A stretch of DNA of 64,000 nt from Henriciella sp. (GTDB lineage Bacteria > Pseudomonadota > Alphaproteobacteria > Caulobacterales > Hyphomonadaceae), in assembly GCA_013213785.1 (NCBI GenBank), contig JABSPZ010000014.1:1-64000 (forward strand), read 5' to 3'. This document shows, one piece after another, positions 1 to 64,000 of this stretch (position 1 is its first letter; the number at the start of each line of letters is the position of its first letter). The notes under the pieces are model-generated. The model worked only from the letters and a program-made list of their open reading frames with translations. It did no database searches and was not told the DNA's origin. A program made the translations under genes and the position numbers.

Positions 1-93
1 GATCGCGGCACAAATATGGAATAACTTCTATGTGGTCGCATTCGTGGGAACTCCGGTTATATCGGGCGAAACCTTCTCTGCGGAGCACATTCC

Positions 94-1962
94 ATGTCCG
101 ATTTTCTGATGCTTGCCTTCATCCTCTTGGTCGCGGGGATCGTCGCTGTTCCGATCGCAACGCGCCTGAAGTTGGGATCAGTACTGGGATACTTGATCGC
201 CGGGATTGCGATTGCGCCCATCTTAGGCGTGCTTGGCGTCGATGTCGTATCGCTTCAGCATTTCGCTGAATTCGGCGTTGTGATGATGCTGTTTTTGGTT
301 GGGATGGAGCTTGAGCCAAAGATCCTCTGGCAAATGCGCGCCCGACTCTTGGGGCTTGGCGGCGGCCAGGTTCTGATGACGATGATTCTGGTGATGTCGG
401 TCGCCATGGCATTCGGGCAGTCCTGGAACACAGCCCTGATCATCGGGATGATCCTGTCGCTGTCCTCTACTGCAATTGTTCTGCAAACCCTCAATGAAAA
501 GGGATTGATGAAGAGCGATGGCGGGCAGGCGAGCTTCTCCGTGCTCTTGTTCCAAGATATTGCTTTCATTCCCATGCTCGCCATCATTCCGCTGCTCGCG
601 TTTCCTGAAGTGGCCAATCTGACAGCCGGTGGCGGGGGCGATGATCATGGCCATAGCTTCAGTCTCGTTGAAGGCCTCAATGGCTGGCAAACGATGCTTG
701 TCACGCTCGGCGCGATCGCCTCGATCATTCTTGGCGGAAACTATCTGACTCGCCCGATCTTCCGGTTTGTCGCTTGGGCGAAGCTGCGCGAACTATTTAC
801 CGCTGCCGCGCTTTTGATGGTGATCGGCATTGCTTTGCTGATGACTCTGGTTGGACTTTCACCCGCACTGGGAACCTTCTTGGCAGGCGTGGTGCTCGCT
901 AATTCTGAGTATAAGCATGAGCTGGAAGCCGATATTGATCCGTTCCGAGGGCTGCTGCTCGGATTGTTCTTTATCACCGTTGGAGCCGGGATCGATTTCA
1001 ATCTTCTGTCCGAAAATTTCGGCGTGGTGGTTAGCATGACGATGGGGCTGATCCTTCTCAAAGCCACCGTCCTCTTCCTGCTTGGAACCCTGTTCAAAAT
1101 TCGCGGCGCGCAGCGTTGGTTGTTCACCCTCGGAATGGCGCAGGCGGGTGAGTTTGGGTTCGTGCTGCTCGCCTTCACGACGACCAACGGCATCTTGCCG
1201 GGCGGCGTCGCGGATCTGCTCTTATTGGTGGTGGCGCTATCCATGCTGGTCACGCCATTACTGTTCATTCTCTACGATCAAATCGTGGCGGGCCTGTATG
1301 CCCGAGGGCAGCAACAAGAGGCTGATACGATTGACGAAGAAAACGGGATCATCATCGCGGGCCGCGGCCGTATGGGCGGTATTGTCGACCGCATGCTTCG
1401 GACCGCTGGTTATCCGTCCACGGTGATCGACTTCAGCGCGAAACAGCTAGATATCCTACGCAAGTTCGGCGTCAGTCATACCTATTTCGGCGATGCCACG
1501 CGGCCGGACCTTTTACACGCGGCGGGGATTGATAAAGCTAAACTCCTAATCGTGACGATAGATGACAAGCATCAGATCACGGAGCTGGTCTCATATGCGA
1601 CGCGGAATTATCCCAACTTGCACGTAATCGCCCGCGCCGTAGACCGGCACCATACTTATGAGCTTTGGGCGCATGGTTGCCGCGATATCATCCGCGAAAC
1701 TTATGACAGCTCACTCCGGATTGGACGGTCTGCTTTCGAAGCGCTCGGCGCGCCGCGCGCATCGGCTGAGGAGATGAAAGAGGCGTTCCACGAGATGGAT
1801 CAGAAATCCATGATCGAGGTCGCGGACGTGTTCGACATCAATATCCCCGGGCACGAGAATGAAGCCTATGTCGAACGGGTTCGCGAACGTGCAGAGTCTT
1901 GGGAAGCCGAGCTTCATGACCGTATGATGGAGATCATGGAGGACGAGCCGGAGAAGGCTTAG
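94..1962 (+). CDS. Kef-type monovalent cation:proton antiporter (CPA2) with RCK domain
   Basis: Inner-membrane K+(Na+)/H+ antiporter, 622 aa. Residues about 1-390 are almost entirely hydrophobic and form the CPA2 antiporter core (twelve or so helices). Residues about 417-530 are a TrkA-N/RCK domain with a GRGRMG dinucleotide-binding loop near residue 423 and a following FGDATRPD segment typical of the NAD-binding fold. The acidic tail (about 560-622) is charged and probably cytoplasmic. Length and order match KefB/KefC/YbaL-like proteins. The ATG at 94 has a CGGAG ribosome site about 11 bases upstream. The family exports potassium and acidifies the cytoplasm under electrophile or envelope stress, but whether this member is glutathione-gated cannot be read from the sequence. 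No KefF/KefG partner is visible because the left edge cuts the upstream gene. Confidence 0.9.
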   Translation: MSDFLMLAFILLVAGIVAVPIATRLKLGSVLGYLIAGIAIAPILGVLGVDVVSLQHFAEFGVVMMLFLVGMELEPKILWQMRARLLGLGGGQVLMTMILVMSVAMAFGQSWNTALIIGMILSLSSTAIVLQTLNEKGLMKSDGGQASFSVLLFQDIAFIPMLAIIPLLAFPEVANLTAGGGGDDHGHSFSLVEGLNGWQTMLVTLGAIASIILGGNYLTRPIFRFVAWAKLRELFTAAALLMVIGIALLMTLVGLSPALGTFLAGVVLANSEYKHELEADIDPFRGLLLGLFFITVGAGIDFNLLSENFGVVVSMTMGLILLKATVLFLLGTLFKIRGAQRWLFTLGMAQAGEFGFVLLAFTTTNGILPGGVADLLLLVVALSMLVTPLLFILYDQIVAGLYARGQQQEADTIDEENGIIIAGRGRMGGIVDRMLRTAGYPSTVIDFSAKQLDILRKFGVSHTYFGDATRPDLLHAAGIDKAKLLIVTIDDKHQITELVSYATRNYPNLHVIARAVDRHHTYELWAHGCRDIIRETYDSSLRIGRSAFEALGAPRASAEEMKEAFHEMDQKSMIEVADVFDINIPGHENEAYVERVRERAESWEAELHDRMMEIMEDEPEKA

Positions 1963-1997
1963 ACCCTCCCAGCACCCAAAAAACGTTTGACGCAGCG

Positions 1998-2025
1998 CCG
2001 AGTTTCGGGCAAACGCCCGTCTCGG
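1998..2025. other. Imperfect hairpin downstream of the Kef gene
   Basis: CCGAG (1998-2002) pairs with CTCGG (2021-2025), and CGGGC (2006-2010) pairs with GCCCG (2015-2019) around an AAAC loop. It lies 36 bases after the antiporter stop. No T-tract follows on either strand, so a rho-independent terminator is unproven. It could be a processing or pausing structure. Confidence 0.3.
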
Positions 2026-2176
2026 TTGAGGCGCCTGCTGCTCGCGGGACATGTTTGTCCTTGGTGAAGACCTCCCAGCTTAACTGGACCCAACGCAGAC
2101 CTTTTCACATCTGGTCTGGCGGCAATGCGAGCCCCGCCCTTTGCTAGACCAAAAGGACTTGTGAAAGGATCTTGCG

Positions 2177-2617
2177 ATGACCTCGCATATTTACACACGC
2201 GTGCAGGCCAAAGCCCGAGCACGTCAATTGAAAGCCGAAAGCGGCGCCACAATGAGCTTAGCAGCTGCGCTGGAAATCGTGGCCAAAGATATGGGGTTCC
2301 GAGATTGGAACACTGCATCGGCTCGACTCTCAAACGCGCCAGATACAAACTGGCAAGTCGGGGAGCGCGTCAGCGGGCAATATCTCAAGCGCGACTTTAC
2401 CGGCCGCATTCATGGGGTTCGTGAACTTCAAGCCGGGTCCGGCTACGAGGTGACCATTCACTTTGATGAACCGGTCGATGTTGTTGATTGGGAGAGTTTC
2501 TCCGCCCATCGCCAGCGCGTCAAAGCGTTGGTCTCGCCGGAAGGTATTTCCTGGTCAAAGACGAGCGACGGTGTTCCACACCTTATTGTGGCGCCTGATT
2601 CTGCTTTGATCGTCTAA
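2177..2617 (+). CDS. Glyoxalase-superfamily (Glyoxalase_8-like) small protein
   Basis: 146 aa cytoplasmic protein. The N-terminal segment (about 1-55) has the pattern of the family annotated 'glyoxalase superfamily protein' (PF20066-like): a basic helix, then LAAALEIVAKDMGFRDWN at about 28-45, where the GFRDWNT motif is the hallmark. Residues 60-146 form a predicted beta-rich domain with a VSGQYLKRDFTGRIHGV stretch. The biochemical role of this family is not established; a glyoxalase fold does not show catalysis. A GAAAGGA ribosome site precedes the ATG at 2177. It stands alone between the Kef gene and a glycosyltransferase. The family call rests on motif recognition only. Confidence 0.7.
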   Translation: MTSHIYTRVQAKARARQLKAESGATMSLAAALEIVAKDMGFRDWNTASARLSNAPDTNWQVGERVSGQYLKRDFTGRIHGVRELQAGSGYEVTIHFDEPVDVVDWESFSAHRQRVKALVSPEGISWSKTSDGVPHLIVAPDSALIV

Positions 2618-2877
2618 CCAACTTAGTCTCCGTCATGTCTCTGCAGACCTTGTCCATAGGATGTAGGACATGGCGGATTACGACCCTCATCGCCGATAAA
2701 ACAGAGCTGTTGACGCGCTCCGCAAAATCTGGCGATCTGAAAAAGAGAGAGGCGTAATCGCCCATAAGCGAAAGCTATCCGGCACGCCCGGATCCTCACA
2801 AGAGCCATTCATATCCGATCAATCGTACCGTGCACGCGAGCTTTGCCGTTTGCGCACGGATAAAGAGATGGCATGTG

Positions 2878-3612
2878 ATGCTCAAAACCGTTGTGTGTAT
2901 GAAATGGGGGCGCCGCTACCCCACAAAGTTTGTGAACCGTCTGTACAAAGCTGTCCGCCGAAATGTGAGCGGCGACTTACGCTTCGTCTGTTTTACCGAT
3001 GACGCCAGTACCCTGATAGACGGGATTGAGGCGCAGCCTTTGCCCGACATCGATTTACCTGATCATTTGAAATGGACCCCGTGGCGCAAATTGTCTTTGT
3101 GGCAACCGGGATTAGCAGGCCTCGAAGGGGATATCTTATTCCTGGATATTGATCTCGTCGTGACCGGGAACCTGGATCCGATTTGGAACTATCGCCCTGG
3201 TGAAATGTGTGTGGCCGAGAACTGGACACAGCTCGGGCAGGGCATTGGCAATACCTCTGTCTATAGATGGCGCGCCGGATCACATACGGAAATCTATGAG
3301 CAATATCAGCGCGATCGCGACGCTATTCATGCGCTCTATCGCGTCGAGCAGCATTTCGTTTCCGCGATGATTGAGCCAATGATCTATTGGCCCGCAGACT
3401 GGTGCGTGAGTTTTAAACACTCTCTCTCGCCGAAATTTCCAATGAATTGGGTGCAAAAGCCGCCTCTGCCACAGGAAACGAAAATCGTGGCCTTCACCGG
3501 GCGACCTGATCAGGATCAGGCCCGCGATGGAACGTGGACTGCGCCCTGGTATAAAAAAGCCTACAAGCACACCAAACCAACGCCCTGGATTGCAGAGCAT
3601 TGGTGTGATTGA
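2878..3612 (+). CDS. Nucleotide-sugar glycosyltransferase with DxD motif
   Basis: 244 aa if started at the ATG at 2878, which follows a plausible AAAGAGA ribosome site and begins the conserved strand MLKTVVCMKWG. A longer reading from 2830 would add 16 residues unlike the family. The core resembles GT8/GT-A-type transferases: an N-terminal VVCMKWG strand, RFVCFTDD at about 45-52, and the metal-binding FLDIDLV segment with Asp90-Ile-Asp92. The RPGEMCVAENW and GIGNTSVYRW segments follow, consistent with acceptor binding. No signal peptide or membrane segment is seen, so it is cytoplasmic or peripheral. The donor sugar and acceptor cannot be inferred, and no polysaccharide cluster surrounds it. 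It converges on clpA with a 31-base gap. Confidence 0.75.
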   Translation: MLKTVVCMKWGRRYPTKFVNRLYKAVRRNVSGDLRFVCFTDDASTLIDGIEAQPLPDIDLPDHLKWTPWRKLSLWQPGLAGLEGDILFLDIDLVVTGNLDPIWNYRPGEMCVAENWTQLGQGIGNTSVYRWRAGSHTEIYEQYQRDRDAIHALYRVEQHFVSAMIEPMIYWPADWCVSFKHSLSPKFPMNWVQKPPLPQETKIVAFTGRPDQDQARDGTWTAPWYKKAYKHTKPTPWIAEHWCD

Positions 3613-3643
3613 GCTTTAGGTTTTCGAGTGGTGACGCCGGGCC

Positions 3644-5962
3644 TTAGACCTTTTCAGGCTTACCTTTGCCTGGGGTCTTTGGCTTACGCTTGGCAGGCTT
3701 GTCCTCGACATATTTGAAGGTCAGTTCGTCCTTCTTCTTGTCGTGGCCAATCTTCACCGTGCCGCCTTTGGCGAGTTTGCCGAACAGCAATTCTTCCGCC
3801 ATTGGCTTCTTCACATGCTCAGAAATAACACGCGCGAGAGGACGCGCACCGAACTCTGCATCGAAGCCACGTTTGGCGAGCCAATCGCGAGCCCCTGCTG
3901 CGAGTTCGATCGTGACGTTGCGATCTGCGAGCTGAATTTCAAGCTGCAGCACGAATTTCTCGACCACGCGTTCGATGATCTCTGGCGTGAGCCCACCAAA
4001 TGTGATGACCGCGTCCAAACGGTTTCGGAATTCTGGGGTGAAGAGGCGCTTCAGCGCTTCTTCTTGCTCATCGTCCTTACGGCCGCGTCCGAATCCGATG
4101 GAGTTCTTCGCGGCGTCAGAGGCTCCCGCATTGGTGGTCATGACCAGGATGACATTGCGGAAATCGACTTTGCGGCCATTCGCATCGGTCAGCGTACCGT
4201 TATCCATCACTTGCAGAAGCACGTTGAACAGGTCCGGATGGGCTTTCTCGATTTCGTCGAGCAGAACCACTGAGTGTGGATGCTGCATTACGGCGTCTGT
4301 GAGAAGACCACCTTCATCATAACCGACATAGCCGGGAGGCGCCCCGATCAGACGAGAGATCGAGTGGCGTTCCATGTACTCGGACATGTCGAACCGGTGA
4401 AGCTCAACCCCAAGGATAGAGGCAAGCTGGCGTGTGACCTCGGTCTTACCAACGCCGGTTGGACCGGTGAACAGGTAAGAGCCAATTGGCTTGTTTGGTT
4501 CCCGCAGACCGGCACGCGACAGTTTGATCGCGGAGGACAGAGCGTCGATCGCATCGTCCTGACCGTACACCACGCGTTTGAGGTCGGTCTCGAGCGACTT
4601 GATCGCTTGCGCATCGTCTTTCGAAACTTGTTTCGGGGGGATCCGCGCGATCTTCGCAACGATGGCTTCTATTTCTTTCACACCAATCGTTTTTCGGCGC
4701 TTGCTTGCAGGGACCAACCACTGCGTGGCGCCAGCCTCATCGATCACGTCGATGGCTTTGTCCGGCAGCTTGCGATCCGTCATGTAACGGGTGGAAAGCT
4801 CCACCGCTGAGCGGATGGCATCATTGGTATAGCGCAGACCGTGGAAGTCTTCGAACGTGGCTTTCAAGCCTGTCAGGATCTTCACCGCGTCTTCGACATT
4901 CGGCTCGACCACATCCACTTTGCGGAACCGGCGCGACAGGGCGCGGTCTTTTTCAAAGTGCTGCTTGTACTCCTTGAACGTCGTGGACCCCATGCAGCGC
5001 ACTTCACCATTCTGGAGCGCTGGTTTCAGCAAGTTAGACGCATCCATGGCGCCGCCCGACGTCGCGCCCGCACCAATAATGGTGTGAATCTCGTCGATAA
5101 AGAGAATGCCTTTTTCCTGTTCGCCAATCTCTTTCATGACCGCTTTCAAACGTTCTTCGAAGTCGCCACGATACCGTGTGCCAGCGAGAAGGGCGCCCAT
5201 GTCCAGCGACCAAATAATAGCGTCGTTCAAGATTTCTGGAACTTCGCCATTCGTGATCATACGAGCGAGGCCCTCAGCGATGGCGGTTTTCCCAACGCCA
5301 GGGTCACCAACCAGAATTGGGTTATTCTTAGAACGACGGCACAGAACTTCGATGCAGCGTTCAATCTCTAGCTGGCGACCGATCAATGGATCGATTTTGC
5401 CTTGCTTGGCCTTTTCATTCAGGTTGACGCAGTAGGCATCCAGCGCCTCGCTTTGCGGAGCGTTTGGCGGTGTCTCTTCTGCTTCAGCGCCACGCGGTGT
5501 TGAGGGGCGGTTCTGCCCAGGAACTTTGGAGACGCCATGACTGACATAGTTCACCGCATCATAGCGGGTCATGTCTTGCTCTTGCAGGAAGTAGGTCGCG
5601 TGGCTTTCCCGCTCTGAGAAGATTGAGATCAGAATGTTCGCGCCCGACACTTCATCACGGCCAGAGCTTTCGACGTGTAGGACCGCGCGTTGCACAACAC
5701 GTTGGAAAGCAGCGGTTGGTTGAACGCGGCCGGAAGGCTCGTCCGTGATCAGACTAGACAGGTCTTCGTCGATGTATTGCTCGAGCGCAGACTTCAGGTC
5801 AGGAATGTTGACCTTACAAGCACTCATCACTTCGACTGCATCGTCATCTTCGGTCAGCGCGAGCAGCAAGTGCTCAAGCGTTGCGTATTCGTGCTGGCGC
5901 TCACCAGCGGCGGTGAGGGCGCGTTCGAGGGCGGATTCTAGGCTAGGGGTTAAGCTTGGCAT
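3644..5962 (-). CDS. clpA: ATP-dependent Clp protease ATP-binding subunit ClpA
   Basis: 772 aa AAA+ unfoldase that feeds ClpP. Domains in order: Clp N-domain (1-150), linker, AAA-1 with Walker A GDPGVGKT at 219-226 and Walker B ILFIDEIH at 286-293, AAA-2 with Walker A GPTGVGKT at 500-507, and the NSIGFG loop near residue 620 that docks on ClpP. There is no ClpB-type middle coiled coil, and this separates it from ClpB. The C-terminal tail (about 750-772) is lysine- and proline-rich. The start has AGGAG nearby, overlapping the clpS stop, so translation is probably coupled to clpS 12 bases upstream. In this lineage ClpAP with ClpS degrades N-end-rule substrates and cell-cycle proteins. Confidence 0.97.
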   Translation of the reverse strand: MPSLTPSLESALERALTAAGERQHEYATLEHLLLALTEDDDAVEVMSACKVNIPDLKSALEQYIDEDLSSLITDEPSGRVQPTAAFQRVVQRAVLHVESSGRDEVSGANILISIFSERESHATYFLQEQDMTRYDAVNYVSHGVSKVPGQNRPSTPRGAEAEETPPNAPQSEALDAYCVNLNEKAKQGKIDPLIGRQLEIERCIEVLCRRSKNNPILVGDPGVGKTAIAEGLARMITNGEVPEILNDAIIWSLDMGALLAGTRYRGDFEERLKAVMKEIGEQEKGILFIDEIHTIIGAGATSGGAMDASNLLKPALQNGEVRCMGSTTFKEYKQHFEKDRALSRRFRKVDVVEPNVEDAVKILTGLKATFEDFHGLRYTNDAIRSAVELSTRYMTDRKLPDKAIDVIDEAGATQWLVPASKRRKTIGVKEIEAIVAKIARIPPKQVSKDDAQAIKSLETDLKRVVYGQDDAIDALSSAIKLSRAGLREPNKPIGSYLFTGPTGVGKTEVTRQLASILGVELHRFDMSEYMERHSISRLIGAPPGYVGYDEGGLLTDAVMQHPHSVVLLDEIEKAHPDLFNVLLQVMDNGTLTDANGRKVDFRNVILVMTTNAGASDAAKNSIGFGRGRKDDEQEEALKRLFTPEFRNRLDAVITFGGLTPEIIERVVEKFVLQLEIQLADRNVTIELAAGARDWLAKRGFDAEFGARPLARVISEHVKKPMAEELLFGKLAKGGTVKIGHDKKKDELTFKYVEDKPAKRKPKTPGKGKPEKV

Positions 5963-5974
5963 GTTGTGTTTCTC

Positions 5975-6352
5975 CTAGTCCTCTTTTTCCATCGTGCATT
6001 GAAGCGGGTGTTCGTTGCGGCGGGCCATATCCATGACCTGTGCGACTTTCGTTTCAGCCACTTCATAGGTGTAGACGCCGCAGACGCCGACGCCCTTTTG
6101 GTGAACATGCAACATGATGCGCGTTGCTTGCTCGCGGCTCTTATTGAAGAACCGCTCTAAGATCAGAACCACAAACTCCATTGGCGTATAGTCATCATTT
6201 AAAATCAACACGCGATACATGCTCGGTTTTTTCGTGCGGACGCGGGTCTTGGTGGCAATCCCAAGGCCGCCATCATCATCTCTGCCAGGATCATTCGGCC
6301 CTTGTGGGCCTTCGGGATCTGAGAGTGTTATGCGGTCGATTCTAATAGACAT
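5975..6352 (-). CDS. clpS: ATP-dependent Clp protease adaptor ClpS
   Basis: 125 aa N-recognin. A low-complexity, Gly/Asp/Pro-rich N-terminal extension (about 1-35) is followed by the ClpS core: [16 protein letters not shown] (about 46-61), the helix [13 protein letters not shown], and [17 protein letters not shown]. The NDD and HxKG residues form the binding pocket for destabilising N-terminal residues. It binds the ClpA N-domain and delivers substrates with N-terminal Leu, Phe, Tyr or Trp. It is the first gene of a clpS-clpA pair. No strong ribosome site is visible before the ATG. DUF1499 lies 75 bases upstream on the same strand and could be co-transcribed. Confidence 0.96.
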
Positions 6353-6427
6353 GAGCTAGAAGATAAGTGTTCCTTTTCGTTTGTGTAGACTGACGCTGCG
6401 TCGCTGAAGGATCAAGCCTGGATTTGA

Positions 6428-6823
6428 TCAATTTGCGGTCACGCGTTCAATTAATTTTCCTACGCGTTTGCGATTGGCTCCCATATCGGAATATCCCACC
6501 CGCGAGCGTGAGTAGATTGCGAAGGTCGCGCGCCCCTCATCCAGCGGGATAATCTCAATATCAAGATCGTCTTTGAAGCGCATCAATCCCGTCGTGGCGA
6601 CCAGTTTGATCCGCAAGGCCTCAGCATCTGTTTCGATTCTTCCAAAACTACGCTCAGACGCGACGATCTCGCTGAATTTTGAGAACAAACCGCGACCCGT
6701 CATGGCGAGTTCAGGCGGCGCGAAATCGGGTTCTGCGGCTAGGCAGTGATTATCCGGTGCCACCAAACATGTGTTTGGTTTTGGAGGGCGCTTGAGGGAT
6801 TTGAAATTGATAAAGTCGGTCAT
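6428..6823 (-). CDS. DUF1499 domain-containing protein
   Basis: 131 aa. The pattern fits DUF1499 (PF07386): an N-terminal NTCLVAPDNHC segment at about 17-27, the central KFSEIVASERS motif, and a C-terminal IYSRSRVGYSDMGANRKRV, where SRSRxGYSDxGxNRxRV is the family signature. There is no signal peptide, although many relatives are membrane or periplasmic proteins. Function is unknown. It lies just upstream of clpS on the same strand, and the phasin gene lies upstream beyond a terminator hairpin (6872-6900), so it probably has its own promoter. No strong ribosome site is seen. Confidence 0.8.
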   Translation of the reverse strand: MTDFINFKSLKRPPKPNTCLVAPDNHCLAAEPDFAPPELAMTGRGLFSKFSEIVASERSFGRIETDAEALRIKLVATTGLMRFKDDLDIEIIPLDEGRATFAIYSRSRVGYSDMGANRKRVGKLIERVTAN

Positions 6824-6871
6824 GGACCAGACTGTGCCCGCACTTTGATCGTTTGTCAGCGCGGGAACAGC

Positions 6872-6900
6872 AAAAAACCAGGCCGCTGGGCCTGGTTTTT
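6872..6900. terminator. Bidirectional rho-independent terminator
   Basis: AAAAACCAGGCC (6873-6884), a GCTG loop, then GGCCTGGTTTTT (6889-6900) make a perfect 12-bp stem flanked by A and T runs on both strands. On the minus strand it follows the phasin stop at 6929 and separates phasin from the DUF1499-clpS-clpA genes. Confidence 0.9.
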
Positions 6901-6928
6901 CTGGGAGTTATTCGGTTGAGAGGAACCG

Positions 6929-7345
6929 CTATGCCACTTTTGCCGATTTCGCGGCCTTTTTAGCTTGCCGGGCGATTGGAGAGAACGCTTCGCGCATTGT
7001 GTCGGCGTAAAGCTCAGACAATTCGCTGAAGCCCTTTAGATTGTTCTCGAAGGCCGACTTCACGAAACGGGTTTGGATCGTCATGGCGTCTTCGATAGAG
7101 CCCGCTTCGGCGAGCTTCTTGCCGGTTTCGACGGACAGGCTCATTTGCTCTTTAAAGTGCGCCATCATGGTTTGGCCTGCGTCCTGCATTCCTTTCACGG
7201 ACGCGCGAGTGCTGGCCGTAGAGGCCTCCATCGCGCCGCGTGCAAGCGCGCTCATTGAATCGCTTTCTGGAAAGAAGCCAGAAAAAGCGTCGGCATTGAA
7301 CGCGTTAAACGGGAAAGAAAAAGGGGAGGCAGTCGCAGACGTCAT
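6929..7345 (-). CDS. Phasin family protein
   Basis: 138 aa, Ala-rich, mostly helical protein of the phasin_2-like family. Phasins coat polyhydroxyalkanoate granules. The N-terminal 30 residues are Phe/Ala-rich (FSFPFNAFNADAFSGFF), followed by an amphipathic helix region (about 30-115) with the family-like segment EQMSLSVETGKKLAEA and the AFENNLKGFSELSELYA helix. The tail is lysine/alanine-rich (KKAAKSAKVA). The start has AGGA nearby. PHA synthase genes are not in the window, so the PHA link is by family. A 15-bp palindrome with a TGC-N3-GCA core sits 65 bases upstream (see 7410) and may be a PhaR-type operator. The phasin/DD-carboxypeptidase/clpS-clpA neighbourhood recurs in alphaproteobacteria. 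Confidence 0.85.
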   Translation of the reverse strand: MTSATASPFSFPFNAFNADAFSGFFPESDSMSALARGAMEASTASTRASVKGMQDAGQTMMAHFKEQMSLSVETGKKLAEAGSIEDAMTIQTRFVKSAFENNLKGFSELSELYADTMREAFSPIARQAKKAAKSAKVA

Positions 7346-7409
7346 GGTCGAATCCTGTAAGTTTTACCTAACGGAATATAGCCGAAATTTTCGCGCACGC
7401 AACAAAAAT

Positions 7410-7424
7410 TTGTGCGGCGCACAA
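7410..7424. promoter_or_regulatory. Palindrome TTGTGCGGCGCACAA, candidate PhaR operator
   Basis: A perfect 7+1+7 palindrome centred on 7417, 65 bases upstream of the phasin start. Its core is TGC-N3-GCA. PhaR repressors of PHA-making alphaproteobacteria bind TGC/GCA-type repeats in front of phasin genes, so position and core fit. The assignment is inference. Confidence 0.5.
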
Positions 7425-7465
7425 TATTATCATCTTGGTAACGTTTGGCGCTCAAATCCTAACAA

Positions 7466-7482
7466 AAATGCCATATGCATTT
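7466..7482. promoter_or_regulatory. Dyad AAATGC-N5-GCATTT upstream of the DD-carboxypeptidase
   Basis: A perfect 6-bp inverted repeat with a 5-base spacer in the divergent phasin/carboxypeptidase intergenic region, 77 bases before the carboxypeptidase ATG. It may be an operator; no regulator can be named. Confidence 0.3.
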
Positions 7483-7558
7483 ACCAGTAGCTAACCTTAT
7501 GAATTGATCCTAGAGTTTCCTCGGGTGGACCGGGGCAACCATTTTTGGAGACCCCCGA

Positions 7559-8533
7559 ATGCGTGTACGAATCCCAGCGCTCTCTGCAAAATCAAGTCTC
7601 GCCGCCGCCGCGATCTTTACGCTTGGATTTACGCCGTCTGCCACTGCCGAAAAATACGCGTCGATCGTCGTAGACTTAGAGCGCGATGAAGTCTTGCACG
7701 CGCGCCACGCCGATGCGCCGCGCTATCCTGCATCGCTTACCAAAGCGATGACCTTATATATGTTGTTTGATGCGATGAAGGCCGGTGAGGTTCGTCTCCA
7801 TGAGGAGCTGCCGGTGTCTCGCGCGGCCGCAAATCAGCCGCCATCTTCGCTTCGCCTGCGAGCAGGATCAACGATCACGACCAAACAAGCCATCAATGCA
7901 TTGATCACGAAGTCGGCGAATGATGTTGCCGTGGTTGTTGCCGAGCGCCTCGGCGGAACCGAAGCGCGCTTCGCAACGCTGATGACGGCTAAAGCGAACG
8001 CGATGGGCATGGAAAGCACGACCTTTAAGAATGCGTCAGGCCTGCCGAACTCTCAGCAACTCTCCACGGCGCGGGATATGGCGGTGCTCGCTGAGCGCCT
8101 GTTGGAAGATCACGCGGATTATTACGGCTACTTCTCCAACAAGAAATTTTCGTGGGGTCGAGCCACTTATAAGAACCACAACCGCCTGATCGGGACGGTT
8201 GAAGGGGTAGATGGCATCAAGACAGGATACACGCGCGCGTCGGGATTCAATCTTATGACAAGTGCAAAGCGCCGGGGTCGACGCGTTGTGGCGATCATGT
8301 TCGGTGGCTCGACGGCTCGCTCTCGCGACCAGCATGTCACCGACCTTGTTGAAGCTGCTTATAAGAGTTTTGAGCCAACCGATTTGGAACCAGAGCTCCG
8401 CTTGCGCATGTCGTTCAGTGAGGTCCAGCCGCCTGTTGATCCAAATGGCGCGGCAATGCCGGTTTTGAATGGTAAAATTTTTGGAACAAACACCGTGGTT
8501 GCCGAAGGCGATGAAGGCTCCAAATCAAACTAA
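7559..8533 (+). CDS. D-alanyl-D-alanine carboxypeptidase (PBP5/DacF family)
   Basis: 324 aa periplasmic peptidase S11 that trims the terminal D-Ala from peptidoglycan pentapeptides. A signal peptide covers about residues 1-30, ending in SATA-EK. All three penicillin-binding motifs are present: Ser59-Leu-Thr-Lys62 (nucleophile), Ser119-Ala-Asn121 and Lys221-Thr-Gly223. The segment after the catalytic domain (about 265-324) is short and lacks a clear amphipathic membrane-anchor helix, so the protein may be soluble. The ATG at 7559 follows TTTGGAG. A serine hydrolase gene follows 30 bases downstream, likely in the same operon. Confidence 0.93.
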   Translation: MRVRIPALSAKSSLAAAAIFTLGFTPSATAEKYASIVVDLERDEVLHARHADAPRYPASLTKAMTLYMLFDAMKAGEVRLHEELPVSRAAANQPPSSLRLRAGSTITTKQAINALITKSANDVAVVVAERLGGTEARFATLMTAKANAMGMESTTFKNASGLPNSQQLSTARDMAVLAERLLEDHADYYGYFSNKKFSWGRATYKNHNRLIGTVEGVDGIKTGYTRASGFNLMTSAKRRGRRVVAIMFGGSTARSRDQHVTDLVEAAYKSFEPTDLEPELRLRMSFSEVQPPVDPNGAAMPVLNGKIFGTNTVVAEGDEGSKSN

Positions 8534-8563
8534 GCCCACCGCTTACTAGGAGCTTTTCCAGTC

Positions 8564-9730
8564 GTGTTTCGTCCATTTAGCCTGATCCTTCTTTTCTTTA
8601 GTTTCATTCTGGCCAGTGCTCACGCAGCGCCGGTTGATCATGATGTTTTGGACGCACGGTTGAAGCGTTTGGCGGATGATACCGGCATTGTTGGCCTCGC
8701 TGTGGCTGTCATTGAAGATGGCGAAATCACCTTTGCGGAAGGCTATGGCGTCACCGCCCTGAACGGAGAGGCTGTCACGCCGGACACCGTTTTTCGTTGG
8801 GCCTCTTTGTCGAAGGGGGTCGCGTCCACAGCTGTTGGTAAAATGGCGTCAGAAGGACAGCTCGCCCTAACCGACACAATCTCAAAGTTTAAAACCTCGC
8901 TTCGACTCCCATTGGGCGGTGAGAAGGTTGGTACGCTGGAAGACTTGCTGGCGCACAAGATTGGTATTGTGCCCAATGCCTATGACACGCGCCTCGAAGA
9001 CGGACGTGATCCGGCAGAAATCCGTAAAAGCCTCGGTAGCTTGAAACGCACGTGTCCAGTAGGCGAATGCCACACCTACCAAAACGTTGCCTTCGACGCG
9101 ATCGCAGAAGTGGTGGCTGCTGTACGGGGCGTGTCGTTCGAAGAGGTTGTGCAACTTGAACTGTTTCAACCGCTCGGCATGCGCGATGCCAGCTATGGGT
9201 TGGAGGCACTCACCGGTTCGTTGTCTTGGGCGGAACCTTATCGTAAGCGCCGCGCCGATGCGCGCCCGGTTCGTCGTCCTCTCAAACGCTCTTATTACCG
9301 CGTACCTGCCGCCGGCGGGGTCAATGGTTCTATCTTAGACTTGGCGCGGTTCGCCCAAGCCCAGATGGGGCTCCAGCCCGACGTGCTCGATGATGCGACA
9401 CTAACCGAGCTGCATTCCCCGCGCATATATACACGGCGCGAACAGTCCAGCATGAGCCGTCGTTATGGCGGGCATTTGCGCGATGCGCGTTACGCTCTTG
9501 GGTGGCGTGTCTACAAATACGGTGTGCCAGGATATCGCGTCGTCGGGCATCGCGGCGCGGTTGATGGTTACCGCTCCATGATTCTGTTTGATCCAGAGCG
9601 CCAATCCGGCGTGGTGGCGCTCTGGAATTCAAACTCTCGTATGCCCGTTGGCGTGCAGTTTGAAGTCATGGATATGATCTATGATCTACCAGCGAAAGAC
9701 TGGATCGGTCTCGACCGAGATCAGGGCTAG
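8564..9730 (+). CDS. Class C beta-lactamase-fold serine hydrolase, exported
   Basis: 388 aa. A signal peptide covers about 1-21 (ends SAHA-AP). Class C beta-lactamase/DD-peptidase motifs are Ser81-Leu-Ser-Lys84, Tyr172-Gln-Asn174 and His329-Arg-Gly331 in place of KTG, as in many esterase or peptidase relatives. The start is GTG with TAGGAG about 10 bases upstream. Sitting directly behind a DD-carboxypeptidase suggests a role in cell-wall turnover, but family members also hydrolyse esters and D-amino-acid peptides, so the substrate is open. It converges on the next gene with 10 bases between stops. Confidence 0.88.
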   Translation: MFRPFSLILLFFSFILASAHAAPVDHDVLDARLKRLADDTGIVGLAVAVIEDGEITFAEGYGVTALNGEAVTPDTVFRWASLSKGVASTAVGKMASEGQLALTDTISKFKTSLRLPLGGEKVGTLEDLLAHKIGIVPNAYDTRLEDGRDPAEIRKSLGSLKRTCPVGECHTYQNVAFDAIAEVVAAVRGVSFEEVVQLELFQPLGMRDASYGLEALTGSLSWAEPYRKRRADARPVRRPLKRSYYRVPAAGGVNGSILDLARFAQAQMGLQPDVLDDATLTELHSPRIYTRREQSSMSRRYGGHLRDARYALGWRVYKYGVPGYRVVGHRGAVDGYRSMILFDPERQSGVVALWNSNSRMPVGVQFEVMDMIYDLPAKDWIGLDRDQG

Positions 9731-9740
9731 CGGGCGAGCC

Positions 9741-10169
9741 TTAGAACGGTAGCTCAGCGAGATCTGGCGCTTGCCATGTTCGCCTTGCCTCAACCGAGAA
9801 TAAACGCTCGCGTGACCAATGCTCTAAGAGCCAGTCTGAACGGCCGTAAGGGCTGTCCATCAGGTCGCTCAGCGTATCTTCAAGCGGCGTATCTGGTGCA
9901 GCCTTGCTCAAGAAAGCTCGCGCGACTCGCAGAGACGCGAGCGTGATCGTTTCATGATAGCCCTCAGAATCTGTATTTGCGACACCAGCGGCTTCATTAT
10001 AGGCGCGGATCATGTCCGGCATTTCGGCGAACACATCAACGTCGGCGTCGGCGAGTAAACCGAGCGCCACCGCGAAGTGAGCGCGATGCGTCCATTCGGT
10101 CTTGGGGAGGCTTCTATCTTTGAAGCGTTCCGTGAGGCGATTGATATCGTTGGGGTCAAGTCGGTTCAT
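9741..10169 (-). CDS. Conserved hypothetical protein with EWTHRAH motif
   Basis: 142 aa from the ATG at 10169, which has AAGGA ten bases upstream. A longer reading from 10205 adds 12 unlikely residues. I do not recognise an assigned function. Visible features are an N-terminal helix LTERFKDRSLPKTEWTHRAH with a WTHxAHxAVAL core (about 14-40), reminiscent of a small alphaproteobacterial family of unknown role, a SEGYHETITLA segment in the middle, and WLLEHWSRERLFS near the end. No signal peptide or membrane segment. Its start overlaps the stop of the upstream small ORF by ATGA, which implies translational coupling if that ORF is real. Confidence 0.7.
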   Translation of the reverse strand: MNRLDPNDINRLTERFKDRSLPKTEWTHRAHFAVALGLLADADVDVFAEMPDMIRAYNEAAGVANTDSEGYHETITLASLRVARAFLSKAAPDTPLEDTLSDLMDSPYGRSDWLLEHWSRERLFSVEARRTWQAPDLAELPF

Positions 10170-10357
10170 GGAAGTATTCCTTTGAAGTCTTTGGCGAGCG
10201 TCCAAAAGAAAACCTCGCCGGGGGTGGCGAGGGTTGGCGTTTCGAGAGGTGGATGAGCTGAGCCTAATTCACGTTTCGAAACATGCGCCAACGAGCGCCA
10301 CAAAATGTGTGGAGCTGGTTTTGTTGAGAGGTGATGGTTCTCGAGCGCATGGGGCAT
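10166..10357 (-). CDS. Small hypothetical protein (63 aa), uncertain
   Basis: A 63-residue reading from the ATG at 10357; a TTG at 10411 would extend it to 81 residues but lies inside the T-tract of a terminator hairpin, which argues against it. The stop overlaps the next ATG as ATGA, the same coupling used elsewhere in this window, and this is the main support. The product is basic, with a hydrophobic end (GEVFFWTLAKDFKGILP). I recognise no family. It could be a real leader or partner peptide, or chance. Confidence 0.35.
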   Translation of the reverse strand: MPHALENHHLSTKPAPHILWRSLAHVSKRELGSAHPPLETPTLATPGEVFFWTLAKDFKGILP

Positions 10358-10410
10358 GCGGTACTTTTTCAAAGCGCTGCTTGCAAGGGTTTTGACGTGT
10401 CGGAGGCCCA

Positions 10411-10453
10411 AAAAAATTGCGCCTTGGTCGACTGCTTTAAACGACCAAGGCGC
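10411..10453 (-). terminator. Rho-independent terminator, 12-bp perfect stem
   Basis: The stem arms are 10419-10430 and 10442-10453 with an 11-base loop; on the minus strand it is followed by AATTTTTT. The plus strand has no T-tract, so it acts on minus-strand transcripts. Confidence 0.8.
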
Positions 10454-10504
10454 ACCTATTGATTGCGTGAGTACTAGGGGGCGTTAGTATTTGAAACCAA
10501 TAGG
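10411..10504 (-). ncRNA. Candidate small RNA with C-rich loop and strong terminator
   Basis: Read on the minus strand, CCTATTG (10504-10498) pairs with CAATAGG (10461-10455). This encloses a small hairpin TACTA/TAGTA whose loop is ACGCCCCC. Next comes a perfect 12-bp stem, GCGCCTTGGTCG (10453-10442) with CGACCAAGGCGC (10430-10419), then AATTTTTT. No minus-strand gene lies to the right: the neighbour is a plus-strand AraC gene. A rho-independent terminator with nothing to terminate therefore suggests a short independent transcript. C-rich loops are common in alphaproteobacterial sRNAs. The 5' end and promoter are not defined. The alternative is an attenuator leader for the small genes at 10357-9741. 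Confidence 0.5.
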
Positions 10505-10669
10505 AAGTTAAGAGCTATTCGTATGCACAAGAACCTCAAGAAGCCCTCGTACGAGTTTTGTATATGCGATGGTTTTCGGGAGATCATTACCCTGGCGTCT
10601 CAATTTTCGGGTTTGAGGACTTTCTTCGTAAACGAGCCGTAAATTTATATACTTATCTATTTTATAAGT
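10505..10669. other. AT-rich intergenic region before the AraC-type gene
   Basis: No convincing gene. The stretch 10640-10672 is markedly AT-richer than its surroundings, with a TATTTTATAAG segment that could hold the -10 element of the AraC-type gene. No tRNA, repeat array or riboswitch is recognised. Confidence 0.4.
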
Positions 10670-10720
10670 TTGAGACGTCAGGAGAATTTCATTCCGGTCG
10701 AACGCGCGTACTTAGAATTC

Positions 10721-11764
10721 ATGCAAGATGTTCTTCACCCGATTTCGCAGACCTATGATGTTCCAGAGTACTGGCGCCTCGAACCTGTCCGGCAAGATGT
10801 CTGGGCGGCCATATGGTCACCAGTCCATGATATGCGCATTCAGCATCCTCGATCTTTTGAGCGGATGAACTTTACGCGCGGTGTTGCTCGAGGGGAGTAT
10901 GCCGGCATGCGCTATGCGACGGGCTGGCAACTGAACCAACACTCCAATCACAAACTTTCGGCGCGTTTAGGCGTGGTTTCGATTTCGAGAGTCCTTGCCG
11001 GATATGCGACCATGGATTTCGAACTCAAGAGTTTCGTGCTTCGTCCAGGGCAGATTCTGATCAATGATCATTTGCAAAACTATCGCGGCAGTCAGCATGA
11101 AATGGTTGGCGAAACGATCTATGTTCCGCGTCACTTACTTGGCTTGCCGGAAGGTTCCGCCACGGGTCCGATTCTGATTGAGGAAGGCACACTGTTCGGA
11201 GAGACGCTGAGCCAAGAGATGACTCGCTTCTTCGATTTGCCTGAAAGTTCAGACTTTGATGCGGATACACTTCTTCACGCGGCAAACTCTGTGATTGTTC
11301 ATAACCGTCACCTCGTTTCCGAACGCGCGGGATGGTGGCGTGCCAGAAATGAGATTATTCGCAAATATATTGAATCCAATCTCGGCGACCAAACGCTGCT
11401 GCCCTCAAAGATTTGCAATGTCTTCAATCTCTCGCGAGCAACGCTCTACCGTATGTTCGAAGCCGATGGCGGGGTTCGCCGATACATTCAGGATCGTCGT
11501 TTACACGTTGCGATCTGGGACCTCGCGGATGGCGGTATTAAACGTGGCCGCTTGACTCATCTTTCCGAAAAGTGGGGCTTTTCTTCGAACGCCAATTTTA
11601 ATCGTGCGGTCAAGCAAGCTTTCTCAATGCCGCCAGGATCACTGTTCGCAGAGGGCGCCTATGTTCCGCCGGCGCGGTTTGGGTCGATGCGAGAGGCGTT
11701 CCCGACATTCGATTGGTTCGTCCGACTTTCAGAGACAGCCTCGCTGCGCCGACTTCGGGACTAG
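10721..11764 (+). CDS. AraC-type (HTH_18) transcriptional regulator
   Basis: 347 aa from ATG 10721. The N-terminal about 220 residues resemble an AraC-binding-like sensor domain with a predicted jelly-roll (LKSFVLRPGQILINDHLQNYRG). The C-terminal region (about 225-325) has the two-helix-turn-helix AraC pattern: KICNVFNLSRATLYRMFEAD, then LSEKWGFSSNANFNRAVKQA. The start is uncertain. An AGGAG at 10680-10684 is ideally spaced for the ATT codon at 10691, a TTG lies at 10670, and ATG 10721 has no ribosome site. The regulator points towards the adhesin gene, whose promoter carries an 18-bp dyad, so local control of adhesion is plausible but unproven. Confidence 0.85.
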   Translation: MQDVLHPISQTYDVPEYWRLEPVRQDVWAAIWSPVHDMRIQHPRSFERMNFTRGVARGEYAGMRYATGWQLNQHSNHKLSARLGVVSISRVLAGYATMDFELKSFVLRPGQILINDHLQNYRGSQHEMVGETIYVPRHLLGLPEGSATGPILIEEGTLFGETLSQEMTRFFDLPESSDFDADTLLHAANSVIVHNRHLVSERAGWWRARNEIIRKYIESNLGDQTLLPSKICNVFNLSRATLYRMFEADGGVRRYIQDRRLHVAIWDLADGGIKRGRLTHLSEKWGFSSNANFNRAVKQAFSMPPGSLFAEGAYVPPARFGSMREAFPTFDWFVRLSETASLRRLRD

Positions 11765-11898
11765 TTCGCGACAGCGTAAAGCGGTCCCACACGCTTGGTT
11801 ATTCATTTCGAAATCGAATAGACGCACTCGGACAATAAATTCGAGATGCTCGGATAATGACTAATCCTAGTATCTCAGCTCAAGATTGTATTTAGAGG

Positions 11899-11916
11899 GG
11901 CTCGAGCACTCGAGCC
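11899..11916. promoter_or_regulatory. Perfect dyad GGCTCGAG-CA-CTCGAGCC
   Basis: An 18-bp inverted repeat with a 2-base spacer, 51 bases upstream of the adhesin ATG and about 135 bases after the AraC-type stop. The remaining region (11765-11967) shows no gene. It looks like a dimer operator, and the adjacent AraC-type product is one candidate binder. Confidence 0.5.
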
Positions 11917-11967
11917 AACAGAATTCAGATTTGGCGTTGGGTCTCAAACAATGTTGGGACTTTCAGA

Positions 11968-14268
11968 ATGAACGCCAATTTGATGTGCAGAACCGCAATT
12001 GGTCTTTTGGTTGCGTCGACCACGATACTGCCAGCCGCCGCTCAATCCTGCCAAACAGAAGACTTGATGGAAGCGCTGACCAGATCAGAACCGCCGCAGA
12101 ACAAATATTGGGTTGCGCCAGACGCGTCCGAAGATCCGTGTTGGGTGATGGAAATCCTCAGCGATCGCTTGCAAGACTTACGAAACCGGCAAGATCCGCA
12201 GAGTGAAGACCGCGCGCCCGTCGATTCAAATATCGGAGACCTGGGCACACCGCCGGTCTATGCTGCAATTTCTCCCCGCTCGGTTGAGATCGGGATCGAT
12301 GCCGTTGCGAGAAGCGGAAGAGCGATCGCAATTGGATCAAACGCCCTGTCAGAAGAGTTCGGCGCGGTTGCGATCGGAGCGAGTGCCATCGCAACACCAA
12401 CCGAATCGCTTGCGATCGGGCTTTCAGCAAACGTTGAAGAGCGCGCGTTGAACGGGATGGCCATTGGTCCAAATGCTCACGTTTTTACTGGAGCCGCGCA
12501 GTCCATAGCGGTCGGCGCCCATAGCTATGTCGGCGCGCCAGGTGGGATTGCGCTCGGATATCTCGCGCGATCTACCGCTCCGGGTAGTATAGCTCTCGGC
12601 ACCCGCTCAGTCGCCGATGAAGCCAATACAGTTTCCCTTGGTCGTGAAGATAACCCTGAAACGGAGCTCGACGAAACACTTCTTCGGCGCCTCACCAACC
12701 TTGCGGCGGGAACTGCAGATACAGACGCGGTCAACTACGCCCAGTTGCAATCCGCGTTGGAGAGCGTCGATTTCAGCTCAGACTATTTTGCTATCAATGC
12801 AACTGGGCCAAACGCGCGGGCTCAAGGGGCAAACTCAATAGCGCTGGGGTCGAACGCCTTTGCCGGTAGCAATGGATCGGTCGCGTTCGGGGCGGGTGCG
12901 AAATCACTCTTCCACAATGCCTACGCGATCGGAGCAAACGCTCAAACCTCTCGTGAGTCACAATTCATGTTTGGCACCAGGCTGTCTAATTATTCGCTTC
13001 CTGGCCTGGCGAACCCCCAATCGCGATTGCTTCAAACCGGTGATTTGCAACTTGTCACGGTCGACGAGTCCGGCACGCTCGCTGGAGATGGTGGGGCGAC
13101 CGTTTCAAATCTACGCTCGAACATCGCAGTGATGGATGAAGGCATTCAAGATCTCCATCAGCAGATATCCGATCATGCGGCGGGTCTTGACCGCGGACTA
13201 CAGGAACGGGGCGCTCTTTCCAGAGGTTTGGCGCTTCTCGAGCATCAGGTGACAGAGCACTCATCAGGTCTGTCGAACTTAAGAGATAGGATTGCCGCAT
13301 TTGCTAATCTTCCTGAAGAAGTTGATGCACTCGGCCGCGACGTGACAGAAAATTCCTCCAGCATTGCGAATATCGAGCAAACCCTCGCAGGAGGGATTGC
13401 GCGTCCGGAAGACATTGACGGTTTGGACGATCGGATCAGCGAGAATAGCTCTAGCATCTCTAGTTTGGAGCAAAGTGTAGCGGCCAATGCGAACCTTCGA
13501 GACGATGTTGCCTCTCTGGGGCGAACAGTTGACGATCACTCAACAAGTATTGCGGGTCTCGAGCGCGGCCTGGCTGAAACGGCTGCCTTTTCCGAGCAAA
13601 CGGCTGAGCAATTGGATGCATTAGACGGCCGTGTTGCTACGAACGGAGCAGGAATCCATCAGAACGCTGGATCGATCCAAGAGAACCGCGTCGCTATAGA
13701 AGGTAATTCCGCCAGCATTGATCGATTGGAAGAGTCTGCGTCGAACGGCGCAGTTCGCTTCGACGCGATCGAAACGTCTGTATCGACCCAGGCGGCTCGA
13801 ATTGACGATATCGATCACTCCATTTCGACACATGAAAACCAGATCGCGGAAAACACCGAGCGTATGGAGACTGTGAAGTCGATAGCGAGTGAGAACCAAG
13901 CGTGGATCGCGCGTAATCAAGCGGGCTTGGCTGAACAGGGAGAGGCGATTTCAATGCTTCAAACTGATTTCGAACAACTCGGGTTGAATGTTTATGGTTT
14001 GGCGCAAACGGTGGCGTATCAGGCTGAGCAAATCGAAACCAATAGAAGGGGCATTGCGATCGCAAACGCCCTTGCTGGGTCGTCTTGGTTGCAGGCCAAT
14101 GAGACCACCGCTCTGACCCTGAATGCGGGTTATTTCGAAGGAAGCTCAGCGCTCGCATTTTCAGGGACGCGTCGGCTGCACAAGCTTTGGTCGGCAAATG
14201 TTGCTGTCGGGACGGATACCGAGCGCGGCGAGATTGGCGCGCGGGCTGGGCTACGTTCGGGGTGGTAG
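11968..14268 (+). CDS. Trimeric autotransporter adhesin (YadA-like)
   Basis: 766 aa surface adhesin. The signal peptide is 1-25 (ends PAAA-QS). Residues about 110-235 form a YadA-type head with repeated AIAIGSNA, AVAIGASA, SLAIGLSA, SIALGTRS units. A HIM neck module (RLTNLAAGTADTDAVNYAQL) follows at about 242-261, then a second short head near 285-325. From about 385 to 690 runs a long coiled-coil stalk with heptad-like ENSSSI/DHSTSI repeats. The last about 70 residues form the YadA anchor: the TNRRGIAIANAL helix and four beta-strands ending in W. It trimerises, the anchor forms the outer-membrane barrel, and head and stalk are exposed. A role in surface or biofilm attachment fits marine stalked bacteria. 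The stop lies 4 bases from the mipZ stop, convergent. Confidence 0.93.
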   Translation: MNANLMCRTAIGLLVASTTILPAAAQSCQTEDLMEALTRSEPPQNKYWVAPDASEDPCWVMEILSDRLQDLRNRQDPQSEDRAPVDSNIGDLGTPPVYAAISPRSVEIGIDAVARSGRAIAIGSNALSEEFGAVAIGASAIATPTESLAIGLSANVEERALNGMAIGPNAHVFTGAAQSIAVGAHSYVGAPGGIALGYLARSTAPGSIALGTRSVADEANTVSLGREDNPETELDETLLRRLTNLAAGTADTDAVNYAQLQSALESVDFSSDYFAINATGPNARAQGANSIALGSNAFAGSNGSVAFGAGAKSLFHNAYAIGANAQTSRESQFMFGTRLSNYSLPGLANPQSRLLQTGDLQLVTVDESGTLAGDGGATVSNLRSNIAVMDEGIQDLHQQISDHAAGLDRGLQERGALSRGLALLEHQVTEHSSGLSNLRDRIAAFANLPEEVDALGRDVTENSSSIANIEQTLAGGIARPEDIDGLDDRISENSSSISSLEQSVAANANLRDDVASLGRTVDDHSTSIAGLERGLAETAAFSEQTAEQLDALDGRVATNGAGIHQNAGSIQENRVAIEGNSASIDRLEESASNGAVRFDAIETSVSTQAARIDDIDHSISTHENQIAENTERMETVKSIASENQAWIARNQAGLAEQGEAISMLQTDFEQLGLNVYGLAQTVAYQAEQIETNRRGIAIANALAGSSWLQANETTALTLNAGYFEGSSALAFSGTRRLHKLWSANVAVGTDTERGEIGARAGLRSGW

Positions 14269-14272
14269 TCGT

Positions 14273-15163
14273 CTAAAAGGCGATTTCGACGCCAGCGAGT
14301 TCCGGGAGCTGCATGATGATAACCAAGTCACGCAGCTCTTGGCGGGCCGCAACGTGGCTCATCGTAAACGACACATTCGATCCGCTTTCAGTCAGGTCGA
14401 GCAGCGTCAGGCCAGCCGGGAAGAGCTCGCGATAAATCACACGCTCAGACAGGCCAGGCGCTAGCCTAAAGCCGATCCGCTTAGAGAGATTTGAAAGCGC
14501 TTCGCCAACTTTTTGCTTGTTGCGGGCTTCCAACGGAGAGACCCGGTTCCGCATCACAATCCAATCAATCGGTTGGCGCGATGTGCGCGCCTTATTCTTG
14601 CGGCACTGCCAAACCATTTCAGAGTAAAAGCTCGGGCGCAATACTTCTAAGGTCTGCGGGTTCACATCCCCCAGAAGATCAAAATCCACGAATGAGTCAT
14701 TCAGCGGCGTGATCAATGAGTCGGCGGCCATGTGGGCAATCCGAGACAAATATGTGTCGCCGCCTGGTGCGTCGACAATCACGATTTCGCAAACCGCTTT
14801 CAAACGCTCAAGAGACGTATAGAACCGTTCGGTTTCCTCTTTCTCAGCAATATCGAGATCCCGCTCTGAGCTTGCATCAACGCGGATAATCTCGGGCATG
14901 GGAAGCTGTGCGCCCGTCGATTGCATCCAGCGCATCCGGTTCTCAAGATATCGTGTCAGCGTACGCTGTCGGACATCAAGATCGATCACGCCGACCTTGC
15001 GGCCCATGCGCATCAAGGCAATCGCCATGTGAATCGAGACAGTTGATTTGCCAGCGCCGCCTTTTTCGTTGCCAACAACGATAACCCGGCACTGTTTCTG
15101 TGCCGGGGTCAAAAGCGTTAGCGTGTCCGCGCCGTCGCGGGGAGGTTGATATCCATCGGCCAT
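14273..15163 (-). CDS. mipZ: MipZ division-plane positioning ATPase
   Basis: 296 aa ParA/MinD-type ATPase that forms bipolar gradients with ParB and blocks FtsZ assembly away from midcell. The deviant Walker A is Lys34-GlyGlyAlaGlyLys-Ser40 in GNEKGGAGKST, with a further switch motif at VDAPGGDTYLSRIAH. The MipZ-specific extra regions (RQRTLTRYLENR, PIDWIVMRNR) are present and there is no C-terminal amphipathic membrane helix as in MinD. The residues fit alphaproteobacterial MipZ rather than Soj/ParA. A hypothetical gene lies 26 bases upstream on the same strand and is likely co-transcribed. Presence of MipZ and absence of MinCD-like genes fits Caulobacter-type division control. Confidence 0.93.
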   Translation of the reverse strand: MADGYQPPRDGADTLTLLTPAQKQCRVIVVGNEKGGAGKSTVSIHMAIALMRMGRKVGVIDLDVRQRTLTRYLENRMRWMQSTGAQLPMPEIIRVDASSERDLDIAEKEETERFYTSLERLKAVCEIVIVDAPGGDTYLSRIAHMAADSLITPLNDSFVDFDLLGDVNPQTLEVLRPSFYSEMVWQCRKNKARTSRQPIDWIVMRNRVSPLEARNKQKVGEALSNLSKRIGFRLAPGLSERVIYRELFPAGLTLLDLTESGSNVSFTMSHVAARQELRDLVIIMQLPELAGVEIAF

Positions 15164-15189
15164 GTCGGCACCGGATCTCCTTTAGGTCA

Positions 15190-15651
15190 TCAGGCAGCGT
15201 GTTGCTGGGCTTGGGCAACGAGTTCGTCTTCGAAACTCGGTGCATCGTCGAATAGAAAGACTTGCTCTCCGCCAGAGATTTCTTCTTGGGCTGGAATGTG
15301 CGGGGCCATCGGCTCGCCATCGAACAGCATCTCGTCATGGTGCGTGATCGCGCAGGGGGCGAGGGTCGTGGCTTCGATTGGGAAGGGCGTTTCGCCGTGG
15401 ATCAGAGCAAGCGTTTCGCGCAGGTCAGAAAGATTGGCGGCGATAGAATTCATATCGTCCGAAAGTTTGGCTCGGACGGTTTCAACTTCGGTCGCGGACT
15501 CAAACAACCAAGAGTCGTTTTCCGGCCGAATGTTATCAAGATCGGGTTCAAGGCTGAATTTCGACGTGGCGGGGCGCGTCTGCCTTGTGTAGAGGGTTGC
15601 ACAAGCTGCGGTGAGCAGCGCTTTAAGGCGGGGAAGGATGTGCTTTCTCAT
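15190..15651 (-). CDS. Hypothetical protein co-oriented upstream of mipZ
   Basis: 153 aa. I do not recognise a family. The N-terminal 25 residues are basic and slightly hydrophobic (MRKHILPRLKALLTAACATL) and could be a poor membrane or signal segment; the middle has a helix with LSDDMNSIAANLSDLRETL; the C-terminal half is acidic and proline-rich and ends in EDELVAQAQQHAA. The short gap to mipZ (26 bases) suggests one operon. No strong ribosome site can be placed before the ATG at 15651. It may be a lineage-specific partner of MipZ. Confidence 0.6.
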   Translation of the reverse strand: MRKHILPRLKALLTAACATLYTRQTRPATSKFSLEPDLDNIRPENDSWLFESATEVETVRAKLSDDMNSIAANLSDLRETLALIHGETPFPIEATTLAPCAITHHDEMLFDGEPMAPHIPAQEEISGGEQVFLFDDAPSFEDELVAQAQQHAA

Positions 15652-15715
15652 GCGTTAAAGAATCCACGCAAAAGGTTAATGACACGTTTACGAATTCCCC
15701 TGAGGCGCGAATGTA

Positions 15716-16585
15716 ATGATTAAATCTCCAATCAGAATCCGAACGCTCTCTGAGCTTCGATCCGTTCTCAAAGAACACCGCATGGCGGGCCGTTCGATTG
15801 GCTTCGTCCCGACCATGGGGGCACTGCATGACGGGCACCTGTCTTTGGTGAGTATGGCACGCGCAAAGGCCGACATAACAGTGGTCAGCATCTTCGTGAA
15901 TCCAACCCAGTTTGCGCCAGGTGAGGACTTGGACACTTACCCGCGGACTGAAGAGGCAGATATCGCGCGACTAACAGAAGTCGGGACCGATATCGTCTAC
16001 TTGCCGAGCGTTGAAGAGATGTATCCGGACGGTTCAAAGACCGACGTTCGCGTCGCCGATATGTCAGATCTTCTCGACGGCATATTCCGTCCGCACTTTT
16101 TCTATGGAGTCGCCACCGTTGTGGCGCGCTTGTTCGTGCACGTTCAGCCCGACGTCGCGGTGTTCGGAGAGAAAGACTATCAACAGCTCCAGATCATCCG
16201 CCGGATGGTTAGAGACCTTGGGTTTCCAATCGATATCGTTGGCGGGCAGACCTATCGAGATGCCGATGGTTTGGCGCAATCATCTCGTAATGCCTACATG
16301 AACGCCGCCGAGCGACAGAAAGCGAACACGATCAGCGCGGCGCTGCACCGCGCGCGGACCCGTATCGCAATCGGCGCATCGGTTTCTGAAGCGCTGGAAG
16401 AAGCGAAGGCCAGCATATCGGCTGCCGGATTTGAGCGGTTGGACTATGTCAGTGTCGTCGATCCCGAAACTCTAGAAGATCTCCCAGAAGGCGCTCTGCC
16501 AATCGGCAAGGTCGCTCGGATTTTGGCGGCCGCCTGGATGGGGCCAACGCGGCTGATCGATAATATGGGATTTGAGCGCGCCTAA
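15716..16585 (+). CDS. panC: Pantothenate synthetase
   Basis: 289 aa ATP-dependent ligase joining pantoate and beta-alanine for coenzyme A synthesis. The HxGH-type ATP-binding signature is in GFVPTMGALHDGHL (His38, His41), followed by the SIFVNPTQF and FGEKDYQQL motifs, DGLAQSSRN, and the C-terminal ARILAAAWMG. Length is typical. The start at 15716 lies close to the divergent hypothetical gene. No panB is adjacent. Cytoplasmic. Confidence 0.97.
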   Translation: MIKSPIRIRTLSELRSVLKEHRMAGRSIGFVPTMGALHDGHLSLVSMARAKADITVVSIFVNPTQFAPGEDLDTYPRTEEADIARLTEVGTDIVYLPSVEEMYPDGSKTDVRVADMSDLLDGIFRPHFFYGVATVVARLFVHVQPDVAVFGEKDYQQLQIIRRMVRDLGFPIDIVGGQTYRDADGLAQSSRNAYMNAAERQKANTISAALHRARTRIAIGASVSEALEEAKASISAAGFERLDYVSVVDPETLEDLPEGALPIGKVARILAAAWMGPTRLIDNMGFERA

Positions 16586-16671
16586 TCACAAATCTATGAC
16601 TTCGCGACGGTAGGTCTTGTCGATCGCGGGCGAGTCCCGCAATGAAGACTGTCGAACCTTCGGAGGGCGCT

Positions 16672-18036
16672 ATGCTAAAGATTACTCACCCGCGGACATT
16701 GCTGGCCGCTGTATCAAGTTTTGCACTGGTTGGCTGCGCCACGGTGGTGCCAGAAACAGAACCCGTCGTCGCAGATGCGCCGCCTGTCGTTGAGAAGGTC
16801 ACTGAAGTCGAAGTAGAGGCGCCCGTCGCGCAGCCTGCGTTCACCGCGGAAGGCATCGCGGCCTTAGAGCAGGCAATGGGCCAGTACGTCGCCGAAGGAC
16901 GCCTATATGGCATTCACACGCGACTCGTTCACAAAGGCGAAGTGGTCAGCGATTTCAAAACGGGCCTACGCGGTCTTCAGAGCCAGACGCCGATCGAAGA
17001 CGACACGATTTACCGCATCTATTCGATGACAAAGCCGGTCACGGGCGTGGCGATGATGATGCTGTACGAAGAGGGTAAGTTTGATCTCGATGATCCCGTC
17101 TCCATGCACGTGCCGGAGTTTGCAAACCTGAAAGTGCTTGCGGGCGTTAATGAAGACGGCTCGGCAATCCTCGAAGACCTAGAGCGTGCCCCGACGATGC
17201 GTGAAGTGATGTCGCATACATCTGGGTTTGCATACGGACTCGGTGGAACAGATCCTGCCAATTCAGCTTTCCGCGATCAAAAGGTTCTGGAATCGCCAGA
17301 CTTGCAAACCTTCATCGATCGCACGGCTGAAATCCCGCTTCTGTTCCAACCTGGCGAGCACTGGTTCTATAGCGTCGGTATGGATATCCAGGGCTACATT
17401 ATCCAGAAGCTTTCTGGTCAGACCTTCGGTGAATTCCTCCAGTCCCGCCTATTCGGACCTCTCGGCATGGAAGATACCGGATTCTACGTTCCGGAAGAAG
17501 ACTATGGCCGGTTCAGTGAAGTTTATGGCTTCGATCCAGAGTCTGGCGCTATGGTCCCGGTCCCGTTCCCAGGCGTGATGTTCCGCAAAGAGACGGTTGC
17601 GTTTGAATCGGGTGGCGGCGGACTTGTTTCCACCATGGACGATTACGGCCGTTTCTCTCAAATGCTGGTCAATCGCGGCAGCTTGAATGGCGTTCAAATC
17701 ATCAAGCCAGAAACACTCGACTTGATGACAACAGATGTGCTGCCAGAAGGTGCGATGCTGTCACAAGCCGGGATGAATATGGGCGAGGTCTATCCAGGCT
17801 TCGGTATGGGTCTGACGGTTGGGACCGTGCTCGAACCAGAAGCTGTTCCAACGAAAATTCCAGCGGGCTCTTTCTTCTGGAGCGGCGCGGCCAGCACGTG
17901 GTTCTGGGTTGATCCTGTGAACGAGCTTTACTTCATTGGAATGGTCCAGGTCTTCGACAATAACAATCCAAACGGCCCGCTTGAGCTGCGCGAAACATCA
18001 AGCACAGCTGTCTACGGCGCATTAAGCGCAGAGTAG
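16672..18036 (+). CDS. Lipoprotein class C beta-lactamase-fold serine hydrolase
   Basis: 454 aa from the ATG at 16672, which has CGGAGGG about 8 bases upstream. A longer reading from 16642 adds 10 residues and is less likely. A lipobox ends at Cys22 (ALVGC), so it is a lipoprotein, followed by a Pro/Glu/Val-rich tether to about residue 55. The beta-lactamase fold follows, with Ser118-Met-Thr-Lys121 and Tyr233-Ser-Val235. Late residues WSGAASTW stand where KTG would be. Probably an envelope esterase or D-peptidase; substrate unknown. Stops of this gene and the next lie 4 bases apart, convergent. Confidence 0.87.
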   Translation: MLKITHPRTLLAAVSSFALVGCATVVPETEPVVADAPPVVEKVTEVEVEAPVAQPAFTAEGIAALEQAMGQYVAEGRLYGIHTRLVHKGEVVSDFKTGLRGLQSQTPIEDDTIYRIYSMTKPVTGVAMMMLYEEGKFDLDDPVSMHVPEFANLKVLAGVNEDGSAILEDLERAPTMREVMSHTSGFAYGLGGTDPANSAFRDQKVLESPDLQTFIDRTAEIPLLFQPGEHWFYSVGMDIQGYIIQKLSGQTFGEFLQSRLFGPLGMEDTGFYVPEEDYGRFSEVYGFDPESGAMVPVPFPGVMFRKETVAFESGGGGLVSTMDDYGRFSQMLVNRGSLNGVQIIKPETLDLMTTDVLPEGAMLSQAGMNMGEVYPGFGMGLTVGTVLEPEAVPTKIPAGSFFWSGAASTWFWVDPVNELYFIGMVQVFDNNNPNGPLELRETSSTAVYGALSAE

Positions 18037-18040
18037 CGAC

Positions 18041-18292
18041 CTATTCGGCGCCGTCTTGGTTTTCTGGCCAGGCCTCGACGGTGCCCTTAAGCTTCAAAGT
18101 CAAAGGATTACCTTTGCGATCGACGGCCTTGCCGGCGGCGACTTTGACCCAGCCTTCTGAGATACAATACTCTTCGACATTGGTTTTGATCTCGCCATTG
18201 AAGCGGATCCCAACGCCGCGCAGCAGCAATTCTTCGTTATAATACGGGCTCTTCGGATTGACCGAGAGACGGTCTGGCATTTGATCAGTCAT
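18041..18292 (-). CDS. DUF3297 family protein
   Basis: 83 aa, matching the compact DUF3297 (PF11730) pattern throughout: DRLSVNPKSPYYNEELLLRG, a GIRFNG strand, VEEYCISEGW and the PLTLKLKGTVEAW end. Function is unknown; the protein is small, cytoplasmic and conserved in alpha- and gammaproteobacteria. It is co-directional with the YjbR gene 28 bases upstream. Confidence 0.85.
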   Translation of the reverse strand: MTDQMPDRLSVNPKSPYYNEELLLRGVGIRFNGEIKTNVEEYCISEGWVKVAAGKAVDRKGNPLTLKLKGTVEAWPENQDGAE

Positions 18293-18320
18293 GAGCGCGC
18301 TTTAAACCGAACTCGCCAGA

Positions 18321-18662
18321 CTATTCAAGCAAGTCTTGAAGTTTTGCTGGGGCCGCATGCCGCCATGACATTTTCAGCGCTGAAAGTGCGGTGGTTTCAT
18401 CTGCCTTATTGAGCGCAATCGTTGTGGCGCCTTTATCGCCCCACTTATTTGGAACTTTGGAAAAGATTGAAGGCTCAGCCGCGATCAGCATCTCTTGCTC
18501 TTCTACGCTTAAAAAGATATTCGCGGTGGCCTCAGATTCCAACATCGTCGCGATCGTTTTTCCGCGCGGTGCATCTACCCTGAAGCTCGCGTGGTCGAAG
18601 TGCGGTTTCTCGATCGCCATCGGTAGCGACAAGGCGAGGGTCCGAAAATCGTCCACGGTCAT
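18321..18662 (-). CDS. MmcQ/YjbR family protein
   Basis: 113 aa from the ATG at 18662; a longer reading would run into the upstream stop. It matches the YjbR domain: TVDDFRTLALSLP at the N-terminus, the EKPHFDHASFRV segment, NKWGDKGATTIAL and a C-terminal helix with MSWRHAAP. YjbR folds resemble a type-III-secretion-chaperone or double-wing DNA-binding fold, and the function is not established. It starts 4 bases after the L,D-transpeptidase stop, so it probably belongs to that transcript. Confidence 0.85.
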   Translation of the reverse strand: MTVDDFRTLALSLPMAIEKPHFDHASFRVDAPRGKTIATMLESEATANIFLSVEEQEMLIAAEPSIFSKVPNKWGDKGATTIALNKADETTALSALKMSWRHAAPAKLQDLLE

Positions 18663-18666
18663 GTGT

Positions 18667-19260
18667 CTAGCCCCGGGTTTCTGATCCCACAGCATACAGG
18701 AAAGAAACGCCTTTGATGAGGGGGATGACTCTTTCGGCGTCGGCGCGCTCTAGGGCAGGGCATCCCCAACTGCGACCCAGAATACGGCGATTGGGGCTAA
18801 CATAGTCGGCGCCGTGAATGACGATCAGTCGTTTTTCAGCGAGGTCATTCTGTGGGCTAAGCCCTTTCAGCTTTAGAGAGAGGCCGTGCTGTCCGTAATA
18901 GGTCTTGCCGGTGACGAAGGCGCCCAGCGAGGTCATTTTCGAGCCCTCAATGTTCGAGAACTGATCCGCCATACCATCATGATCGCGATCTGAACCTTTG
19001 CCGTGCGCGACGAGTAAGGCCTCGGCGCTCATATCCTTTGTATCGATGAGGAAATAGCGCGGAACGTTTGAAGGCGCCCGATAGTCGATTACGCTAAAGT
19101 ATCGGTCATTCTTGATCTCGCTGGCCGCATCCGCCTTCGCGCGGAGAGCTTCAGCCAAGAGTTTTTCGCCGAGCAACTCGGCAGCGGGTTGTGCCTGTGC
19201 GACAGCGGCGCTCGACCAAATCAGGCCCACAATGATCAGACGCAAAAATGCAGAAAGCAT
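18667..19260 (-). CDS. Murein L,D-transpeptidase catalytic-domain protein (YkuD_2-like)
   Basis: 197 aa exported protein with a signal peptide of about 1-24 (ends VAQAQ). The catalytic part resembles the L,D-transpeptidase 'YkuD_2' family: His149-Gly150 in VIHGADY and the SWGCPAL motif with nucleophile Cys167. Likely peptidoglycan cross-linking or attachment. The ATG at 19258-19260 is inside a doubled 12-bp palindrome (19254-19281) and has no ribosome site, so initiation is probably weak or controlled. The same hairpin followed by TTTTT could also terminate the upstream cysH transcript. Confidence 0.85.
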   Translation of the reverse strand: MLSAFLRLIIVGLIWSSAAVAQAQPAAELLGEKLLAEALRAKADAASEIKNDRYFSVIDYRAPSNVPRYFLIDTKDMSAEALLVAHGKGSDRDHDGMADQFSNIEGSKMTSLGAFVTGKTYYGQHGLSLKLKGLSPQNDLAEKRLIVIHGADYVSPNRRILGRSWGCPALERADAERVIPLIKGVSFLYAVGSETRG

Positions 19261-19281
19261 GCTTTAGATAAAGCATGCTTT
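19254..19281 (-). promoter_or_regulatory. Doubled AAAGCATGCTTT palindrome over a start codon
   Basis: The 12-bp palindrome AAAGCATGCTTT occurs at 19254-19265 and 19270-19281, 4 bases apart; with the flanking G and C they fold as a 13-bp stem. The first copy contains the L,D-transpeptidase ATG. On the minus strand a T5 run follows shortly after, so it may be a terminator of the cys operon, a translational block, or both. Confidence 0.55.
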
Positions 19282-19311
19282 CCGGCAAAAATAAGGTGTT
19301 CGGAGGCCCGA

Positions 19312-20055
19312 CTAGAAAACGCGAGGGCGCTCGCTCTTTTCGATATGCAGGCCGCACTCGCTTTTATCGCGACCCGCCCAGCGACCGGAACGAATGTCGT
19401 TCGGATCTTCCGCAGGCTTGGTGCAAGGCCAGCATCCGATTGACGGATAGCCTTGCGCTACGAGTGGGTGGCGCGGAAGTTCGCGGCGTTTGAAATAGGC
19501 TTGCACATCTTCCTGAGTCCAACCTGCGAGTGGGTTCACTTTGAAGCGGCCACTGGCATGTTCGAAGACGGGGAGAGACATCCGCGCGCCGCCATGGAAG
19601 CGCTTACGTCCTGTGATCCAGGCATCAAATCCTTCCAGAGCAGGTTCGAGCGGACGAACTTTGCGAAGGGCACAACAGGCGTCGGGGTCTGTTTTCCAAA
19701 GCGTATTCTTTGGATCTTCCGCCAGGCGCTCGTGTTCCGCAGGCGCAATATCGCGAACATTGGTGAGGCCCAGGCGTTCGATCAATTCCGCTTTATAATC
19801 CAGCGTTTGCGGGAAGTGCATGCCGGTTTCGAGGAACACGATCGGTAGATCAGGCTCTACATCCGCGATCAGCGCTAGCATAACCGCGCTCTCTGCCCCA
19901 AAGCTTGAGACATAAGTCAGCTCGCCCATCCACTCGCGCAAAATAGAAGCACGCAGGATGGTCTGGGCGGAGGCATCGCGAAGTTCTTCGTTCAAGCGCG
20001 CAAGGCGCTGATCTACGTCTTCGTCGATCCGCAGTTTGATGTCTGAATATGGCAT
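19312..20055 (-). CDS. cysH: Phosphoadenylyl/adenylyl-sulfate reductase
   Basis: 247 aa. Reduces activated sulfate to sulfite with thioredoxin. The paired cysteines Cys127-Cys128, with Cys208 and Cys211 (GCWPC), match the four 4Fe-4S ligands of APS reductases, and the catalytic Cys234 is in SECGLH. It is therefore predicted to use APS directly rather than PAPS. The SSFGAES loop (about 50-56) is the nucleotide-binding P-loop-like element. It is the last gene of the sulfur operon, 5 bases after DUF934, with GAGG before the ATG. No sulfate adenylyltransferase gene is in the window. Confidence 0.93.
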   Translation of the reverse strand: MPYSDIKLRIDEDVDQRLARLNEELRDASAQTILRASILREWMGELTYVSSFGAESAVMLALIADVEPDLPIVFLETGMHFPQTLDYKAELIERLGLTNVRDIAPAEHERLAEDPKNTLWKTDPDACCALRKVRPLEPALEGFDAWITGRKRFHGGARMSLPVFEHASGRFKVNPLAGWTQEDVQAYFKRRELPRHPLVAQGYPSIGCWPCTKPAEDPNDIRSGRWAGRDKSECGLHIEKSERPRVF

Positions 20056-20060
20056 GCGCC

Positions 20061-20552
20061 TCAGGCTTTCGTGTGACGCCTCGAAAAGACCGAAGTCTGG
20101 CCGTCCGCGGCGGGTTGATAGAACGCCGAATACTCTTCCAGCGCTTTCACCACATTAGGTAGGTCGGCCCTGGAGGTCTGATAAGCGTCAAACCCTGAAC
20201 GGTTCATATAGAGAATCTGATCTCTGAGGACGTGGCCCACTGCGCGCAGCTCTCCCGTATAGCCCAAACGGCGTCTCAGCAGCTGTGCCTGGCTGTATCC
20301 GCGGCCATCCGTATATTTCGGAAAATTTATTGCTATCAAGGTGATACGGTCGATATAAGGCGTCAGAACATGCGGATCATCGGCTGGCGACAATCGCACG
20401 CCGATCTGCTGGTTCCGCGCCAAAAGCGCGTCCGCATTTTCTATTAGTTTATCTAAAGGGAGTGTTATGCATCCTGAACTCGGAAGGTCATTGTCACCTT
20501 CGAGGAAGGTCCATGTGTCTTCGATTTCAGCGCCATCTTTAATCAGCGGCAT
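20061..20552 (-). CDS. DUF934 domain-containing protein
   Basis: 163 aa from ATG 20552 (preceded by AGGAGG); a longer reading to 20648 would overlap cysI deeply and is rejected. DUF934 (PF06073) proteins sit with cysI and cysH in many proteobacteria, and their biochemical role is unknown. Visible conserved parts are DRITLIAINFPKYTDGRGYSQ, the LRRRLGYTGELRAVG segment and DQILYMNRSGFDAYQ. It overlaps the cysI end by 14 bases, so translation is coupled. A role in assimilatory sulfite reduction is inferred from the context. Confidence 0.9.
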   Translation of the reverse strand: MPLIKDGAEIEDTWTFLEGDNDLPSSGCITLPLDKLIENADALLARNQQIGVRLSPADDPHVLTPYIDRITLIAINFPKYTDGRGYSQAQLLRRRLGYTGELRAVGHVLRDQILYMNRSGFDAYQTSRADLPNVVKALEEYSAFYQPAADGQTSVFSRRHTKA

Positions 20553-22197
20553 AGATCGCCTCCTGGAACGGTTCGACGCCCAAACGCTCGACCGCTTCGA
20601 TAAATTTCTCGTCTTTGGTAGTGCGCAGATCGCGATATGTATCGACAATCGTCTTTACAGCGCCGGGGACTTCCTCGTGGCGCAGCGCTTTACCGATGAT
20701 TTGACCTACTGCAGCTTTTTCATCCGCGCGGCCGCCGAGAGAAATTTGGTAGTATTCCTCGCCTTTCCGGTCCACGCCGAGAATGCCGATATGGCCCACA
20801 TGGTGATGTCCGCAGGCATTGATGCAGCCAGAAATATTGATGTGCAGCTTGCCAATGTCTTGCTCATAAGCCGGGTCTGCGAAGACCTTCTGGATCTCTT
20901 GTCCGACCGGGATTGAACGCGCATTCGCAAGGTTACAATAATCGAGGCCAGGGCAGACAATCATGTCTGTGATCAGGCTTTCATTCGCGGTCGCCAGACC
21001 TGCCGCGTCGAGTTCGCGGTACACATTGTACAAATCATCGAGCGCGATGTGCGGCAGGACAACATTCTGCGCGTGAGTCACGCGGATATCGTCAAATCCA
21101 TAGGTCTCGGCCAAGTGCGCCATGACGGCCATCTGACTGTCTGTGGCATCGCCCGCGAGGCCTGCGATCGGCTTTAGGCTGATCGTAACAGATGTGTAGC
21201 CTGCAACTTTGTGCGGATGCAGATTCACGCTCGTCCAATTCGCGAAGGCCGGATCAGCGGCTTTTGCGCGTTCGAACGCATCGCTGGTCTCTGCCTTGTC
21301 TTCAAAGGCAGGGGGCGCGAAATAGGCGTTGATGCGATCAATTTCTTCCTGGGGAAGGGCAATCTTCTCGCTAACCTGCTGGGCGGCATATTCTTCTTCA
21401 ACCAGGCGCGTGAACTCTTCTGGCCCGGTCTCGGTGACCAGAATTTTGATCCGCGCTTTGTACTTATTATCCCGTCGACCGAAGCGGTTATAGACCCGCA
21501 TGACCGCTTCCAAATAATCGAGGATCTCACCTTCAGGAACAAACTCATTGATCATCGACGCGATGATGGGCGTCCGGCCCTGACCGCCACCCACATGAAC
21601 TTCGAAGCCAACTTGCTCGCCGCGTTTGATCATTTGTAGACCGATATCGTGAACACGAATTGCTGCGCGGTCATGGCTCGCAGCATTGACCGCGATTTTA
21701 AACTTACGCGGTAAGAAAGCGAACTCTGGGTGGAACGTGCTCCATTGACGGATAATTTCGCACCAGGGACGTGGATCCATAATCTCATCTGGTGTCGCGC
21801 CAGCAAAGTGGTCGCTGGTGGTGTTCCGAATGCAGTTGCCTGAGGTCTGGATCGCGTGCATTTCGACCTCGGCGAGCTCTTCGAGCACGTCCGGAATGTC
21901 TTTCAGGGCCACCCAATTGTACTGAATATTCTGGCGCGTCGTCATGTGGCCGTAGCCGCGATCATAATCTCGCGCTATCTTTGACAGCTTCCGCATCCGC
22001 GCAGCGTTCAGCTGCCCATAAGGGATCGCGACGCGCAGCATGTAGGCGTGCAATTGCAGATAGACGCCATTCTGCAAGCGCAGTGGTTTGAACTCGTCTT
22101 CTAGAATCTCTCCCGACAGGCGGCGCTCCACCTGACCTCGGAACTGGTCCACGCGCTCTTTTACGATCTGCGCGTCAAATTCATCATAGCGGTACAT
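20539..22197 (-). CDS. cysI: Nitrite/sulfite reductase (siroheme, 4Fe-4S), assimilatory
   Basis: 552 aa starting at ATG 22197, which overlaps the GST stop as TAATG. A single-chain ferredoxin-type siroheme reductase with two half-domains. The first half contains the TTRQNIQYNWV segment and the central part the SVNLHPHKVAGYTSV segment. The C-terminal cofactor motif is C-x5-C (CPGLDYC) followed by C-x3-C (SGCINACGHHH), the 4Fe-4S/siroheme signature. In this operon it should reduce sulfite to sulfide. Nitrite reductases of the same family look similar, but cysG and cysH neighbours support sulfite. Confidence 0.92.
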   Translation of the reverse strand: MYRYDEFDAQIVKERVDQFRGQVERRLSGEILEDEFKPLRLQNGVYLQLHAYMLRVAIPYGQLNAARMRKLSKIARDYDRGYGHMTTRQNIQYNWVALKDIPDVLEELAEVEMHAIQTSGNCIRNTTSDHFAGATPDEIMDPRPWCEIIRQWSTFHPEFAFLPRKFKIAVNAASHDRAAIRVHDIGLQMIKRGEQVGFEVHVGGGQGRTPIIASMINEFVPEGEILDYLEAVMRVYNRFGRRDNKYKARIKILVTETGPEEFTRLVEEEYAAQQVSEKIALPQEEIDRINAYFAPPAFEDKAETSDAFERAKAADPAFANWTSVNLHPHKVAGYTSVTISLKPIAGLAGDATDSQMAVMAHLAETYGFDDIRVTHAQNVVLPHIALDDLYNVYRELDAAGLATANESLITDMIVCPGLDYCNLANARSIPVGQEIQKVFADPAYEQDIGKLHINISGCINACGHHHVGHIGILGVDRKGEEYYQISLGGRADEKAAVGQIIGKALRHEEVPGAVKTIVDTYRDLRTTKDEKFIEAVERLGVEPFQEAIYAAD

Positions 22198-22832
22198 TAC
22201 AAAGTGACCCCTTGTTTGGGCATAGCGTGGCCAATGGAGAGCGCGCCTTCGACGCGGCTCACCCAACGTTCCACATTCGGGAATTGCGCGAGGTCGAACC
22301 CGCCTTCGTGCGCAACACGAGTATAGGCGACGAGAGCAATATCAGCGCAGGTCATAGTCTCACCGACCAACCAATCGGTCCAAGTCAGCTGCATCTCCAT
22401 GACGCCGAGCGCCCGGCGGCCTTTGACCATCAATTGCGGATCAATCTCTTCGTCGGGCAGTTTGAGATAGTGTTTCTTAAACCGGCGAACGGCGATCGAT
22501 GTTTCGTGGGAATATTGCTCCCAGAACAACCAGGAATTCATCTGCGCGCGCTGAAACGCGTCTTCTGGAACCAGACCAGATCCTTCGGCGAGATAGAGCA
22601 TGATCGCATTCGACTGCGGCAGGACGCGGCCATCGGGCCAGCGCGCAATTGGAACCTGGCCAACGGGATTCAGGGATAAAAATTCTTCGGTCTGAGTGCC
22701 GCCATCCAGGATATCCACCTCGACCCAATCATGATCGATGTCGAGATAATCGGCGGTCCAGCGCGGCTTCTGACAATTGCCAGAAATGCTGTCGCCATAG
22801 AGCGTAAGCTTGCTGATTTCGCGATCGGTCAT
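22197..22832 (-). CDS. Glutathione S-transferase family protein in the sulfur operon
   Basis: 211 aa. The N-terminal thioredoxin-like domain has SGNCQKPRW, with a Cys in the usual active-site region, and PVGQVPIARWPDGRVLPQSNAI (cis-Pro and SNAI motif for glutathione gamma-glutamyl contacts). The helical C-terminal domain carries TCADIALVAYTRVAHEGGFD. Located between DUF2849 and cysI with ATGA and TAATG overlaps, it is part of the sulfur unit. Its role there is unknown; it might handle glutathione-linked intermediates or electron donors. Confidence 0.88.
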   Translation of the reverse strand: MTDREISKLTLYGDSISGNCQKPRWTADYLDIDHDWVEVDILDGGTQTEEFLSLNPVGQVPIARWPDGRVLPQSNAIMLYLAEGSGLVPEDAFQRAQMNSWLFWEQYSHETSIAVRRFKKHYLKLPDEEIDPQLMVKGRRALGVMEMQLTWTDWLVGETMTCADIALVAYTRVAHEGGFDLAQFPNVERWVSRVEGALSIGHAMPKQGVTL

Positions 22833-23137
22833 TGAATAATCACTCCATAGGGAACCGTTGGTCCGTTGGCGCGAATGGTCTCGCGGAGCGTCTCGCGGCC
22901 TGCAACTTCGCCTTCCTCGGTGACTTCCATAAAGTAGGGATCCGTGATCGACCCTTCTTGGGTTTTCGCGTGCTCGAGCGCAGCTTCTGCGGCGTCGCCG
23001 GTAAAGACGCCAACCTCGCTCGCATCCTCTGTCCAGGATTGGTCTGCGCGCATCCAGACCACATTTCCGCTGGCGGTGTTCCAGGCGGTCACGGTCTTGG
23101 GTGTGTCGGGCTTTAGTTTAGGGCGCACAGATGTCAT
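22829..23137 (-). CDS. DUF2849 domain-containing protein
   Basis: 102 aa, cytoplasmic. The DUF2849 (PF11011) pattern KTVTAWNTASGNVVWMRADQSW, repeated acidic stretches and DPYFMEV fit. The family is found almost only next to sulfite reductase genes in alphaproteobacteria, and no activity is known. It overlaps cysG at ATGA (start 23137, cysG stop 23134) and the GST start by ATGA. GGAGGC precedes its start. Confidence 0.88.
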   Translation of the reverse strand: MTSVRPKLKPDTPKTVTAWNTASGNVVWMRADQSWTEDASEVGVFTGDAAEAALEHAKTQEGSITDPYFMEVTEEGEVAGRETLRETIRANGPTVPYGVIIQ

Positions 23138-24537
23138 GCGGCGGCCTCCGATGAGAGTTTTGCAAGCGCTTCAGCAGGGATCGCGCTGACCTCGCCAATA
23201 ACAAGCAAGGCAGGACCTTTGATCCCAGCACGCGTGATAAGTTGTGGGAGCTCGGCCAATGTGCCGAAGACTTTGATCTCATTTGGCCGCGTTCCGTTCT
23301 CGATGACGGCGACGGGCGTGCTCGTCGCGCGACCAGCATGGATCAGTTTTTCTGCAATGGTGGGCGCGGTTCCAACGCCCATAAAGACCACGACTGTTTG
23401 CGCTGGTTTGGCGAGCGCATCCCAATCAAGATCTGGGACTTCACCTGACTTTGCGTGTCCGGTGACAAAAGTCAGCGTTTGCGCATGATCGCGGTGTGTC
23501 AGGGGCAGTCCTGCCGAGGCCGCACAGCCTAACGCAGATGAAATTCCTGGGACCACGCTCGCCTCGATCCCAGCTTCGCGCAGGGCTTCGACCTCTTCGC
23601 CGCCGCGCCCGAAGACGAATGGGTCGCCGCCTTTAAGGCGCACGACGCGCTGCCCTTCGCGGGCGGCTTCGATCATAAGCTTATGAATATCGGACTGAGG
23701 AACGCTGTGATTGGACTTGGCTTTTCCAACTGAAACGCGGTCGGCGTCCCGGCGCACCAGGTCCATAATCTCGTCACTAACCAAGCGGTCGTGGAAAACC
23801 ACATCCGCATTCTGGATAAGGCGAAACGCCTTCAAGGTTAGCAGTTCTGGATCTCCCGGTCCGGCGCCAACGATGTGCACGCTGCAGACTTGGTTTTTAG
23901 GAGATGCGATGTCCTGAAGCAGGGCTTCCATCGCTGATACGGCTTGATCGAACTTCCCCGCCATGGCGAGGTCGGCAGGTGTGCCGTTCAGCGCGGCTTC
24001 CCAGAATTGTCGGCGTTTGGTGCCATCATCCAGCACTTCATAAACACTCGGGCGGAAGTCTCGGGCGAGTTCTGACAGTGGCCCCATGTTCTGGGGCATC
24101 AAAGCCTCTAGACTTGTACGAACGCTTTTTGCGAGGACCGGCGCAGCGCCGCCAGACCCAACCGCCGCAACGATTTCGCCGCGTTCTAAAATGCTTGGAA
24201 CGGTAAAGTCGCACTCTTCCGGCTGATCGACGACATTGATTGGAATGCCATATTCGCGCGCCCAGATGATCGACTGGTCGCAATTCTCTTTGGTGCGGCA
24301 GGCAACGATCGCAAATTTGGAGCGGTCCAGGGCTTGTCCCGCCATGTCCCGCGGCGCGATCGTAATGCGGCCGGCGAACTCTTCGGCGAAGCCTGGTTCG
24401 ATCTCTGTATCGATGACGACTGTGATGTGGGCGCTGGTCTTGGCCAGAAGACGGACTTTGCGACGGGCTTCCTCACCACCACCGAAAACGGTGACGTGAG
24501 CATTGTCCGTATAGAAAAACGCGGGGAAGAGACGCAT
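23134..24537 (-). CDS. cysG: Siroheme synthase
   Basis: 467 aa fusion enzyme. The N-terminal part (1-200) is the precorrin-2 dehydrogenase/sirohydrochlorin ferrochelatase with an NAD-binding VFGGGEEARRKVRLL strand-turn. The C-terminal part (about 215-460) is uroporphyrinogen-III C-methyltransferase, opening with VHIVGAGPGDPELLTLKA and containing VRLKGGDPFVFGRGGEE. It makes the siroheme needed by the downstream reductase. First gene of the operon, with a divergent LysR gene 129 bases away. No clear ribosome site precedes the ATG. Confidence 0.96.
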   Translation of the reverse strand: MRLFPAFFYTDNAHVTVFGGGEEARRKVRLLAKTSAHITVVIDTEIEPGFAEEFAGRITIAPRDMAGQALDRSKFAIVACRTKENCDQSIIWAREYGIPINVVDQPEECDFTVPSILERGEIVAAVGSGGAAPVLAKSVRTSLEALMPQNMGPLSELARDFRPSVYEVLDDGTKRRQFWEAALNGTPADLAMAGKFDQAVSAMEALLQDIASPKNQVCSVHIVGAGPGDPELLTLKAFRLIQNADVVFHDRLVSDEIMDLVRRDADRVSVGKAKSNHSVPQSDIHKLMIEAAREGQRVVRLKGGDPFVFGRGGEEVEALREAGIEASVVPGISSALGCAASAGLPLTHRDHAQTLTFVTGHAKSGEVPDLDWDALAKPAQTVVVFMGVGTAPTIAEKLIHAGRATSTPVAVIENGTRPNEIKVFGTLAELPQLITRAGIKGPALLVIGEVSAIPAEALAKLSSEAAA

Positions 24538-24666
24538 AGGGGGATGTATTCCGTTCGATCGATCGTTGCCGGAGAAATGAGTTGACGAGGCGCTTTCAGC
24601 AACCGTATTAGCCTTATCCCATTGTTTAGAGAAACTACAATCAAAATCTGGTTATAGACGTGAACT
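24538..24666. promoter_or_regulatory. Divergent promoter region of cysG and the LysR gene
   Basis: 129 bases between oppositely transcribed genes. A CGATCGATCG run lies near the cysG start and an AT-rich stretch (24640-24660) near the LysR start. No certain -10/-35 or LysR box can be drawn, but this is the expected site for the LysR protein. Confidence 0.4.
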
Positions 24667-25602
24667 ATGTCTGATACGAATGATCGCCTCCCACCGCTCA
24701 ACGCTTTGCGGGCTTTTGAAGCTGCAGCACGTCGTTTGTCTTTTACTAAAGCAGCCGACGAGCTGAACGTGACGCCCGGTGCGATCTCACAGCATATCCG
24801 CCAACTTGAGGATTATGCTGGAACGCCCTTGTTTAAGCGAACCGGGCGCAGCGTTTTGCTGACCGATGCCGCGCAGGCGGCGCTGCCACTGGTGCGCGAG
24901 GCATTTGATCAGATCGCTGAAGCCGGACGCATCATGCAGGCGCCAGCGCGAAAAGGGCGCGTCATGGTGAGCTCCGCGCCGAGCTTTGCTGCGAAGTGGC
25001 TGGCGCCAAGACTGGATGGGTTCCACAATGCGCATCCGGGCGTTGAAGCTTGGGTCAGCGCGGATAGCGGCCTCACAGATTTTACGACTGCTGATGCGGA
25101 TTTTGCGATCCGCTACGGAGCCGGTGATTATGATGGTTTGAAAGCAGAAAAACTGCTCGATGAAACCGTGCTTCCAGTATGCTCACCGCGCCTCCTGGAA
25201 GGCAGCGATGCGATCCGGAAGCCGGCGGACCTCGCCAAACACACCCTCATTCACGATGTCAGCGCTGAAGTAGACCCGTCTTGCCCAGATTGGACGAGCT
25301 GGTTGAAAGCGCGTGGTGCCGGGGCCGACGTAGATGGCACACGCGGGCCACGCTTAAATCAATCCGCCCTCGCTATTGAGGCCGCAGCGACCGGTCGCGG
25401 TGTGGTGCTCGCGAAACGCGCGATTGCCTCAGCCGATATCGCCGCGGGCCGGCTCGTTGCGCCGTTTGCGGATGGATCAATTAGTGTTGATTATGGCTAT
25501 TGGCTGGTTTGGCCTAAGGGTCGTCACCTGACAGAAGACGTCCGCGCGTTCATCAAATGGGTGAAGGCCGAAGCGGCAGCCAGTGAAGTTGCGGGCGTTT
25601 AA
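24667..25602 (+). CDS. LysR-family transcriptional regulator (GcvA-like)
   Basis: 311 aa. N-terminal helix-turn-helix at 10-70: LPPLNALRAFEAAARRLSFT, then KAADELNVTPGAISQHIRQL, the classical LysR DNA-binding unit. Residues 100-300 form the effector-binding domain. The LNALRAF and KAADELNVTPGAISQ pattern is that of the GcvA-like group. Its divergent position beside cysG suggests it regulates the sulfur operon, a common LysR arrangement, but many such pairs regulate only the neighbour's own genes. No strong ribosome site before the ATG. Confidence 0.92.
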   Translation: MSDTNDRLPPLNALRAFEAAARRLSFTKAADELNVTPGAISQHIRQLEDYAGTPLFKRTGRSVLLTDAAQAALPLVREAFDQIAEAGRIMQAPARKGRVMVSSAPSFAAKWLAPRLDGFHNAHPGVEAWVSADSGLTDFTTADADFAIRYGAGDYDGLKAEKLLDETVLPVCSPRLLEGSDAIRKPADLAKHTLIHDVSAEVDPSCPDWTSWLKARGAGADVDGTRGPRLNQSALAIEAAATGRGVVLAKRAIASADIAAGRLVAPFADGSISVDYGYWLVWPKGRHLTEDVRAFIKWVKAEAAASEVAGV

Positions 25603-25628
25603 ACCAAACTGATTGGAGGCCTTTGGAA

Positions 25629-26498
25629 ATGCTGACCGAAACGGAGCAATCGCTCTCTGAAGCGCGTCCAAACGCAATCGATTTCGACCGTATCTCGGGC
25701 CTTCATTATCTCGGAAATTATGTCCGCCGTTTGCCGATCAATCTCGCGCGGATGATAGAGAACGCTTATGACTGGGAGCATCTCCCATATGTGCATTCCT
25801 CATCCTTTTCGTCGATCGATCTGATCGATAGCGGGACATGGGGCTGGCGGGCTAAAATCGGGCTGCCAGATGGTGCCCCCGCATCGCACCAATTGCTCGA
25901 TCTTCTGGTTGAAAGCGACCGGCATTATTGGGTGTCGACCGTCTTTTCGGGGCCCGGGACAGGGATTGAGATTCACACTCAAGCGACGAAGGTCGCGGAG
26001 GAAGAAATCGAGGTCGATGTCCGGTTCTACCTCCCGGAGGCGCCGGAAAACGAGACCGGCGCTCAGATGATCCTGGCTTACATGCAGCAGCAATATGCGA
26101 CCCTTTATGACGAAGACCAGGATCTAATGCTCGGACGGCAAGGTGCCTTGAATGACCGCCAACGCTGGGGCGCAAACGAACCGGGTTCGAACGATGTGCT
26201 GGTGGGATCTGCGTCAGAGCTGGATCCGAAAACCGTGCACACCGTTGAGATGGAAAATGGCCGCTTCTGTGTTCGCCGATATCAAGAGGAATGGGTGGTT
26301 CACAGCGCCGTTTGCACGCACTTGCTGGGGCCGCTGGACGGCAGTGAAATCAACGAACAAGGTCAGCTAACTTGCCCATGGCATGGCTATCATTTCGATC
26401 TTCGCAGCGGCGAGAATACGGAACAAAAATGCCGAGCTTTGGCGACGGCACCGGAGCTCATCGAACATGACGGCGAGCTTTACTTACGGCCCGTTTAA
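25629..26498 (+). CDS. Rieske 2Fe-2S protein with C-terminal Rieske domain
   Basis: 289 aa from ATG 25629 (GGAGGC 9 bases upstream). The N-terminal about 190 residues resemble an SRPBCC-like/oxygenase catalytic domain, including DWEHLPYVHSSSF at about 48-60. The Rieske domain is at the C-terminus: Cys229-x-His231 (CTHLLGPL) and Cys249-x2-His252 (CPWHGYHF). Ring-hydroxylating oxygenases normally have Rieske first, so this order is reversed. It could be an oxygenase-like redox protein; no reductase or ferredoxin partner is next door. The stop overlaps the convergent neighbour by four bases (TTAA). Confidence 0.85.
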   Translation: MLTETEQSLSEARPNAIDFDRISGLHYLGNYVRRLPINLARMIENAYDWEHLPYVHSSSFSSIDLIDSGTWGWRAKIGLPDGAPASHQLLDLLVESDRHYWVSTVFSGPGTGIEIHTQATKVAEEEIEVDVRFYLPEAPENETGAQMILAYMQQQYATLYDEDQDLMLGRQGALNDRQRWGANEPGSNDVLVGSASELDPKTVHTVEMENGRFCVRRYQEEWVVHSAVCTHLLGPLDGSEINEQGQLTCPWHGYHFDLRSGENTEQKCRALATAPELIEHDGELYLRPV

Positions 26499-27541
26499 AG
26501 CGTCTCGAAACAGGATGCGACATCCGCGAGCCAAGCGCGGACATTGTCCTTGCGAGCCTCCGACATGCCATGACGAACCAGAATGAGGTCCTTTTCAGGA
26601 ACGATGACAATGTATTGTCCGTCATATCCGTTGGCCGAAAAGCTGCCAGGGCCAGCGAGATTCAGCCACCACTGACCTCCATATCCCATCGGTTCTTCTG
26701 GCGGCACATTCGATGTCGGCGTGCGTGCATGGTCGACCCAGCGTTCCGGTAGAATGCGGGTACTGTCCCAAACCCCATCGCGCAAATAGAGCAGGCCAAA
26801 TCGCGCGAAATCCCGGGCGGTACAGAAACAGAAGCTCGATCCAATGAACGTGCCAGCGGCATCAAATTTCGGGATCGCCGACGTCATTCCGATCGGATCC
26901 AGAAGACGCCCGCGTAAAAACGCTTCGAACCCGGCCTGATCAACGCCCAGCGTGTCGGCGAGGAGGCGGCAGAGGATATTGGTCGTGCCGCTGGAATAAG
27001 ACCAGAATGATCCGATCGGGTGCTCAAGCGGCATCGAGGCTGCGTAGTGGGCGACGTCTTCTTTGCCCGATCCAAACAGCATCTCAATCGTGTGAGAGAT
27101 GCCTGAATCCTCATAATCCTCGGTGAATTGGAGACCGGAGATCATGCGCAGAAGGTGCTCGATCGTGATCGCCTTGCGTGGATCATCCTCGCCTTGCCAT
27201 TCCGGCACATTTGCAGGTGCGTGAATGTCTAAATGGTCATCTCCCATCGCAATGCCAACGAGGGCATGCGTCATGGATTTGGCCATCGACCAGGAATGGT
27301 AGGTCTCGTCTGGCCCAAAGCCGTCATTATAGCGTTCCGAGACAATCTTCCCGCCTTGAACAGCGAGGAAAGCGGAGGTCTTCCCCAGATCATCTGGATT
27401 GGAAAAGGCGTGATCCAGCAGCTTGGACAATGCAGTCCGATCGGTTTGCTTCGGCAGATCGCCAATGGGCCAGGTCTGGGCGGGCCAGGCGGTGTCAGCC
27501 GGTTGAATCGGAAGGCGAGGGAGACTGCCATTGTCCGTCAT
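26495..27541 (-). CDS. Serine hydrolase, class C beta-lactamase fold
   Basis: 348 aa with Ser85-Met-Ala-Lys88 and Tyr182-Ser-Ser184; a GYDG segment (SANGYDGQYIVIV) stands where KTG is expected. The pattern is closest to 6-aminohexanoate-oligomer hydrolase and esterase relatives. No signal peptide is visible, so a cytoplasmic location is likely. No ribosome site is clear. DUF1272 lies 22 bases upstream on the same strand. Confidence 0.82.
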   Translation of the reverse strand: MTDNGSLPRLPIQPADTAWPAQTWPIGDLPKQTDRTALSKLLDHAFSNPDDLGKTSAFLAVQGGKIVSERYNDGFGPDETYHSWSMAKSMTHALVGIAMGDDHLDIHAPANVPEWQGEDDPRKAITIEHLLRMISGLQFTEDYEDSGISHTIEMLFGSGKEDVAHYAASMPLEHPIGSFWSYSSGTTNILCRLLADTLGVDQAGFEAFLRGRLLDPIGMTSAIPKFDAAGTFIGSSFCFCTARDFARFGLLYLRDGVWDSTRILPERWVDHARTPTSNVPPEEPMGYGGQWWLNLAGPGSFSANGYDGQYIVIVPEKDLILVRHGMSEARKDNVRAWLADVASCFETL

Positions 27542-27562
27542 GGTTGATCCCTTTTCGTTGGA

Positions 27563-27877
27563 TTAGCGTTCGTCTACCGGCACATCCTTTATCCTTGCGA
27601 CATGTGCTTCAAGATCTTCCTTTGGGTAAGGGGAGTAATAGCGTTTGTCGCTGGCGGGGTGATGTTCCAAGCCAAGGCGTTTGCCGTCTCGCCAATTCTT
27701 TTTGGGACGGATCGGGCGCGGAGCAAACCCACCGCCGCAGGTTGGGCAGACATTTGCGAGCGGCCCGTCCACACAATCTGAGCCATAAGTGCACTCATAA
27801 GTGCAGATCATTGCTTTCGGGGAATCTGGCGGCAGATCACAGTCGCAGAGCTCGCAATTTGGTCGAATTTCCAGCAT
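27563..27877 (-). CDS. DUF1272 domain-containing zinc-ribbon-like protein
   Basis: 104 aa from ATG 27877, with GGAGAGG about 7 bases upstream; 27895 is an unlikely longer start. Cys-rich N-terminus: CELCDCDLPPDSPKAMICTY, then ECTYGSDC and VCPTCGGG, the DUF1272 (PF06906) signature and likely zinc ligands. The C-terminal part is basic and ends HVARIKDVPVDER. Function unknown. Confidence 0.85.
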   Translation of the reverse strand: MLEIRPNCELCDCDLPPDSPKAMICTYECTYGSDCVDGPLANVCPTCGGGFAPRPIRPKKNWRDGKRLGLEHHPASDKRYYSPYPKEDLEAHVARIKDVPVDER

Positions 27878-27935
27878 TCTAAACCTCTCCTCCAATCATG
27901 CTTTTTCGGCACCAAGAATCGTCTAAGTTCGGCGC

Positions 27936-28520
27936 ATGTCCAAACTCTATTTTACCTATAGCGCGATGAATGCGGGAAAGTCCGCGATTTTATTGCAGGC
28001 GGCCTACAACTATAAGGAACGGGGCATGCAGGTTATGCTCTGGACGTCTGGGCATTACGGAGCGGATCAGGATGCCAGGTCAGGCATGATTGAGTCGCGG
28101 ATTGGGCTGGAGGCGGACGCCCATCTCTATCGCGCGGATACTAATCTGTTTGAAGCGATTGAACGAGAACACGCCGAAAATCCTTTGAGCGTCATCTTTT
28201 TCGACGAGGCGCAATTCTTGACCAAGGACCAAGTCTGGCAATTGGCGCGGGTCGGAGATAAGCTCAAACTCCCGGTGCTTTGCTATGGATTGAGAACCGA
28301 TTTCCAGGGCGAGCTCTTCGAAGGATCAGCCGCGCTTTTGGCGATCGCAGACCATTTGCGCGAGGCGCGCACGATTTGCCATTGCGGGAAAAAGGCGATT
28401 ATGACCGCCCGCCTCGACGAGAATGGCAAAGCGATCAAATCCGGTGAGCAGGTCAGTGTCGGCAAAGAGGTTTATGTCTCTTTGTGCCGCTATCATTGGG
28501 AAGAGGCATTGGGGCGTTAA
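27936..28520 (+). CDS. tdk: Thymidine kinase
   Basis: 194 aa type-II thymidine kinase that phosphorylates thymidine for salvage. The Walker A is SAMNAGKS (9-16), the Asp-Glu pair is in VIFFDEAQFL, and the lid and zinc region have TICHCGKKA and a late YVSLCRYHW. Length and residues match the bacterial enzyme. Divergent from the DUF1272 gene across 58 bases. Confidence 0.96.
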   Translation: MSKLYFTYSAMNAGKSAILLQAAYNYKERGMQVMLWTSGHYGADQDARSGMIESRIGLEADAHLYRADTNLFEAIEREHAENPLSVIFFDEAQFLTKDQVWQLARVGDKLKLPVLCYGLRTDFQGELFEGSAALLAIADHLREARTICHCGKKAIMTARLDENGKAIKSGEQVSVGKEVYVSLCRYHWEEALGR

Positions 28521-28592
28521 GACCGAATTTGGTGCGCAATCCTGCCACAAAGAACTATTACCAAACGCGCGGGGCAGAGAATGGAGCCCAGT

Positions 28593-29138
28593 ATGCGTGC
28601 CCGAAGAAACGGTGTTCGAAACAGCCTGATTTGCGGTCTCTTAGCGATCGCGACCTTTATCGAAATTGGTCTCGCCGCAAGCGCCCAGGAAGAATTACCG
28701 CCTGCAGACGTCGACATTGGCGGCTTTCTCGACCTAACCGACGAGGTGTTTCAAGTGCGCGAAGATCGCTTGCTTAGCTTGGAAGCCTTCAACGATATGG
28801 CGGGCGCGCCAAATACGATCATCCTGGACGCGCGCAGCCGTTACGCCTTTGAGCTCGGGCATATTGAGGGCGCCGTGAACCTGCCATTCTCTGATTTCAC
28901 CGATGAGAAGCTCGCAGAAATCATCCCGAATAAAGACACGCGCGTTCTGATCTATTGCAACAATAATTTCAGCGATGACGCTGAGCCGATCCCGCTGAAA
29001 CGCGTTTCGCTCGCATTGAACATTCCAACCTTCATCAATCTCTACGGTTATGGGTACGAGAATATCTATGAACTCGGCGTCCTAACCGAGACGACAAACG
29101 AAGATGTGAACTGGGTCGCAAGCGAATTTCCGCTCTAA
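28593..29138 (+). CDS. Exported rhodanese-like domain protein
   Basis: 181 aa from ATG 28593, which has GGAG about 6 bases upstream; ATG 28581 is the alternative. A signal peptide is predicted (ends IGLAASAQ). The rhodanese fold is recognised by IILDARSRYAFELGHIEGAV (about 77-96) and the active-site-like loop VLIYCNNNFS with a Cys at the catalytic position. Function in sulfur or redox chemistry in the periplasm is inferred; the sulfurtransferase activity is not certain. Confidence 0.82.
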   Translation: MRARRNGVRNSLICGLLAIATFIEIGLAASAQEELPPADVDIGGFLDLTDEVFQVREDRLLSLEAFNDMAGAPNTIILDARSRYAFELGHIEGAVNLPFSDFTDEKLAEIIPNKDTRVLIYCNNNFSDDAEPIPLKRVSLALNIPTFINLYGYGYENIYELGVLTETTNEDVNWVASEFPL

Positions 29139-29247
29139 GGACTTCCCCGGATAGTTTTAGCTCTGCTAATGCGTTCATACGAACCCTTGCAATACGCCGT
29201 CAGATCATACATCTGCGGCGTTTGAGAATCGTTCTTAGGAGATCGCG

Positions 29248-30060
29248 ATGACCGCAGCTGCTGAAGCGCCCGCGAAAAAAGTGAACCCAAACGCCCCGAC
29301 TGAAGAGACGGTGCTGTCTGTGCATCATTACACAGATCGTTTGTTCAAATTCACGATCACGCGCCCCTCGAGCTTTCGCTTTCGCTCCGGCGAGTTCATT
29401 ATGATTGGCCTTATGGGCGACAATGGAAAGCCGCTCTTGCGGGCCTATTCTGTCGCCAGCCCAAACTGGGACGATACGCTTGAGTTTTACTCGATCAAAG
29501 TGCCAGACGGCCCGCTGACCTCTAAGCTGCAGAAGATCCAAGTTGGCGACAAAGTTCTGCTCGGGAAAAAGCCGGTTGGGACGCTGGTCCACGATGCGCT
29601 CGTGCCCGGCAAACGCCTGTACTGTTTCTCGACCGGAACCGGGTTTGCGCCGTTTGCGAGCATCCTGCGCGATCCAGAGACCTATGAGAAATTCGAAGAA
29701 GTCATCATCACGCACACTTGCCGCGATGTGGCGGAGCTCGCCTACTCCCAGGAAACCGTCGATACGTTCCTCAACGATCCGGACATTGGTGAGATCGGGC
29801 AGGGAAAACTGCGCCTCTATCAGACCTGTACACGTGAGGATTTCGAGCGTTCTGGCCGCGTCACGGACCTGATCCGTTCGGGCAAATTGTTCGAAGATCT
29901 CGGCGTACCAAGACTTGATCCTGAGACCGACCGCGCCATGATTTGCGGCTCAATCGATATGACCAAAGAGCTGAAAGGCTTGATGGAAGAGCATGGCCTC
30001 AAAGAGGGCTCAAATTCCGAGCCTGCAGACTTTGTGATTGAACGCGCCTTCGTTGGGTAG
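29248..30060 (+). CDS. fpr: Ferredoxin-NADP+ reductase
   Basis: 270 aa FAD enzyme that moves electrons between NADPH and ferredoxin or flavodoxin. FAD binding by Arg65-Ala-Tyr67-Ser68 (LLRAYSVASPNW), NADP binding by FSTGTGFAPFASIL (about 130-143) and the RAMICGSIDM segment. The extended C-terminal ERAFVG contains an aromatic residue over the flavin as in bacterial FPRs. AGGAG precedes the ATG. It may supply the ferredoxin-type CysI in the same window, but the two are not in one operon. Confidence 0.93.
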   Translation: MTAAAEAPAKKVNPNAPTEETVLSVHHYTDRLFKFTITRPSSFRFRSGEFIMIGLMGDNGKPLLRAYSVASPNWDDTLEFYSIKVPDGPLTSKLQKIQVGDKVLLGKKPVGTLVHDALVPGKRLYCFSTGTGFAPFASILRDPETYEKFEEVIITHTCRDVAELAYSQETVDTFLNDPDIGEIGQGKLRLYQTCTREDFERSGRVTDLIRSGKLFEDLGVPRLDPETDRAMICGSIDMTKELKGLMEEHGLKEGSNSEPADFVIERAFVG

Positions 30061-30073
30061 CATATAGCTGGGC

Positions 30074-30538
30074 ATGAGTGTCCGGGACTACACACAAAAC
30101 GATGCTGCCGCTTTTCGCGATCTCAACCTGGCTTGGGTCGAGGCTTTCTTCGCGGTTGAAGATGAGGATCGCGCGCAGCTAGAAGATCCAAACACGCATA
30201 TCCTCGATAAAGGCGGTGCGATTCTGATCGCTGAGTATGAAGGCGAGCCGGTTGGCACTGTCGGTCTGGTCCCCGGACACCATGAAGGTATGCTAGAGCT
30301 GATCAAAATGTCGGCGCGCAGCGATATTCAAGGTAAGGGCATTGGCCGCGCTTTGATGGATGCGGCGATTGAGAGAGCCCGCGAGATGGGTGCCTCTCAA
30401 ATTTGGCTTGAGACTAATACGAGTCTGGAGGCCGCTTTGGCGCTTTATCGAAAATCTGGCTTTCGTGAGCTGACGGGGGATGAGCTCACCCCAACGCCCT
30501 ATGATCGTTGCAACTGCCAGATGTTGCTCGACCTCTAA
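30074..30538 (+). CDS. GNAT-family N-acetyltransferase
   Basis: 154 aa acetyl-CoA-dependent acetyltransferase. The acetyl-CoA pyrophosphate-binding loop is ARSDIQGKGIGRALMDAAIE (about 82-101), with the usual GxGIG pattern, and the ELIKMSAR strand comes before it. The substrate is not inferable. The gene begins 13 bases after fpr and is probably in its transcript. Confidence 0.88.
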   Translation: MSVRDYTQNDAAAFRDLNLAWVEAFFAVEDEDRAQLEDPNTHILDKGGAILIAEYEGEPVGTVGLVPGHHEGMLELIKMSARSDIQGKGIGRALMDAAIERAREMGASQIWLETNTSLEAALALYRKSGFRELTGDELTPTPYDRCNCQMLLDL

Positions 30539-30579
30539 AAAGCAGCGCCCCCATCCAAAGCTTGGCTCTGGACGAGGGC
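30537..30579 (-). terminator. Rho-independent terminator of the DUF481 gene
   Basis: On the minus strand GCCCTCGTCCA (30579-30569) pairs with TGGATGGGGGC (30557-30547), including two G-U pairs, followed by GCTGCTTTTT. It lies just after the DUF481 stop at 30594 and overlaps the acetyltransferase end. Confidence 0.65.
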
Positions 30580-30593
30580 GACGCGGATCTGAC

Positions 30594-31367
30594 TTATTTG
30601 CCGAAGCCGTAAACCAGCGATACGCGGCTGATTGTGTCGGTGGCTTCGAAGCCGTCGACTGGATCGGTGTCGTGGCGAACTTCAAACGAAACGCGTGCCG
30701 ACAACGTATTTGTGAGAGATGCGGTGATCGCAGCCATGTTGCCGATCTGAGTAGACGTCTCGGCGTAAACGACGGTCGTGTCGTTCGTGAAAGCAACATT
30801 GTCGTTGAACTGGTGGGCGAAGTTCGATGCGGCGGTCGCACCAAAAGACTCTTCTGTTGTGGCTTCGCTGAGAACTGTTGGAGGCACAGTGCTGGCATCA
30901 AGGACCGCTTCGATCTCATCGATTTTGAGACCTGGACCACCGCGAACCGTCCACTGTGTAGCGTCGCCATTCAGGACTTCATAGCCGAGACCGCCACCGA
31001 TAAAGGCGCGAGACTCAAAGCCTGAAAACTCATCACGCTCATAAGTCAGCTGACCGAACCCGAAGAGGCGGTCATTGATTTGGCGATCAAGATTGGTGCC
31101 AAGGAAGATCCGGTTTTTGGTCTCGTCGCCATCTGTTTCGCCATAATCAGCGCTGGCTTGAAGGCCGACTTTCCAGAGGTTCATGGTCCGTGTGGCGTCG
31201 ACTGCGAGACCGAGATCGGTGGTTTCAGTGTTGCCGGTGGTTACACCAGCGCTGAGCGAGCCTTCGCCGCTCCAGCCGATCTCGTCCGCGTCTTGCGCGT
31301 GGACTGGGAGGGCGATTGTGACTGCGCCTGCAAAGGCTGCAAATTTAAGAAACTGGGAGAATGTCAT
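30594..31367 (-). CDS. DUF481 family outer-membrane protein
   Basis: 257 aa. A signal peptide of about 1-25 (ends PVHAQ) precedes a beta-rich body with alternating short strands, beginning GEGSLSAGVTTGNTETTDLG, typical of DUF481 (PF04338), an outer-membrane barrel-like family. It ends in SLVYGFGK rather than an aromatic residue. AGGAG precedes the start. Function unknown. Confidence 0.85.
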   Translation of the reverse strand: MTFSQFLKFAAFAGAVTIALPVHAQDADEIGWSGEGSLSAGVTTGNTETTDLGLAVDATRTMNLWKVGLQASADYGETDGDETKNRIFLGTNLDRQINDRLFGFGQLTYERDEFSGFESRAFIGGGLGYEVLNGDATQWTVRGGPGLKIDEIEAVLDASTVPPTVLSEATTEESFGATAASNFAHQFNDNVAFTNDTTVVYAETSTQIGNMAAITASLTNTLSARVSFEVRHDTDPVDGFEATDTISRVSLVYGFGK

Positions 31368-31439
31368 GTCTAGCTCCTGTCATTAGACGGGCGCGACATG
31401 CTCTTAAAAAACCTGAATCGGATATGAACCGACGCAGTT

Positions 31440-32531
31440 CTAACTGCAGATCTGTCCGCGGTGTCGCAATTTTGCATCGGCGAGGACACAGGCCAGCATG
31501 GCCTCTGCGACCGGGACGGCGCGGATGCCGACGCAAGGATCATGACGGCCTTTGGTGCGCACATCTACTTCCGCGCCATCTCGCGTCACGGACTTGGTTT
31601 CGGTCAGGATCGAAGAGGTTGGCTTGATGGCGAGGCGGACAATAACGTCTTGCCCCGTCGAAAGTCCGCCGGCGACCCCGCCATTATTGTTCGACAAGAA
31701 CCGAACGCCGTCATTGCCCATCCGCATCTCGTCGGCGTTTTGCTCACCAGAGAAAGCGGCCGCATCGAAGCCAGCGCCGATTTCGACGCCCTTGGCGGCA
31801 TTGATGCTCATCATCGCCATCGCGATCTCGCTGTCGAGCTTGCCATAAATTGGGGCGCCCCATCCGGCTGGAACGCCAGAGGCTCGGACTTCCATCACGG
31901 CGCCAACTGATGAGCCCGCTTTTCGGACTTCGTCGAGATAGATCTCCCATTTGGCGGCCATATCTGCATCTGGGCACCAGAATGGATTGTCTCCGGTAAT
32001 GTCCCAATCCCACTTATCGCGATTGATTTTGTGTTCACCGATTTGAACAACGGCGCCGCGAATTTGGATATCGTCGCCAAGAACGCGCCTTGCGACAGCG
32101 CCAGCTGCGACCCGAGAGGCGGTTTCGCGAGCTGAGCTGCGCCCGCCGCCGCGATAATCGCGTACGCCATATTTCTGATCGTAGGTATAGTCGGCATGAC
32201 CCGGACGATAGCGGTCACGGATTTCTGAATAGTCTTTCGAGCGTTGATCGACATTTTCGATCATCAAGCTAATCGGCGTGCCTGTGGTAACCTGGCCATC
32301 GGTACGGTCATCTTCGAAGACACCTGAGAGAATTTTCACCTGATCCGGCTCGCGGCGCTGGGTCACAAAGCGGCTAGTTCCTGGGCGGCGCTGATCGAGA
32401 AACTGTTGAACCCAGGCTTCATCGAGCGCTAAGCCGGGCGGGCAACCGTCAACAACACATCCAAGAGCAAGCCCATGGCTTTCTCCCCAAGTGGTGACGC
32501 GAAATAAATGTCCAAATGTGTTATGCGACAT
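31440..32531 (-). CDS. aroC: Chorismate synthase
   Basis: 363 aa from ATG 32531 ([12 protein letters not shown]); a longer start at 32576 is unlikely. FMN-dependent anti-1,4-elimination of EPSP to chorismate, the last step of the shikimate pathway. Conserved motifs: TTWGESHG (about 13-20), [35 protein letters not shown], and [15 protein letters not shown] in the C-terminal half. Length matches bacterial enzymes. Divergent from pdxH. Confidence 0.97.
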
Positions 32532-32622
32532 AAGGGCTGATCCGTGGTTGCGACGCTCGCGGTCTCCTATATGCAATTCCGGCGCCTGCCAAACCCCTAA
32601 CGTCTCCTTTGGATCGAATTGA

Positions 32623-33288
32623 ATGACTGATGTGCCCGTTTCTATCCCGAAATCCCCTTCATATGCCGATTATGCGGCCGAGGGCGACCGCCCGCTGATC
32701 CCAGACACGAGCAATCCGTTTGACCTGCTGGATGCTTGGTTGGTTGACGCAAACGCTCATGAGCCGAACGACTCGTCCGCAATGTCTTTGGCGACGGTCG
32801 ACGCGGACGGGATGCCAGACGTGCGCATTGTGCTGTTGCGCGGTTTGGATGGCCAGAACGGGCTTCAGTTCTACACCAATTATGACAGCGCTAAGGGCAC
32901 GCAGCTGGCGGCGCATCCAAGCGCGGCGGTGTGTTTTCATTGGAAAAGCCTCAGACGACAGGTGCGGGTGCGTGGCCGGGTAGAGAAATCCACGCCTGAG
33001 CAGTCAGATACCTATTTTCAAATGCGAGCCCCACAGTCTAGGATTGCGGCGATCGCGTCAGACCAATCGCGCCCCCTCGAAAACCGAGACGTGTTCAATC
33101 AGCGCGTCGCGGAAATCAGCGCGATCTATGGCGATGACGACGATATTCCGCGTCCAGAACACTGGGGCGGGTATCGCTTGATTCCGACCGAGTTTGAGTT
33201 CTGGCAGGATCAAGCCTTCCGCATGCATGACCGCCTCAAGCTCAAGCGCGATGGATCGACTTGGACGAGCTCGCGCCTATATCCCTAA
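32623..33288 (+). CDS. pdxH: Pyridoxamine 5'-phosphate oxidase
   Basis: 221 aa FMN enzyme for pyridoxal phosphate formation. FMN-binding [19 protein letters not shown] (about 67-85), [20 protein letters not shown], and the C-terminal [14 protein letters not shown] segment are all present; the C-terminal WTSSRLYP is the enzyme's usual end. Length is typical. A strong ribosome site is not obvious at the ATG. Confidence 0.96.
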
Positions 33289-33312
33289 ACAGATAAGTTT
33301 AGGGAGGCGGTC

Positions 33313-34122
33313 ATGGCGCTAGAGCGTGACTATGCAGGAAAACTCGCAATCGTCACCGGAGCCGGCGACGGGATTGGCGAAATGCTCGCGCGTCAGTTGG
33401 CGAGCATTGGCATGCAGGTCGGTGTCCAAGACATTCGCGCCGAAGCCGCTGAAAAGGTTGCCGATGAGATCGGCGGCGGCGCATTCCCACTGGTTTGCGA
33501 TGTATCAGACCGCGAGGCTTGCCTCTCCGCTGCCGAAACGGCTCGATCGCGCGGACCGCTCTCCTTGTTATGGCTGAACGCTGGCGTGGGTGTCGGATCC
33601 CCCGTTCTGGCTGGCAAACAAAATTTGATTGAGTGGGCGATGGACGTGAATGTTCGCGGCATCATCTGGAGTGCGCAGGCCTTCGTGCCACTGATGGAAG
33701 GCGCAGAGGGGCCGCGACATGTCGGGGTCACAGCCTCTTCGGCCTCACTTCGATCGCCAGAAGGGGATTTCCCACTCTACGCCACCACAAAGCACGGCAC
33801 CTTTGCGGTCGGTGAAGCGCTTCGCGGTGAATTGGCCGGCCAAGGCATTGGCACGACCATTCTTTGTCCTGGCCTTTTGAACACGAAGATCTGGGATGGA
33901 GCGAAGGCGCGTCCTGACCGATTTGGCGGTGCGCGGAATATGGACCCTTCCTTCTCCAAAATGTGGGATGAGGCCAAACTGCCCGATGTGATGTGGCCTG
34001 AGATTGCGCGAACCATTGGACAGGGCGGGGGTTATCTGATCTGCTCGACCGATGGAGGCGAGACCAAAGCCGCGTTCGATGCGCGGGCCAAAGAGATCTC
34101 GTCCAGCATCGTGGAGGTCTAA
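33313..34122 (+). CDS. Short-chain dehydrogenase/reductase
   Basis: 269 aa SDR with the NAD(P)-binding TGAGDGIGEMLARQL (TGxxxGxG, about 16-30), the LNAGVG motif and the active-site triad: Ser in TASSASLRSPEG, then Tyr-x3-Lys in YATTKHG. Substrate unknown. GGAGG precedes the ATG. It starts 24 bases after pdxH and is followed at 3 bases by DUF4345, so a pdxH-SDR-DUF4345-HAD-ATP12 transcript is likely. Confidence 0.9.
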   Translation: MALERDYAGKLAIVTGAGDGIGEMLARQLASIGMQVGVQDIRAEAAEKVADEIGGGAFPLVCDVSDREACLSAAETARSRGPLSLLWLNAGVGVGSPVLAGKQNLIEWAMDVNVRGIIWSAQAFVPLMEGAEGPRHVGVTASSASLRSPEGDFPLYATTKHGTFAVGEALRGELAGQGIGTTILCPGLLNTKIWDGAKARPDRFGGARNMDPSFSKMWDEAKLPDVMWPEIARTIGQGGGYLICSTDGGETKAAFDARAKEISSSIVEV

Positions 34123-34125
34123 AAT

Positions 34126-34512
34126 ATGAAACTCGGACTACAAATTGCGCTCGGAATTTTCTCATTGATCCCGCTCTATTTCGCAATCCTCGGAATTGCG
34201 ACGGGCGCAGCTCAATTCATGCCCGACGGCGGCTATCCAGCAGCCATCGACAATCAGTTCAGATATCTCTCGGCGATTTATTTGCTGGTTACGATGCTGC
34301 TCTGGTGGACCATTCCAAATGTAGAAAAGCACGGAAAAGTCCTCGCATTGGTTTGCGCCGCGATCTTCATTGGAGGGCTCGCGCGTTTCCTGTCTTACTC
34401 GACCGTCGGGGCTGGATCTGATGAACAGTTCGCAGGGATGATTATTGAACTCTGCGTTCCCGTCTTCCTGATCTGGCAAAGACTGGTTGCGAGGAAGGCC
34501 GCTGCCGCCTAA
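34126..34512 (+). CDS. DUF4345 family membrane protein
   Basis: 128 aa with four likely membrane helices (about 3-28, 47-66, 76-93, 105-122). The DUF4345 (PF14248) signature is IDNQFRYLSAIYLLVTMLLW. Function unknown. A second DUF4345 protein is at 57580. GAGG lies in front of the start; a 3-base gap separates it from the SDR. Confidence 0.82.
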   Translation: MKLGLQIALGIFSLIPLYFAILGIATGAAQFMPDGGYPAAIDNQFRYLSAIYLLVTMLLWWTIPNVEKHGKVLALVCAAIFIGGLARFLSYSTVGAGSDEQFAGMIIELCVPVFLIWQRLVARKAAAA

Positions 34513-34521
34513 ACGGCGGCC

Positions 34522-35196
34522 ATGACCCTTAAACTCGCCATTTGGGATATGGATGGCACCATCGTGGACAGCCGCGAGGTGATCCAAAACGCTATGGTCC
34601 GAAGCTTTGAAGCTTTGGACCTGGCGCCGCCGCCTTATGAAGAAACGCGGAAAACGATTGGCCTCGGTCTGGCGGAAGCCTGTCAGATTTTGGCCCCTGA
34701 AGTGTCTGGCGCAAAGCTGGATGCGTTGGTTGAAAGCTACCGCCAATCTTTCGTGCAGCTGCGCGCCGAGGGCGACGGGTTTGAACCACTTTATGATGGT
34801 GCGACGGAGACCCTGAAACGCCTCGCCGAAGATGGCTGGCTGCTTGGCATCGCAACCGGTAAGGCCCGGCGAGGCATTGAAGCCTTTTTCGAGCAGCATA
34901 ATTTGCGCGACTTGTTCGACACCACATGGTGCGCCGATGACGGACCTGGGAAGCCCCATCCGTTCATGTGCGAGCAAGCCATGGCGGCGCTTGGTGCGGA
35001 GCCAGAACAGTCGCTGATTATCGGGGATGCTATCCACGACATTCGGATGGGCCTGAAAGCAGGCATTCACACAATGGGTGTCAGCTGGGGTTTTGGCGAG
35101 GCGCAGGAATTGGAAAGCGTCGGCGCGCATGAAGTGCATCACAACTTCTCGACGTTGAATGCCAGCCTGGATCAATTTGCGGAGCGTTTATCCTAA
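34522..35196 (+). CDS. HAD-superfamily hydrolase (phosphoglycolate-phosphatase-like)
   Basis: 224 aa subfamily-IA HAD phosphatase. Motif I is WDMDGT with nucleophile Asp9 and acid/base Asp11; motif II lies in LLGIATGKARRG; motif III/IV in SLIIGDAIHDIRMG. Substrate may be phosphoglycolate or another small phosphate ester. The stop overlaps the ATP12 start by one base (TAATG). Confidence 0.88.
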   Translation: MTLKLAIWDMDGTIVDSREVIQNAMVRSFEALDLAPPPYEETRKTIGLGLAEACQILAPEVSGAKLDALVESYRQSFVQLRAEGDGFEPLYDGATETLKRLAEDGWLLGIATGKARRGIEAFFEQHNLRDLFDTTWCADDGPGKPHPFMCEQAMAALGAEPEQSLIIGDAIHDIRMGLKAGIHTMGVSWGFGEAQELESVGAHEVHHNFSTLNASLDQFAERLS

Positions 35197-35906
35197 TGGA
35201 CGAAGTCAATCTGCCGAAACGATTTTACAAAGACGCGTCTGTCGCGAAGAGCGACGAGGGCTTCTCCGTGGAGCTTGATGGCCGCGCGATCAAAACGCCT
35301 GCAAAAGCGACGCTGGCCCTTCCGAGTGAAGCGCTCGCTAACGCCGTCGCTGAGGAATGGGCCGCGCAGAGTGAGACGCTCGACCTGCAGGGCATGACTC
35401 TGACGCGCCTGGCCAATGTTGCGCTGGACCGTACGCCTGAAACGCGCGCCGATTTGGCGGAAGAGCTGTCGCGATACGCTGGTACAGATGTCACATGCTA
35501 CTTGGCAGACGCTCCAGCTGCGCTGCGCGAGCGCCAAGAAGCGGCATGGCAGCCTTGGCGCGAATGGGCCGGCAAAGAGCTGGGCGTAGTCTTGGTGCCG
35601 GTTGTCGGATTGATGGCGAGCCCGCAGCCGCAAGCGAGTCTCGATGCGGTTCGCGATCATGCGCTCGGCTTAGATGACTTTCGTCTTACGGCGCTGACCT
35701 GGGGGTGCAGTCTCTTAGGGTCGGCGGTATTGGCCTTGGCGGTTGAGCGCGGTGCGTTGAACGCCAGCGAAGCCTTTGCAGCATCTTGTGTGGATGAAAC
35801 TTGGCAGATCGAGCAATGGGGCGAGGATGACGAAGCCATGGCCGTCCGAGCGGCGCGCGCAAAAGATGCCGCCGCCTTGCAGACTTGGTTCGAAGCGCTG
35901 CCTTAG
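35196..35906 (+). CDS. ATP12-family F1-ATPase assembly chaperone
   Basis: 236 aa. Matches ATP12 (PF07542): FYKDASVAKSDEGFSVELDG, RAIKTPAKATLALPSEALA, DVTCYLADAPAALRERQE, and the conserved LTALTWGCSLLGSAVLALAV block. In mitochondria and alphaproteobacteria this factor helps assemble the F1 alpha subunit. Cytoplasmic. Translation is coupled to the HAD gene through TAATG. Confidence 0.93.
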   Translation: MDEVNLPKRFYKDASVAKSDEGFSVELDGRAIKTPAKATLALPSEALANAVAEEWAAQSETLDLQGMTLTRLANVALDRTPETRADLAEELSRYAGTDVTCYLADAPAALRERQEAAWQPWREWAGKELGVVLVPVVGLMASPQPQASLDAVRDHALGLDDFRLTALTWGCSLLGSAVLALAVERGALNASEAFAASCVDETWQIEQWGEDDEAMAVRAARAKDAAALQTWFEALP

Positions 35907-35981
35907 AGTTCTGCCGCAACGCGCTGTTGTGCTTGACTAAATTACCAATCTCGCGTCCTGCCAAAACTGGAGGAGGACGTT

Positions 35982-37241
35982 ATGCGACGCATAGGTATAG
36001 TAGTGCTGAGTGCCCTGAGCCTTTCAGCTTGCGCGATTGGGAACATGGCCGCGGTCAATAAGAAAGAGACCATCGGATCTGGTTTCGGAGGCGGGTCAGC
36101 CCCCGCAGGGATCTTCATCGACGCGGAGCAACGAGCTGTCTTGTCTAACAAACGCAGCGACCGTGATATTCGTGTTGTCTGCGCAGAACCTTCGCCGGAC
36201 GCGCTATCTGCAATTGCCGCGCAAGCGGGCGTCAGCGTGTCGGATATTTCTAATGCGGTCTCAGCTGAGGGCGGCGTCTCTGAAGCGGCAGCCAATATAG
36301 GCCTTCGAACACAAACCATCCAAACCTTGCGCGACGGTTTTTACCGAGTGTGCGAGGCCTATATGAACGGGTTATCGCAAGAGCAGTACTCAATCATGTT
36401 GCGCCGTTTCCAGACCAATATGATTGCGCTCCTCGCGATTGAGAAACTGACCGGCTCAGTGAAGGGCGGAGATGCTGTGGTCAGCGCCTCGGCTGGCAGC
36501 GGTATGAACTATCGCGAGCAATATTTGCAGCGCGCCGCCATCGCATCGGCGGAGCAAACGCGCCTCGGCAACGAAATCGTATCCATCGATGAAGAAGTGA
36601 TCGTGCTCGAGAATGTTCAAGATCAGTGCTTCGGATCACCGGATGCTCCGGGATGCTCCGGCGATCAGGTCGAACGGCGCGGACGTGAAATCAGTGATCT
36701 GCGATCCCGAAGACGCGCGCTCTCGAATGCACAGGCGTCTGCCGCAGCGACCGAGCAAACCAGCAATCGTCTCGCCGACACCGCGCCATCAGCATCTGAC
36801 TCAACAGCTGGCGGCGTAACAGGGTCTTGGCCCGCGACACCAGCCTATCCACCGTCATATGCTGTCGCTGAAGCTGTCCGCGATATCACGATGGTACTGG
36901 TTCAAAACGATTATGGCGTACAGCTCTGCTTCGAGCACTTGCGGCACGCGCCTGTGAATGGCGAGACCGCGCTGTCGGAGCACTGCAACAACGTCATGGA
37001 AGCCTATGTGACACAGCTCGAGAACGCGAATGATATGCGCCTCGAATTCCAGCAGGCCAGCGTTGGTTTGATGGAGAGTGTCGCCAGCGGGTTTGTGTCT
37101 ATCGATGACGCCAACCGCTTGGTTGCGGGTTTCGATACGAGTCTGCTGAACGAGATTGCACCGGCAGCGGGGGCGAGATCATTGTCGATCGAAGAGCCGC
37201 CAATTGCAGCAGCTCCTCCGCCCCCGCCAACTCGGCAGTAG
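35982..37241 (+). CDS. Hypothetical lipoprotein, alanine-rich
   Basis: 419 aa. The lipobox ends LSAC with Cys17, so it is a lipoprotein. I recognise no family. The middle has a helical region (IASAEQTRLGNEIVSIDEEV, about 188-207), then RRGREISDLRSRRRALSNAQ. A Ser/Ala/Pro-rich linker (about 268-290) precedes a second region with two Cys (LCFEHLRHAPV, EHCNNVME). The last 20 residues are proline-rich (PPIAAAPPPPPTRQ). GGAGGAGG lies ahead of the ATG. Convergent with sodC, 3 bases between stops. Confidence 0.75.
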   Translation: MRRIGIVVLSALSLSACAIGNMAAVNKKETIGSGFGGGSAPAGIFIDAEQRAVLSNKRSDRDIRVVCAEPSPDALSAIAAQAGVSVSDISNAVSAEGGVSEAAANIGLRTQTIQTLRDGFYRVCEAYMNGLSQEQYSIMLRRFQTNMIALLAIEKLTGSVKGGDAVVSASAGSGMNYREQYLQRAAIASAEQTRLGNEIVSIDEEVIVLENVQDQCFGSPDAPGCSGDQVERRGREISDLRSRRRALSNAQASAAATEQTSNRLADTAPSASDSTAGGVTGSWPATPAYPPSYAVAEAVRDITMVLVQNDYGVQLCFEHLRHAPVNGETALSEHCNNVMEAYVTQLENANDMRLEFQQASVGLMESVASGFVSIDDANRLVAGFDTSLLNEIAPAAGARSLSIEEPPIAAAPPPPPTRQ

Positions 37242-37244
37242 TGC

Positions 37245-37805
37245 CTAACGGATCACCGCACAGGCTACACGCGGACCTGCGCCGCCGATCGGCTGGCTGA
37301 TATGGTCATCGCGATTGGCGTGAATGATCATCGCTGTGCCGTCCTCATCCGCGAGATCAGCAATCGTCACGAATGGCGTGAAGGCTTCGTACCCGGCAGA
37401 TCCGTCCGCGGCGGCCCAAATGTTCGGAACATCACCAATCTCTGGACCGAGTGGGTTGAGGAGGCCATGTCCGTTCGGGATCAATCCCAGATGCCCACCA
37501 GATTTCTTGAACACGCCAAGATCGCTGCAATCGCCGACCTGGTGGAGGTGTAGACCGTGCCAGCCTGGCGTGAGGCTTCCGGGCTCGAGCATCGCTTCAA
37601 GCATCGAACCGTGTGGTCCTTCGACAATGTTGAGCGTCCCGATCACAGCGCCTTCACCATTGATGATTTCGCCACTGGCCTTGGGCATGTCGTCGACAAT
37701 GCTCGGGTCTGGCGCGCCGGACGGATCCCCGTGTGACATGTGGTCTTGGGCGTGAGCGCAGGCCGCCAAAGGCAGGCAGGCCGCGAGAAGGGCTTTACGG
37801 ATCAT
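37245..37805 (-). CDS. sodC: Cu/Zn superoxide dismutase-family protein with altered zinc ligand
   Basis: 186 aa exported protein (signal 1-19; AACAHAQ could also hold a lipobox-like Cys). The copper-site histidines are His86 and His88 (HLHQVGD), His105 (GGH) and His162 (IIHANRDDH). Of the zinc ligands, His105, His113 and Asp125 are present, but the usual GPHxGD His is Glu122 (GPEIGD). The structural Cys pair is Cys93 and Cys182. TGGAGC precedes the start. It may still dismutate superoxide with Glu as zinc ligand, or may be altered in metal use. Confidence 0.85.
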   Translation of the reverse strand: MIRKALLAACLPLAACAHAQDHMSHGDPSGAPDPSIVDDMPKASGEIINGEGAVIGTLNIVEGPHGSMLEAMLEPGSLTPGWHGLHLHQVGDCSDLGVFKKSGGHLGLIPNGHGLLNPLGPEIGDVPNIWAAADGSAGYEAFTPFVTIADLADEDGTAMIIHANRDDHISQPIGGAGPRVACAVIR

Positions 37806-37865
37806 GAGACGGGCTCCATTTGCTAATCGGTAGAGACTGTAGAGCGTTCGGTGGAGAAGTCAGCC

Positions 37866-38603
37866 GTGATAGAAAAACTTGATCGCGCCGATAAAATTCT
37901 TGTGGCGCTTGGACACTTCGAAAGCCGTTCTGCCGCGCAAGCTGCGATTGCCGCTGGCAAGGTTCGCGTGCGGGGCCGGGTGCTTACCAAGGCATCTGAA
38001 AAAATCTCCAGCAGTGCCGCGATCGAAGCCGAGGCGGAACACCCTTGGGTTTCGCGCGCCGGTCTGAAGCTCGCGCATGCCTTGGATGCGTTTGACGTCG
38101 ACCCGCAAGGTCAGCATTGCCTCGACATTGGCGCCTCGACCGGTGGTTTTACACAGGTGCTCCTCGAACATGGCGCCGCGCATGTCGTCGCCGTCGATGT
38201 CGGTCGTGATCAGTTTCACGCAAGTCTGCGCGATGACAAACGGATCACGCTTTTGGAAGGGACGGACGCCCGGGCTTTGACGCCGGACCTCGTTCAAACA
38301 CCACCGGCTCTGGTGGTGTGTGATGCCAGCTTTATCTCGCTGCACAAATTGCTTTCTGTCCCGCTCTCGCTCACGGCAGAGCAGGCGACCCTGATTGCAC
38401 TCTTTAAACCGCAATTTGAAGTCGGTCGCGAAAATGTCGGCAAGGGCGGCATCGTCTCAAGCAGCGAGGCGACGCGGTGCGCAGAGGCGACGTTTATCGA
38501 CTGGTTAGAGGAACAAGGTTGGGCTGTGCGCGCAGCGACGGACAGCCCCATCAAAGGCGGCGATGGGAATGCGGAGCGCCTGATTTTCGCTGGAAGACCT
38601 TAA
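37866..38603 (+). CDS. tlyA: TlyA-family rRNA methyltransferase
   Basis: 245 aa, GTG start at 37866 (GGAG 9 bases upstream); an earlier GTG at 37851 contains that site. An S4 RNA-binding domain (about 1-65; ALGHFESRSAAQAAIAAGKV) precedes a FtsJ/RrmJ methyltransferase domain with HCLDIGASTGGFTQVLLEHG as SAM loop and VVCDASFISLHKLL. TlyA 2'-O-methylates 16S and 23S rRNA. Stop overlaps the MoxR stop by 4 bases, convergent. Confidence 0.93.
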   Translation: MIEKLDRADKILVALGHFESRSAAQAAIAAGKVRVRGRVLTKASEKISSSAAIEAEAEHPWVSRAGLKLAHALDAFDVDPQGQHCLDIGASTGGFTQVLLEHGAAHVVAVDVGRDQFHASLRDDKRITLLEGTDARALTPDLVQTPPALVVCDASFISLHKLLSVPLSLTAEQATLIALFKPQFEVGRENVGKGGIVSSSEATRCAEATFIDWLEEQGWAVRAATDSPIKGGDGNAERLIFAGRP

Positions 38604-39469
38604 CCGGCCGGGCCGCGCGGGGTTGGTCCTGATTGGCGGCGGTTGAGAAAGGCCAGACGCTCGAACAGGGCCACGTCTTGCTCGTTCTTGAGAAGAGCGC
38701 CGTGCAGAGGCGGTGTCAGCTTCTCTGGATCCTGCTCGCGCAGCGTCTCAAGGTCCACATCCTCGTTCATCAAGAGTTTGAGCCAGTCGAGTAGCTCAGA
38801 TGTCGATGGCTTCTTCTTCATGCCTGGAACTTCACGCATGGAGTAGAAGGTCGTCAGCGCATCAGAAACGAGTTTCTCTTTGATGCCCGGATAGTGCACG
38901 TCGACAATGTCTTTCATTGTCTGCTCGTCTGGGAACTTGATGAAGTGGAAGAAGCAACGGCGCAGGAAGGCGTCCGGCAGTTCTTTCTCATTGTTCGACG
39001 TAATGATTACGATCGGGCGCTGTTTCGCTTTCACCGTCTCATCGGTCTCGTAGACGTAGAATTCCATGCGATCGAGTTCTTGCAGAAGGTCGTTCGGGAA
39101 CTCGATATCGGCTTTGTCGATCTCGTCGATCAACAGGATCGGGCGCTTCTTCGCGGTAAAGGCTTCCCAGAGCTTACCCTTCTTGATGTAGTTTTTGACG
39201 TCCTTGGCGCGCTCCTCGCCCATTTGGCCGTCGCGCAGGCGAGACACCGCATCATACTCATACAGGCCCTGAGCGGCTTTCGTGGTCGATTTAATGTGCC
39301 ATTCGATCAGCTCACAGCCGAGCGCTTTCGCGACTTCAACAGCAAGCACGGTCTTACCTGTGCCAGGCTCGCCTTTAATCAGAAGCGGGCGCTCCAATTG
39401 GATCGCGGCGTTGACGGCCACCCGTAGGTCTTCGGTTGCGACATAGTTCTCGGTGCCTTCAAAGCGCAT
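38600..39469 (-). CDS. MoxR-family AAA+ ATPase
   Basis: 289 aa from ATG 39469; a start further upstream would add 38 unrelated residues. Walker A GEPGTGKT, Walker B PILLIDEIDKAD, and the MoxR-typical sensor 1 region IVIITSNNEKELPDAFLRRC are present. The C-terminal lid has VPGMKKKPSTSELLDWLK. MoxR proteins act as chaperones, often with VWA-domain partners, but none is adjacent. The upstream 38-base-equivalent stretch (39470-39583) has no clear gene. Confidence 0.9.
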   Translation of the reverse strand: MRFEGTENYVATEDLRVAVNAAIQLERPLLIKGEPGTGKTVLAVEVAKALGCELIEWHIKSTTKAAQGLYEYDAVSRLRDGQMGEERAKDVKNYIKKGKLWEAFTAKKRPILLIDEIDKADIEFPNDLLQELDRMEFYVYETDETVKAKQRPIVIITSNNEKELPDAFLRRCFFHFIKFPDEQTMKDIVDVHYPGIKEKLVSDALTTFYSMREVPGMKKKPSTSELLDWLKLLMNEDVDLETLREQDPEKLTPPLHGALLKNEQDVALFERLAFLNRRQSGPTPRGPAG

Positions 39470-39650
39470 GGGAGGGGCCTCTTCGTTTACGTTTACGCTA
39501 AGGATAAGGCTGAGCCCTGTAGAAGCAAGGACTAACGCGGGGGGAGGGGTGCGATTCGCGATTGAACTATGGCGGCGTGGCATCGGTCATACGGTAAATC
39601 CCTGAATTCGCGGGGCTTTCACCGCAGCGTTACCAATCTGAAAGCCCGCG

Positions 39651-39658
39651 TTAACCAT
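39651..39658. promoter_or_regulatory. CtrA half-site TTAACCAT upstream of flbT
   Basis: Exact match to the CtrA half-site motif, 38 bases before the flbT ATG. Presence of cckA in the same window supports CtrA control of this flagellar gene, by comparison with Caulobacter. The second half-site is not conserved (TAAAC 9 bases on). Confidence 0.5.
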
Positions 39659-39695
39659 TCGCGCGTAAACCAGTCTACGATCGGGAGCGTTAGGA

Positions 39696-40082
39696 ATGCC
39701 ACTCAAACTGTCATTGAGGCCCAAAGAAGCGGTTGTCGTGAACGGCGCCGTGCTGCGCAATGGCGACCGACGGGGCACCATTCTCCTGCAAAATCGCGCG
39801 CGTGTGCTGCGCCAGAAAGATGTGCTCCAACCTGAGGCCACTGAGAGCCCGGCAGAGCATCTCTATTTCGCAGTCATGCAAATGTATCTCACGGGGCAAA
39901 CAGAAGGGCAGCTTTACGACCAAACCGTCACGGCCATCGCAGCTGCGATGCAAGATGCACAGGATGATACGCAACGAGACTTGCTCATCCAAATCTCGAC
40001 GGCGTCGGCAGCCGCTCAAACTTACCAAGCTCTGTCCCTGTGTCGCAAACTCTTGAAAGCGGCGGGGGCGGAGAATGGCTGA
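39696..40082 (+). CDS. flbT: Flagellar biosynthesis repressor FlbT
   Basis: 128 aa. Caulobacter FlbT destabilises flagellin mRNA by binding its 5' leader. Matches: PLKLSLRPKEAVVVNGAVLR, GTILLQNRARVLRQKDVLQ, then YFAVMQMYLTG. No flaF neighbour is visible, although flaF-flbT is the usual order; here flbT stands with an unknown 103-aa protein overlapping its end by 8 bases. No flagellin genes in the window. Confidence 0.93.
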   Translation: MPLKLSLRPKEAVVVNGAVLRNGDRRGTILLQNRARVLRQKDVLQPEATESPAEHLYFAVMQMYLTGQTEGQLYDQTVTAIAAAMQDAQDDTQRDLLIQISTASAAAQTYQALSLCRKLLKAAGAENG

Positions 40083-40386
40083 TCGGTCAAGCATGATAGA
40101 ACGCCCTGAACCTTCTCCCATTGTCTCTCTCGATGAGGGTATTTCCTTGATCGAGTCCGGCGAGGCACCTGACGATATTTGTGTTGATATAGGCTCTGAC
40201 ACCCTTCTACGGGCGGACGGAGTAAAGGGACTTTCCGGCTTGCTCCAGCGTTTGCGAGGGCATCGCATGATCCTCTCTTTATCGTCTGGGGAGATCGCGC
40301 CGAGTGTTGTGCCTATGCGTTCCGGCAAACCCGACATGCATCCCGATGTGGCCGCAATCCTCGACGCCCTGAAAGATCAAGGCTAG
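40075..40386 (+). CDS. Hypothetical protein coupled to flbT
   Basis: 103 aa. No family recognised. The N-terminal part is acidic (IVSLDEGISLIESGEAPDD), then a DICVDIGSDTLLRADGVKG stretch and a short hydrophobic strand (MILSLSSG). Start at 40075 overlaps the flbT stop region by 8 bases, so translation is coupled. The ATG has GGCGGAG ahead. Probably a small flagellar or regulatory partner. Confidence 0.65.
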   Translation: MADRSSMIERPEPSPIVSLDEGISLIESGEAPDDICVDIGSDTLLRADGVKGLSGLLQRLRGHRMILSLSSGEIAPSVVPMRSGKPDMHPDVAAILDALKDQG

Positions 40387-40420
40387 AGGCGATCCTCTAA
40401 TCTGATTGAGGGAGCCGAAA

Positions 40421-41071
40421 ATGTCCGGCGAGTTCATTTCCATTTTTACCGCGTCTTTTGTGACGTTCTTCGTATTGATCGATGCCCTGGGCGTTGCGCC
40501 CGTCTTTGCATCGCTGACGGTTCGCGGTCCCGCGAGCTATCGCCGGTCCATGGCGGTTCGATCCGTTCTGGTCGGAACCCTGATCATCTTTGGGTTTGCC
40601 TTTTTCGGCGCTTGGCTCTTGGACAAGCTTCACATCACAATCGACGCTTTCCGCGCGGCGGGCGGAATATTGCTGTTCATCATCGCGCTCGACATGGTCT
40701 TTGAGAAGCGAACAGAGCGACGTGAAAACCGCGCAGAATCTGTCCTCGCCGATCACGAGGAAACAGATGAGAAGCTAGACGACGTGTCTGTCTTCCCTCT
40801 CGGCATTCCGATGCTGGCAGGTCCCGGATCTATCGCCACAGCAATGCTGTATATGTCCCAGCATGATGATTGGGTCGGCAAGTGCGCTGTCTTGAGCGCC
40901 ATTGGCGCGAACATGGTCATCTGTCTGCTGATCTTCTTGGCGGCTGGCCCGCTGGTCAAAGCCATGGGGGAAAGCATTGCCGGCGCGATCACACGGATCT
41001 TTGGTGTGATCCTCGCTGCGCTCTCCGTGCAGCTTCTGATCGATGGGATAAAAGGCGCGTTCGGGATCTAA
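40421..41071 (+). CDS. MarC-family integral membrane protein
   Basis: 216 aa with six predicted helices, from ATG 40421 (GAGGGAG upstream). Residues 1-25 match MarC (SGEFISIFTASFVTFFVLID), then ALGVAPVFASL; the second half mirrors it with IPMLAGPGSIATAMLYM. The family is annotated as antibiotic-resistance related but transport function is unproven. Stop overlaps the next gene's stop by 4 bases (CTAA). Confidence 0.9.
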   Translation: MSGEFISIFTASFVTFFVLIDALGVAPVFASLTVRGPASYRRSMAVRSVLVGTLIIFGFAFFGAWLLDKLHITIDAFRAAGGILLFIIALDMVFEKRTERRENRAESVLADHEETDEKLDDVSVFPLGIPMLAGPGSIATAMLYMSQHDDWVGKCAVLSAIGANMVICLLIFLAAGPLVKAMGESIAGAITRIFGVILAALSVQLLIDGIKGAFGI

Positions 41072-42354
41072 GATCTGAACCGAATGGTCTCGGCCTGGGT
41101 TAAGGCAGACAGAGTTGTCCAAACCAGTGCCATTCCAAGCGCCATCAGCCCCATCACCTGAAGCACGAGCCCATAGCTCCACTTCACGCCGATTTGGGCG
41201 AGGCCCAGAACATCTGGGCCGAGCTCTCGGGCAAGGGCGACTGAGCGGTGTCCACCTGATTCTGATAGCAGCCGTGCCCGGCGCATATCCTCAGGGGTGC
41301 GCGCTTGTTCGACCAGACGTATGGCGCCTGACGAGCTTGTGAGTTCTGCAATACGGGCGACGATTTCCATATCGCTGGCCAAGCGCTCACGCGCGGCAGG
41401 TTGCAGGGCGGTCTCATAGGCTTTCAAGACTTCGACCGTTCTGGCTTCGGTGGTCATCACCGGCTCAAAAGCAGTGACAAGCTCAGCGCGCAGCACATCT
41501 TCCGGCAAAGCATCTTCGACCCGGCTGCTTAGATAGCGAATAAAGCGATCATTAAGGCGCCCGGCGCGATGCGCGGCTCGTAAAATCGAAGCGGCTTCGA
41601 AAACGGCCTGGGACTCTGGGCTTGGGTCATCTTGGGTCATCAAGCCAAGCGCACGCAGCCTGAGCTGGAGGCTATCAACTTGCTCTTGTGCGAGCCAGCG
41701 TTGTGAGCGGCGTGTCAGGTCTGCAGGATCTCCGAGCAGGAAGAATGAGCCTTGCTGCGCGAATGGCTCGTCCATCGGGGAGAGTTGAACCGCGTTGCCT
41801 GTCGCACGCGGCGTGTCGGCCTCTGGCTCAGGTGTTTCAGCGGCGTCGGTCTCCGTCTCGTCATCTTCGGACGGCGTCAGCTCTGGCGCGGGAGGCGGGG
41901 CTGTGGAGCGTTGATAGCTGGCGCGTAATTCCTCCGGCAGGAATAAAAGCGCGGCGCGGGCGAGGCGTTGATCGCGGCTACCGGAGCTTTCTGCATCAGC
42001 GGCGGCGAGCACAGCCGCGGAGTCTTGCTTATTCAACATGAGCGGCGCCGCGAGCAGATATCCGCGCGCGGCTGAGAAATCTCGTTCATCCAGGGTGGCT
42101 TCAATCCGCTCAGCCCAGGCGCGTCGCTCCGTTCCATTTGGAATCACAAGCGTTCGAAACTCCTCGTCGATTTCCTGACGCGTTTCTGACAGCGCCTCGA
42201 GGCTCAGCGAGTCGGTCGCCATGTCGGATGTATAGGCAGCGGTGATAATCTGTGATGCGAAGATAGGCATCAGAAGCATGAGGCTATTAAACAGCAGGGA
42301 TTGCCGCCATGTAGACGGGCGTTCGAATTCTCGTTGCCGCCAACGGGAGGTCAT
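41068..42354 (-). CDS. Hypothetical membrane protein with large periplasmic region
   Basis: 428 aa. Two hydrophobic segments, at about 19-41 (LLFNSLMLLMPIFASQI) and about 388-415 (WSYGLVLQVMGLMALGMALV), with a large hydrophilic domain between them. That domain contains a Pro/Glu/Thr-rich linker (about 155-185) and alpha-helical regions. No signature recognised. A 10-base tandem duplication in DNA at 41621-41640 lies in its coding sequence. Convergent with MarC and divergent from dksA, 232 bases away. Confidence 0.72.
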   Translation of the reverse strand: MTSRWRQREFERPSTWRQSLLFNSLMLLMPIFASQIITAAYTSDMATDSLSLEALSETRQEIDEEFRTLVIPNGTERRAWAERIEATLDERDFSAARGYLLAAPLMLNKQDSAAVLAAADAESSGSRDQRLARAALLFLPEELRASYQRSTAPPPAPELTPSEDDETETDAAETPEPEADTPRATGNAVQLSPMDEPFAQQGSFFLLGDPADLTRRSQRWLAQEQVDSLQLRLRALGLMTQDDPSPESQAVFEAASILRAAHRAGRLNDRFIRYLSSRVEDALPEDVLRAELVTAFEPVMTTEARTVEVLKAYETALQPAARERLASDMEIVARIAELTSSSGAIRLVEQARTPEDMRRARLLSESGGHRSVALARELGPDVLGLAQIGVKWSYGLVLQVMGLMALGMALVWTTLSALTQAETIRFRS

Positions 42355-42586
42355 ATACTCGGCCTGGTCCTGTTCTCTGTCTTACGCAGACTACCCATCT
42401 CTTTAGCGCACGAAGGGGGGGCTGAGATCAAGTCTTCGTTACGTGATGAACTGCAAAAGCCCTGTGTAAGCCTACCCAGCGCCACATTTCGACGTACGTT
42501 CCGATCCAAGTGGTCTGATTATTGCGATTGCGTATCTAACGCGTCCGCAGTATAGGGCGCGCAAACTCGGTAGAGGATTTGATTCC

Positions 42587-43003
42587 ATGGCTGACATTGA
42601 TCTCGACGGTTATTCGCCGACTGACAAAGAAGACTTTATGAACGCCAAGCAGAAAGCTTACTTCCGTAGAAAGCTTGAAGATTGGAAAGATGAGATTTTA
42701 GATGGGGCGAAAGTGACCATCGGAAATCTACGTGCAGAATCCTCGAATCATCCCGATCTTGTTGATCGCGCGTCTGCTGAAAGTGATAAAGCGCTTGAGC
42801 TTCGTACCCGGGATCGTCAGCGCAAACTGATTTCTAAAATCGACGCGGCTATTCGCCGGATCGATGACGGCACTTACGGTTATTGCGATGATACCGGTGA
42901 GCCAATCGGCCTTCGACGTTTGGAGGCTCGTCCAACAGCGACTCTCAGCCTCGAGGCGCAAGAGCGTCACGAACGCAACGAACGTGTTGTCCGCGACGAT
43001 TAG
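42587..43003 (+). CDS. dksA: RNA polymerase-binding transcription factor DksA
   Basis: 138 aa. The coiled-coil tip DxxDxA is Asp57-Leu-Val-Asp60-Arg-Ala62 with the supporting helices around it, as needed to act through the polymerase secondary channel with ppGpp. The zinc-finger region GYCDDTGEPIGLRRLEARPT keeps only Cys100, the rest replaced by Asp, Thr and Ser; this is common in alphaproteobacterial DksA. In Caulobacter dksA is in a flagellar gene neighbourhood, and here fliM-like follows. Confidence 0.94.
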   Translation: MADIDLDGYSPTDKEDFMNAKQKAYFRRKLEDWKDEILDGAKVTIGNLRAESSNHPDLVDRASAESDKALELRTRDRQRKLISKIDAAIRRIDDGTYGYCDDTGEPIGLRRLEARPTATLSLEAQERHERNERVVRDD

Positions 43004-43036
43004 ACAAGCGATTCTCGTCAGACGGACTCGAAAATC

Positions 43037-43060
43037 CTAACGCTTCATTAACCGTGTTAA
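43037..43060. promoter_or_regulatory. CtrA-like box upstream of fliM-like gene
   Basis: CTAA (43037-43040), seven bases, then TTAAC (43048-43052) matches the CtrA consensus TTAA-N7-TTAAC with one mismatch. A further TTAA follows at 43057. It is 36-59 bases before the ATG at 43096. Position and motif fit CtrA-dependent flagellar promoters. Confidence 0.5.
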
Positions 43061-43095
43061 CGCACTGATAAGCTTTCCTTGGTGACAGGTGCAGA

Positions 43096-44109
43096 ATGCG
43101 AGACGGTCCCGCCAACCCGAAGACACTTGATCGACAGGGCCCTGTCGATGTGGATTCGGCTGCGGAAACGGCTGAGGAAGATCATGTTTTTCCAACCGCG
43201 CGTGGCGTCTTGTCAGCGGCGGAGATTGAAGCTTTGCTTCGTCCGGAGACCCTTAAAAATAAAGACCTTCCAGAGGTGCCAATACCGGAGTCGATCGAAC
43301 CTAAGACTACGCCTGTGTTCGAGGAAATTCCGGTGGAAACGGATGCAGCTGCGAACGAACACTATCGAATTCTAGGGGCGCGTATGTCGCGCGCCCTAGC
43401 CGTTGGGACCGGCTTGAAAGCGGCTGTGACCCTCACTGATGCTGCCTCGATTGCGCGCGGGGATCTAGCCGGACTTCTGCAGGGTAAATCGAGCGCGATC
43501 GCCTGTCTTGGGCCATCGGAGAACGACATCCACGCTCTGGTTTGTTTGCCGCCCACCTTGTCGGATGCGATCATCGCAAAAGCTTGCGGCGCGCGCGGCT
43601 CAACCGGACGCATCGGCGACGGTTGGACCCTCAGCGCAATCGATTGCGCTCTGCTTGAGCAGCTCTTGGCGCCGCTTGGCGAGACTGTCGGAGATGGTCT
43701 CAAACTCCAATCGATTGAAACCGATATTCCATATGTCTGCAGTCTCCTCTCATCGACAGAGGTTTCGATCGGCGATTTCGCGGTTGAAGCTCCAGGGCTG
43801 CACTCAGAGCTCGCTGTCATCCAGTCTAGCTTGCCGACGGCGGAGAATACGCAAGAGACGGCGCAAGCGTCGCCCGTGCCCGTCACAGCTGTGCTCACAG
43901 CGCGCCTTGCGAGCCTGACGGTGCCGCTGAGCCGAGTAACCGAATTAAAGGCGGGGGCAACTTTACTGCTCGGCCTACCAGCCGATCAGCCGGTTGAGCT
44001 CTTGTCAGGCGGCCTCGATGGACAGCCTGCGTTTGAAGGCCGAATGGGCCGCAAGAGCAGCAAGGTTGCGGTGAAGATTACAAAACGCGCCCGGGCACTC
44101 GGCGACTAA
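43096..44109 (+). CDS. FliM-like flagellar motor switch protein
   Basis: 337 aa. LSAAEIEALL (39-48) resembles the FliM N-terminal CheY-binding motif LSQDEIDALL. A middle region (about 85-240) has the alternating pattern of the FliM/CheC-like domain, ending with the SpoA domain at about 263-335 (LTARLASLTVPLSRVTELKA), as in FliM/FliN. The assignment to FliM rather than another SpoA protein is supported by the N-terminal motif, but the sequence is divergent. Cytoplasmic face of the flagellar motor. Confidence 0.75.
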   Translation: MRDGPANPKTLDRQGPVDVDSAAETAEEDHVFPTARGVLSAAEIEALLRPETLKNKDLPEVPIPESIEPKTTPVFEEIPVETDAAANEHYRILGARMSRALAVGTGLKAAVTLTDAASIARGDLAGLLQGKSSAIACLGPSENDIHALVCLPPTLSDAIIAKACGARGSTGRIGDGWTLSAIDCALLEQLLAPLGETVGDGLKLQSIETDIPYVCSLLSSTEVSIGDFAVEAPGLHSELAVIQSSLPTAENTQETAQASPVPVTAVLTARLASLTVPLSRVTELKAGATLLLGLPADQPVELLSGGLDGQPAFEGRMGRKSSKVAVKITKRARALGD

Positions 44110-44136
44110 GTCGCGAGCGCCCGATCCGCTTATCTA

Positions 44137-45141
44137 TCAGCCAATATTGCCGTGTTTTGCAATGTGATCGTCGACAGCTTTGATCGCGTCATCCGCCTTA
44201 TTGCCAGGGCTTTTTAGCTCAGCCTCACGCTGCGCCCAAAGACGCTTCTGGTAATTGGTTGAGATGATGTCCGTCACGATCAAGACACCCACGACGAGAT
44301 AGAAGCTGGACTTGCTCATCGCATCGATTGGGAAGCCGAACAATTTCAGGTGCGCCAGGTGTGCGCCTTCCGTGACCAAGAGAACACCTACTAGGAACAG
44401 TATGAACAGGCCAAGCACTTCATACATCCGGTTCCGCTTCAGGAAATCAGCGACGTAGTCCGCAAGTAAGATCATCACGATGCCTGAAGACAGGATGGCG
44501 ATAGCCATGATCCAGACCTGATAGTCTTTACCAGGTTCGCAGCCCACTGCGCCTGCAATCGGCGTTGCGATGAGGTCTGCTTTACATTGAACAACGGTGC
44601 CGGTGAACGTTCTGATCACCTCACCCGAGGCGTTGACCACGTTCGCCACTTCGACGTTCGCGATCGCCATCGCGGATAGAATGGAGTCAAACGAGAAGAC
44701 CAGGTTCATGGCCACGATCATCACGATAGCCTGCATGACAGATTTGCCCGCGGACCCTTCCGTATGTTCGATATGATCAACCGCGAGCAGGTGGTGGATC
44801 TCTTTGATCGCAGTGTAGATAATGAAGCCGCCGCCCGCCAAGGTGACGAGGGCCTGCATCGTAAATTCGCCTTCAATGAAGCCTTTCGCGCCAATCTCGA
44901 ACAAAGGTTCGGCGAGCAGGGCGAACACATTCACGATAATGATCAGCAAGACGATCCGTAGAACGACCGCCATTCCAATGCCCCAGCGTCGCACCATCGA
45001 GGCCTTCTCGGGACCGACACGCTGCGATTCAATTGAGATATAAAGCAAATTGTCGAAGCCGAGCACGGCCTGCAACAAGAGCAACATGAGCAGCGTGAAC
45101 AAGCCGCTGACGGAAAACACTTCGGCTACTAACTCGCCCAT
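44137..45141 (-). CDS. TerC-family integral membrane protein
   Basis: 334 aa with eight or nine predicted helices. TerC signatures: LLQAVLGFDNLLYI (GFDN, about 22-35) and MNLVFSFDSILSAMAIANV (FSFDS, about 145-163). The family exports Mn2+/Ca2+ or supports tellurite resistance and protein-secretion metal loading. AAAGGGGG precedes the ATG. No riboswitch-like leader is recognised. Confidence 0.9.
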   Translation of the reverse strand: MGELVAEVFSVSGLFTLLMLLLLQAVLGFDNLLYISIESQRVGPEKASMVRRWGIGMAVVLRIVLLIIIVNVFALLAEPLFEIGAKGFIEGEFTMQALVTLAGGGFIIYTAIKEIHHLLAVDHIEHTEGSAGKSVMQAIVMIVAMNLVFSFDSILSAMAIANVEVANVVNASGEVIRTFTGTVVQCKADLIATPIAGAVGCEPGKDYQVWIMAIAILSSGIVMILLADYVADFLKRNRMYEVLGLFILFLVGVLLVTEGAHLAHLKLFGFPIDAMSKSSFYLVVGVLIVTDIISTNYQKRLWAQREAELKSPGNKADDAIKAVDDHIAKHGNIG

Positions 45142-45211
45142 CGTGACCCCCTTTTGGATGGTTATCAGATGGGCGAGAGCTTAGACTGAGTCAGGTGATT
45201 TGAAAGGCCCG

Positions 45212-46627
45212 CTAGAGCGACTTCACAATATCTTCCACCATCTTCTTCGCATCGGACAGTAGCATCATTGTATTGTCACGGAAGAAGAGCTCGTTTTGGA
45301 TGCCAGCATAGCCAGACCCCATAGAGCGTTTGATGAAGAGAACCGTCCCAGCGTTTTCAACATCAAGGACCGGCATGCCATAGATTGGCGATGTCTTGTC
45401 GGTCTTTGCCGCTGGGTTGGTGACGTCGTTCGCGCCGATGACGAAGGCCACTTCAGAGTTGCGGAAGTCAGAGTTGATGTCTTCCAACTCGAACACTTCA
45501 TCATATGGGACTTGGGCTTCGGCTAGAAGCACGTTCATATGCCCTGGCATCCGGCCCGCAACTGGGTGGATCGCATAGGAGACATCGACGCCTTCTTCTT
45601 TCAGCTTGTCGCACATCTCTTTCAAAGCGTGCTGCGCCTGTGCCACCGCCATACCGTAACCTGGAACGATGATCACTTTAGACGCGTTCTTCATGATGAA
45701 GGCCGCATCTTCGGCAGAGCCACGTTTGAACGGACGTTCTTCTTGGCTGCCAGCAGCGGCAGCCGCGTCGTCGCCGCCAAAACCGCCCAGGATGACCGAG
45801 ATGAAGCTCCGATTCATACCCTTACACATGATGTAAGACAGGATCGCGCCTGAAGAGCCAACAAGCGCGCCAGTGATGATCAGCGCGAAATTGCCCAGCG
45901 TGAAGCCAAGCGCTGCCGCGGCCCAACCTGAGTAAGAGTTGAGCATCGATACTACGACCGGCATGTCCGCGCCGCCAATTGGGATGATCAGAGTGATGCC
46001 CAGCACCAAGGCGAGGATTGTGAGGCCCCAGAAGGCCCAGGTCGCGCTGCCACCGCTCATCACCAGAACGACAATCAGGCCAATGATGCCCGCGCCGATC
46101 AAGATATTCAGGACGTGCCGTGCTGGCAGCAAGATGGGCGCGCCCGACATATTCCCGTTCAGTTTCGCGAATGCGATCACAGATCCGGTGAAGGTGAGCG
46201 CCCCGATCGCAGATCCGAGTGCAAGCTCAATCAGAGAGGCTGTGGCGAGGCTGCCAACACTGCCAATGCCGAAGCTGACGGGTGCATAAAGCGCTGCTGC
46301 GGCCACGAGTACGGCAGCCAGGCCGACCAATGAGTGGAACGCCGCCACAAGCTGCGGCATGTCCGTCATTGGGATCTTGCGCGCAATGTAAGCGCCAATC
46401 CCGCCGCCGACGAGGGCGCCAGCCGCCAGGATGCCCCATGTGGTCGCGTCGAGCGCGTTCCAGAAGAGGGCGATTGTGGTGCCGACCGCGATGGTCATGC
46501 CGATCATACCATTGCGGTTCCCCGCACGGCTGGTGGCTGGGCTAGACAGGCCGCGAAGGGCCAGGATGAAAAGGATACCCGATGCAAGATAGAGCTGGGG
46601 TGCCCAGGTCGATTGGAACTGTTCCAT
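45212..46627 (-). CDS. pntB: NAD(P) transhydrogenase subunit beta
   Basis: 471 aa from ATG 46627 (MEQFQST), with GGGAG ahead; longer readings are artefacts. Membrane part (about 10-260, many helices) then the NADP-binding domain III: VIIVPGYGMAVAQAQHALKE (about 318-337), YAIHPVAGRMPGHMNVLLAE and VIGANDVTNPAAKTD. Part of the proton-translocating transhydrogenase that makes NADPH. Confidence 0.96.
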   Translation of the reverse strand: MEQFQSTWAPQLYLASGILFILALRGLSSPATSRAGNRNGMIGMTIAVGTTIALFWNALDATTWGILAAGALVGGGIGAYIARKIPMTDMPQLVAAFHSLVGLAAVLVAAAALYAPVSFGIGSVGSLATASLIELALGSAIGALTFTGSVIAFAKLNGNMSGAPILLPARHVLNILIGAGIIGLIVVLVMSGGSATWAFWGLTILALVLGITLIIPIGGADMPVVVSMLNSYSGWAAAALGFTLGNFALIITGALVGSSGAILSYIMCKGMNRSFISVILGGFGGDDAAAAAGSQEERPFKRGSAEDAAFIMKNASKVIIVPGYGMAVAQAQHALKEMCDKLKEEGVDVSYAIHPVAGRMPGHMNVLLAEAQVPYDEVFELEDINSDFRNSEVAFVIGANDVTNPAAKTDKTSPIYGMPVLDVENAGTVLFIKRSMGSGYAGIQNELFFRDNTMMLLSDAKKMVEDIVKSL

Positions 46628-46631
46628 CGGA

Positions 46632-47003
46632 CTAGTCTCCCTTTTTCTTATACATCGCCAACATGCGCTGGGTGACAAGGAAGCCCCCGAAAATGTTGAC
46701 GCTGGCGAGTGCGACGGCGATGCCGCCGAGCGCTTTTGCGATCCAACCACCTTCGACAGCGCCAGAGGCGGTTGCGGCGACAATAGCGCCAACGATGATC
46801 ACCGATGAAATCGCGTTGGTCACAGCCATCAGAGGCGTATGCAGGGCCGGAGTCACCGACCAGACCACGTAATATCCAACGAAGCAGGCCATCGCGAAAA
46901 TCGCTGCGAGGTAAACGGTTGGGCTGATTGTGCTTGTTTCAGCCGCATAGGCGGGCAGGGCCATGGCGCCTGCCATCGCGCCCAGAATTAGGGCTTTTCT
47001 CAT
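46632..47003 (-). CDS. pntAB: NAD(P) transhydrogenase subunit alpha, C-terminal membrane part
   Basis: 123 aa with an apparent signal-like segment (1-20) and three helices. In alphaproteobacteria PntA is split, and this is the membrane half (often called pntAB). [20 protein letters not shown] and [14 protein letters not shown] are characteristic. It overlaps the pntAA end at ATGA and lies 4 bases before pntB, so the three are translated together. Confidence 0.94.
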
Positions 47004-48112
47004 GAGGAGATCCTCTCATTCACGGTTTCACCGCCGCGCGTGAGCAGCATTGCGGTGACGATTTCATCATCGGTCTCAAGATTGAGGGCGCCGTCTTCAG
47101 CTGTGATCAGCGGTAAGAAAGCGATCAAATTCTTCGCGTAAAGCGCGCTTGCATCCGCAGGCAAATGCGCCGGCAGGTTTGTGAAGCCCGCGACTTTCAC
47201 GCCGTCAGAGTCCACGACCTTATCAGGTTCAGAGAGCGGGCAATTGCCGCCTTGGCTGACCGCCATGTCAACAATGACGGAACCTGGCCGCATGGTTTGG
47301 ACCATGTCTGCGCTAACGAGGACGGGGGCTGCCCGTCCAGGGATCAGCGCGGTGGTCACCACGATGTCTTGCTTTGCGATATGCGAGGCGACGAGTTCAG
47401 CTTGTTTCTTCTGATACTCGTCAGACATTTGCTTGGCGTATCCGCCAGCTGTCTCTGCGGCTTTAAACTCTTCGTCTTCAACCGCGATAAATTTCGCGCC
47501 CAGTGAGGCGACTTGTTCTTTCGCCGCCGGGCGTACGTCCGTTGCCGTAACAACAGCGCCGAGGCGGCGCGCGGTCGCGATGGCCTGAAGCCCCGCGACG
47601 CCTGCGCCCATAACGAAGACTTTTGCTGGGGCGACTGTACCCGCCGCCGTCATCATCATTGGCATGGCACGTCCATAAAGGGTCGCGCCCTCAATCACGG
47701 CGCGGTAGCCCGCGAGGTTTGATTGAGAGGAGAGAGCGTCCATGCTCTGGGCGCGGGTAATCCGCGGTGTGAATTCCATCGCCAAAGTCGTGATCGATTT
47801 GGCGTTAAAGGCCGCGGCGTCGAACTTAAACGGATCGAGCAGGCCAATGACCGTCACCCCATCCGGCAGCTTGCTCGCATCAGGTGTGCGAACACACAAG
47901 ACGATGTCAGCCCCTTTCAGGACCGTCGCGGGTGTTTTGGCGACTTTCGCGCCTGCTTCAGTATAGGCCTCATCTGTATAGCCGGCAGCGACACCAGCGC
48001 CGGCTGCCACCGACACTTCGTGACCGAGGCCGACATACTTTTTGACCGTTTCGGGTGTGACCGCAACGCGAGCGTCGCCAGCAGCCACTTCTTTCAAGAC
48101 AGCTAGTTTCAT
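47000..48112 (-). CDS. pntAA: NAD(P) transhydrogenase subunit alpha, catalytic part
   Basis: 370 aa NAD-binding domain I, related to alanine dehydrogenase. [20 protein letters not shown] at the N-terminus, the NAD loop [20 protein letters not shown] (about 166-185), and [20 protein letters not shown]. With the two membrane subunits it drives NADP reduction by NADH using the proton gradient. Confidence 0.96.
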
Positions 48113-48149
48113 AATGATCCATTAGGGCATGATCTTGCCGCAGTGCAAC

Positions 48150-48191
48150 AAAAAAACCTAAACGATGGAATCAGCTTTCTAAAAAGCTTCC
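48150..48191 (-). terminator. Possible terminator after the DUF885 gene
   Basis: On the minus strand GGAAGCTTT pairs with AAAGCTGATTCC (48167-48191, two bulged bases), and a T7 run follows about 10 bases later (48150-48156). The distance between stem and T run makes it weak. Confidence 0.3.
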
Positions 48192-48213
48192 TCTACGGGA
48201 ATAGTCTTGCCGA

Positions 48214-50094
48214 TCACGATTGCGCGAGAATCCAGGCCTCAATATTCTCCTCTAAGATTTGAAGGGGGACCGGACCATCCTTGAGCAGGACGTCGTGGAA
48301 GTCCCGAATATCAAAGGCGTCGCCCAGTCTCTCACGGGCATCCTCACGCAGCTCGAGGATTTTCAGCATGCCAATCTTATAGGCAGTCGCTTGGCCTGGC
48401 ATCACGATGTAGCGTTCAATCGCTTTGCGGCAGTCGCCTTCAGGGTTTGGCGTATTGGTTAGCAGGTAATCGATCGCTTGTTCGCGGGTCCATCGTTTCT
48501 CATGCAGACCTGTGTCGACGACCAAACGCGCCGCGCGCCATAGCTCCATGGCGAGGCGACCGAAATCGGAATACGGGTCTTCGTAAAAGCCCATCTCTTT
48601 CGGCAGGAACTCTGAGTATAGACCCCAGCCTTCGGTGTAGGCTGTGAAGCCGCCATATTTGCGGAATTTCGGAATGCCGGTGAGCTCTTGCGAAATCGCG
48701 AGCTGCATATGGTGGCCAGGGATGCCCTCATGATAGGCGAGCGCCTCCATTTGATAGAGCGGCATATCCTGCATTCGGTAGAGGTTGGCGTAGTAAACCC
48801 CTGGGCGGGACCCATCTGGTGCAGGGCGCTGATAGAACGCTTTGCCGGCGGCTTTTTCGCGGAAGGCTTCCACAGCGCGGACTTCCATCTCGGCTTGCGG
48901 GAAAGTGTTGAACACCGTCGGCAAAGCTTCCCGCATTGTATCGATCATTGCGGTGGCTTCGGCGAGATATTCTGCTTTGCCCTCATTCGTATTGGGCTTG
49001 AAGAATTGCGCGTCTGTTCGGGTGAAGTCGAAAAACTCTTGCAGCGTGCCGTCAAACTCAACTTGCGTCATGATCGCGCGCATCTCGTCATGAATACGCT
49101 CGACTTCGGCGAGACCAAGATCATGGATCTCGTCTGAGGTCATGTCGGTGGTGGTCATCAGAGAGAGGCGGTCATTGTAGTAGATCGCGCCGTTTTCATG
49201 CTTCCAAGCGCCATCGTCAGCGGTCGCGTTGGCTTTGTCTTCTGAGACCCATTGGATCAGCTCGAAATAGGTTGGATAAACGTGGTCCAGAAGGGCTCCG
49301 CGCGCTTGAAAATCAAGCTCATCGGCTTCGTCTTGCGTGATCGTTCCATTGCTGACCAGCGCATCCACTTTGCCTATGAAGTCGGCATATAAGGGCGATG
49401 GCTCTGCCGGACCGACCCCTTCAAACGGATACCCATTGATGACATTCCCGGCGCCTTCAATCACGAAATCATAGACGAAAAGGGGTGGGCGGATGCCGCG
49501 TTCCGCTGACGCTTGCGCATTTGCGAGGTGCTGGCCGAGATAGGTGGAAATGCCTCCTAGCCGGGAGATGTAAGCCTCCGCATCCGACTTGCTGGTGACT
49601 TTGTGCTGACCAATCATGAACGACGCAATGCTGGCATGTGCGCCGCGCATTTGGCTGAACGTGTAATTATAGCCCCGCCAATTGTTGGCGATCTCATCCC
49701 GTTCTAGATCGTATTCTGCCAGCCGGAACGATAATTTGCCTTGATCCGTCAATTTCGCCGGATCGAACGCGTCGCGCATTTCAGCGACGTTTGCTCGCAA
49801 GACTTCCATCTCTGCGTCGCGTGCTTCCTGACTGACATCATCCCATTTGTCATAATTCTCGCGGCTCCCCAGAAAGGTCGCACTCATTGGGCTTCGCGAA
49901 ACCGCTTCATTGAACTTGGTTTCGAACCAGGCATTCAGACGTTCGGTCTCTGCCTCTTTTTCGGCATCAATGTCTGCAACAAGCTCCGCAGTAGACGTTT
50001 GGGATTCGCTGCTGTTCGAGGCTGGGGATTGAGCCCCACAAGCGACGAGACCGGCGGCCAGAATAAGCGAAGTGACAGAAGGAGCTAAACGCAT
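48214..50094 (-). CDS. DUF885 family lipoprotein, metallopeptidase-like
   Basis: 626 aa from ATG 50094 (GAAAGG upstream). The lipobox ends GLVAC near residue 19. The DUF885 (PF05960) signature His455-Glu-Gly-Ile-Pro-Gly-His461-His462 is an HExxxHH-type zinc motif, followed by AYTEGWGLYSE with the third ligand Glu. Family members are predicted gluzincin-like peptidases in the periplasm; substrates unknown. Confidence 0.88.
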   Translation of the reverse strand: MRLAPSVTSLILAAGLVACGAQSPASNSSESQTSTAELVADIDAEKEAETERLNAWFETKFNEAVSRSPMSATFLGSRENYDKWDDVSQEARDAEMEVLRANVAEMRDAFDPAKLTDQGKLSFRLAEYDLERDEIANNWRGYNYTFSQMRGAHASIASFMIGQHKVTSKSDAEAYISRLGGISTYLGQHLANAQASAERGIRPPLFVYDFVIEGAGNVINGYPFEGVGPAEPSPLYADFIGKVDALVSNGTITQDEADELDFQARGALLDHVYPTYFELIQWVSEDKANATADDGAWKHENGAIYYNDRLSLMTTTDMTSDEIHDLGLAEVERIHDEMRAIMTQVEFDGTLQEFFDFTRTDAQFFKPNTNEGKAEYLAEATAMIDTMREALPTVFNTFPQAEMEVRAVEAFREKAAGKAFYQRPAPDGSRPGVYYANLYRMQDMPLYQMEALAYHEGIPGHHMQLAISQELTGIPKFRKYGGFTAYTEGWGLYSEFLPKEMGFYEDPYSDFGRLAMELWRAARLVVDTGLHEKRWTREQAIDYLLTNTPNPEGDCRKAIERYIVMPGQATAYKIGMLKILELREDARERLGDAFDIRDFHDVLLKDGPVPLQILEENIEAWILAQS

Positions 50095-50145
50095 GGTGAG
50101 CCTTTCGAGACCTGTAATAAAACCTGTATAAATGGTCATGTAAGA

Positions 50146-50174
50146 TTAACCAGCCTTCTCCTTTGGTTAACCAT
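50146..50174. promoter_or_regulatory. Two TTAACC elements upstream of cckA
   Basis: TTAACCAG (50146-50153) and TTAACCAT (50167-50174), the second an exact CtrA half-site inside GGTTAACCA. They lie 113-141 bases before the cckA ATG and 52-80 bases before the divergent DUF885 start, so either gene could be the target. Confidence 0.45.
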
Positions 50175-50286
50175 TTCGAGTGCAAAAGGATAAGCTGGGG
50201 CGGGACATATGTGTCCTCGCATGGCGACCTGCTGTAAGTAGGCACGAATCATCGGACTGTATAAGTCCGCGTTGGAGTTAAGTAAT

Positions 50287-52851
50287 ATGGCCGGTGAAGC
50301 GCCTGAAATCCAAACTGAGACAGAGCCAAAACTGACGCGTCAGTTGGATTGGCTGCAAATGGGATTTTGGCTGTGCATCTTGCTCGCCATCGGCGCGTCC
50401 AGTGCCAGCTTGGCTTGGCCGAATGCGGGTGGCCCAACGGGACTAATTCTTCTCATTTCTATGGCAGCGGGCGGCATGGTCTTCCTGCTTTGGATCCTGC
50501 GCGGGGCAGGGCGACGCATGGGACTATTCCCAGAGCGCGGCGCTATGGCCGACGCGATGCAACCAGTGACACCGCGTTTCTCTTGGATCGATGCGTTGGA
50601 TGAAGCCGCCCTGGTTTGCGACCGCGGCGGCGCGCCGGTTGCGGCCAATGAAGCCTATACCGAGCTGACTCAAATGGCGCTGCTCGGTCAATCCGATGCG
50701 ATGGGACCTGTTTCAGTTGACCGTATTTTCAGTGCTGCGCCAGGGTTGGCCGCACCGATCTTCAGACTGTCAAAAGCCGCGAAAGCTGGTGAAACACGCC
50801 GCGAGACATTGCCGGCGATGACACTCGGCACCGAGGCTTTGCCGGTTCAGTACGAAGCCTCCGTTTCGCCTTTGAAAGGCGAGCGCGTCATTTGGCGTCT
50901 GCGCCGGATTACAGGGTCTGACCAAGTGACAGGCGCTGCGGATATGCGCGCGCTTTACGTAGAAGACGCCCCGATGGGCTTTTTCTCGTCCGGGCCGGAC
51001 GGCACAATTTCTTACGCCAATGGCTGGCTGCGCGAGAGTTTGGGACTGTCTGAGAACGCGAAGAATATTCGCCTCGATGACATCATGCGCCCGGAATTTG
51101 TGAAACTGCTCCGCCGCGACCGCAAGTCTGGGGTTCCAGGCCGCGCGGATATTATGATCCGGTCACGAGACGGTGTTGAGATGCCGGTTCAAACCATCAC
51201 GACCTGGCATGGCAAAGGCGCGGATGCGACGGGCCGCACGATCGTTCTCGCGAACTCACAGAATTTGCTCGAAGGCGAAAGCCGGATGCTCGCGGCATCT
51301 GCCAGCCGTCCGCCACGTCCTGACGGTGACCCAATGTTTGATGATGCTCCGTTTGGGGCAGCGCGTCTTGAGGGACAGTCGCTCGAAGGCGCGATCATCA
51401 CGGACAGCAACCGTGCCCTGATGGGCCTTGCTGGCGGTGGTGCGTCACCTGGTACGCGCTTTATCGACCTTTTCATTGCCGAAGAGGGCGAGAACAAACT
51501 TCGAGAGCATTTGCTGGACTCAATCGATAAGCCGGTCGGCTTGCGTCTCGCGGATGAAGACCAAAAGCATGTGAATGTGTTCGTGACCTTGGATGGCCGT
51601 GGTCAGCCTGCGGTCGCTTACGTCATCGATATGAGTGAGCAGAAAGAGCTCGAACTTCGCCTGGCACAGGGCGAGAAGATGCAAGCCATCGGTAAGCTCG
51701 CCGGCGGTGTCGCGCATGATTTCAACAATGTGCTGACCGGCATCATGCTCAATAATGATGAGCTTTTGACGAAACATCCCGTAGGTGATCCGTCTTTTGA
51801 CCATGTGAAAAAGATCCACGAGTTCTCTGTGCGCGCGAAAGATCTCGTGCAGATGCTTCTGGCCTACGCACGCCAGCAAACCTTCCGCCGCGAAGTGTTT
51901 GAGCCGGGTGACTTCCTCTCAGAGTTCGCCATTCTTCTCGGCCAGCTCTTGGATGAGCGGATCGACTTCAATGTCGTCCATGGCCGCGACCTGCCGATGA
52001 TCAAAGCGGATCGCAACCAGCTCGAAACCGCGATTATCAACCTCGCCACAAATGCGCGCGACGCGTTGCTGATGGATGGCGGCAAAGGCGGCAAGCTAAC
52101 AATCCGTACCTCTCGCGCATCAGAGAAGGACGCGCATGAGCGCGGCTTCCGTTATGTCGAGCAGGGCGAATATCTGTTGATTGAGGTCGAGGATACCGGG
52201 CACGGGATCGCGCCTGAAAATCTCGCTAACATTTTCAATCCGTTCTTTACGACGAAACCAAAAGGGCTCGGCACCGGGCTCGGTCTGTCGACCGTTTACG
52301 GCATTATCAAACAGTCTGAGGGCTATATCTGTCCGATCAGTGATGTTGGTAAGGGCACAACCTTCCAGATCTATCTGCCGGCATTGAAAGCGGACGAAAT
52401 TCCAGCGGTTGAAGTGCTGGAGCAAGCTCCTGTCGATGCCGTCTCTGTGCCTGTCGATATTTCCGGCCGTGGCCGCATCCTGCTCGTCGAAGACGAAGAT
52501 GGGGTTCGCTCAATCGCTGCGTCTCAGCTGAAATCGCGTGGCTATGATGTTGAGGAAGCCTGTGACGGCGAAGAAGCCCTGGAAATTCTGGAAGAGAATC
52601 CAGGCGGCTTCGATCTTGTGGTTTCCGACGTCGTAATGCCGGGCATGGATGGCCCAACGCTGATTAAAGAAGCGAAAGAGCTTCTAGGAACGGCGAAAGT
52701 TCTCTTCATGTCAGGCTACGCCGAACGCGATGTTGCTGCGAAGCTGGATGGCGATCAGGAAGTTGCCTTCATGGCGAAACCGTTCACCGTGAAGCAGCTT
52801 GCTGAGCGCGTGAAAGCTGAGTTGATCGCGCGCGCTAAAGAAGCGGCTTAA
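50287..52851 (+). CDS. cckA: Hybrid histidine kinase CckA
   Basis: 854 aa from ATG 50287, with GGAG ten bases upstream. Two membrane helices (about 26-46, 54-74), then PAS-like sensor regions (about 105-450), and a HisKA domain with phospho-acceptor His477 in GGVAHDFNNVLTGI. The HATPase domain has NLATNARDALL and DTGHGIAPENLANIF, then a receiver domain with Asp781 in VVSDVVMPGMDG and MSGYAERDV. This is the CckA pattern; in Caulobacter CckA feeds phosphate through ChpT to CtrA and CpdR. The sensor region is longer than Caulobacter CckA (691 aa). Confidence 0.92.
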   Translation: MAGEAPEIQTETEPKLTRQLDWLQMGFWLCILLAIGASSASLAWPNAGGPTGLILLISMAAGGMVFLLWILRGAGRRMGLFPERGAMADAMQPVTPRFSWIDALDEAALVCDRGGAPVAANEAYTELTQMALLGQSDAMGPVSVDRIFSAAPGLAAPIFRLSKAAKAGETRRETLPAMTLGTEALPVQYEASVSPLKGERVIWRLRRITGSDQVTGAADMRALYVEDAPMGFFSSGPDGTISYANGWLRESLGLSENAKNIRLDDIMRPEFVKLLRRDRKSGVPGRADIMIRSRDGVEMPVQTITTWHGKGADATGRTIVLANSQNLLEGESRMLAASASRPPRPDGDPMFDDAPFGAARLEGQSLEGAIITDSNRALMGLAGGGASPGTRFIDLFIAEEGENKLREHLLDSIDKPVGLRLADEDQKHVNVFVTLDGRGQPAVAYVIDMSEQKELELRLAQGEKMQAIGKLAGGVAHDFNNVLTGIMLNNDELLTKHPVGDPSFDHVKKIHEFSVRAKDLVQMLLAYARQQTFRREVFEPGDFLSEFAILLGQLLDERIDFNVVHGRDLPMIKADRNQLETAIINLATNARDALLMDGGKGGKLTIRTSRASEKDAHERGFRYVEQGEYLLIEVEDTGHGIAPENLANIFNPFFTTKPKGLGTGLGLSTVYGIIKQSEGYICPISDVGKGTTFQIYLPALKADEIPAVEVLEQAPVDAVSVPVDISGRGRILLVEDEDGVRSIAASQLKSRGYDVEEACDGEEALEILEENPGGFDLVVSDVVMPGMDGPTLIKEAKELLGTAKVLFMSGYAERDVAAKLDGDQEVAFMAKPFTVKQLAERVKAELIARAKEAA

Positions 52852-52867
52852 TCAACCGAAGCTCTAC

Positions 52868-53416
52868 CTAGTCATTATTCGCAACGAGCCGCAGATGTGT
52901 TGGCTGGCGTTCTATCTTTGGCGGATAAAACGCGGCAACACGGTGACGCCAAACAGGACGTCCCTGTAAAACGGGCGCTGGCTGCAGAATTTGGTACAGG
53001 CCGAGAAGTCGATTTTGGTTTGAATTCTTACGCGGTGATGGCAGCGGCGCAAATGTGAGTTCAATATCGACCTGCGTGCCTGTCAGCGTTTCACCCGTCG
53101 CGTGAAGAATGCCGGGTTTGCGACTTTCTTTGACAGACGCAATCAGAGACTGAACCATTGCGCGGTCATGTCCGGTCCAAAAAGCGAGGCAATCATGCTG
53201 ACCAAGATCACGCCCAAGGAGTGTGCCGAGCTGATTACCAGCATTCCGGAACAACCATCGTCCTTCTTCAGACTCTTCGATCACGAACAAACACTCTAAC
53301 AAGTCAGGGTGGTCACTCGCCCGGACCGTGCTGCTGACGTCCTCAGGCGATTCATGCATCCGTTCCCACGCTGATAGCAGTGTGACGGTGTTCGGATGGT
53401 GTTCAGTGTTATTCAT
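52868..53416 (-). CDS. PAS_5 single-domain protein
   Basis: 182 aa with a PAS_5 (PF07310) fold in residues about 10-130: LLSAWERMHESPEDV at the start, CLFVIEESEEGRWLFRNAGN, LGTLLGRDLGQHDCLAFW, then LTGTQVDIELTFAPL. PAS_5 proteins occur in alphaproteobacteria, and one PAS-only protein, MopJ, modulates motility and cell-cycle control in Caulobacter. Being convergent with cckA (17 bases) is only weak evidence of a shared role. Confidence 0.8.
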   Translation of the reverse strand: MNNTEHHPNTVTLLSAWERMHESPEDVSSTVRASDHPDLLECLFVIEESEEGRWLFRNAGNQLGTLLGRDLGQHDCLAFWTGHDRAMVQSLIASVKESRKPGILHATGETLTGTQVDIELTFAPLPSPRKNSNQNRLLGLYQILQPAPVLQGRPVWRHRVAAFYPPKIERQPTHLRLVANND

Positions 53417-53611
53417 TCTTGCTGCCTCTCTCAGCGATGCCTCACCCTCATCGCCTCGTTTTCGATATGAGACGTCTGCCGCAATGTTTGCGCCAGTTTA
53501 TCGCTCGCTCATTGCGCGAAAGTCGGTTCATTTTGGGGCTTGGTTCGCCGCACAGGGGAAACTCGGCATGGAACCTGCTTCCTACTAGGCGAACTGTTCG
53601 GGAGTGATCGA

Positions 53612-54571
53612 ATGACCGTTTCAACACGGAACACCCTTTTTGCTGGCGCTGGCCTGCTTTCAGCCGCGATCTTGAGCGGATTTGCTTATGCGGGCGGCGG
53701 CTCGGGCGGTGGTAAAGGACCGGTTGTCCCTGGCGCTCACATGGGTGGCTCGAATGGGGGACATAATGGCGGGCACTGCTGTAAAGGGCCGAAAGGGCCT
53801 CGCGTGCACGTACCTGGAGTCAATGTCTCGGGCCCGAATGTTATGATCCACGGCTCTAATGTCTCTGTTCACCAGGGTAGCATTATGAGCAGCACGCAGA
53901 GCTTCATTAGCACGAGCGTTGTTTCCGGCGGCGAAAGTAGCGTCTTATTTGGTGGTGGCGGCGGATACTTTCCTGCCCAAGGCGTCGCGCCAAGCGCGAT
54001 TGGCGCCCTCAACGTAGAAGGCGCTGATGAGACCTATTATGAGACCGTGACCGAACAGGTTCCGACCACAGAAGAGTTCTGTGAGGAGAAGATCTCCGTC
54101 CATTCGGTCGTGCACCCGGTACGAGCCGTTTGTATTGACGATAAAGGCATCCCGCATCCTGCGTCTCGCGTGGATGCGAGTGATCATGTCCCAGCCGCTT
54201 ATAAAGGCGAACTGTTCCGCTGCATGGCGGGCACGAGCATGCAAGTGACGCTCGGGAGTGCTGAAAACGGTCGCGCGAGCTTTGCACACGGCGAAACATT
54301 TGCGTGCCGCAAAGGTGAGGCGTTGGTTCATAAGCATGGCGGCGACTTAGCCTGTGCACCGCAAACGCCGCAGCGCGATTGCAATGAGCGATCGTTGCTC
54401 CGCCGACATGGTCCGGGCATTAAGCTCATCACGGCTCGCGTTCAGCAAAAAGCGTGTGTGCCGAGCACCCGCACCGTCATGAAATCGGTTGAGCGACAGG
54501 TCGAGCGCACACGTCAAACGAAAGCCCAAGCGATGGTCTTCGATGGCGGTGTTGGCCAGGGCGTCAACTAA
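53612..54571 (+). CDS. Exported Gly- and Cys-rich hypothetical protein
   Basis: 319 aa from ATG 53612 (GGGAGTG upstream). Signal peptide about 1-27 (ends GFAYAGG). Then a Gly/His-rich linker, HCCKGPKGPR, a repeated short valine pattern (VPGVNVSGPNVMIHGSNVSV), and a C-terminal half with eight or more Cys including EEFCEEKISVHS, LACAPQTPQRDC. No family recognised. Possibly a secreted or cell-surface structural protein stabilised by disulfides. Confidence 0.7.
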   Translation: MTVSTRNTLFAGAGLLSAAILSGFAYAGGGSGGGKGPVVPGAHMGGSNGGHNGGHCCKGPKGPRVHVPGVNVSGPNVMIHGSNVSVHQGSIMSSTQSFISTSVVSGGESSVLFGGGGGYFPAQGVAPSAIGALNVEGADETYYETVTEQVPTTEEFCEEKISVHSVVHPVRAVCIDDKGIPHPASRVDASDHVPAAYKGELFRCMAGTSMQVTLGSAENGRASFAHGETFACRKGEALVHKHGGDLACAPQTPQRDCNERSLLRRHGPGIKLITARVQQKACVPSTRTVMKSVERQVERTRQTKAQAMVFDGGVGQGVN

Positions 54572-54787
54572 CGCCGATTTGTTCAAATTTAAGTGAATTC
54601 AGGCTCCTCGAATGCGGGTGAGCCTGTAACAACTGTTGCGCGAATACCGCGCCGCTCTCGCTTCCCGAAAATTCTGTAAATCTGGCCTTGTCAGAGGGGC
54701 GGTTTCGACTACTCCTCCTTACAAATCCTCCGTGAAGAGAGGACCCCCAGAAACGCAATTTATCTACAATTTGTCGGGAGACGTGAG

Positions 54788-57523
54788 ATGAAAAGATCAA
54801 CACGATCTAATTTTGGCTTGAAAGCCGCACTATCATTCAGTGTAGGCCTAACCGCACTGGTCGCAGGAAGCGGCCTTAGCGCGATGGCTCAAGAAGACGG
54901 TGAAGAAGAGGCCAAGCGCCTAAACACCGTCACTATTACTGCGACGAAGCGTGAGCAAACGCTGCAAGACGTGCCGGTTGCGGTTTCCGTAATCGATGAA
55001 AGCGTCATTGAAAAAGCTGAAATCCTGGATCTGAACGATCTTCAATCTGTTGTTCCATCTCTGGGCTTCCGGACTTTCCAAAACTCAGCGAACGCGAACT
55101 TCACGATTCGCGGCTTCGGGAACGGTGCGAACAATATCGGTATCGAGCCGTCAGTCGGTATCTTTATCGATGGCGTTTATCGCTCACGTGCCGCTGCTTC
55201 GATTGGCGACCTTCCAAACATCGAGCGCGTCGAGGTCCTGCGTGGACCACAGTCGACTCTGTTTGGTAAAAACGCATCTGCCGGTGTTGTTTCTGTCGTA
55301 ACCAGCAAGCCTCAGTATGAGCTGGGCGGAAACGTTGAAGCCAGCTTCGGTAACTTCAATCTTCGCCGCGCGAAGGGCTATGTGACCGGCGGGATCACAG
55401 ACAATCTTGCCTTCTCACTTGGTGGCAGCATCAACCAGCGTGACGGCGTTGCCGAGAACCTTGTTGACGGATCAGAGCTGAACACACGTGATCGTTGGAA
55501 CATTCGCGGCGAATTGCTGCTTGAGCCAACCGATCGTCAAGAGTGGCGCCTGATTGTCGACGCAGACGAGATTGATGAAGTCTGCTGTATCGCGTCAAAC
55601 CTGGTTGAAGGCCCAACCGCGAGCATCGTGCGTTTGATCGGCGGAGACGTCGACAATGGAACACCATTTGAGCGTGGTATCTTTGTCAACGGAACACCGA
55701 ACAACACCCTCGAAAATACAGGTATCTCGCTACAGGGTGATATCGAGTTTGACGGGTTCTCACTCACGACGATCACAGCTTACCGTGAAACAGACGTCGT
55801 CAACAATTACGATATCGACTTCACCAGCGCGAACCTCGCGACTCTCGATGAAGCGCAGCAGCTTGAGACTTTCTCTCAGGAACTTCGTCTGACATCGAAC
55901 GGCGAAGGCAATTTCGACTGGATGGTCGGCGCATACTATTTCAACGAGTCTGCCGCGGTTCAAAACGAGCTGCTTTACGGCTCTGACTTCCGGAACTTCA
56001 TCGATCTCGGTGCTGCGTTTGCAGGCGCTGCACCAGCAGATATTCCGGGCATTATCGGTGCTTTCCAAGCGGGCGTCCTTCCAAGCCCACTCGGTGGTCT
56101 TGAAGCTGGCCTCGGCATTCCAAGCGGAACCCTCGCAGGTGCCGGACAAGGCAACATTGAAAGCTTCACACAAGACGATGAAGCGATCTCTCTTTTCGGA
56201 ACATTGGATTGGTACGTGACCGATCGCCTGACCGCGACGATTGGCTTGAACTATACAGAAACTGAGAAAGACGCGACGCTGAACATTCAAAGCCTCGACG
56301 TTCTGTCTTCACTCGATTTGACCCAAATCGGTTATGCGCTCGTCGTTGACGGCATCCTGGGTGCGAACGGTGTGGACACATCTGACCCAGCTTCAATCGG
56401 TGCGTTCATCGGTGGTAACCCAGCGGTCTATCAGGGCATCCAGCAGACGGCGCTCGCGATCGCCAGTAACTATGATCCAACAACGCCTGCCGCAACGCAG
56501 AACCCGTTGATTGGACTTCAGCCGCTGCAATTCCAGCCGCCTTTCGTGAACTTCCCGAATGCGGTCGAGGATGGCACCATCACAGCGGATGATCTGACTT
56601 ACTCTTTGCGTCTCGCCTACGACCTGACTGAAAACGTCAATGTCTACGGCTCGTATGCAACGGGTTTCAAATCGAACTCGTTCAACATCTCTCGTGACAG
56701 CCGTCCGTTCGCGGCCGTCTTCACGCCATCGATCAATGCAGCAAACCAAGCTGTTGGAACCGTGGTTGATCCGTTTACAGGCCAAGTCCTGCGAACGGCA
56801 CCATCGTCTCCGCTACAGGACGCTGGTCTCGCTCAGCCAAACCTGATCACCGGAACTCGTTTCGCTGAGCCAGAAGAAGCGGCAGTCTTCGAAATCGGTC
56901 TGAAAGGCGCGTGGGATAACTTCGCCGTCAACGTCGCGTTGTTTGATCAGACGATTGAGAACTTCCAGTCGAACATCTTTAACGGAACCGGCTTTACGCT
57001 CGACAATGCAGCGAAGCAGTCTGCGACCGGCCTCGAACTTGACGCGACTTGGAGCCCAACGGCGAACCTGACACTGTCATTCGCAGGGACATTCCTGGAT
57101 CCTGTCTATGACGATTTCATCGACTTTAATGGCAACAATCTCTCTGGCACCAACGTGTCAGGCGTGTCTGATGTCATCACATCGACATCTGTACTGTACG
57201 AATTTGGTGTTCTCGAAACAGATTGGGACGGCTTCTTCCGTGCCGATTGGCAGTATGAAGCCGATTCAGACTTTGGTGATGGCGGCGCGACTGCCCCAAT
57301 CAACGCGGCGCTGGAAGATCTCTTCGATCGCGAAGTGAACAATGTGAACGCCTCACTTGGTTTCACATCTGCGAATGGTCTTGGGATCACGCTGTGGGGT
57401 CGTAACATCTTCGACCATGAGTATATCACAACGGCCTTCCCAGGTGTTGCGCAGGCTGGAACCTGGACAGGTTACCCAAGCCAGCCACGCACCTATGGTG
57501 TGACGGTTCGCAAAGTCTTCTAA
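54788..57523 (+). CDS. TonB-dependent outer-membrane receptor
   Basis: 911 aa. A signal peptide (about 1-33, ends GLSAMAQ) is followed by a TonB-box-like segment NTVTITATKREQ and the plug: DVPVAVSVIDESVI, FTIRGFGNG, then IERVEVLRGPQSTLFGKNAS. The remaining about 720 residues form the 22-strand barrel, ending in YGVTVRKVF with terminal Phe. Takes up an iron-siderophore or other large ligand; substrate unknown. GGGAG precedes the ATG. No riboswitch was recognised in the 216-base leader. Confidence 0.95.
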   Translation: MKRSTRSNFGLKAALSFSVGLTALVAGSGLSAMAQEDGEEEAKRLNTVTITATKREQTLQDVPVAVSVIDESVIEKAEILDLNDLQSVVPSLGFRTFQNSANANFTIRGFGNGANNIGIEPSVGIFIDGVYRSRAAASIGDLPNIERVEVLRGPQSTLFGKNASAGVVSVVTSKPQYELGGNVEASFGNFNLRRAKGYVTGGITDNLAFSLGGSINQRDGVAENLVDGSELNTRDRWNIRGELLLEPTDRQEWRLIVDADEIDEVCCIASNLVEGPTASIVRLIGGDVDNGTPFERGIFVNGTPNNTLENTGISLQGDIEFDGFSLTTITAYRETDVVNNYDIDFTSANLATLDEAQQLETFSQELRLTSNGEGNFDWMVGAYYFNESAAVQNELLYGSDFRNFIDLGAAFAGAAPADIPGIIGAFQAGVLPSPLGGLEAGLGIPSGTLAGAGQGNIESFTQDDEAISLFGTLDWYVTDRLTATIGLNYTETEKDATLNIQSLDVLSSLDLTQIGYALVVDGILGANGVDTSDPASIGAFIGGNPAVYQGIQQTALAIASNYDPTTPAATQNPLIGLQPLQFQPPFVNFPNAVEDGTITADDLTYSLRLAYDLTENVNVYGSYATGFKSNSFNISRDSRPFAAVFTPSINAANQAVGTVVDPFTGQVLRTAPSSPLQDAGLAQPNLITGTRFAEPEEAAVFEIGLKGAWDNFAVNVALFDQTIENFQSNIFNGTGFTLDNAAKQSATGLELDATWSPTANLTLSFAGTFLDPVYDDFIDFNGNNLSGTNVSGVSDVITSTSVLYEFGVLETDWDGFFRADWQYEADSDFGDGGATAPINAALEDLFDREVNNVNASLGFTSANGLGITLWGRNIFDHEYITTAFPGVAQAGTWTGYPSQPRTYGVTVRKVF

Positions 57524-57551
57524 GCTAAGCTTAGACAGCAAGTCATCGGAG

Positions 57552-57579
57552 AAGCCCCGCCAATTCGGTGGGGCTTTTT
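57552..57579 (+). terminator. Rho-independent terminator after the TonB receptor
   Basis: AAGCCCCGCC (57552-57561) pairs with GGTGGGGCTT (57567-57576, one G-U), then TTTTT. It lies 28 bases after the receptor stop and touches the end of the convergent DUF4345 gene. Confidence 0.85.
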
Positions 57580-57954
57580 CTATGCCTTCCGGCGGACCAG
57601 GAGCGCGGCGAGCACAAACATGACCAGTTCGAACCCCGCAAAGTACCAGTTCGAAGCCATTGCTGTATCGCCATAGAAATATGAGGCGCCGCGTCCGAGA
57701 ACATAGCCGCCCATATAGGCCGCAATGAAGCAGAGCGCGGCGAACTCAAATCGTTCGCGTAGGCCACCAAGCAGGCACAAAAGCGCTGCACCGAGGCTAA
57801 CGCCGCCATAAATGCCGCGCATCTCGAAAACGCCGGAAACACCTTCGGCAGACACTCCAAGCCGGGAGGTCATTCCGACCGGGTCGGTGATCGACCAGAC
57901 GCCAAAAGCGAGGAACATGAGGGCGGTAAATAGAAGAAAAATTCGTGTAAGCAT
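57580..57954 (-). CDS. DUF4345 family membrane protein (second copy type)
   Basis: 124 aa with four likely membrane helices (about 3-20, 44-63, 71-90, 100-118), GIYGGVSLGAALLCLLGG in the second helix, and the FAALCFIAAYMGGYVLGRGA stretch. Matches DUF4345 in length and pattern, but little sequence is shared with the copy at 34126. Function unknown. Convergent with the TonB receptor. Confidence 0.75.
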   Translation of the reverse strand: MLTRIFLLFTALMFLAFGVWSITDPVGMTSRLGVSAEGVSGVFEMRGIYGGVSLGAALLCLLGGLRERFEFAALCFIAAYMGGYVLGRGASYFYGDTAMASNWYFAGFELVMFVLAALLVRRKA

Positions 57955-58104
57955 GGCCTTTGAAATAGGCCGTGTTTCGATCTTGTCGAATGTGATGACA
58001 TTCGGGACGCATAGGGCTTGTTTTCCGCAAGATGGTAGGAGAGAAGGCTGCTAGATCGTGCGTGCTGAAACACGGCGATGTTTGTAGATTAGAAGGATCC
58101 TCCC

Positions 58105-59106
58105 ATGCCATTTGATTCCCCGCGTCACGATTGGACGAAAGATGAAATCCAATCGATTTATGAGCAGTCTCTAGATACGTTGGTGGGGCAGGCGCTCGAG
58201 GTGAAGCGCGCGAATTGGCCGGACGGCGCACTCCAGAAATCGCAGCTGCTTTCAATCAAGACCGGCGGCTGCCCTGAGGATTGCGGATATTGCAGTCAGT
58301 CCGCGCATTTTGACACTGACGTTGATGCGGAAAAGCTGATGCCTTTGGACGAGGTTGTGGCGGCCGCCAAGCGGGCCAAGGCCGGCGGTGCGGACAGGTT
58401 CTGCATGGGGGCGGGCTGGCGCTCTTTGAAAGACCGGGATGTTCCGAAAGTTGCGGCGATGATCTCTGCGGTGAAAGCGGAAGGTCTAGAGACCTGTGTC
58501 ACGCTTGGCATGCTCGAAGATGGACAGGCTGAGGCGCTGAAAGCGGCCGGCCTCGACTATTACAACCACAACCTCGATACATCAGCGGAATACTACACGA
58601 CCGTCGTGACCACGCGCACGTATGACGACCGACTCGATACGCTTGCAAAAGCGCGCGAGGCCGGGGTTAAACTCTGCGTTGGCGGGATCCTGGGTATGGG
58701 CGAACGGCGCGCGGATCGTATCGGCCTCATCCATGAGCTGTCCAAACTCACACCCCACCCAGAAAGTGTGCCGATCAATATGCTGGTGCCGATCAAGGGC
58801 ACGCCGCTCGGCGAAAGCCCCGCTGTTAGCGTTACTGAAATGGCGCGGGCGATCGCGACCTGCCGGATTGTGTTTCCAAAGAGCTGGGTCCGTCTATCAG
58901 CCGGGCGTGAAGGCATGAGCGAGGGCGAGCAGGCTTTGCTTCTACTGGCCGGCGCCAATTCGATCTTTGTTGGCGACCGTTTGCTCACCACGGATAATCC
59001 TGGCGAAGATCGCGATCAGTCGTTACTGGACGCGGTAGGGTTTGAAGCTTCAGGACATGACGTTATGGAGCGTAGCCATAAGAAATCGCTGATAGACGCG
59101 AGATAG
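58105..59106 (+). CDS. bioB: Biotin synthase
   Basis: 333 aa radical-SAM enzyme converting dethiobiotin to biotin. SAM-cluster cysteines Cys56, Cys60 and Cys63 (GGCPEDCGYCSQ), the YYNHNLDTSAEYY segment and LVPIKGTPLG are diagnostic. AAGGA precedes the start. It heads a run of bioB, HAD, lipoprotein and pterin dehydratase genes with tiny spacings. Confidence 0.97.
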   Translation: MPFDSPRHDWTKDEIQSIYEQSLDTLVGQALEVKRANWPDGALQKSQLLSIKTGGCPEDCGYCSQSAHFDTDVDAEKLMPLDEVVAAAKRAKAGGADRFCMGAGWRSLKDRDVPKVAAMISAVKAEGLETCVTLGMLEDGQAEALKAAGLDYYNHNLDTSAEYYTTVVTTRTYDDRLDTLAKAREAGVKLCVGGILGMGERRADRIGLIHELSKLTPHPESVPINMLVPIKGTPLGESPAVSVTEMARAIATCRIVFPKSWVRLSAGREGMSEGEQALLLLAGANSIFVGDRLLTTDNPGEDRDQSLLDAVGFEASGHDVMERSHKKSLIDAR

Positions 59107-59116
59107 GACGATAAGC

Positions 59117-59767
59117 ATGACGACCGAACTGCAAGCCGTGATTTGGGATTTTGGCGGCGTGTTTACGACATCGCCGTTTGAAGCGTTCACGCGATACGAG
59201 GAAGCCAATGGACTTCCCAAAGACTTCGTTCGGTCGGTCAACGCGGTGAACATTCAAGAGAATGCCTGGGCGAAGCTCGAGCGCTCTGAAGTGACCGCAG
59301 AAGAGTTCGATACGCTGTTTCGGAATGAAAGCCGCGACCTTGGCCATGAAGTCCCAGGAAAAGATATTCTCGGCCTTCTCTCCGGGGATGTCCGTCCTAC
59401 AGTGGTCAATGCTTTGAAGATCTGCAAGCAGCATGTGAAGGTCGGATGCATCACCAATAATGCGCCTGTCGGTAAAGGCGCAGGCATGAGCTCAGATGCG
59501 AAGAAAGCGGCGCAAGTGTCCGAAATCATGAAACAATTTGATCATCTGATCGAGAGTTCTAAGCTCGGAATTCGCAAACCTGACCCGCGGATTTATGCTC
59601 TCATGTGCGAAGCCTTGGACGTCGATCCGGCTCGATGTGTCTATCTCGATGATCTGGGAATTAACCTCAAACCAGCGCGTGCGATGGGCATGCACACGAT
59701 TAAAGTCTTAAATGAGGCGCAGCTCTTGCAGGACCTTCGCGAGGCTACCAATTTCGAGGGAATATGA
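59117..59767 (+). CDS. HAD-like hydrolase lacking the usual second motif-I Asp
   Basis: 216 aa subfamily-IA HAD. Motif I is WDFGGVF: nucleophile Asp11 is present but the +2 position is Gly instead of Asp, as in epoxide-hydrolase N-terminal-domain-like and ACAD10-like HADs, so phosphatase activity may be changed. Motif II/III includes CITNNAPVG and SKLGIRKPDPRIYALM. Start is 10 bases after bioB; its stop overlaps the next start by ATGA. Confidence 0.87.
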   Translation: MTTELQAVIWDFGGVFTTSPFEAFTRYEEANGLPKDFVRSVNAVNIQENAWAKLERSEVTAEEFDTLFRNESRDLGHEVPGKDILGLLSGDVRPTVVNALKICKQHVKVGCITNNAPVGKGAGMSSDAKKAAQVSEIMKQFDHLIESSKLGIRKPDPRIYALMCEALDVDPARCVYLDDLGINLKPARAMGMHTIKVLNEAQLLQDLREATNFEGI

Positions 59768-60366
59768 GAGCATTACTCATAGGACTGGCGACACTGTTTT
59801 CGCTCACCGCTTGCGGTGATAGCGATGGCACGCCGCGCGTTCGAATGATGGTCAATGCGGCGCCCGCCGTGACGACACCGGTGGAAGTTGAAGAAACGAT
59901 CACGCCGCTCACAGACTCTGTTGACGCAAAAGTCGCCGATATCCGCACCATCCTCGAGCGCAACTCGCTCTCGCGTCTGGTACGGCTGGCGAATGCGGAA
60001 GATAATTTCGTCTCCAACTTTGCTGGAGAATCTCACCGCGTGCATTGGGACCTTCTGCGCCGAACCGGATTCGATCCTCTGATGCGTCTCGAGGCGCTTT
60101 TAGATGGGCCTTACGGCACCCGCCAAGTTGGCGATCAGACCTGGTACATCTGGCCTGATTTTGCCGCGCGAGATGCCGAAGACTTGCTGCCAGAGCGACT
60201 CGACTTTGCGGATCGAGCGCGGCTTCGCGACCTGGTAGGTGAGACCGGACTCGACCGAATTCGAGCGGGTGAAACCTATCCTGGTATTCGCACAGCGATT
60301 GCCGATGATGGACGTTGGCTCTATTTCGTTCATGAGACAGTTCAGGACACAGAAACGAGCGAATAA
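59764..60366 (+). CDS. Hypothetical lipoprotein
   Basis: 200 aa. Lipobox ends LTAC with Cys17. Not a family I can name. A conserved-looking core is [20 protein letters not shown], then [16 protein letters not shown] and [20 protein letters not shown]. Couples to the HAD gene by ATGA and to phhB by TAATG, so it is a co-translated member of this operon. Confidence 0.7.
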
Positions 60367-60659
60367 TGGCGACTAAAATTGGGGCCCAAGAGGCTGTGAC
60401 GAAACTCTCTGGTTGGACCGTTAAGGCAGGAGATCGCGACGCGATCGAAAAGAGCTTCAAGTTCGCGGATTTCAAAACTGCATTCGGGTTTATGTCGTCG
60501 TGCGCGTTGAAGGCCGAGCAGATGGATCATCATCCAGAATGGTTCAATGTCTACAATCGTGTGGAGGTCACGTTGACCACACATGATGCTGATGGGGTCA
60601 CGGCACTGGATGTCGAGCTGGCGACATTTATGGATGGATTGGCCGCCAAACTCGCCTAA
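60366..60659 (+). CDS. phhB: Pterin-4a-carbinolamine dehydratase
   Basis: 97 aa. The catalytic [16 protein letters not shown] motif (about 56-71) and the [20 protein letters not shown] segment are typical of PCD/DCoH. Recycles the pterin of aromatic amino-acid hydroxylases, but no such hydroxylase is in the window; it may serve another pterin enzyme. TAATG overlap with the lipoprotein. Convergent with DUF1223 with no gap. Confidence 0.94.
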
Positions 60660-61430
60660 TCAAGAACAATAGCTCGCGCCCAAGATTGGGCCGAGGCGAT
60701 TGCCACGCTTTTCTTGAATGATGATCGCGCAGCCATGATCCGCCGATGGCGTTTCGATGTTCAAAGACATCGCCGCTCCTGAATACGTCCCGACTTGTTT
60801 TGCGTCTAAGACGACATTTCTGCTGAACAGGTGAACGCCCCGGTTTTCGCCGCGCGGAACTGAAGTCGATTGTTCTGGGAGGAGGGTGAGCTGAAAGATT
60901 TCTGCTGGACGTTCTAAAGCGACCTCAAAGGCGCCAATATCTATCTGTGCCTCGTCTCCCCTGCGCGACACCTCGAGTGATGCCATGGCGTGGGTCGAGT
61001 TCGATATAAGCTGCGCGATTTGGCTCGCGCGGTGGCCAACGGTTTCAGATGCGCCATTGATCACGGCTTGTGGAGTATAGGCGCCGCCAGTGCCTCGCAG
61101 GGCGCGATTGTATTGGCGTTGACGCGCTGTGTAGTCTGGGTTGGAGAACGGGTCCTTCCACGCCCCGGCGCGGCCATGGACCAAGCGGTCCCAATAATCG
61201 ACATGCCATTCCAGAACGATCAAGTCCTCTCGCTCAGCAAGTTCCGAGAAGAGTTTCTCAGCGGGTGGGCAGGAAGAACAGCTCTGCGATGTGAAGAGCT
61301 CGGCAACAACCGGCCCGCTCGGCGTCGTTGTTGCTGGCGGCAGTTTTTGGAGCGTTTGCGCGCCCCCGCCCAGCGACAGAACTGTGAGCGTTGTGACGAG
61401 TAAAGCCAGAGCGAGAAGCGTGATGCGCAT
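60660..61430 (-). CDS. DUF1223 family thioredoxin-like protein
   Basis: 256 aa from ATG 61430 (GGAG ahead). A signal or anchor segment (about 1-22) precedes a thioredoxin-like domain with VVAELFTSQSCSSCPPAEKL and CxxC Cys51/Cys54, then LEWHVDYWDRLVH. DUF1223 (PF06764) is usually periplasmic and its function is not defined. The stop abuts phhB's stop. Confidence 0.87.
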   Translation of the reverse strand: MRITLLALALLVTTLTVLSLGGGAQTLQKLPPATTTPSGPVVAELFTSQSCSSCPPAEKLFSELAEREDLIVLEWHVDYWDRLVHGRAGAWKDPFSNPDYTARQRQYNRALRGTGGAYTPQAVINGASETVGHRASQIAQLISNSTHAMASLEVSRRGDEAQIDIGAFEVALERPAEIFQLTLLPEQSTSVPRGENRGVHLFSRNVVLDAKQVGTYSGAAMSLNIETPSADHGCAIIIQEKRGNRLGPILGASYCS

Positions 61431-61442
61431 GGAGGTCTCCAA

Positions 61443-61594
61443 ACTGTAGTTCGCCTTAGTTCGGGTAGCGCGCCAAAATTCTCAAATCGCGTTTTTTCAA
61501 CTCGCCGTGAGCGGACGTCGCCGCGTCAGGGCTTGCGCCGGGTTCATCCGCGCGGCTACACCACGCGCAGACAACAGTATTGAGGAGGGCCGCC
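61443..61594. promoter_or_regulatory. Divergent intergenic region, DUF1223 and SDR
   Basis: No gene is seen; the stretch is G+C-rich towards the SDR. Promoters for both genes must lie here, but no consensus box is clear enough to call. Confidence 0.3.
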
Positions 61595-62368
61595 ATGGGC
61601 CGCGTATCAGGCAAGAAAGCAATCGTCACAGGCGGAGCACAAGGACTAGGCGAGGCCACGGCCTGGATGCTGGCCCGTGAAGGCGCGAAAGTGACCGTCA
61701 CTGATGTGAATGGCGAAGGCGCAGATGCCGTTGCCGCAACGATCAATGCAGAGCTTGGCGCTGGAACAGCCTTTGCCTGGCAGCACGACGTGACCGACGG
61801 TGATCGTTGGAAAGTGGTTGTGCAAGAAGCTCATGACGCCATGGGCGGGCTCAACATCCTGATCAACAATGCTGGGATTGGCTCGCTAGGCAGCGTCGAA
61901 GACGAAGACTATGGCGTGTTCCAACACGTTATGAAGGTCGACGTCGACTCGATTTTCCTGGGCTGTAAGTACGCGATCCCACTCATGCGCGATCATGGTC
62001 TGGGCTCGATCGTGAATATCAGCTCCATCGCCGGTATCGTCGCGAGCGGCAACTATGTGTCTTACAACACCGCGAAAGCAGCGGTTCGCCATATGTCGAA
62101 ATCGATCGCACTTCACTGCGCAAAAACGGGCGGACAAATTCGCTGTAATTCAGTGCACCCGGTCTTCATCAACACACCAATCCTAGATGGCGTGAAACAG
62201 ATGTTTGGGGAAGAAGAGGGGCTTGCGAAACTCGGGCGCCAAATCCCACTCGGTAAAGTCGGTGAGCCGGATGACATCGCTTATGCCGTCCTTTATCTCG
62301 CCAGTGACGAAAGCAAACTGGTCACGGGCGCTGAGCTGAAAGTCGATGGCGGCATCAGCGCGATGTAG
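61595..62368 (+). CDS. Short-chain dehydrogenase/reductase
   Basis: 257 aa from ATG 61595 (GAGGAGGG ahead). TGGAQGLGEATAWMLAREGA is the NAD(P) loop; NNAGIG, NISSIAGIVASGNYVSYNTAK gives the Ser and Tyr-x3-Lys catalytic residues; the C-terminal VTGAELKVDGGISAM is typical of the classical SDR family (3-alpha/7-alpha/20-beta-HSD-like). Substrate unknown. Confidence 0.92.
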   Translation: MGRVSGKKAIVTGGAQGLGEATAWMLAREGAKVTVTDVNGEGADAVAATINAELGAGTAFAWQHDVTDGDRWKVVVQEAHDAMGGLNILINNAGIGSLGSVEDEDYGVFQHVMKVDVDSIFLGCKYAIPLMRDHGLGSIVNISSIAGIVASGNYVSYNTAKAAVRHMSKSIALHCAKTGGQIRCNSVHPVFINTPILDGVKQMFGEEEGLAKLGRQIPLGKVGEPDDIAYAVLYLASDESKLVTGAELKVDGGISAM

Positions 62369-62424
62369 CGCTTGCTAATCCTAAATGTTCATGTAATGTT
62401 CCGGCCTCAAGTAAGGAGGCTGGA

Positions 62425-62802
62425 ATGATTGGGTATGTAACTTTAGGCACGAATGATTTGCCGGGGAACGCGAAGTTCTACGATGCAATCGCCAAAGAAA
62501 TGGGCGTCGGGCGGATGATGGACGAGGACACGTTCATCGCCTGGGGTGAGATGGGCAGCGCCCCTGGCGTTGCCATCACCAAACCGTTTGACGGAAATGC
62601 ACCGAGCGTTGGCAATGGGACGATGGTGGCCCTGCAGGCCAGTGGCCCGGAACAGATCGATCGCTTGCACGCGATCGCGCTTGAGCAGGGTGGAACCTGT
62701 GAAGGCAAACCCGGTGATCGCGGTGGCGGCTTTTACGCGGCCTATTTCCGCGACCTGGATGGAAACAAGCTGAACGCGTTCTGCATGGTAGCCGCAGAAT
62801 AG
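62425..62802 (+). CDS. VOC-family (glyoxalase/bleomycin-resistance fold) protein
   Basis: 125 aa. The N-terminal GYVTLGTNDLPGNAKFYDA and C-terminal GGGFYAAYFRDLDGNKLNAF with the metal-ligand-like Asp/Glu region are the VOC pattern. Function cannot be assigned; it may isomerise, oxygenate or sequester. AAGGAGG precedes the ATG. Convergent with the MFS gene, 4 bases apart. Confidence 0.88.
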   Translation: MIGYVTLGTNDLPGNAKFYDAIAKEMGVGRMMDEDTFIAWGEMGSAPGVAITKPFDGNAPSVGNGTMVALQASGPEQIDRLHAIALEQGGTCEGKPGDRGGGFYAAYFRDLDGNKLNAFCMVAAE

Positions 62803-62806
62803 GGCT

Positions 62807-64000
62807 CTATCCGATTGGGCGTCGGCCAACCACTAAGACGGCATAGGCGCCCAAAACGGCCATGACCGCTGCAGACATATAGAGCGGTAAGGGCGCACCA
62901 ACCTGGTATAAAGCGGCGCCGAGCAAGGGGCCGAAGATAAAGCCTGCAGGCGGTGCTGCGGCCAGCAAAGCCGCGGCAGAGCCTTGCTCATGGCGATCGA
63001 CTGAGAGGCTACCGAGCGCATTGGCGGCGGGCACAGCGAGCGCCGCGCCACCTCCAACAATCAAGAAGGCCAAACATACAGCCCAGAAGGGGGCCAATAG
63101 ATTGGCGAGAACATACCCGACAGCGATCAGAAAGAGCCCTGTCGGCAGCATCCGCCGCGGATCGGGCTTGCGCAGTTGGACATAGCCAAACTGCACGATC
63201 ACCATGGCGACCGCCAAACAAGCAAATGCAATTCCAGCAAATAGAACCGTGCGTTCCTCGCCAAGGTCGTACCGGTCTTCCAAAAACCATCCAAGGGTCT
63301 GCTGGATCATGCCGACGGCGACAAAATAGGTGAACAAGAAGAGCAGGTGCGGGAAGACGCGTGGGTCGCGCATGGCCAGCGGGCTAGGCCGGGCTGCGCT
63401 CTCTCTGCTGGTGCGAGACTTTGGAAGCGCGAATACGATCAGGATCCCGCAGGAGATACAGAGAATAATCGATCCCCATAGCGGCACCAAAGCTCCGAAC
63501 GGCGCCAGGACAGTTGCACCTGCGGGGCCTAAGATCGATCCGATGCTCATGGCCGCGCCAAGCATCCCCAGCCCGGCAGCACGGTTTGCGGGCGTGGTGG
63601 CGTCGGTCATCGCGGCCATGCTTGCAGGCTGCAAACCCGGCGATAACAACCCAAACCAAACCCTCACAAAGACCAGTGTGAAAAACATTGTCATACCGGT
63701 GATCATACCCGCCAAGGCTGCTTCGAGCGCGAACAAGAAGGCCATATTGGTGAAGCCCATCGCCATCAGCGAGAAGACCATCACGCGCTTGCGGCCAAAC
63801 CGATCAGCCCAACGTCCCCATTGTGGGATCATAAGCGCGTAGATCGCGGCTGAGAGCGTCAAAATCCCGGCGACTTGCACTTCCGTGAGGCCGGCCTTGC
63901 GGGCGAGCGGCGCAACAACAACGAAATTGATCGTCATGCCAGCGCCCATCGCGACGCTCGCTAGTCCAATCATGCCTTGTTGGAAGGATGTCAGCGGCCG
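62807..64000 (-). CDS. MFS transporter, 5' end beyond window
   Basis: 397 residues are visible on the minus strand from the window edge to the stop. An ATG at 63973 would give 388 aa, but the frame stays open to 64000 (upstream RPLTSFQQG) and this ATG lies inside what should be the first helix, so the true start is probably outside. MFS features: GRWADRFGRKRVMVFS loop between helices 2 and 3 (the GxxxDRxGRK signature) and about twelve hydrophobic segments. Substrate unknown; may be drug-type efflux. Confidence 0.85.
   Translation of the reverse strand, partial: RPLTSFQQGMIGLASVAMGAGMTINFVVVAPLARKAGLTEVQVAGILTLSAAIYALMIPQWGRWADRFGRKRVMVFSLMAMGFTNMAFLFALEAALAGMITGMTMFFTLVFVRVWFGLLSPGLQPASMAAMTDATTPANRAAGLGMLGAAMSIGSILGPAGATVLAPFGALVPLWGSIILCISCGILIVFALPKSRTSRESAARPSPLAMRDPRVFPHLLFLFTYFVAVGMIQQTLGWFLEDRYDLGEERTVLFAGIAFACLAVAMVIVQFGYVQLRKPDPRRMLPTGLFLIAVGYVLANLLAPFWAVCLAFLIVGGGAALAVPAANALGSLSVDRHEQGSAAALLAAAPPAGFIFGPLLGAALYQVGAPLPLYMSAAVMAVLGAYAVLVVGRRPIG

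Follow-up and report, generated by a model that had tools for sequence, protein, structure and literature searches.

Several small RNA genes form divergent pairs with the gene of a regulator, as in SgrR-SgrS, VqmA-VqmR, OxyR-OxyS, and GcvA-GcvB. The CcsR RNAs of Rhodobacter exhibit C-containing hairpin loops and occur as tandem homologous copies with RpoH-type promoters. SgrR is described as an activator of SgrS (PMC4098024), and VqmA as an activator of VqmR (PMC13251380). For GsrN of the Caulobacteraceae, the exposed C-rich loop is reported to be the most conserved part of the RNA and to pair with G-rich mRNA leaders; GsrN needs a sigma-T (EcfG) promoter, and its homologues are usually found near general stress genes, C. 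crescentus itself being an exception to the location near ecfG/nepR/phyR (PMC5869019).

The locus described here lies in a stretch of 64,000 nucleotides from Henriciella sp., hereafter the window. It resembles the divergent pairs in that a transcription-factor gene adjoins the gene of a putative small RNA that it probably activates. In contrast to these pairs, the locus combines a FeaR-like regulator of the AraC family with the gene of a trimeric autotransporter adhesin, and no Rfam family matches the RNA. With GsrN, it shares a conserved C-rich loop in an alphaproteobacterial small RNA, and with the CcsR RNAs a C-containing hairpin loop. However, simple EcfG, RpoN, and RpoH promoter patterns are absent upstream of the RNA in all eight genomes in which it was found. 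The neighbours are AraC and adhesin genes rather than ecfG, nepR, or phyR, and there is one copy per genome, unlike the tandem CcsR copies. The comparison with GsrN proposed in an earlier reading of the sequence alone (hereafter the sequence-only reading) is valid for the C-rich loop alone; the sigma-EcfG promoter was sought and found in none of the eight.

Structure and conservation of the element

The element is on the minus strand and comprises two serial hairpins, a stem with a large C-rich loop followed by a G+C-rich stem and seven T. The predicted RNA extends from about 10509 to 10410 (~100 nt), its 5' end being placed near 10509 and its 3' end at the T tract. The outer hairpin (10455..10504, arms 10504-10495 and 10464-10455) is defined by fold and covariation, and exhibits the C-rich loop ACTAACGCCCCCTAGTACTCACG (10466..10488), delimited in the eight-genome alignment, which is the presumed pairing site. 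Its stem is not 7 bp long, as counted previously: folding the window's copy alone gives 10 bp, and the RNAalifold consensus of eight relatives gives 12. Similarly, the stem of the intrinsic terminator (10410..10454) has 13 bp and not 12, with arms TGCGCCTTGGTCG (10454-10442) and CGACCAAGGCGCA (10430-10418) and a tail of seven T (10416-10410). As the simple terminator scan allows loops of 3-8 nt, this terminator, whose loop is 11 nt, was not listed by it. Another hairpin resembling a terminator, with a T-rich tail, is present on the minus strand at 10213-10232, where it separates the small RNA from the 9741-10169 gene.

Apart from these stem lengths, the parts named in the sequence-only reading are all in their place on the minus strand, including the loop ACGCCCCC between TACTA and TAGTA. 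As it claimed, the terminator has no gene ahead of it on this strand, and the AraC gene (about 10721-11764) has the opposite orientation. Its statement that no known class is matched agrees with the Rfam (release 15) covariance models, none of which matches window 9500-11500 up to E = 10.

The structure is conserved in the manner of an RNA. The folding energy is -37.2 kcal/mol, compared with -21.57 (sd 3.26) in 200 shuffles, none of which is as low (z -4.79). In the alignment of eight sequences, which are few and related, 96.4% of the cells are paired, whereas slid structures pair only 24-45%, and nine cells are changed on both sides, compared with 4.4 in shuffles. None of 500 shuffles reaches the paired percentage, the both-side-changed cells, or the covariation score; the number of covarying pairs alone (four) is reached by 191 of them. 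With regard to the fold proposed earlier, covariation in relatives is observed in the outer stem, where three pairs are changed on both sides, and the terminator exhibits one such pair. The inner TACTA/TAGTA hairpin, stressed in the sequence-only reading, is not supported in this way, four of its five pairs never varying and the fifth, outermost pair being broken in four of the eight genomes. Across the eight genomes, 22 of the 23 positions of the loop itself, ACUAACG(U/C)CCCCUAGUACUCACG, never change, the remaining position being C or T. As the inner hairpin lacks covariation and has lost its outermost pair in half of the genomes, we take the invariance of the loop to reflect contact with an outside partner, which would most simply be mRNAs.

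In the more distant copies, homology extends no further than the element and roughly 26 nt ahead of it. Just upstream of and at the presumed 5' end, a conserved block on the minus strand (10505..10530) includes GAATAGCTCTTAACTT, which is identical in all eight genomes. This block is probably the core promoter plus the first transcribed bases. A simple consensus scan of 9600-11700 found no sigma-70 promoter.

Two explanations without a regulatory RNA were considered. The element could yield no transcript, being a conserved DNA element or a mere terminator for convergent genes, and the terminator does contribute much of the folding-energy signal. Nevertheless, the T tract is on one strand only, the outer stem covaries, the window has no nearby convergent gene to terminate, and a terminator would leave the invariant single-stranded loop unexplained, which makes this explanation improbable. 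Alternatively, the transcript could code for a very short peptide, as the window contains an eight-codon frame that starts with TTG and stops at the TAG of the loop, and a short frame ending in TNVP/TNAP-stop is readable by eye in the aligned copies. This frame has no Shine-Dalgarno sequence, however, its start codon becomes CTG in G002, and the conservation ignores codon positions and runs past the stop; we consider such a peptide highly unlikely.

Genomic neighbourhood and distribution

The gene on the other side of the divergent spacer, AraC1 (10721..11764, plus strand), encodes an AraC-family regulator with an HTH_18 domain; its start was picked by comparison with relatives. Its best NCBIfam model is FeaR, at a score below the model cut-off. 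It is followed by a gene for a YadA-like trimeric autotransporter adhesin (11968..14268, plus strand) exhibiting YadA_head and YadA_stalk, with YadA_anchor just under cut-off. AraC1 is adjacent to and divergent from the small RNA in all eight genomes, and the adhesin gene follows AraC1 in six of them. In G014, the contig stops inside or near AraC1, and in G024 (locus L070), AraC1 runs in frame into the C-terminal anchor of the adhesin as the result of a deletion that took away the end of its DNA-binding domain. In the adhesin leader of L068 and L069, a hairpin of the type CAATACT...AGTATTG, identified by eye, encloses the presumed ribosome-binding site, which suggests translational control.

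On the other side of the RNA, the genes are variable among the seven genomes with sequence there, short unmatched open reading frames being disregarded. A gene of the 9741-10169 family is downstream in three, on the same strand as the RNA in the window and in G007 and on the opposite strand in G002, and a second, convergent AraC-family gene is downstream in four (G014, G010, G015, and G024). The sequence-only reading had named as an alternative that the element is the leader of the 10357-9741 genes. A leader or attenuator would fit the window and G007, where the next homologous downstream gene is on the same strand. However, this gene is on the opposite strand in the other five (G002, G014, G010, G015, and G024), where the RNA and its terminator are still conserved; this rules out a conserved leader role, and we give the leader explanation very little credit. 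With such variable downstream genes, the RNA can be regarded neither as a conserved leader nor as the 3' end of its neighbours. The element stands free of them, with its own terminator and without coding sequence. The independent small RNA put forward in the sequence-only reading is thus supported by the confinement of conservation to the element, the covarying stems, the fixed divergent position, and the variable downstream genes. On these comparative grounds, the element is very likely a free-standing small RNA gene. The AraC box, the association with the adhesin, and the distribution described below had escaped the sequence-only reading.

A DNA search of 61 genomes yielded another seven strong matches, every one in the genus (E 1.6e-61 to 5.8e-26). 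Built from the eight element sequences, a covariance model detected one true copy, at 112-123 bits, in each of 8 of the 29 genus genomes; under stricter filters, the remaining 76 of the 105 family genomes yielded no true copy. The window's own genome contains no second copy, its other matches being short, and BLAST against plasmids and phages gave no match at E 0.01. Among named genomes, the exact loop pattern is present in seven records, namely four Henriciella, two 'Hyphomonadaceae bacterium', and one 'Hyphomonas'. Several weaker model matches were set aside. Those on the opposite strand in all eight genomes (22-34 bits) overlap or adjoin the terminator, whose palindrome they reflect, and one in G008 (E 0.49) was set aside likewise; the 21.4-bit matches in six family genomes correspond to one identical, unrelated terminator without the loop. 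None of the literature matches listed (the best 12 of 1,873 in one set) is a publication on this RNA. It looks like an unnamed, new small RNA family of a known kind, a regulatory small RNA in one group of Henriciella-like bacteria.

Eight of the 21 genus genomes lacking the RNA were examined at the corresponding site. In seven, the ParA-like ATPase gene (window 14273-15163) is followed, directly or across a single gene of about 200 aa, by a homologue of window 7559-8533; adhesin, AraC gene, and RNA are all missing from the interval. The eighth, G028, exhibits at this site a 162-aa adhesin remnant and one copy of the operator-like box described below, without AraC1 or the RNA. Given these empty sites and this remnant, the adhesin-AraC-RNA unit behaves as a cassette that would have been gained in one clade and partly lost in G028; absence elsewhere by loss is possible as an alternative to a single-clade gain. 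Relatives of the AraC protein at E 1e-10 number four to six in each RNA-bearing genome, two in each of G028 and G027, one in each of G011, G023, and G025, and none in 16 genomes. At L132 (about 6426-7718, contig C50 of the window's own genome, G000), a broken-looking AraC relative is next to an intact one, and boxes are present ahead of and inside the broken stretch.

Operator-like boxes and AraC-family control

Two inverted copies of TTGAGACGnnnnGnnAATGA are present in the divergent spacer in all eight genomes. In the window, TTGAGACGCCAGGGTAATG (10585..10603, minus strand) faces the small RNA, and TTGAGACGTCAGGAGAATT (10670..10688, plus strand) faces AraC1, about 42 bp upstream of its start. 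The distance from the RNA-facing box to the loop core is 116 nt in seven genomes and 129 in G014. Just ahead of AraC1 in L068, L070, and L071, a perfect hairpin of the type GAATTTCAG...TGAAATTC, identified by eye, overlaps the box. This hairpin, which several relatives have in their AraC1 leader, may act as an attenuator or as a further operator.

A matrix built from the 16 spacer sites was used to scan related promoters. Five of the six adhesin promoters exhibit a box at a score of 9 or more, G002 having none at the scan threshold. Tandem pairs 22 bp apart were found by scan in three (G010, G015, and G007), and the window and G026 exhibit a single box with a weaker partner recognised by eye. 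The two partly degenerate boxes of the window (11818..11861, plus strand) are 22 bp apart, the second found by scan and the first by eye. The second AraC gene of the locus has a box in three of four cases, with none found by scan in G014. Eighteen unlinked AraC relatives were selected solely for the similarity of their proteins. Five of them have a box scoring at least 16 upstream and in the orientation of the gene, and 13 do not; elsewhere in these loci (55,282 bp), a single site reaches that score. A larger AraC set (box in 11 of 27) was set aside for selection bias, since it had been chosen partly for its boxes. Allowing up to one mismatch, the box pattern has 8-14 matches in each of the eight RNA-bearing genomes, 9 in G028, and 1-5 in the other 20, compared with 0-3 for the reversed control pattern in every genome. 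An isolated box-like site (score 17.6) was observed in the window at 31343-31366 on the plus strand.

A tandem 20-bp site spaced about two helical turns suits binding by AraC-family proteins. It is this spacing and the recurrence of the box that place the small RNA in an AraC-family regulon, and we consider AraC-family control of the RNA likely. A real and independent small RNA could nevertheless be transcribed from a constitutive or stress promoter, with the boxes serving the AraC and adhesin genes only. The RNA and the boxes persist in G024 despite its damaged AraC1, the box is some way upstream of the presumed RNA start, and 16 bases at the presumed promoter are invariant in their own right. 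However, G024 retains an intact second AraC gene, the RNA-facing box points to the RNA at the fixed 116-nt loop distance in seven of the eight genomes, and AraC alone would need just one box in the spacer. We regard a promoter outside AraC control as rather unlikely.

Candidate targets and proposed function

Targets were sought in the eight RNA-bearing genomes using four 12-base patterns covering the loop, with G-U pairs allowed. Of 113 matches, 32 are the RNA gene itself, and 80 of the other 81 were examined. Beyond the RNA gene, the match numbers show no excess over the reversed-pattern control apart from chance-sized differences. One start-region match is conserved, in a gene of 83 aa without a Pfam family above cut-off, where 15 contiguous pairs could form next to the start codon in G024, G010, and G015. 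These three are close relatives, so the match counts as one event, and we estimate that such a 15-pair match would occur by chance about once in ten genomes. The same gene offers 11 pairs in G028, which lacks the RNA, the same number in G007, and 6-7 in the other four RNA-bearing genomes. Its ribosome-binding site is the best target candidate, albeit an unconvincing one. The loop does not pair with the start regions of the adhesin genes better than with shuffled controls in any of six cases (p 0.46-0.99), and mostly not with those of AraC1 in eight (p 0.04-0.97). It is still plausible that the C-rich loop pairs with ribosome-binding sites.

Based on these observations, we propose that the element encodes a stand-alone, trans-acting RNA, divergent from the AraC gene and belonging to the regulon of that regulator family, whose loop would pair with mRNAs; taken as a whole, this reading appears moderately probable. 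The AraC-type protein would bind the RNA-facing box, some 76-94 bp ahead of the putative RNA start, and activate, rather than repress, the RNA. By binding the inverted box ahead of its own gene, it would regulate itself, and it would also occupy the tandem boxes in front of the YadA-like adhesin gene. The small RNA, ended by its own terminator, would display its 23-nt C-rich loop on the conserved stem. Through this loop, it may pair with the G-rich translation-initiation regions of mRNAs and thereby change their translation while the adhesin programme is on.

A broader interpretation, which we offer only tentatively, is that of a mobile-like surface-attachment cassette combining an AraC regulator, an adhesin, and a dedicated RNA under one operator code, such that switching on the adhesin would rewire the translation of core genes. 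In such a cassette, the operator code would be shared by AraC paralogues genome-wide, and the 83-aa gene would be the candidate core target.

The regulatory RNAs of Hyphomonadaceae appear to be little studied. If confirmed, this RNA would tie an AraC-family regulator and a trimeric autotransporter adhesin to post-transcriptional control in surface-colonising bacteria, and the common box would give a ready prediction of the regulon for a whole family of AraC paralogues.
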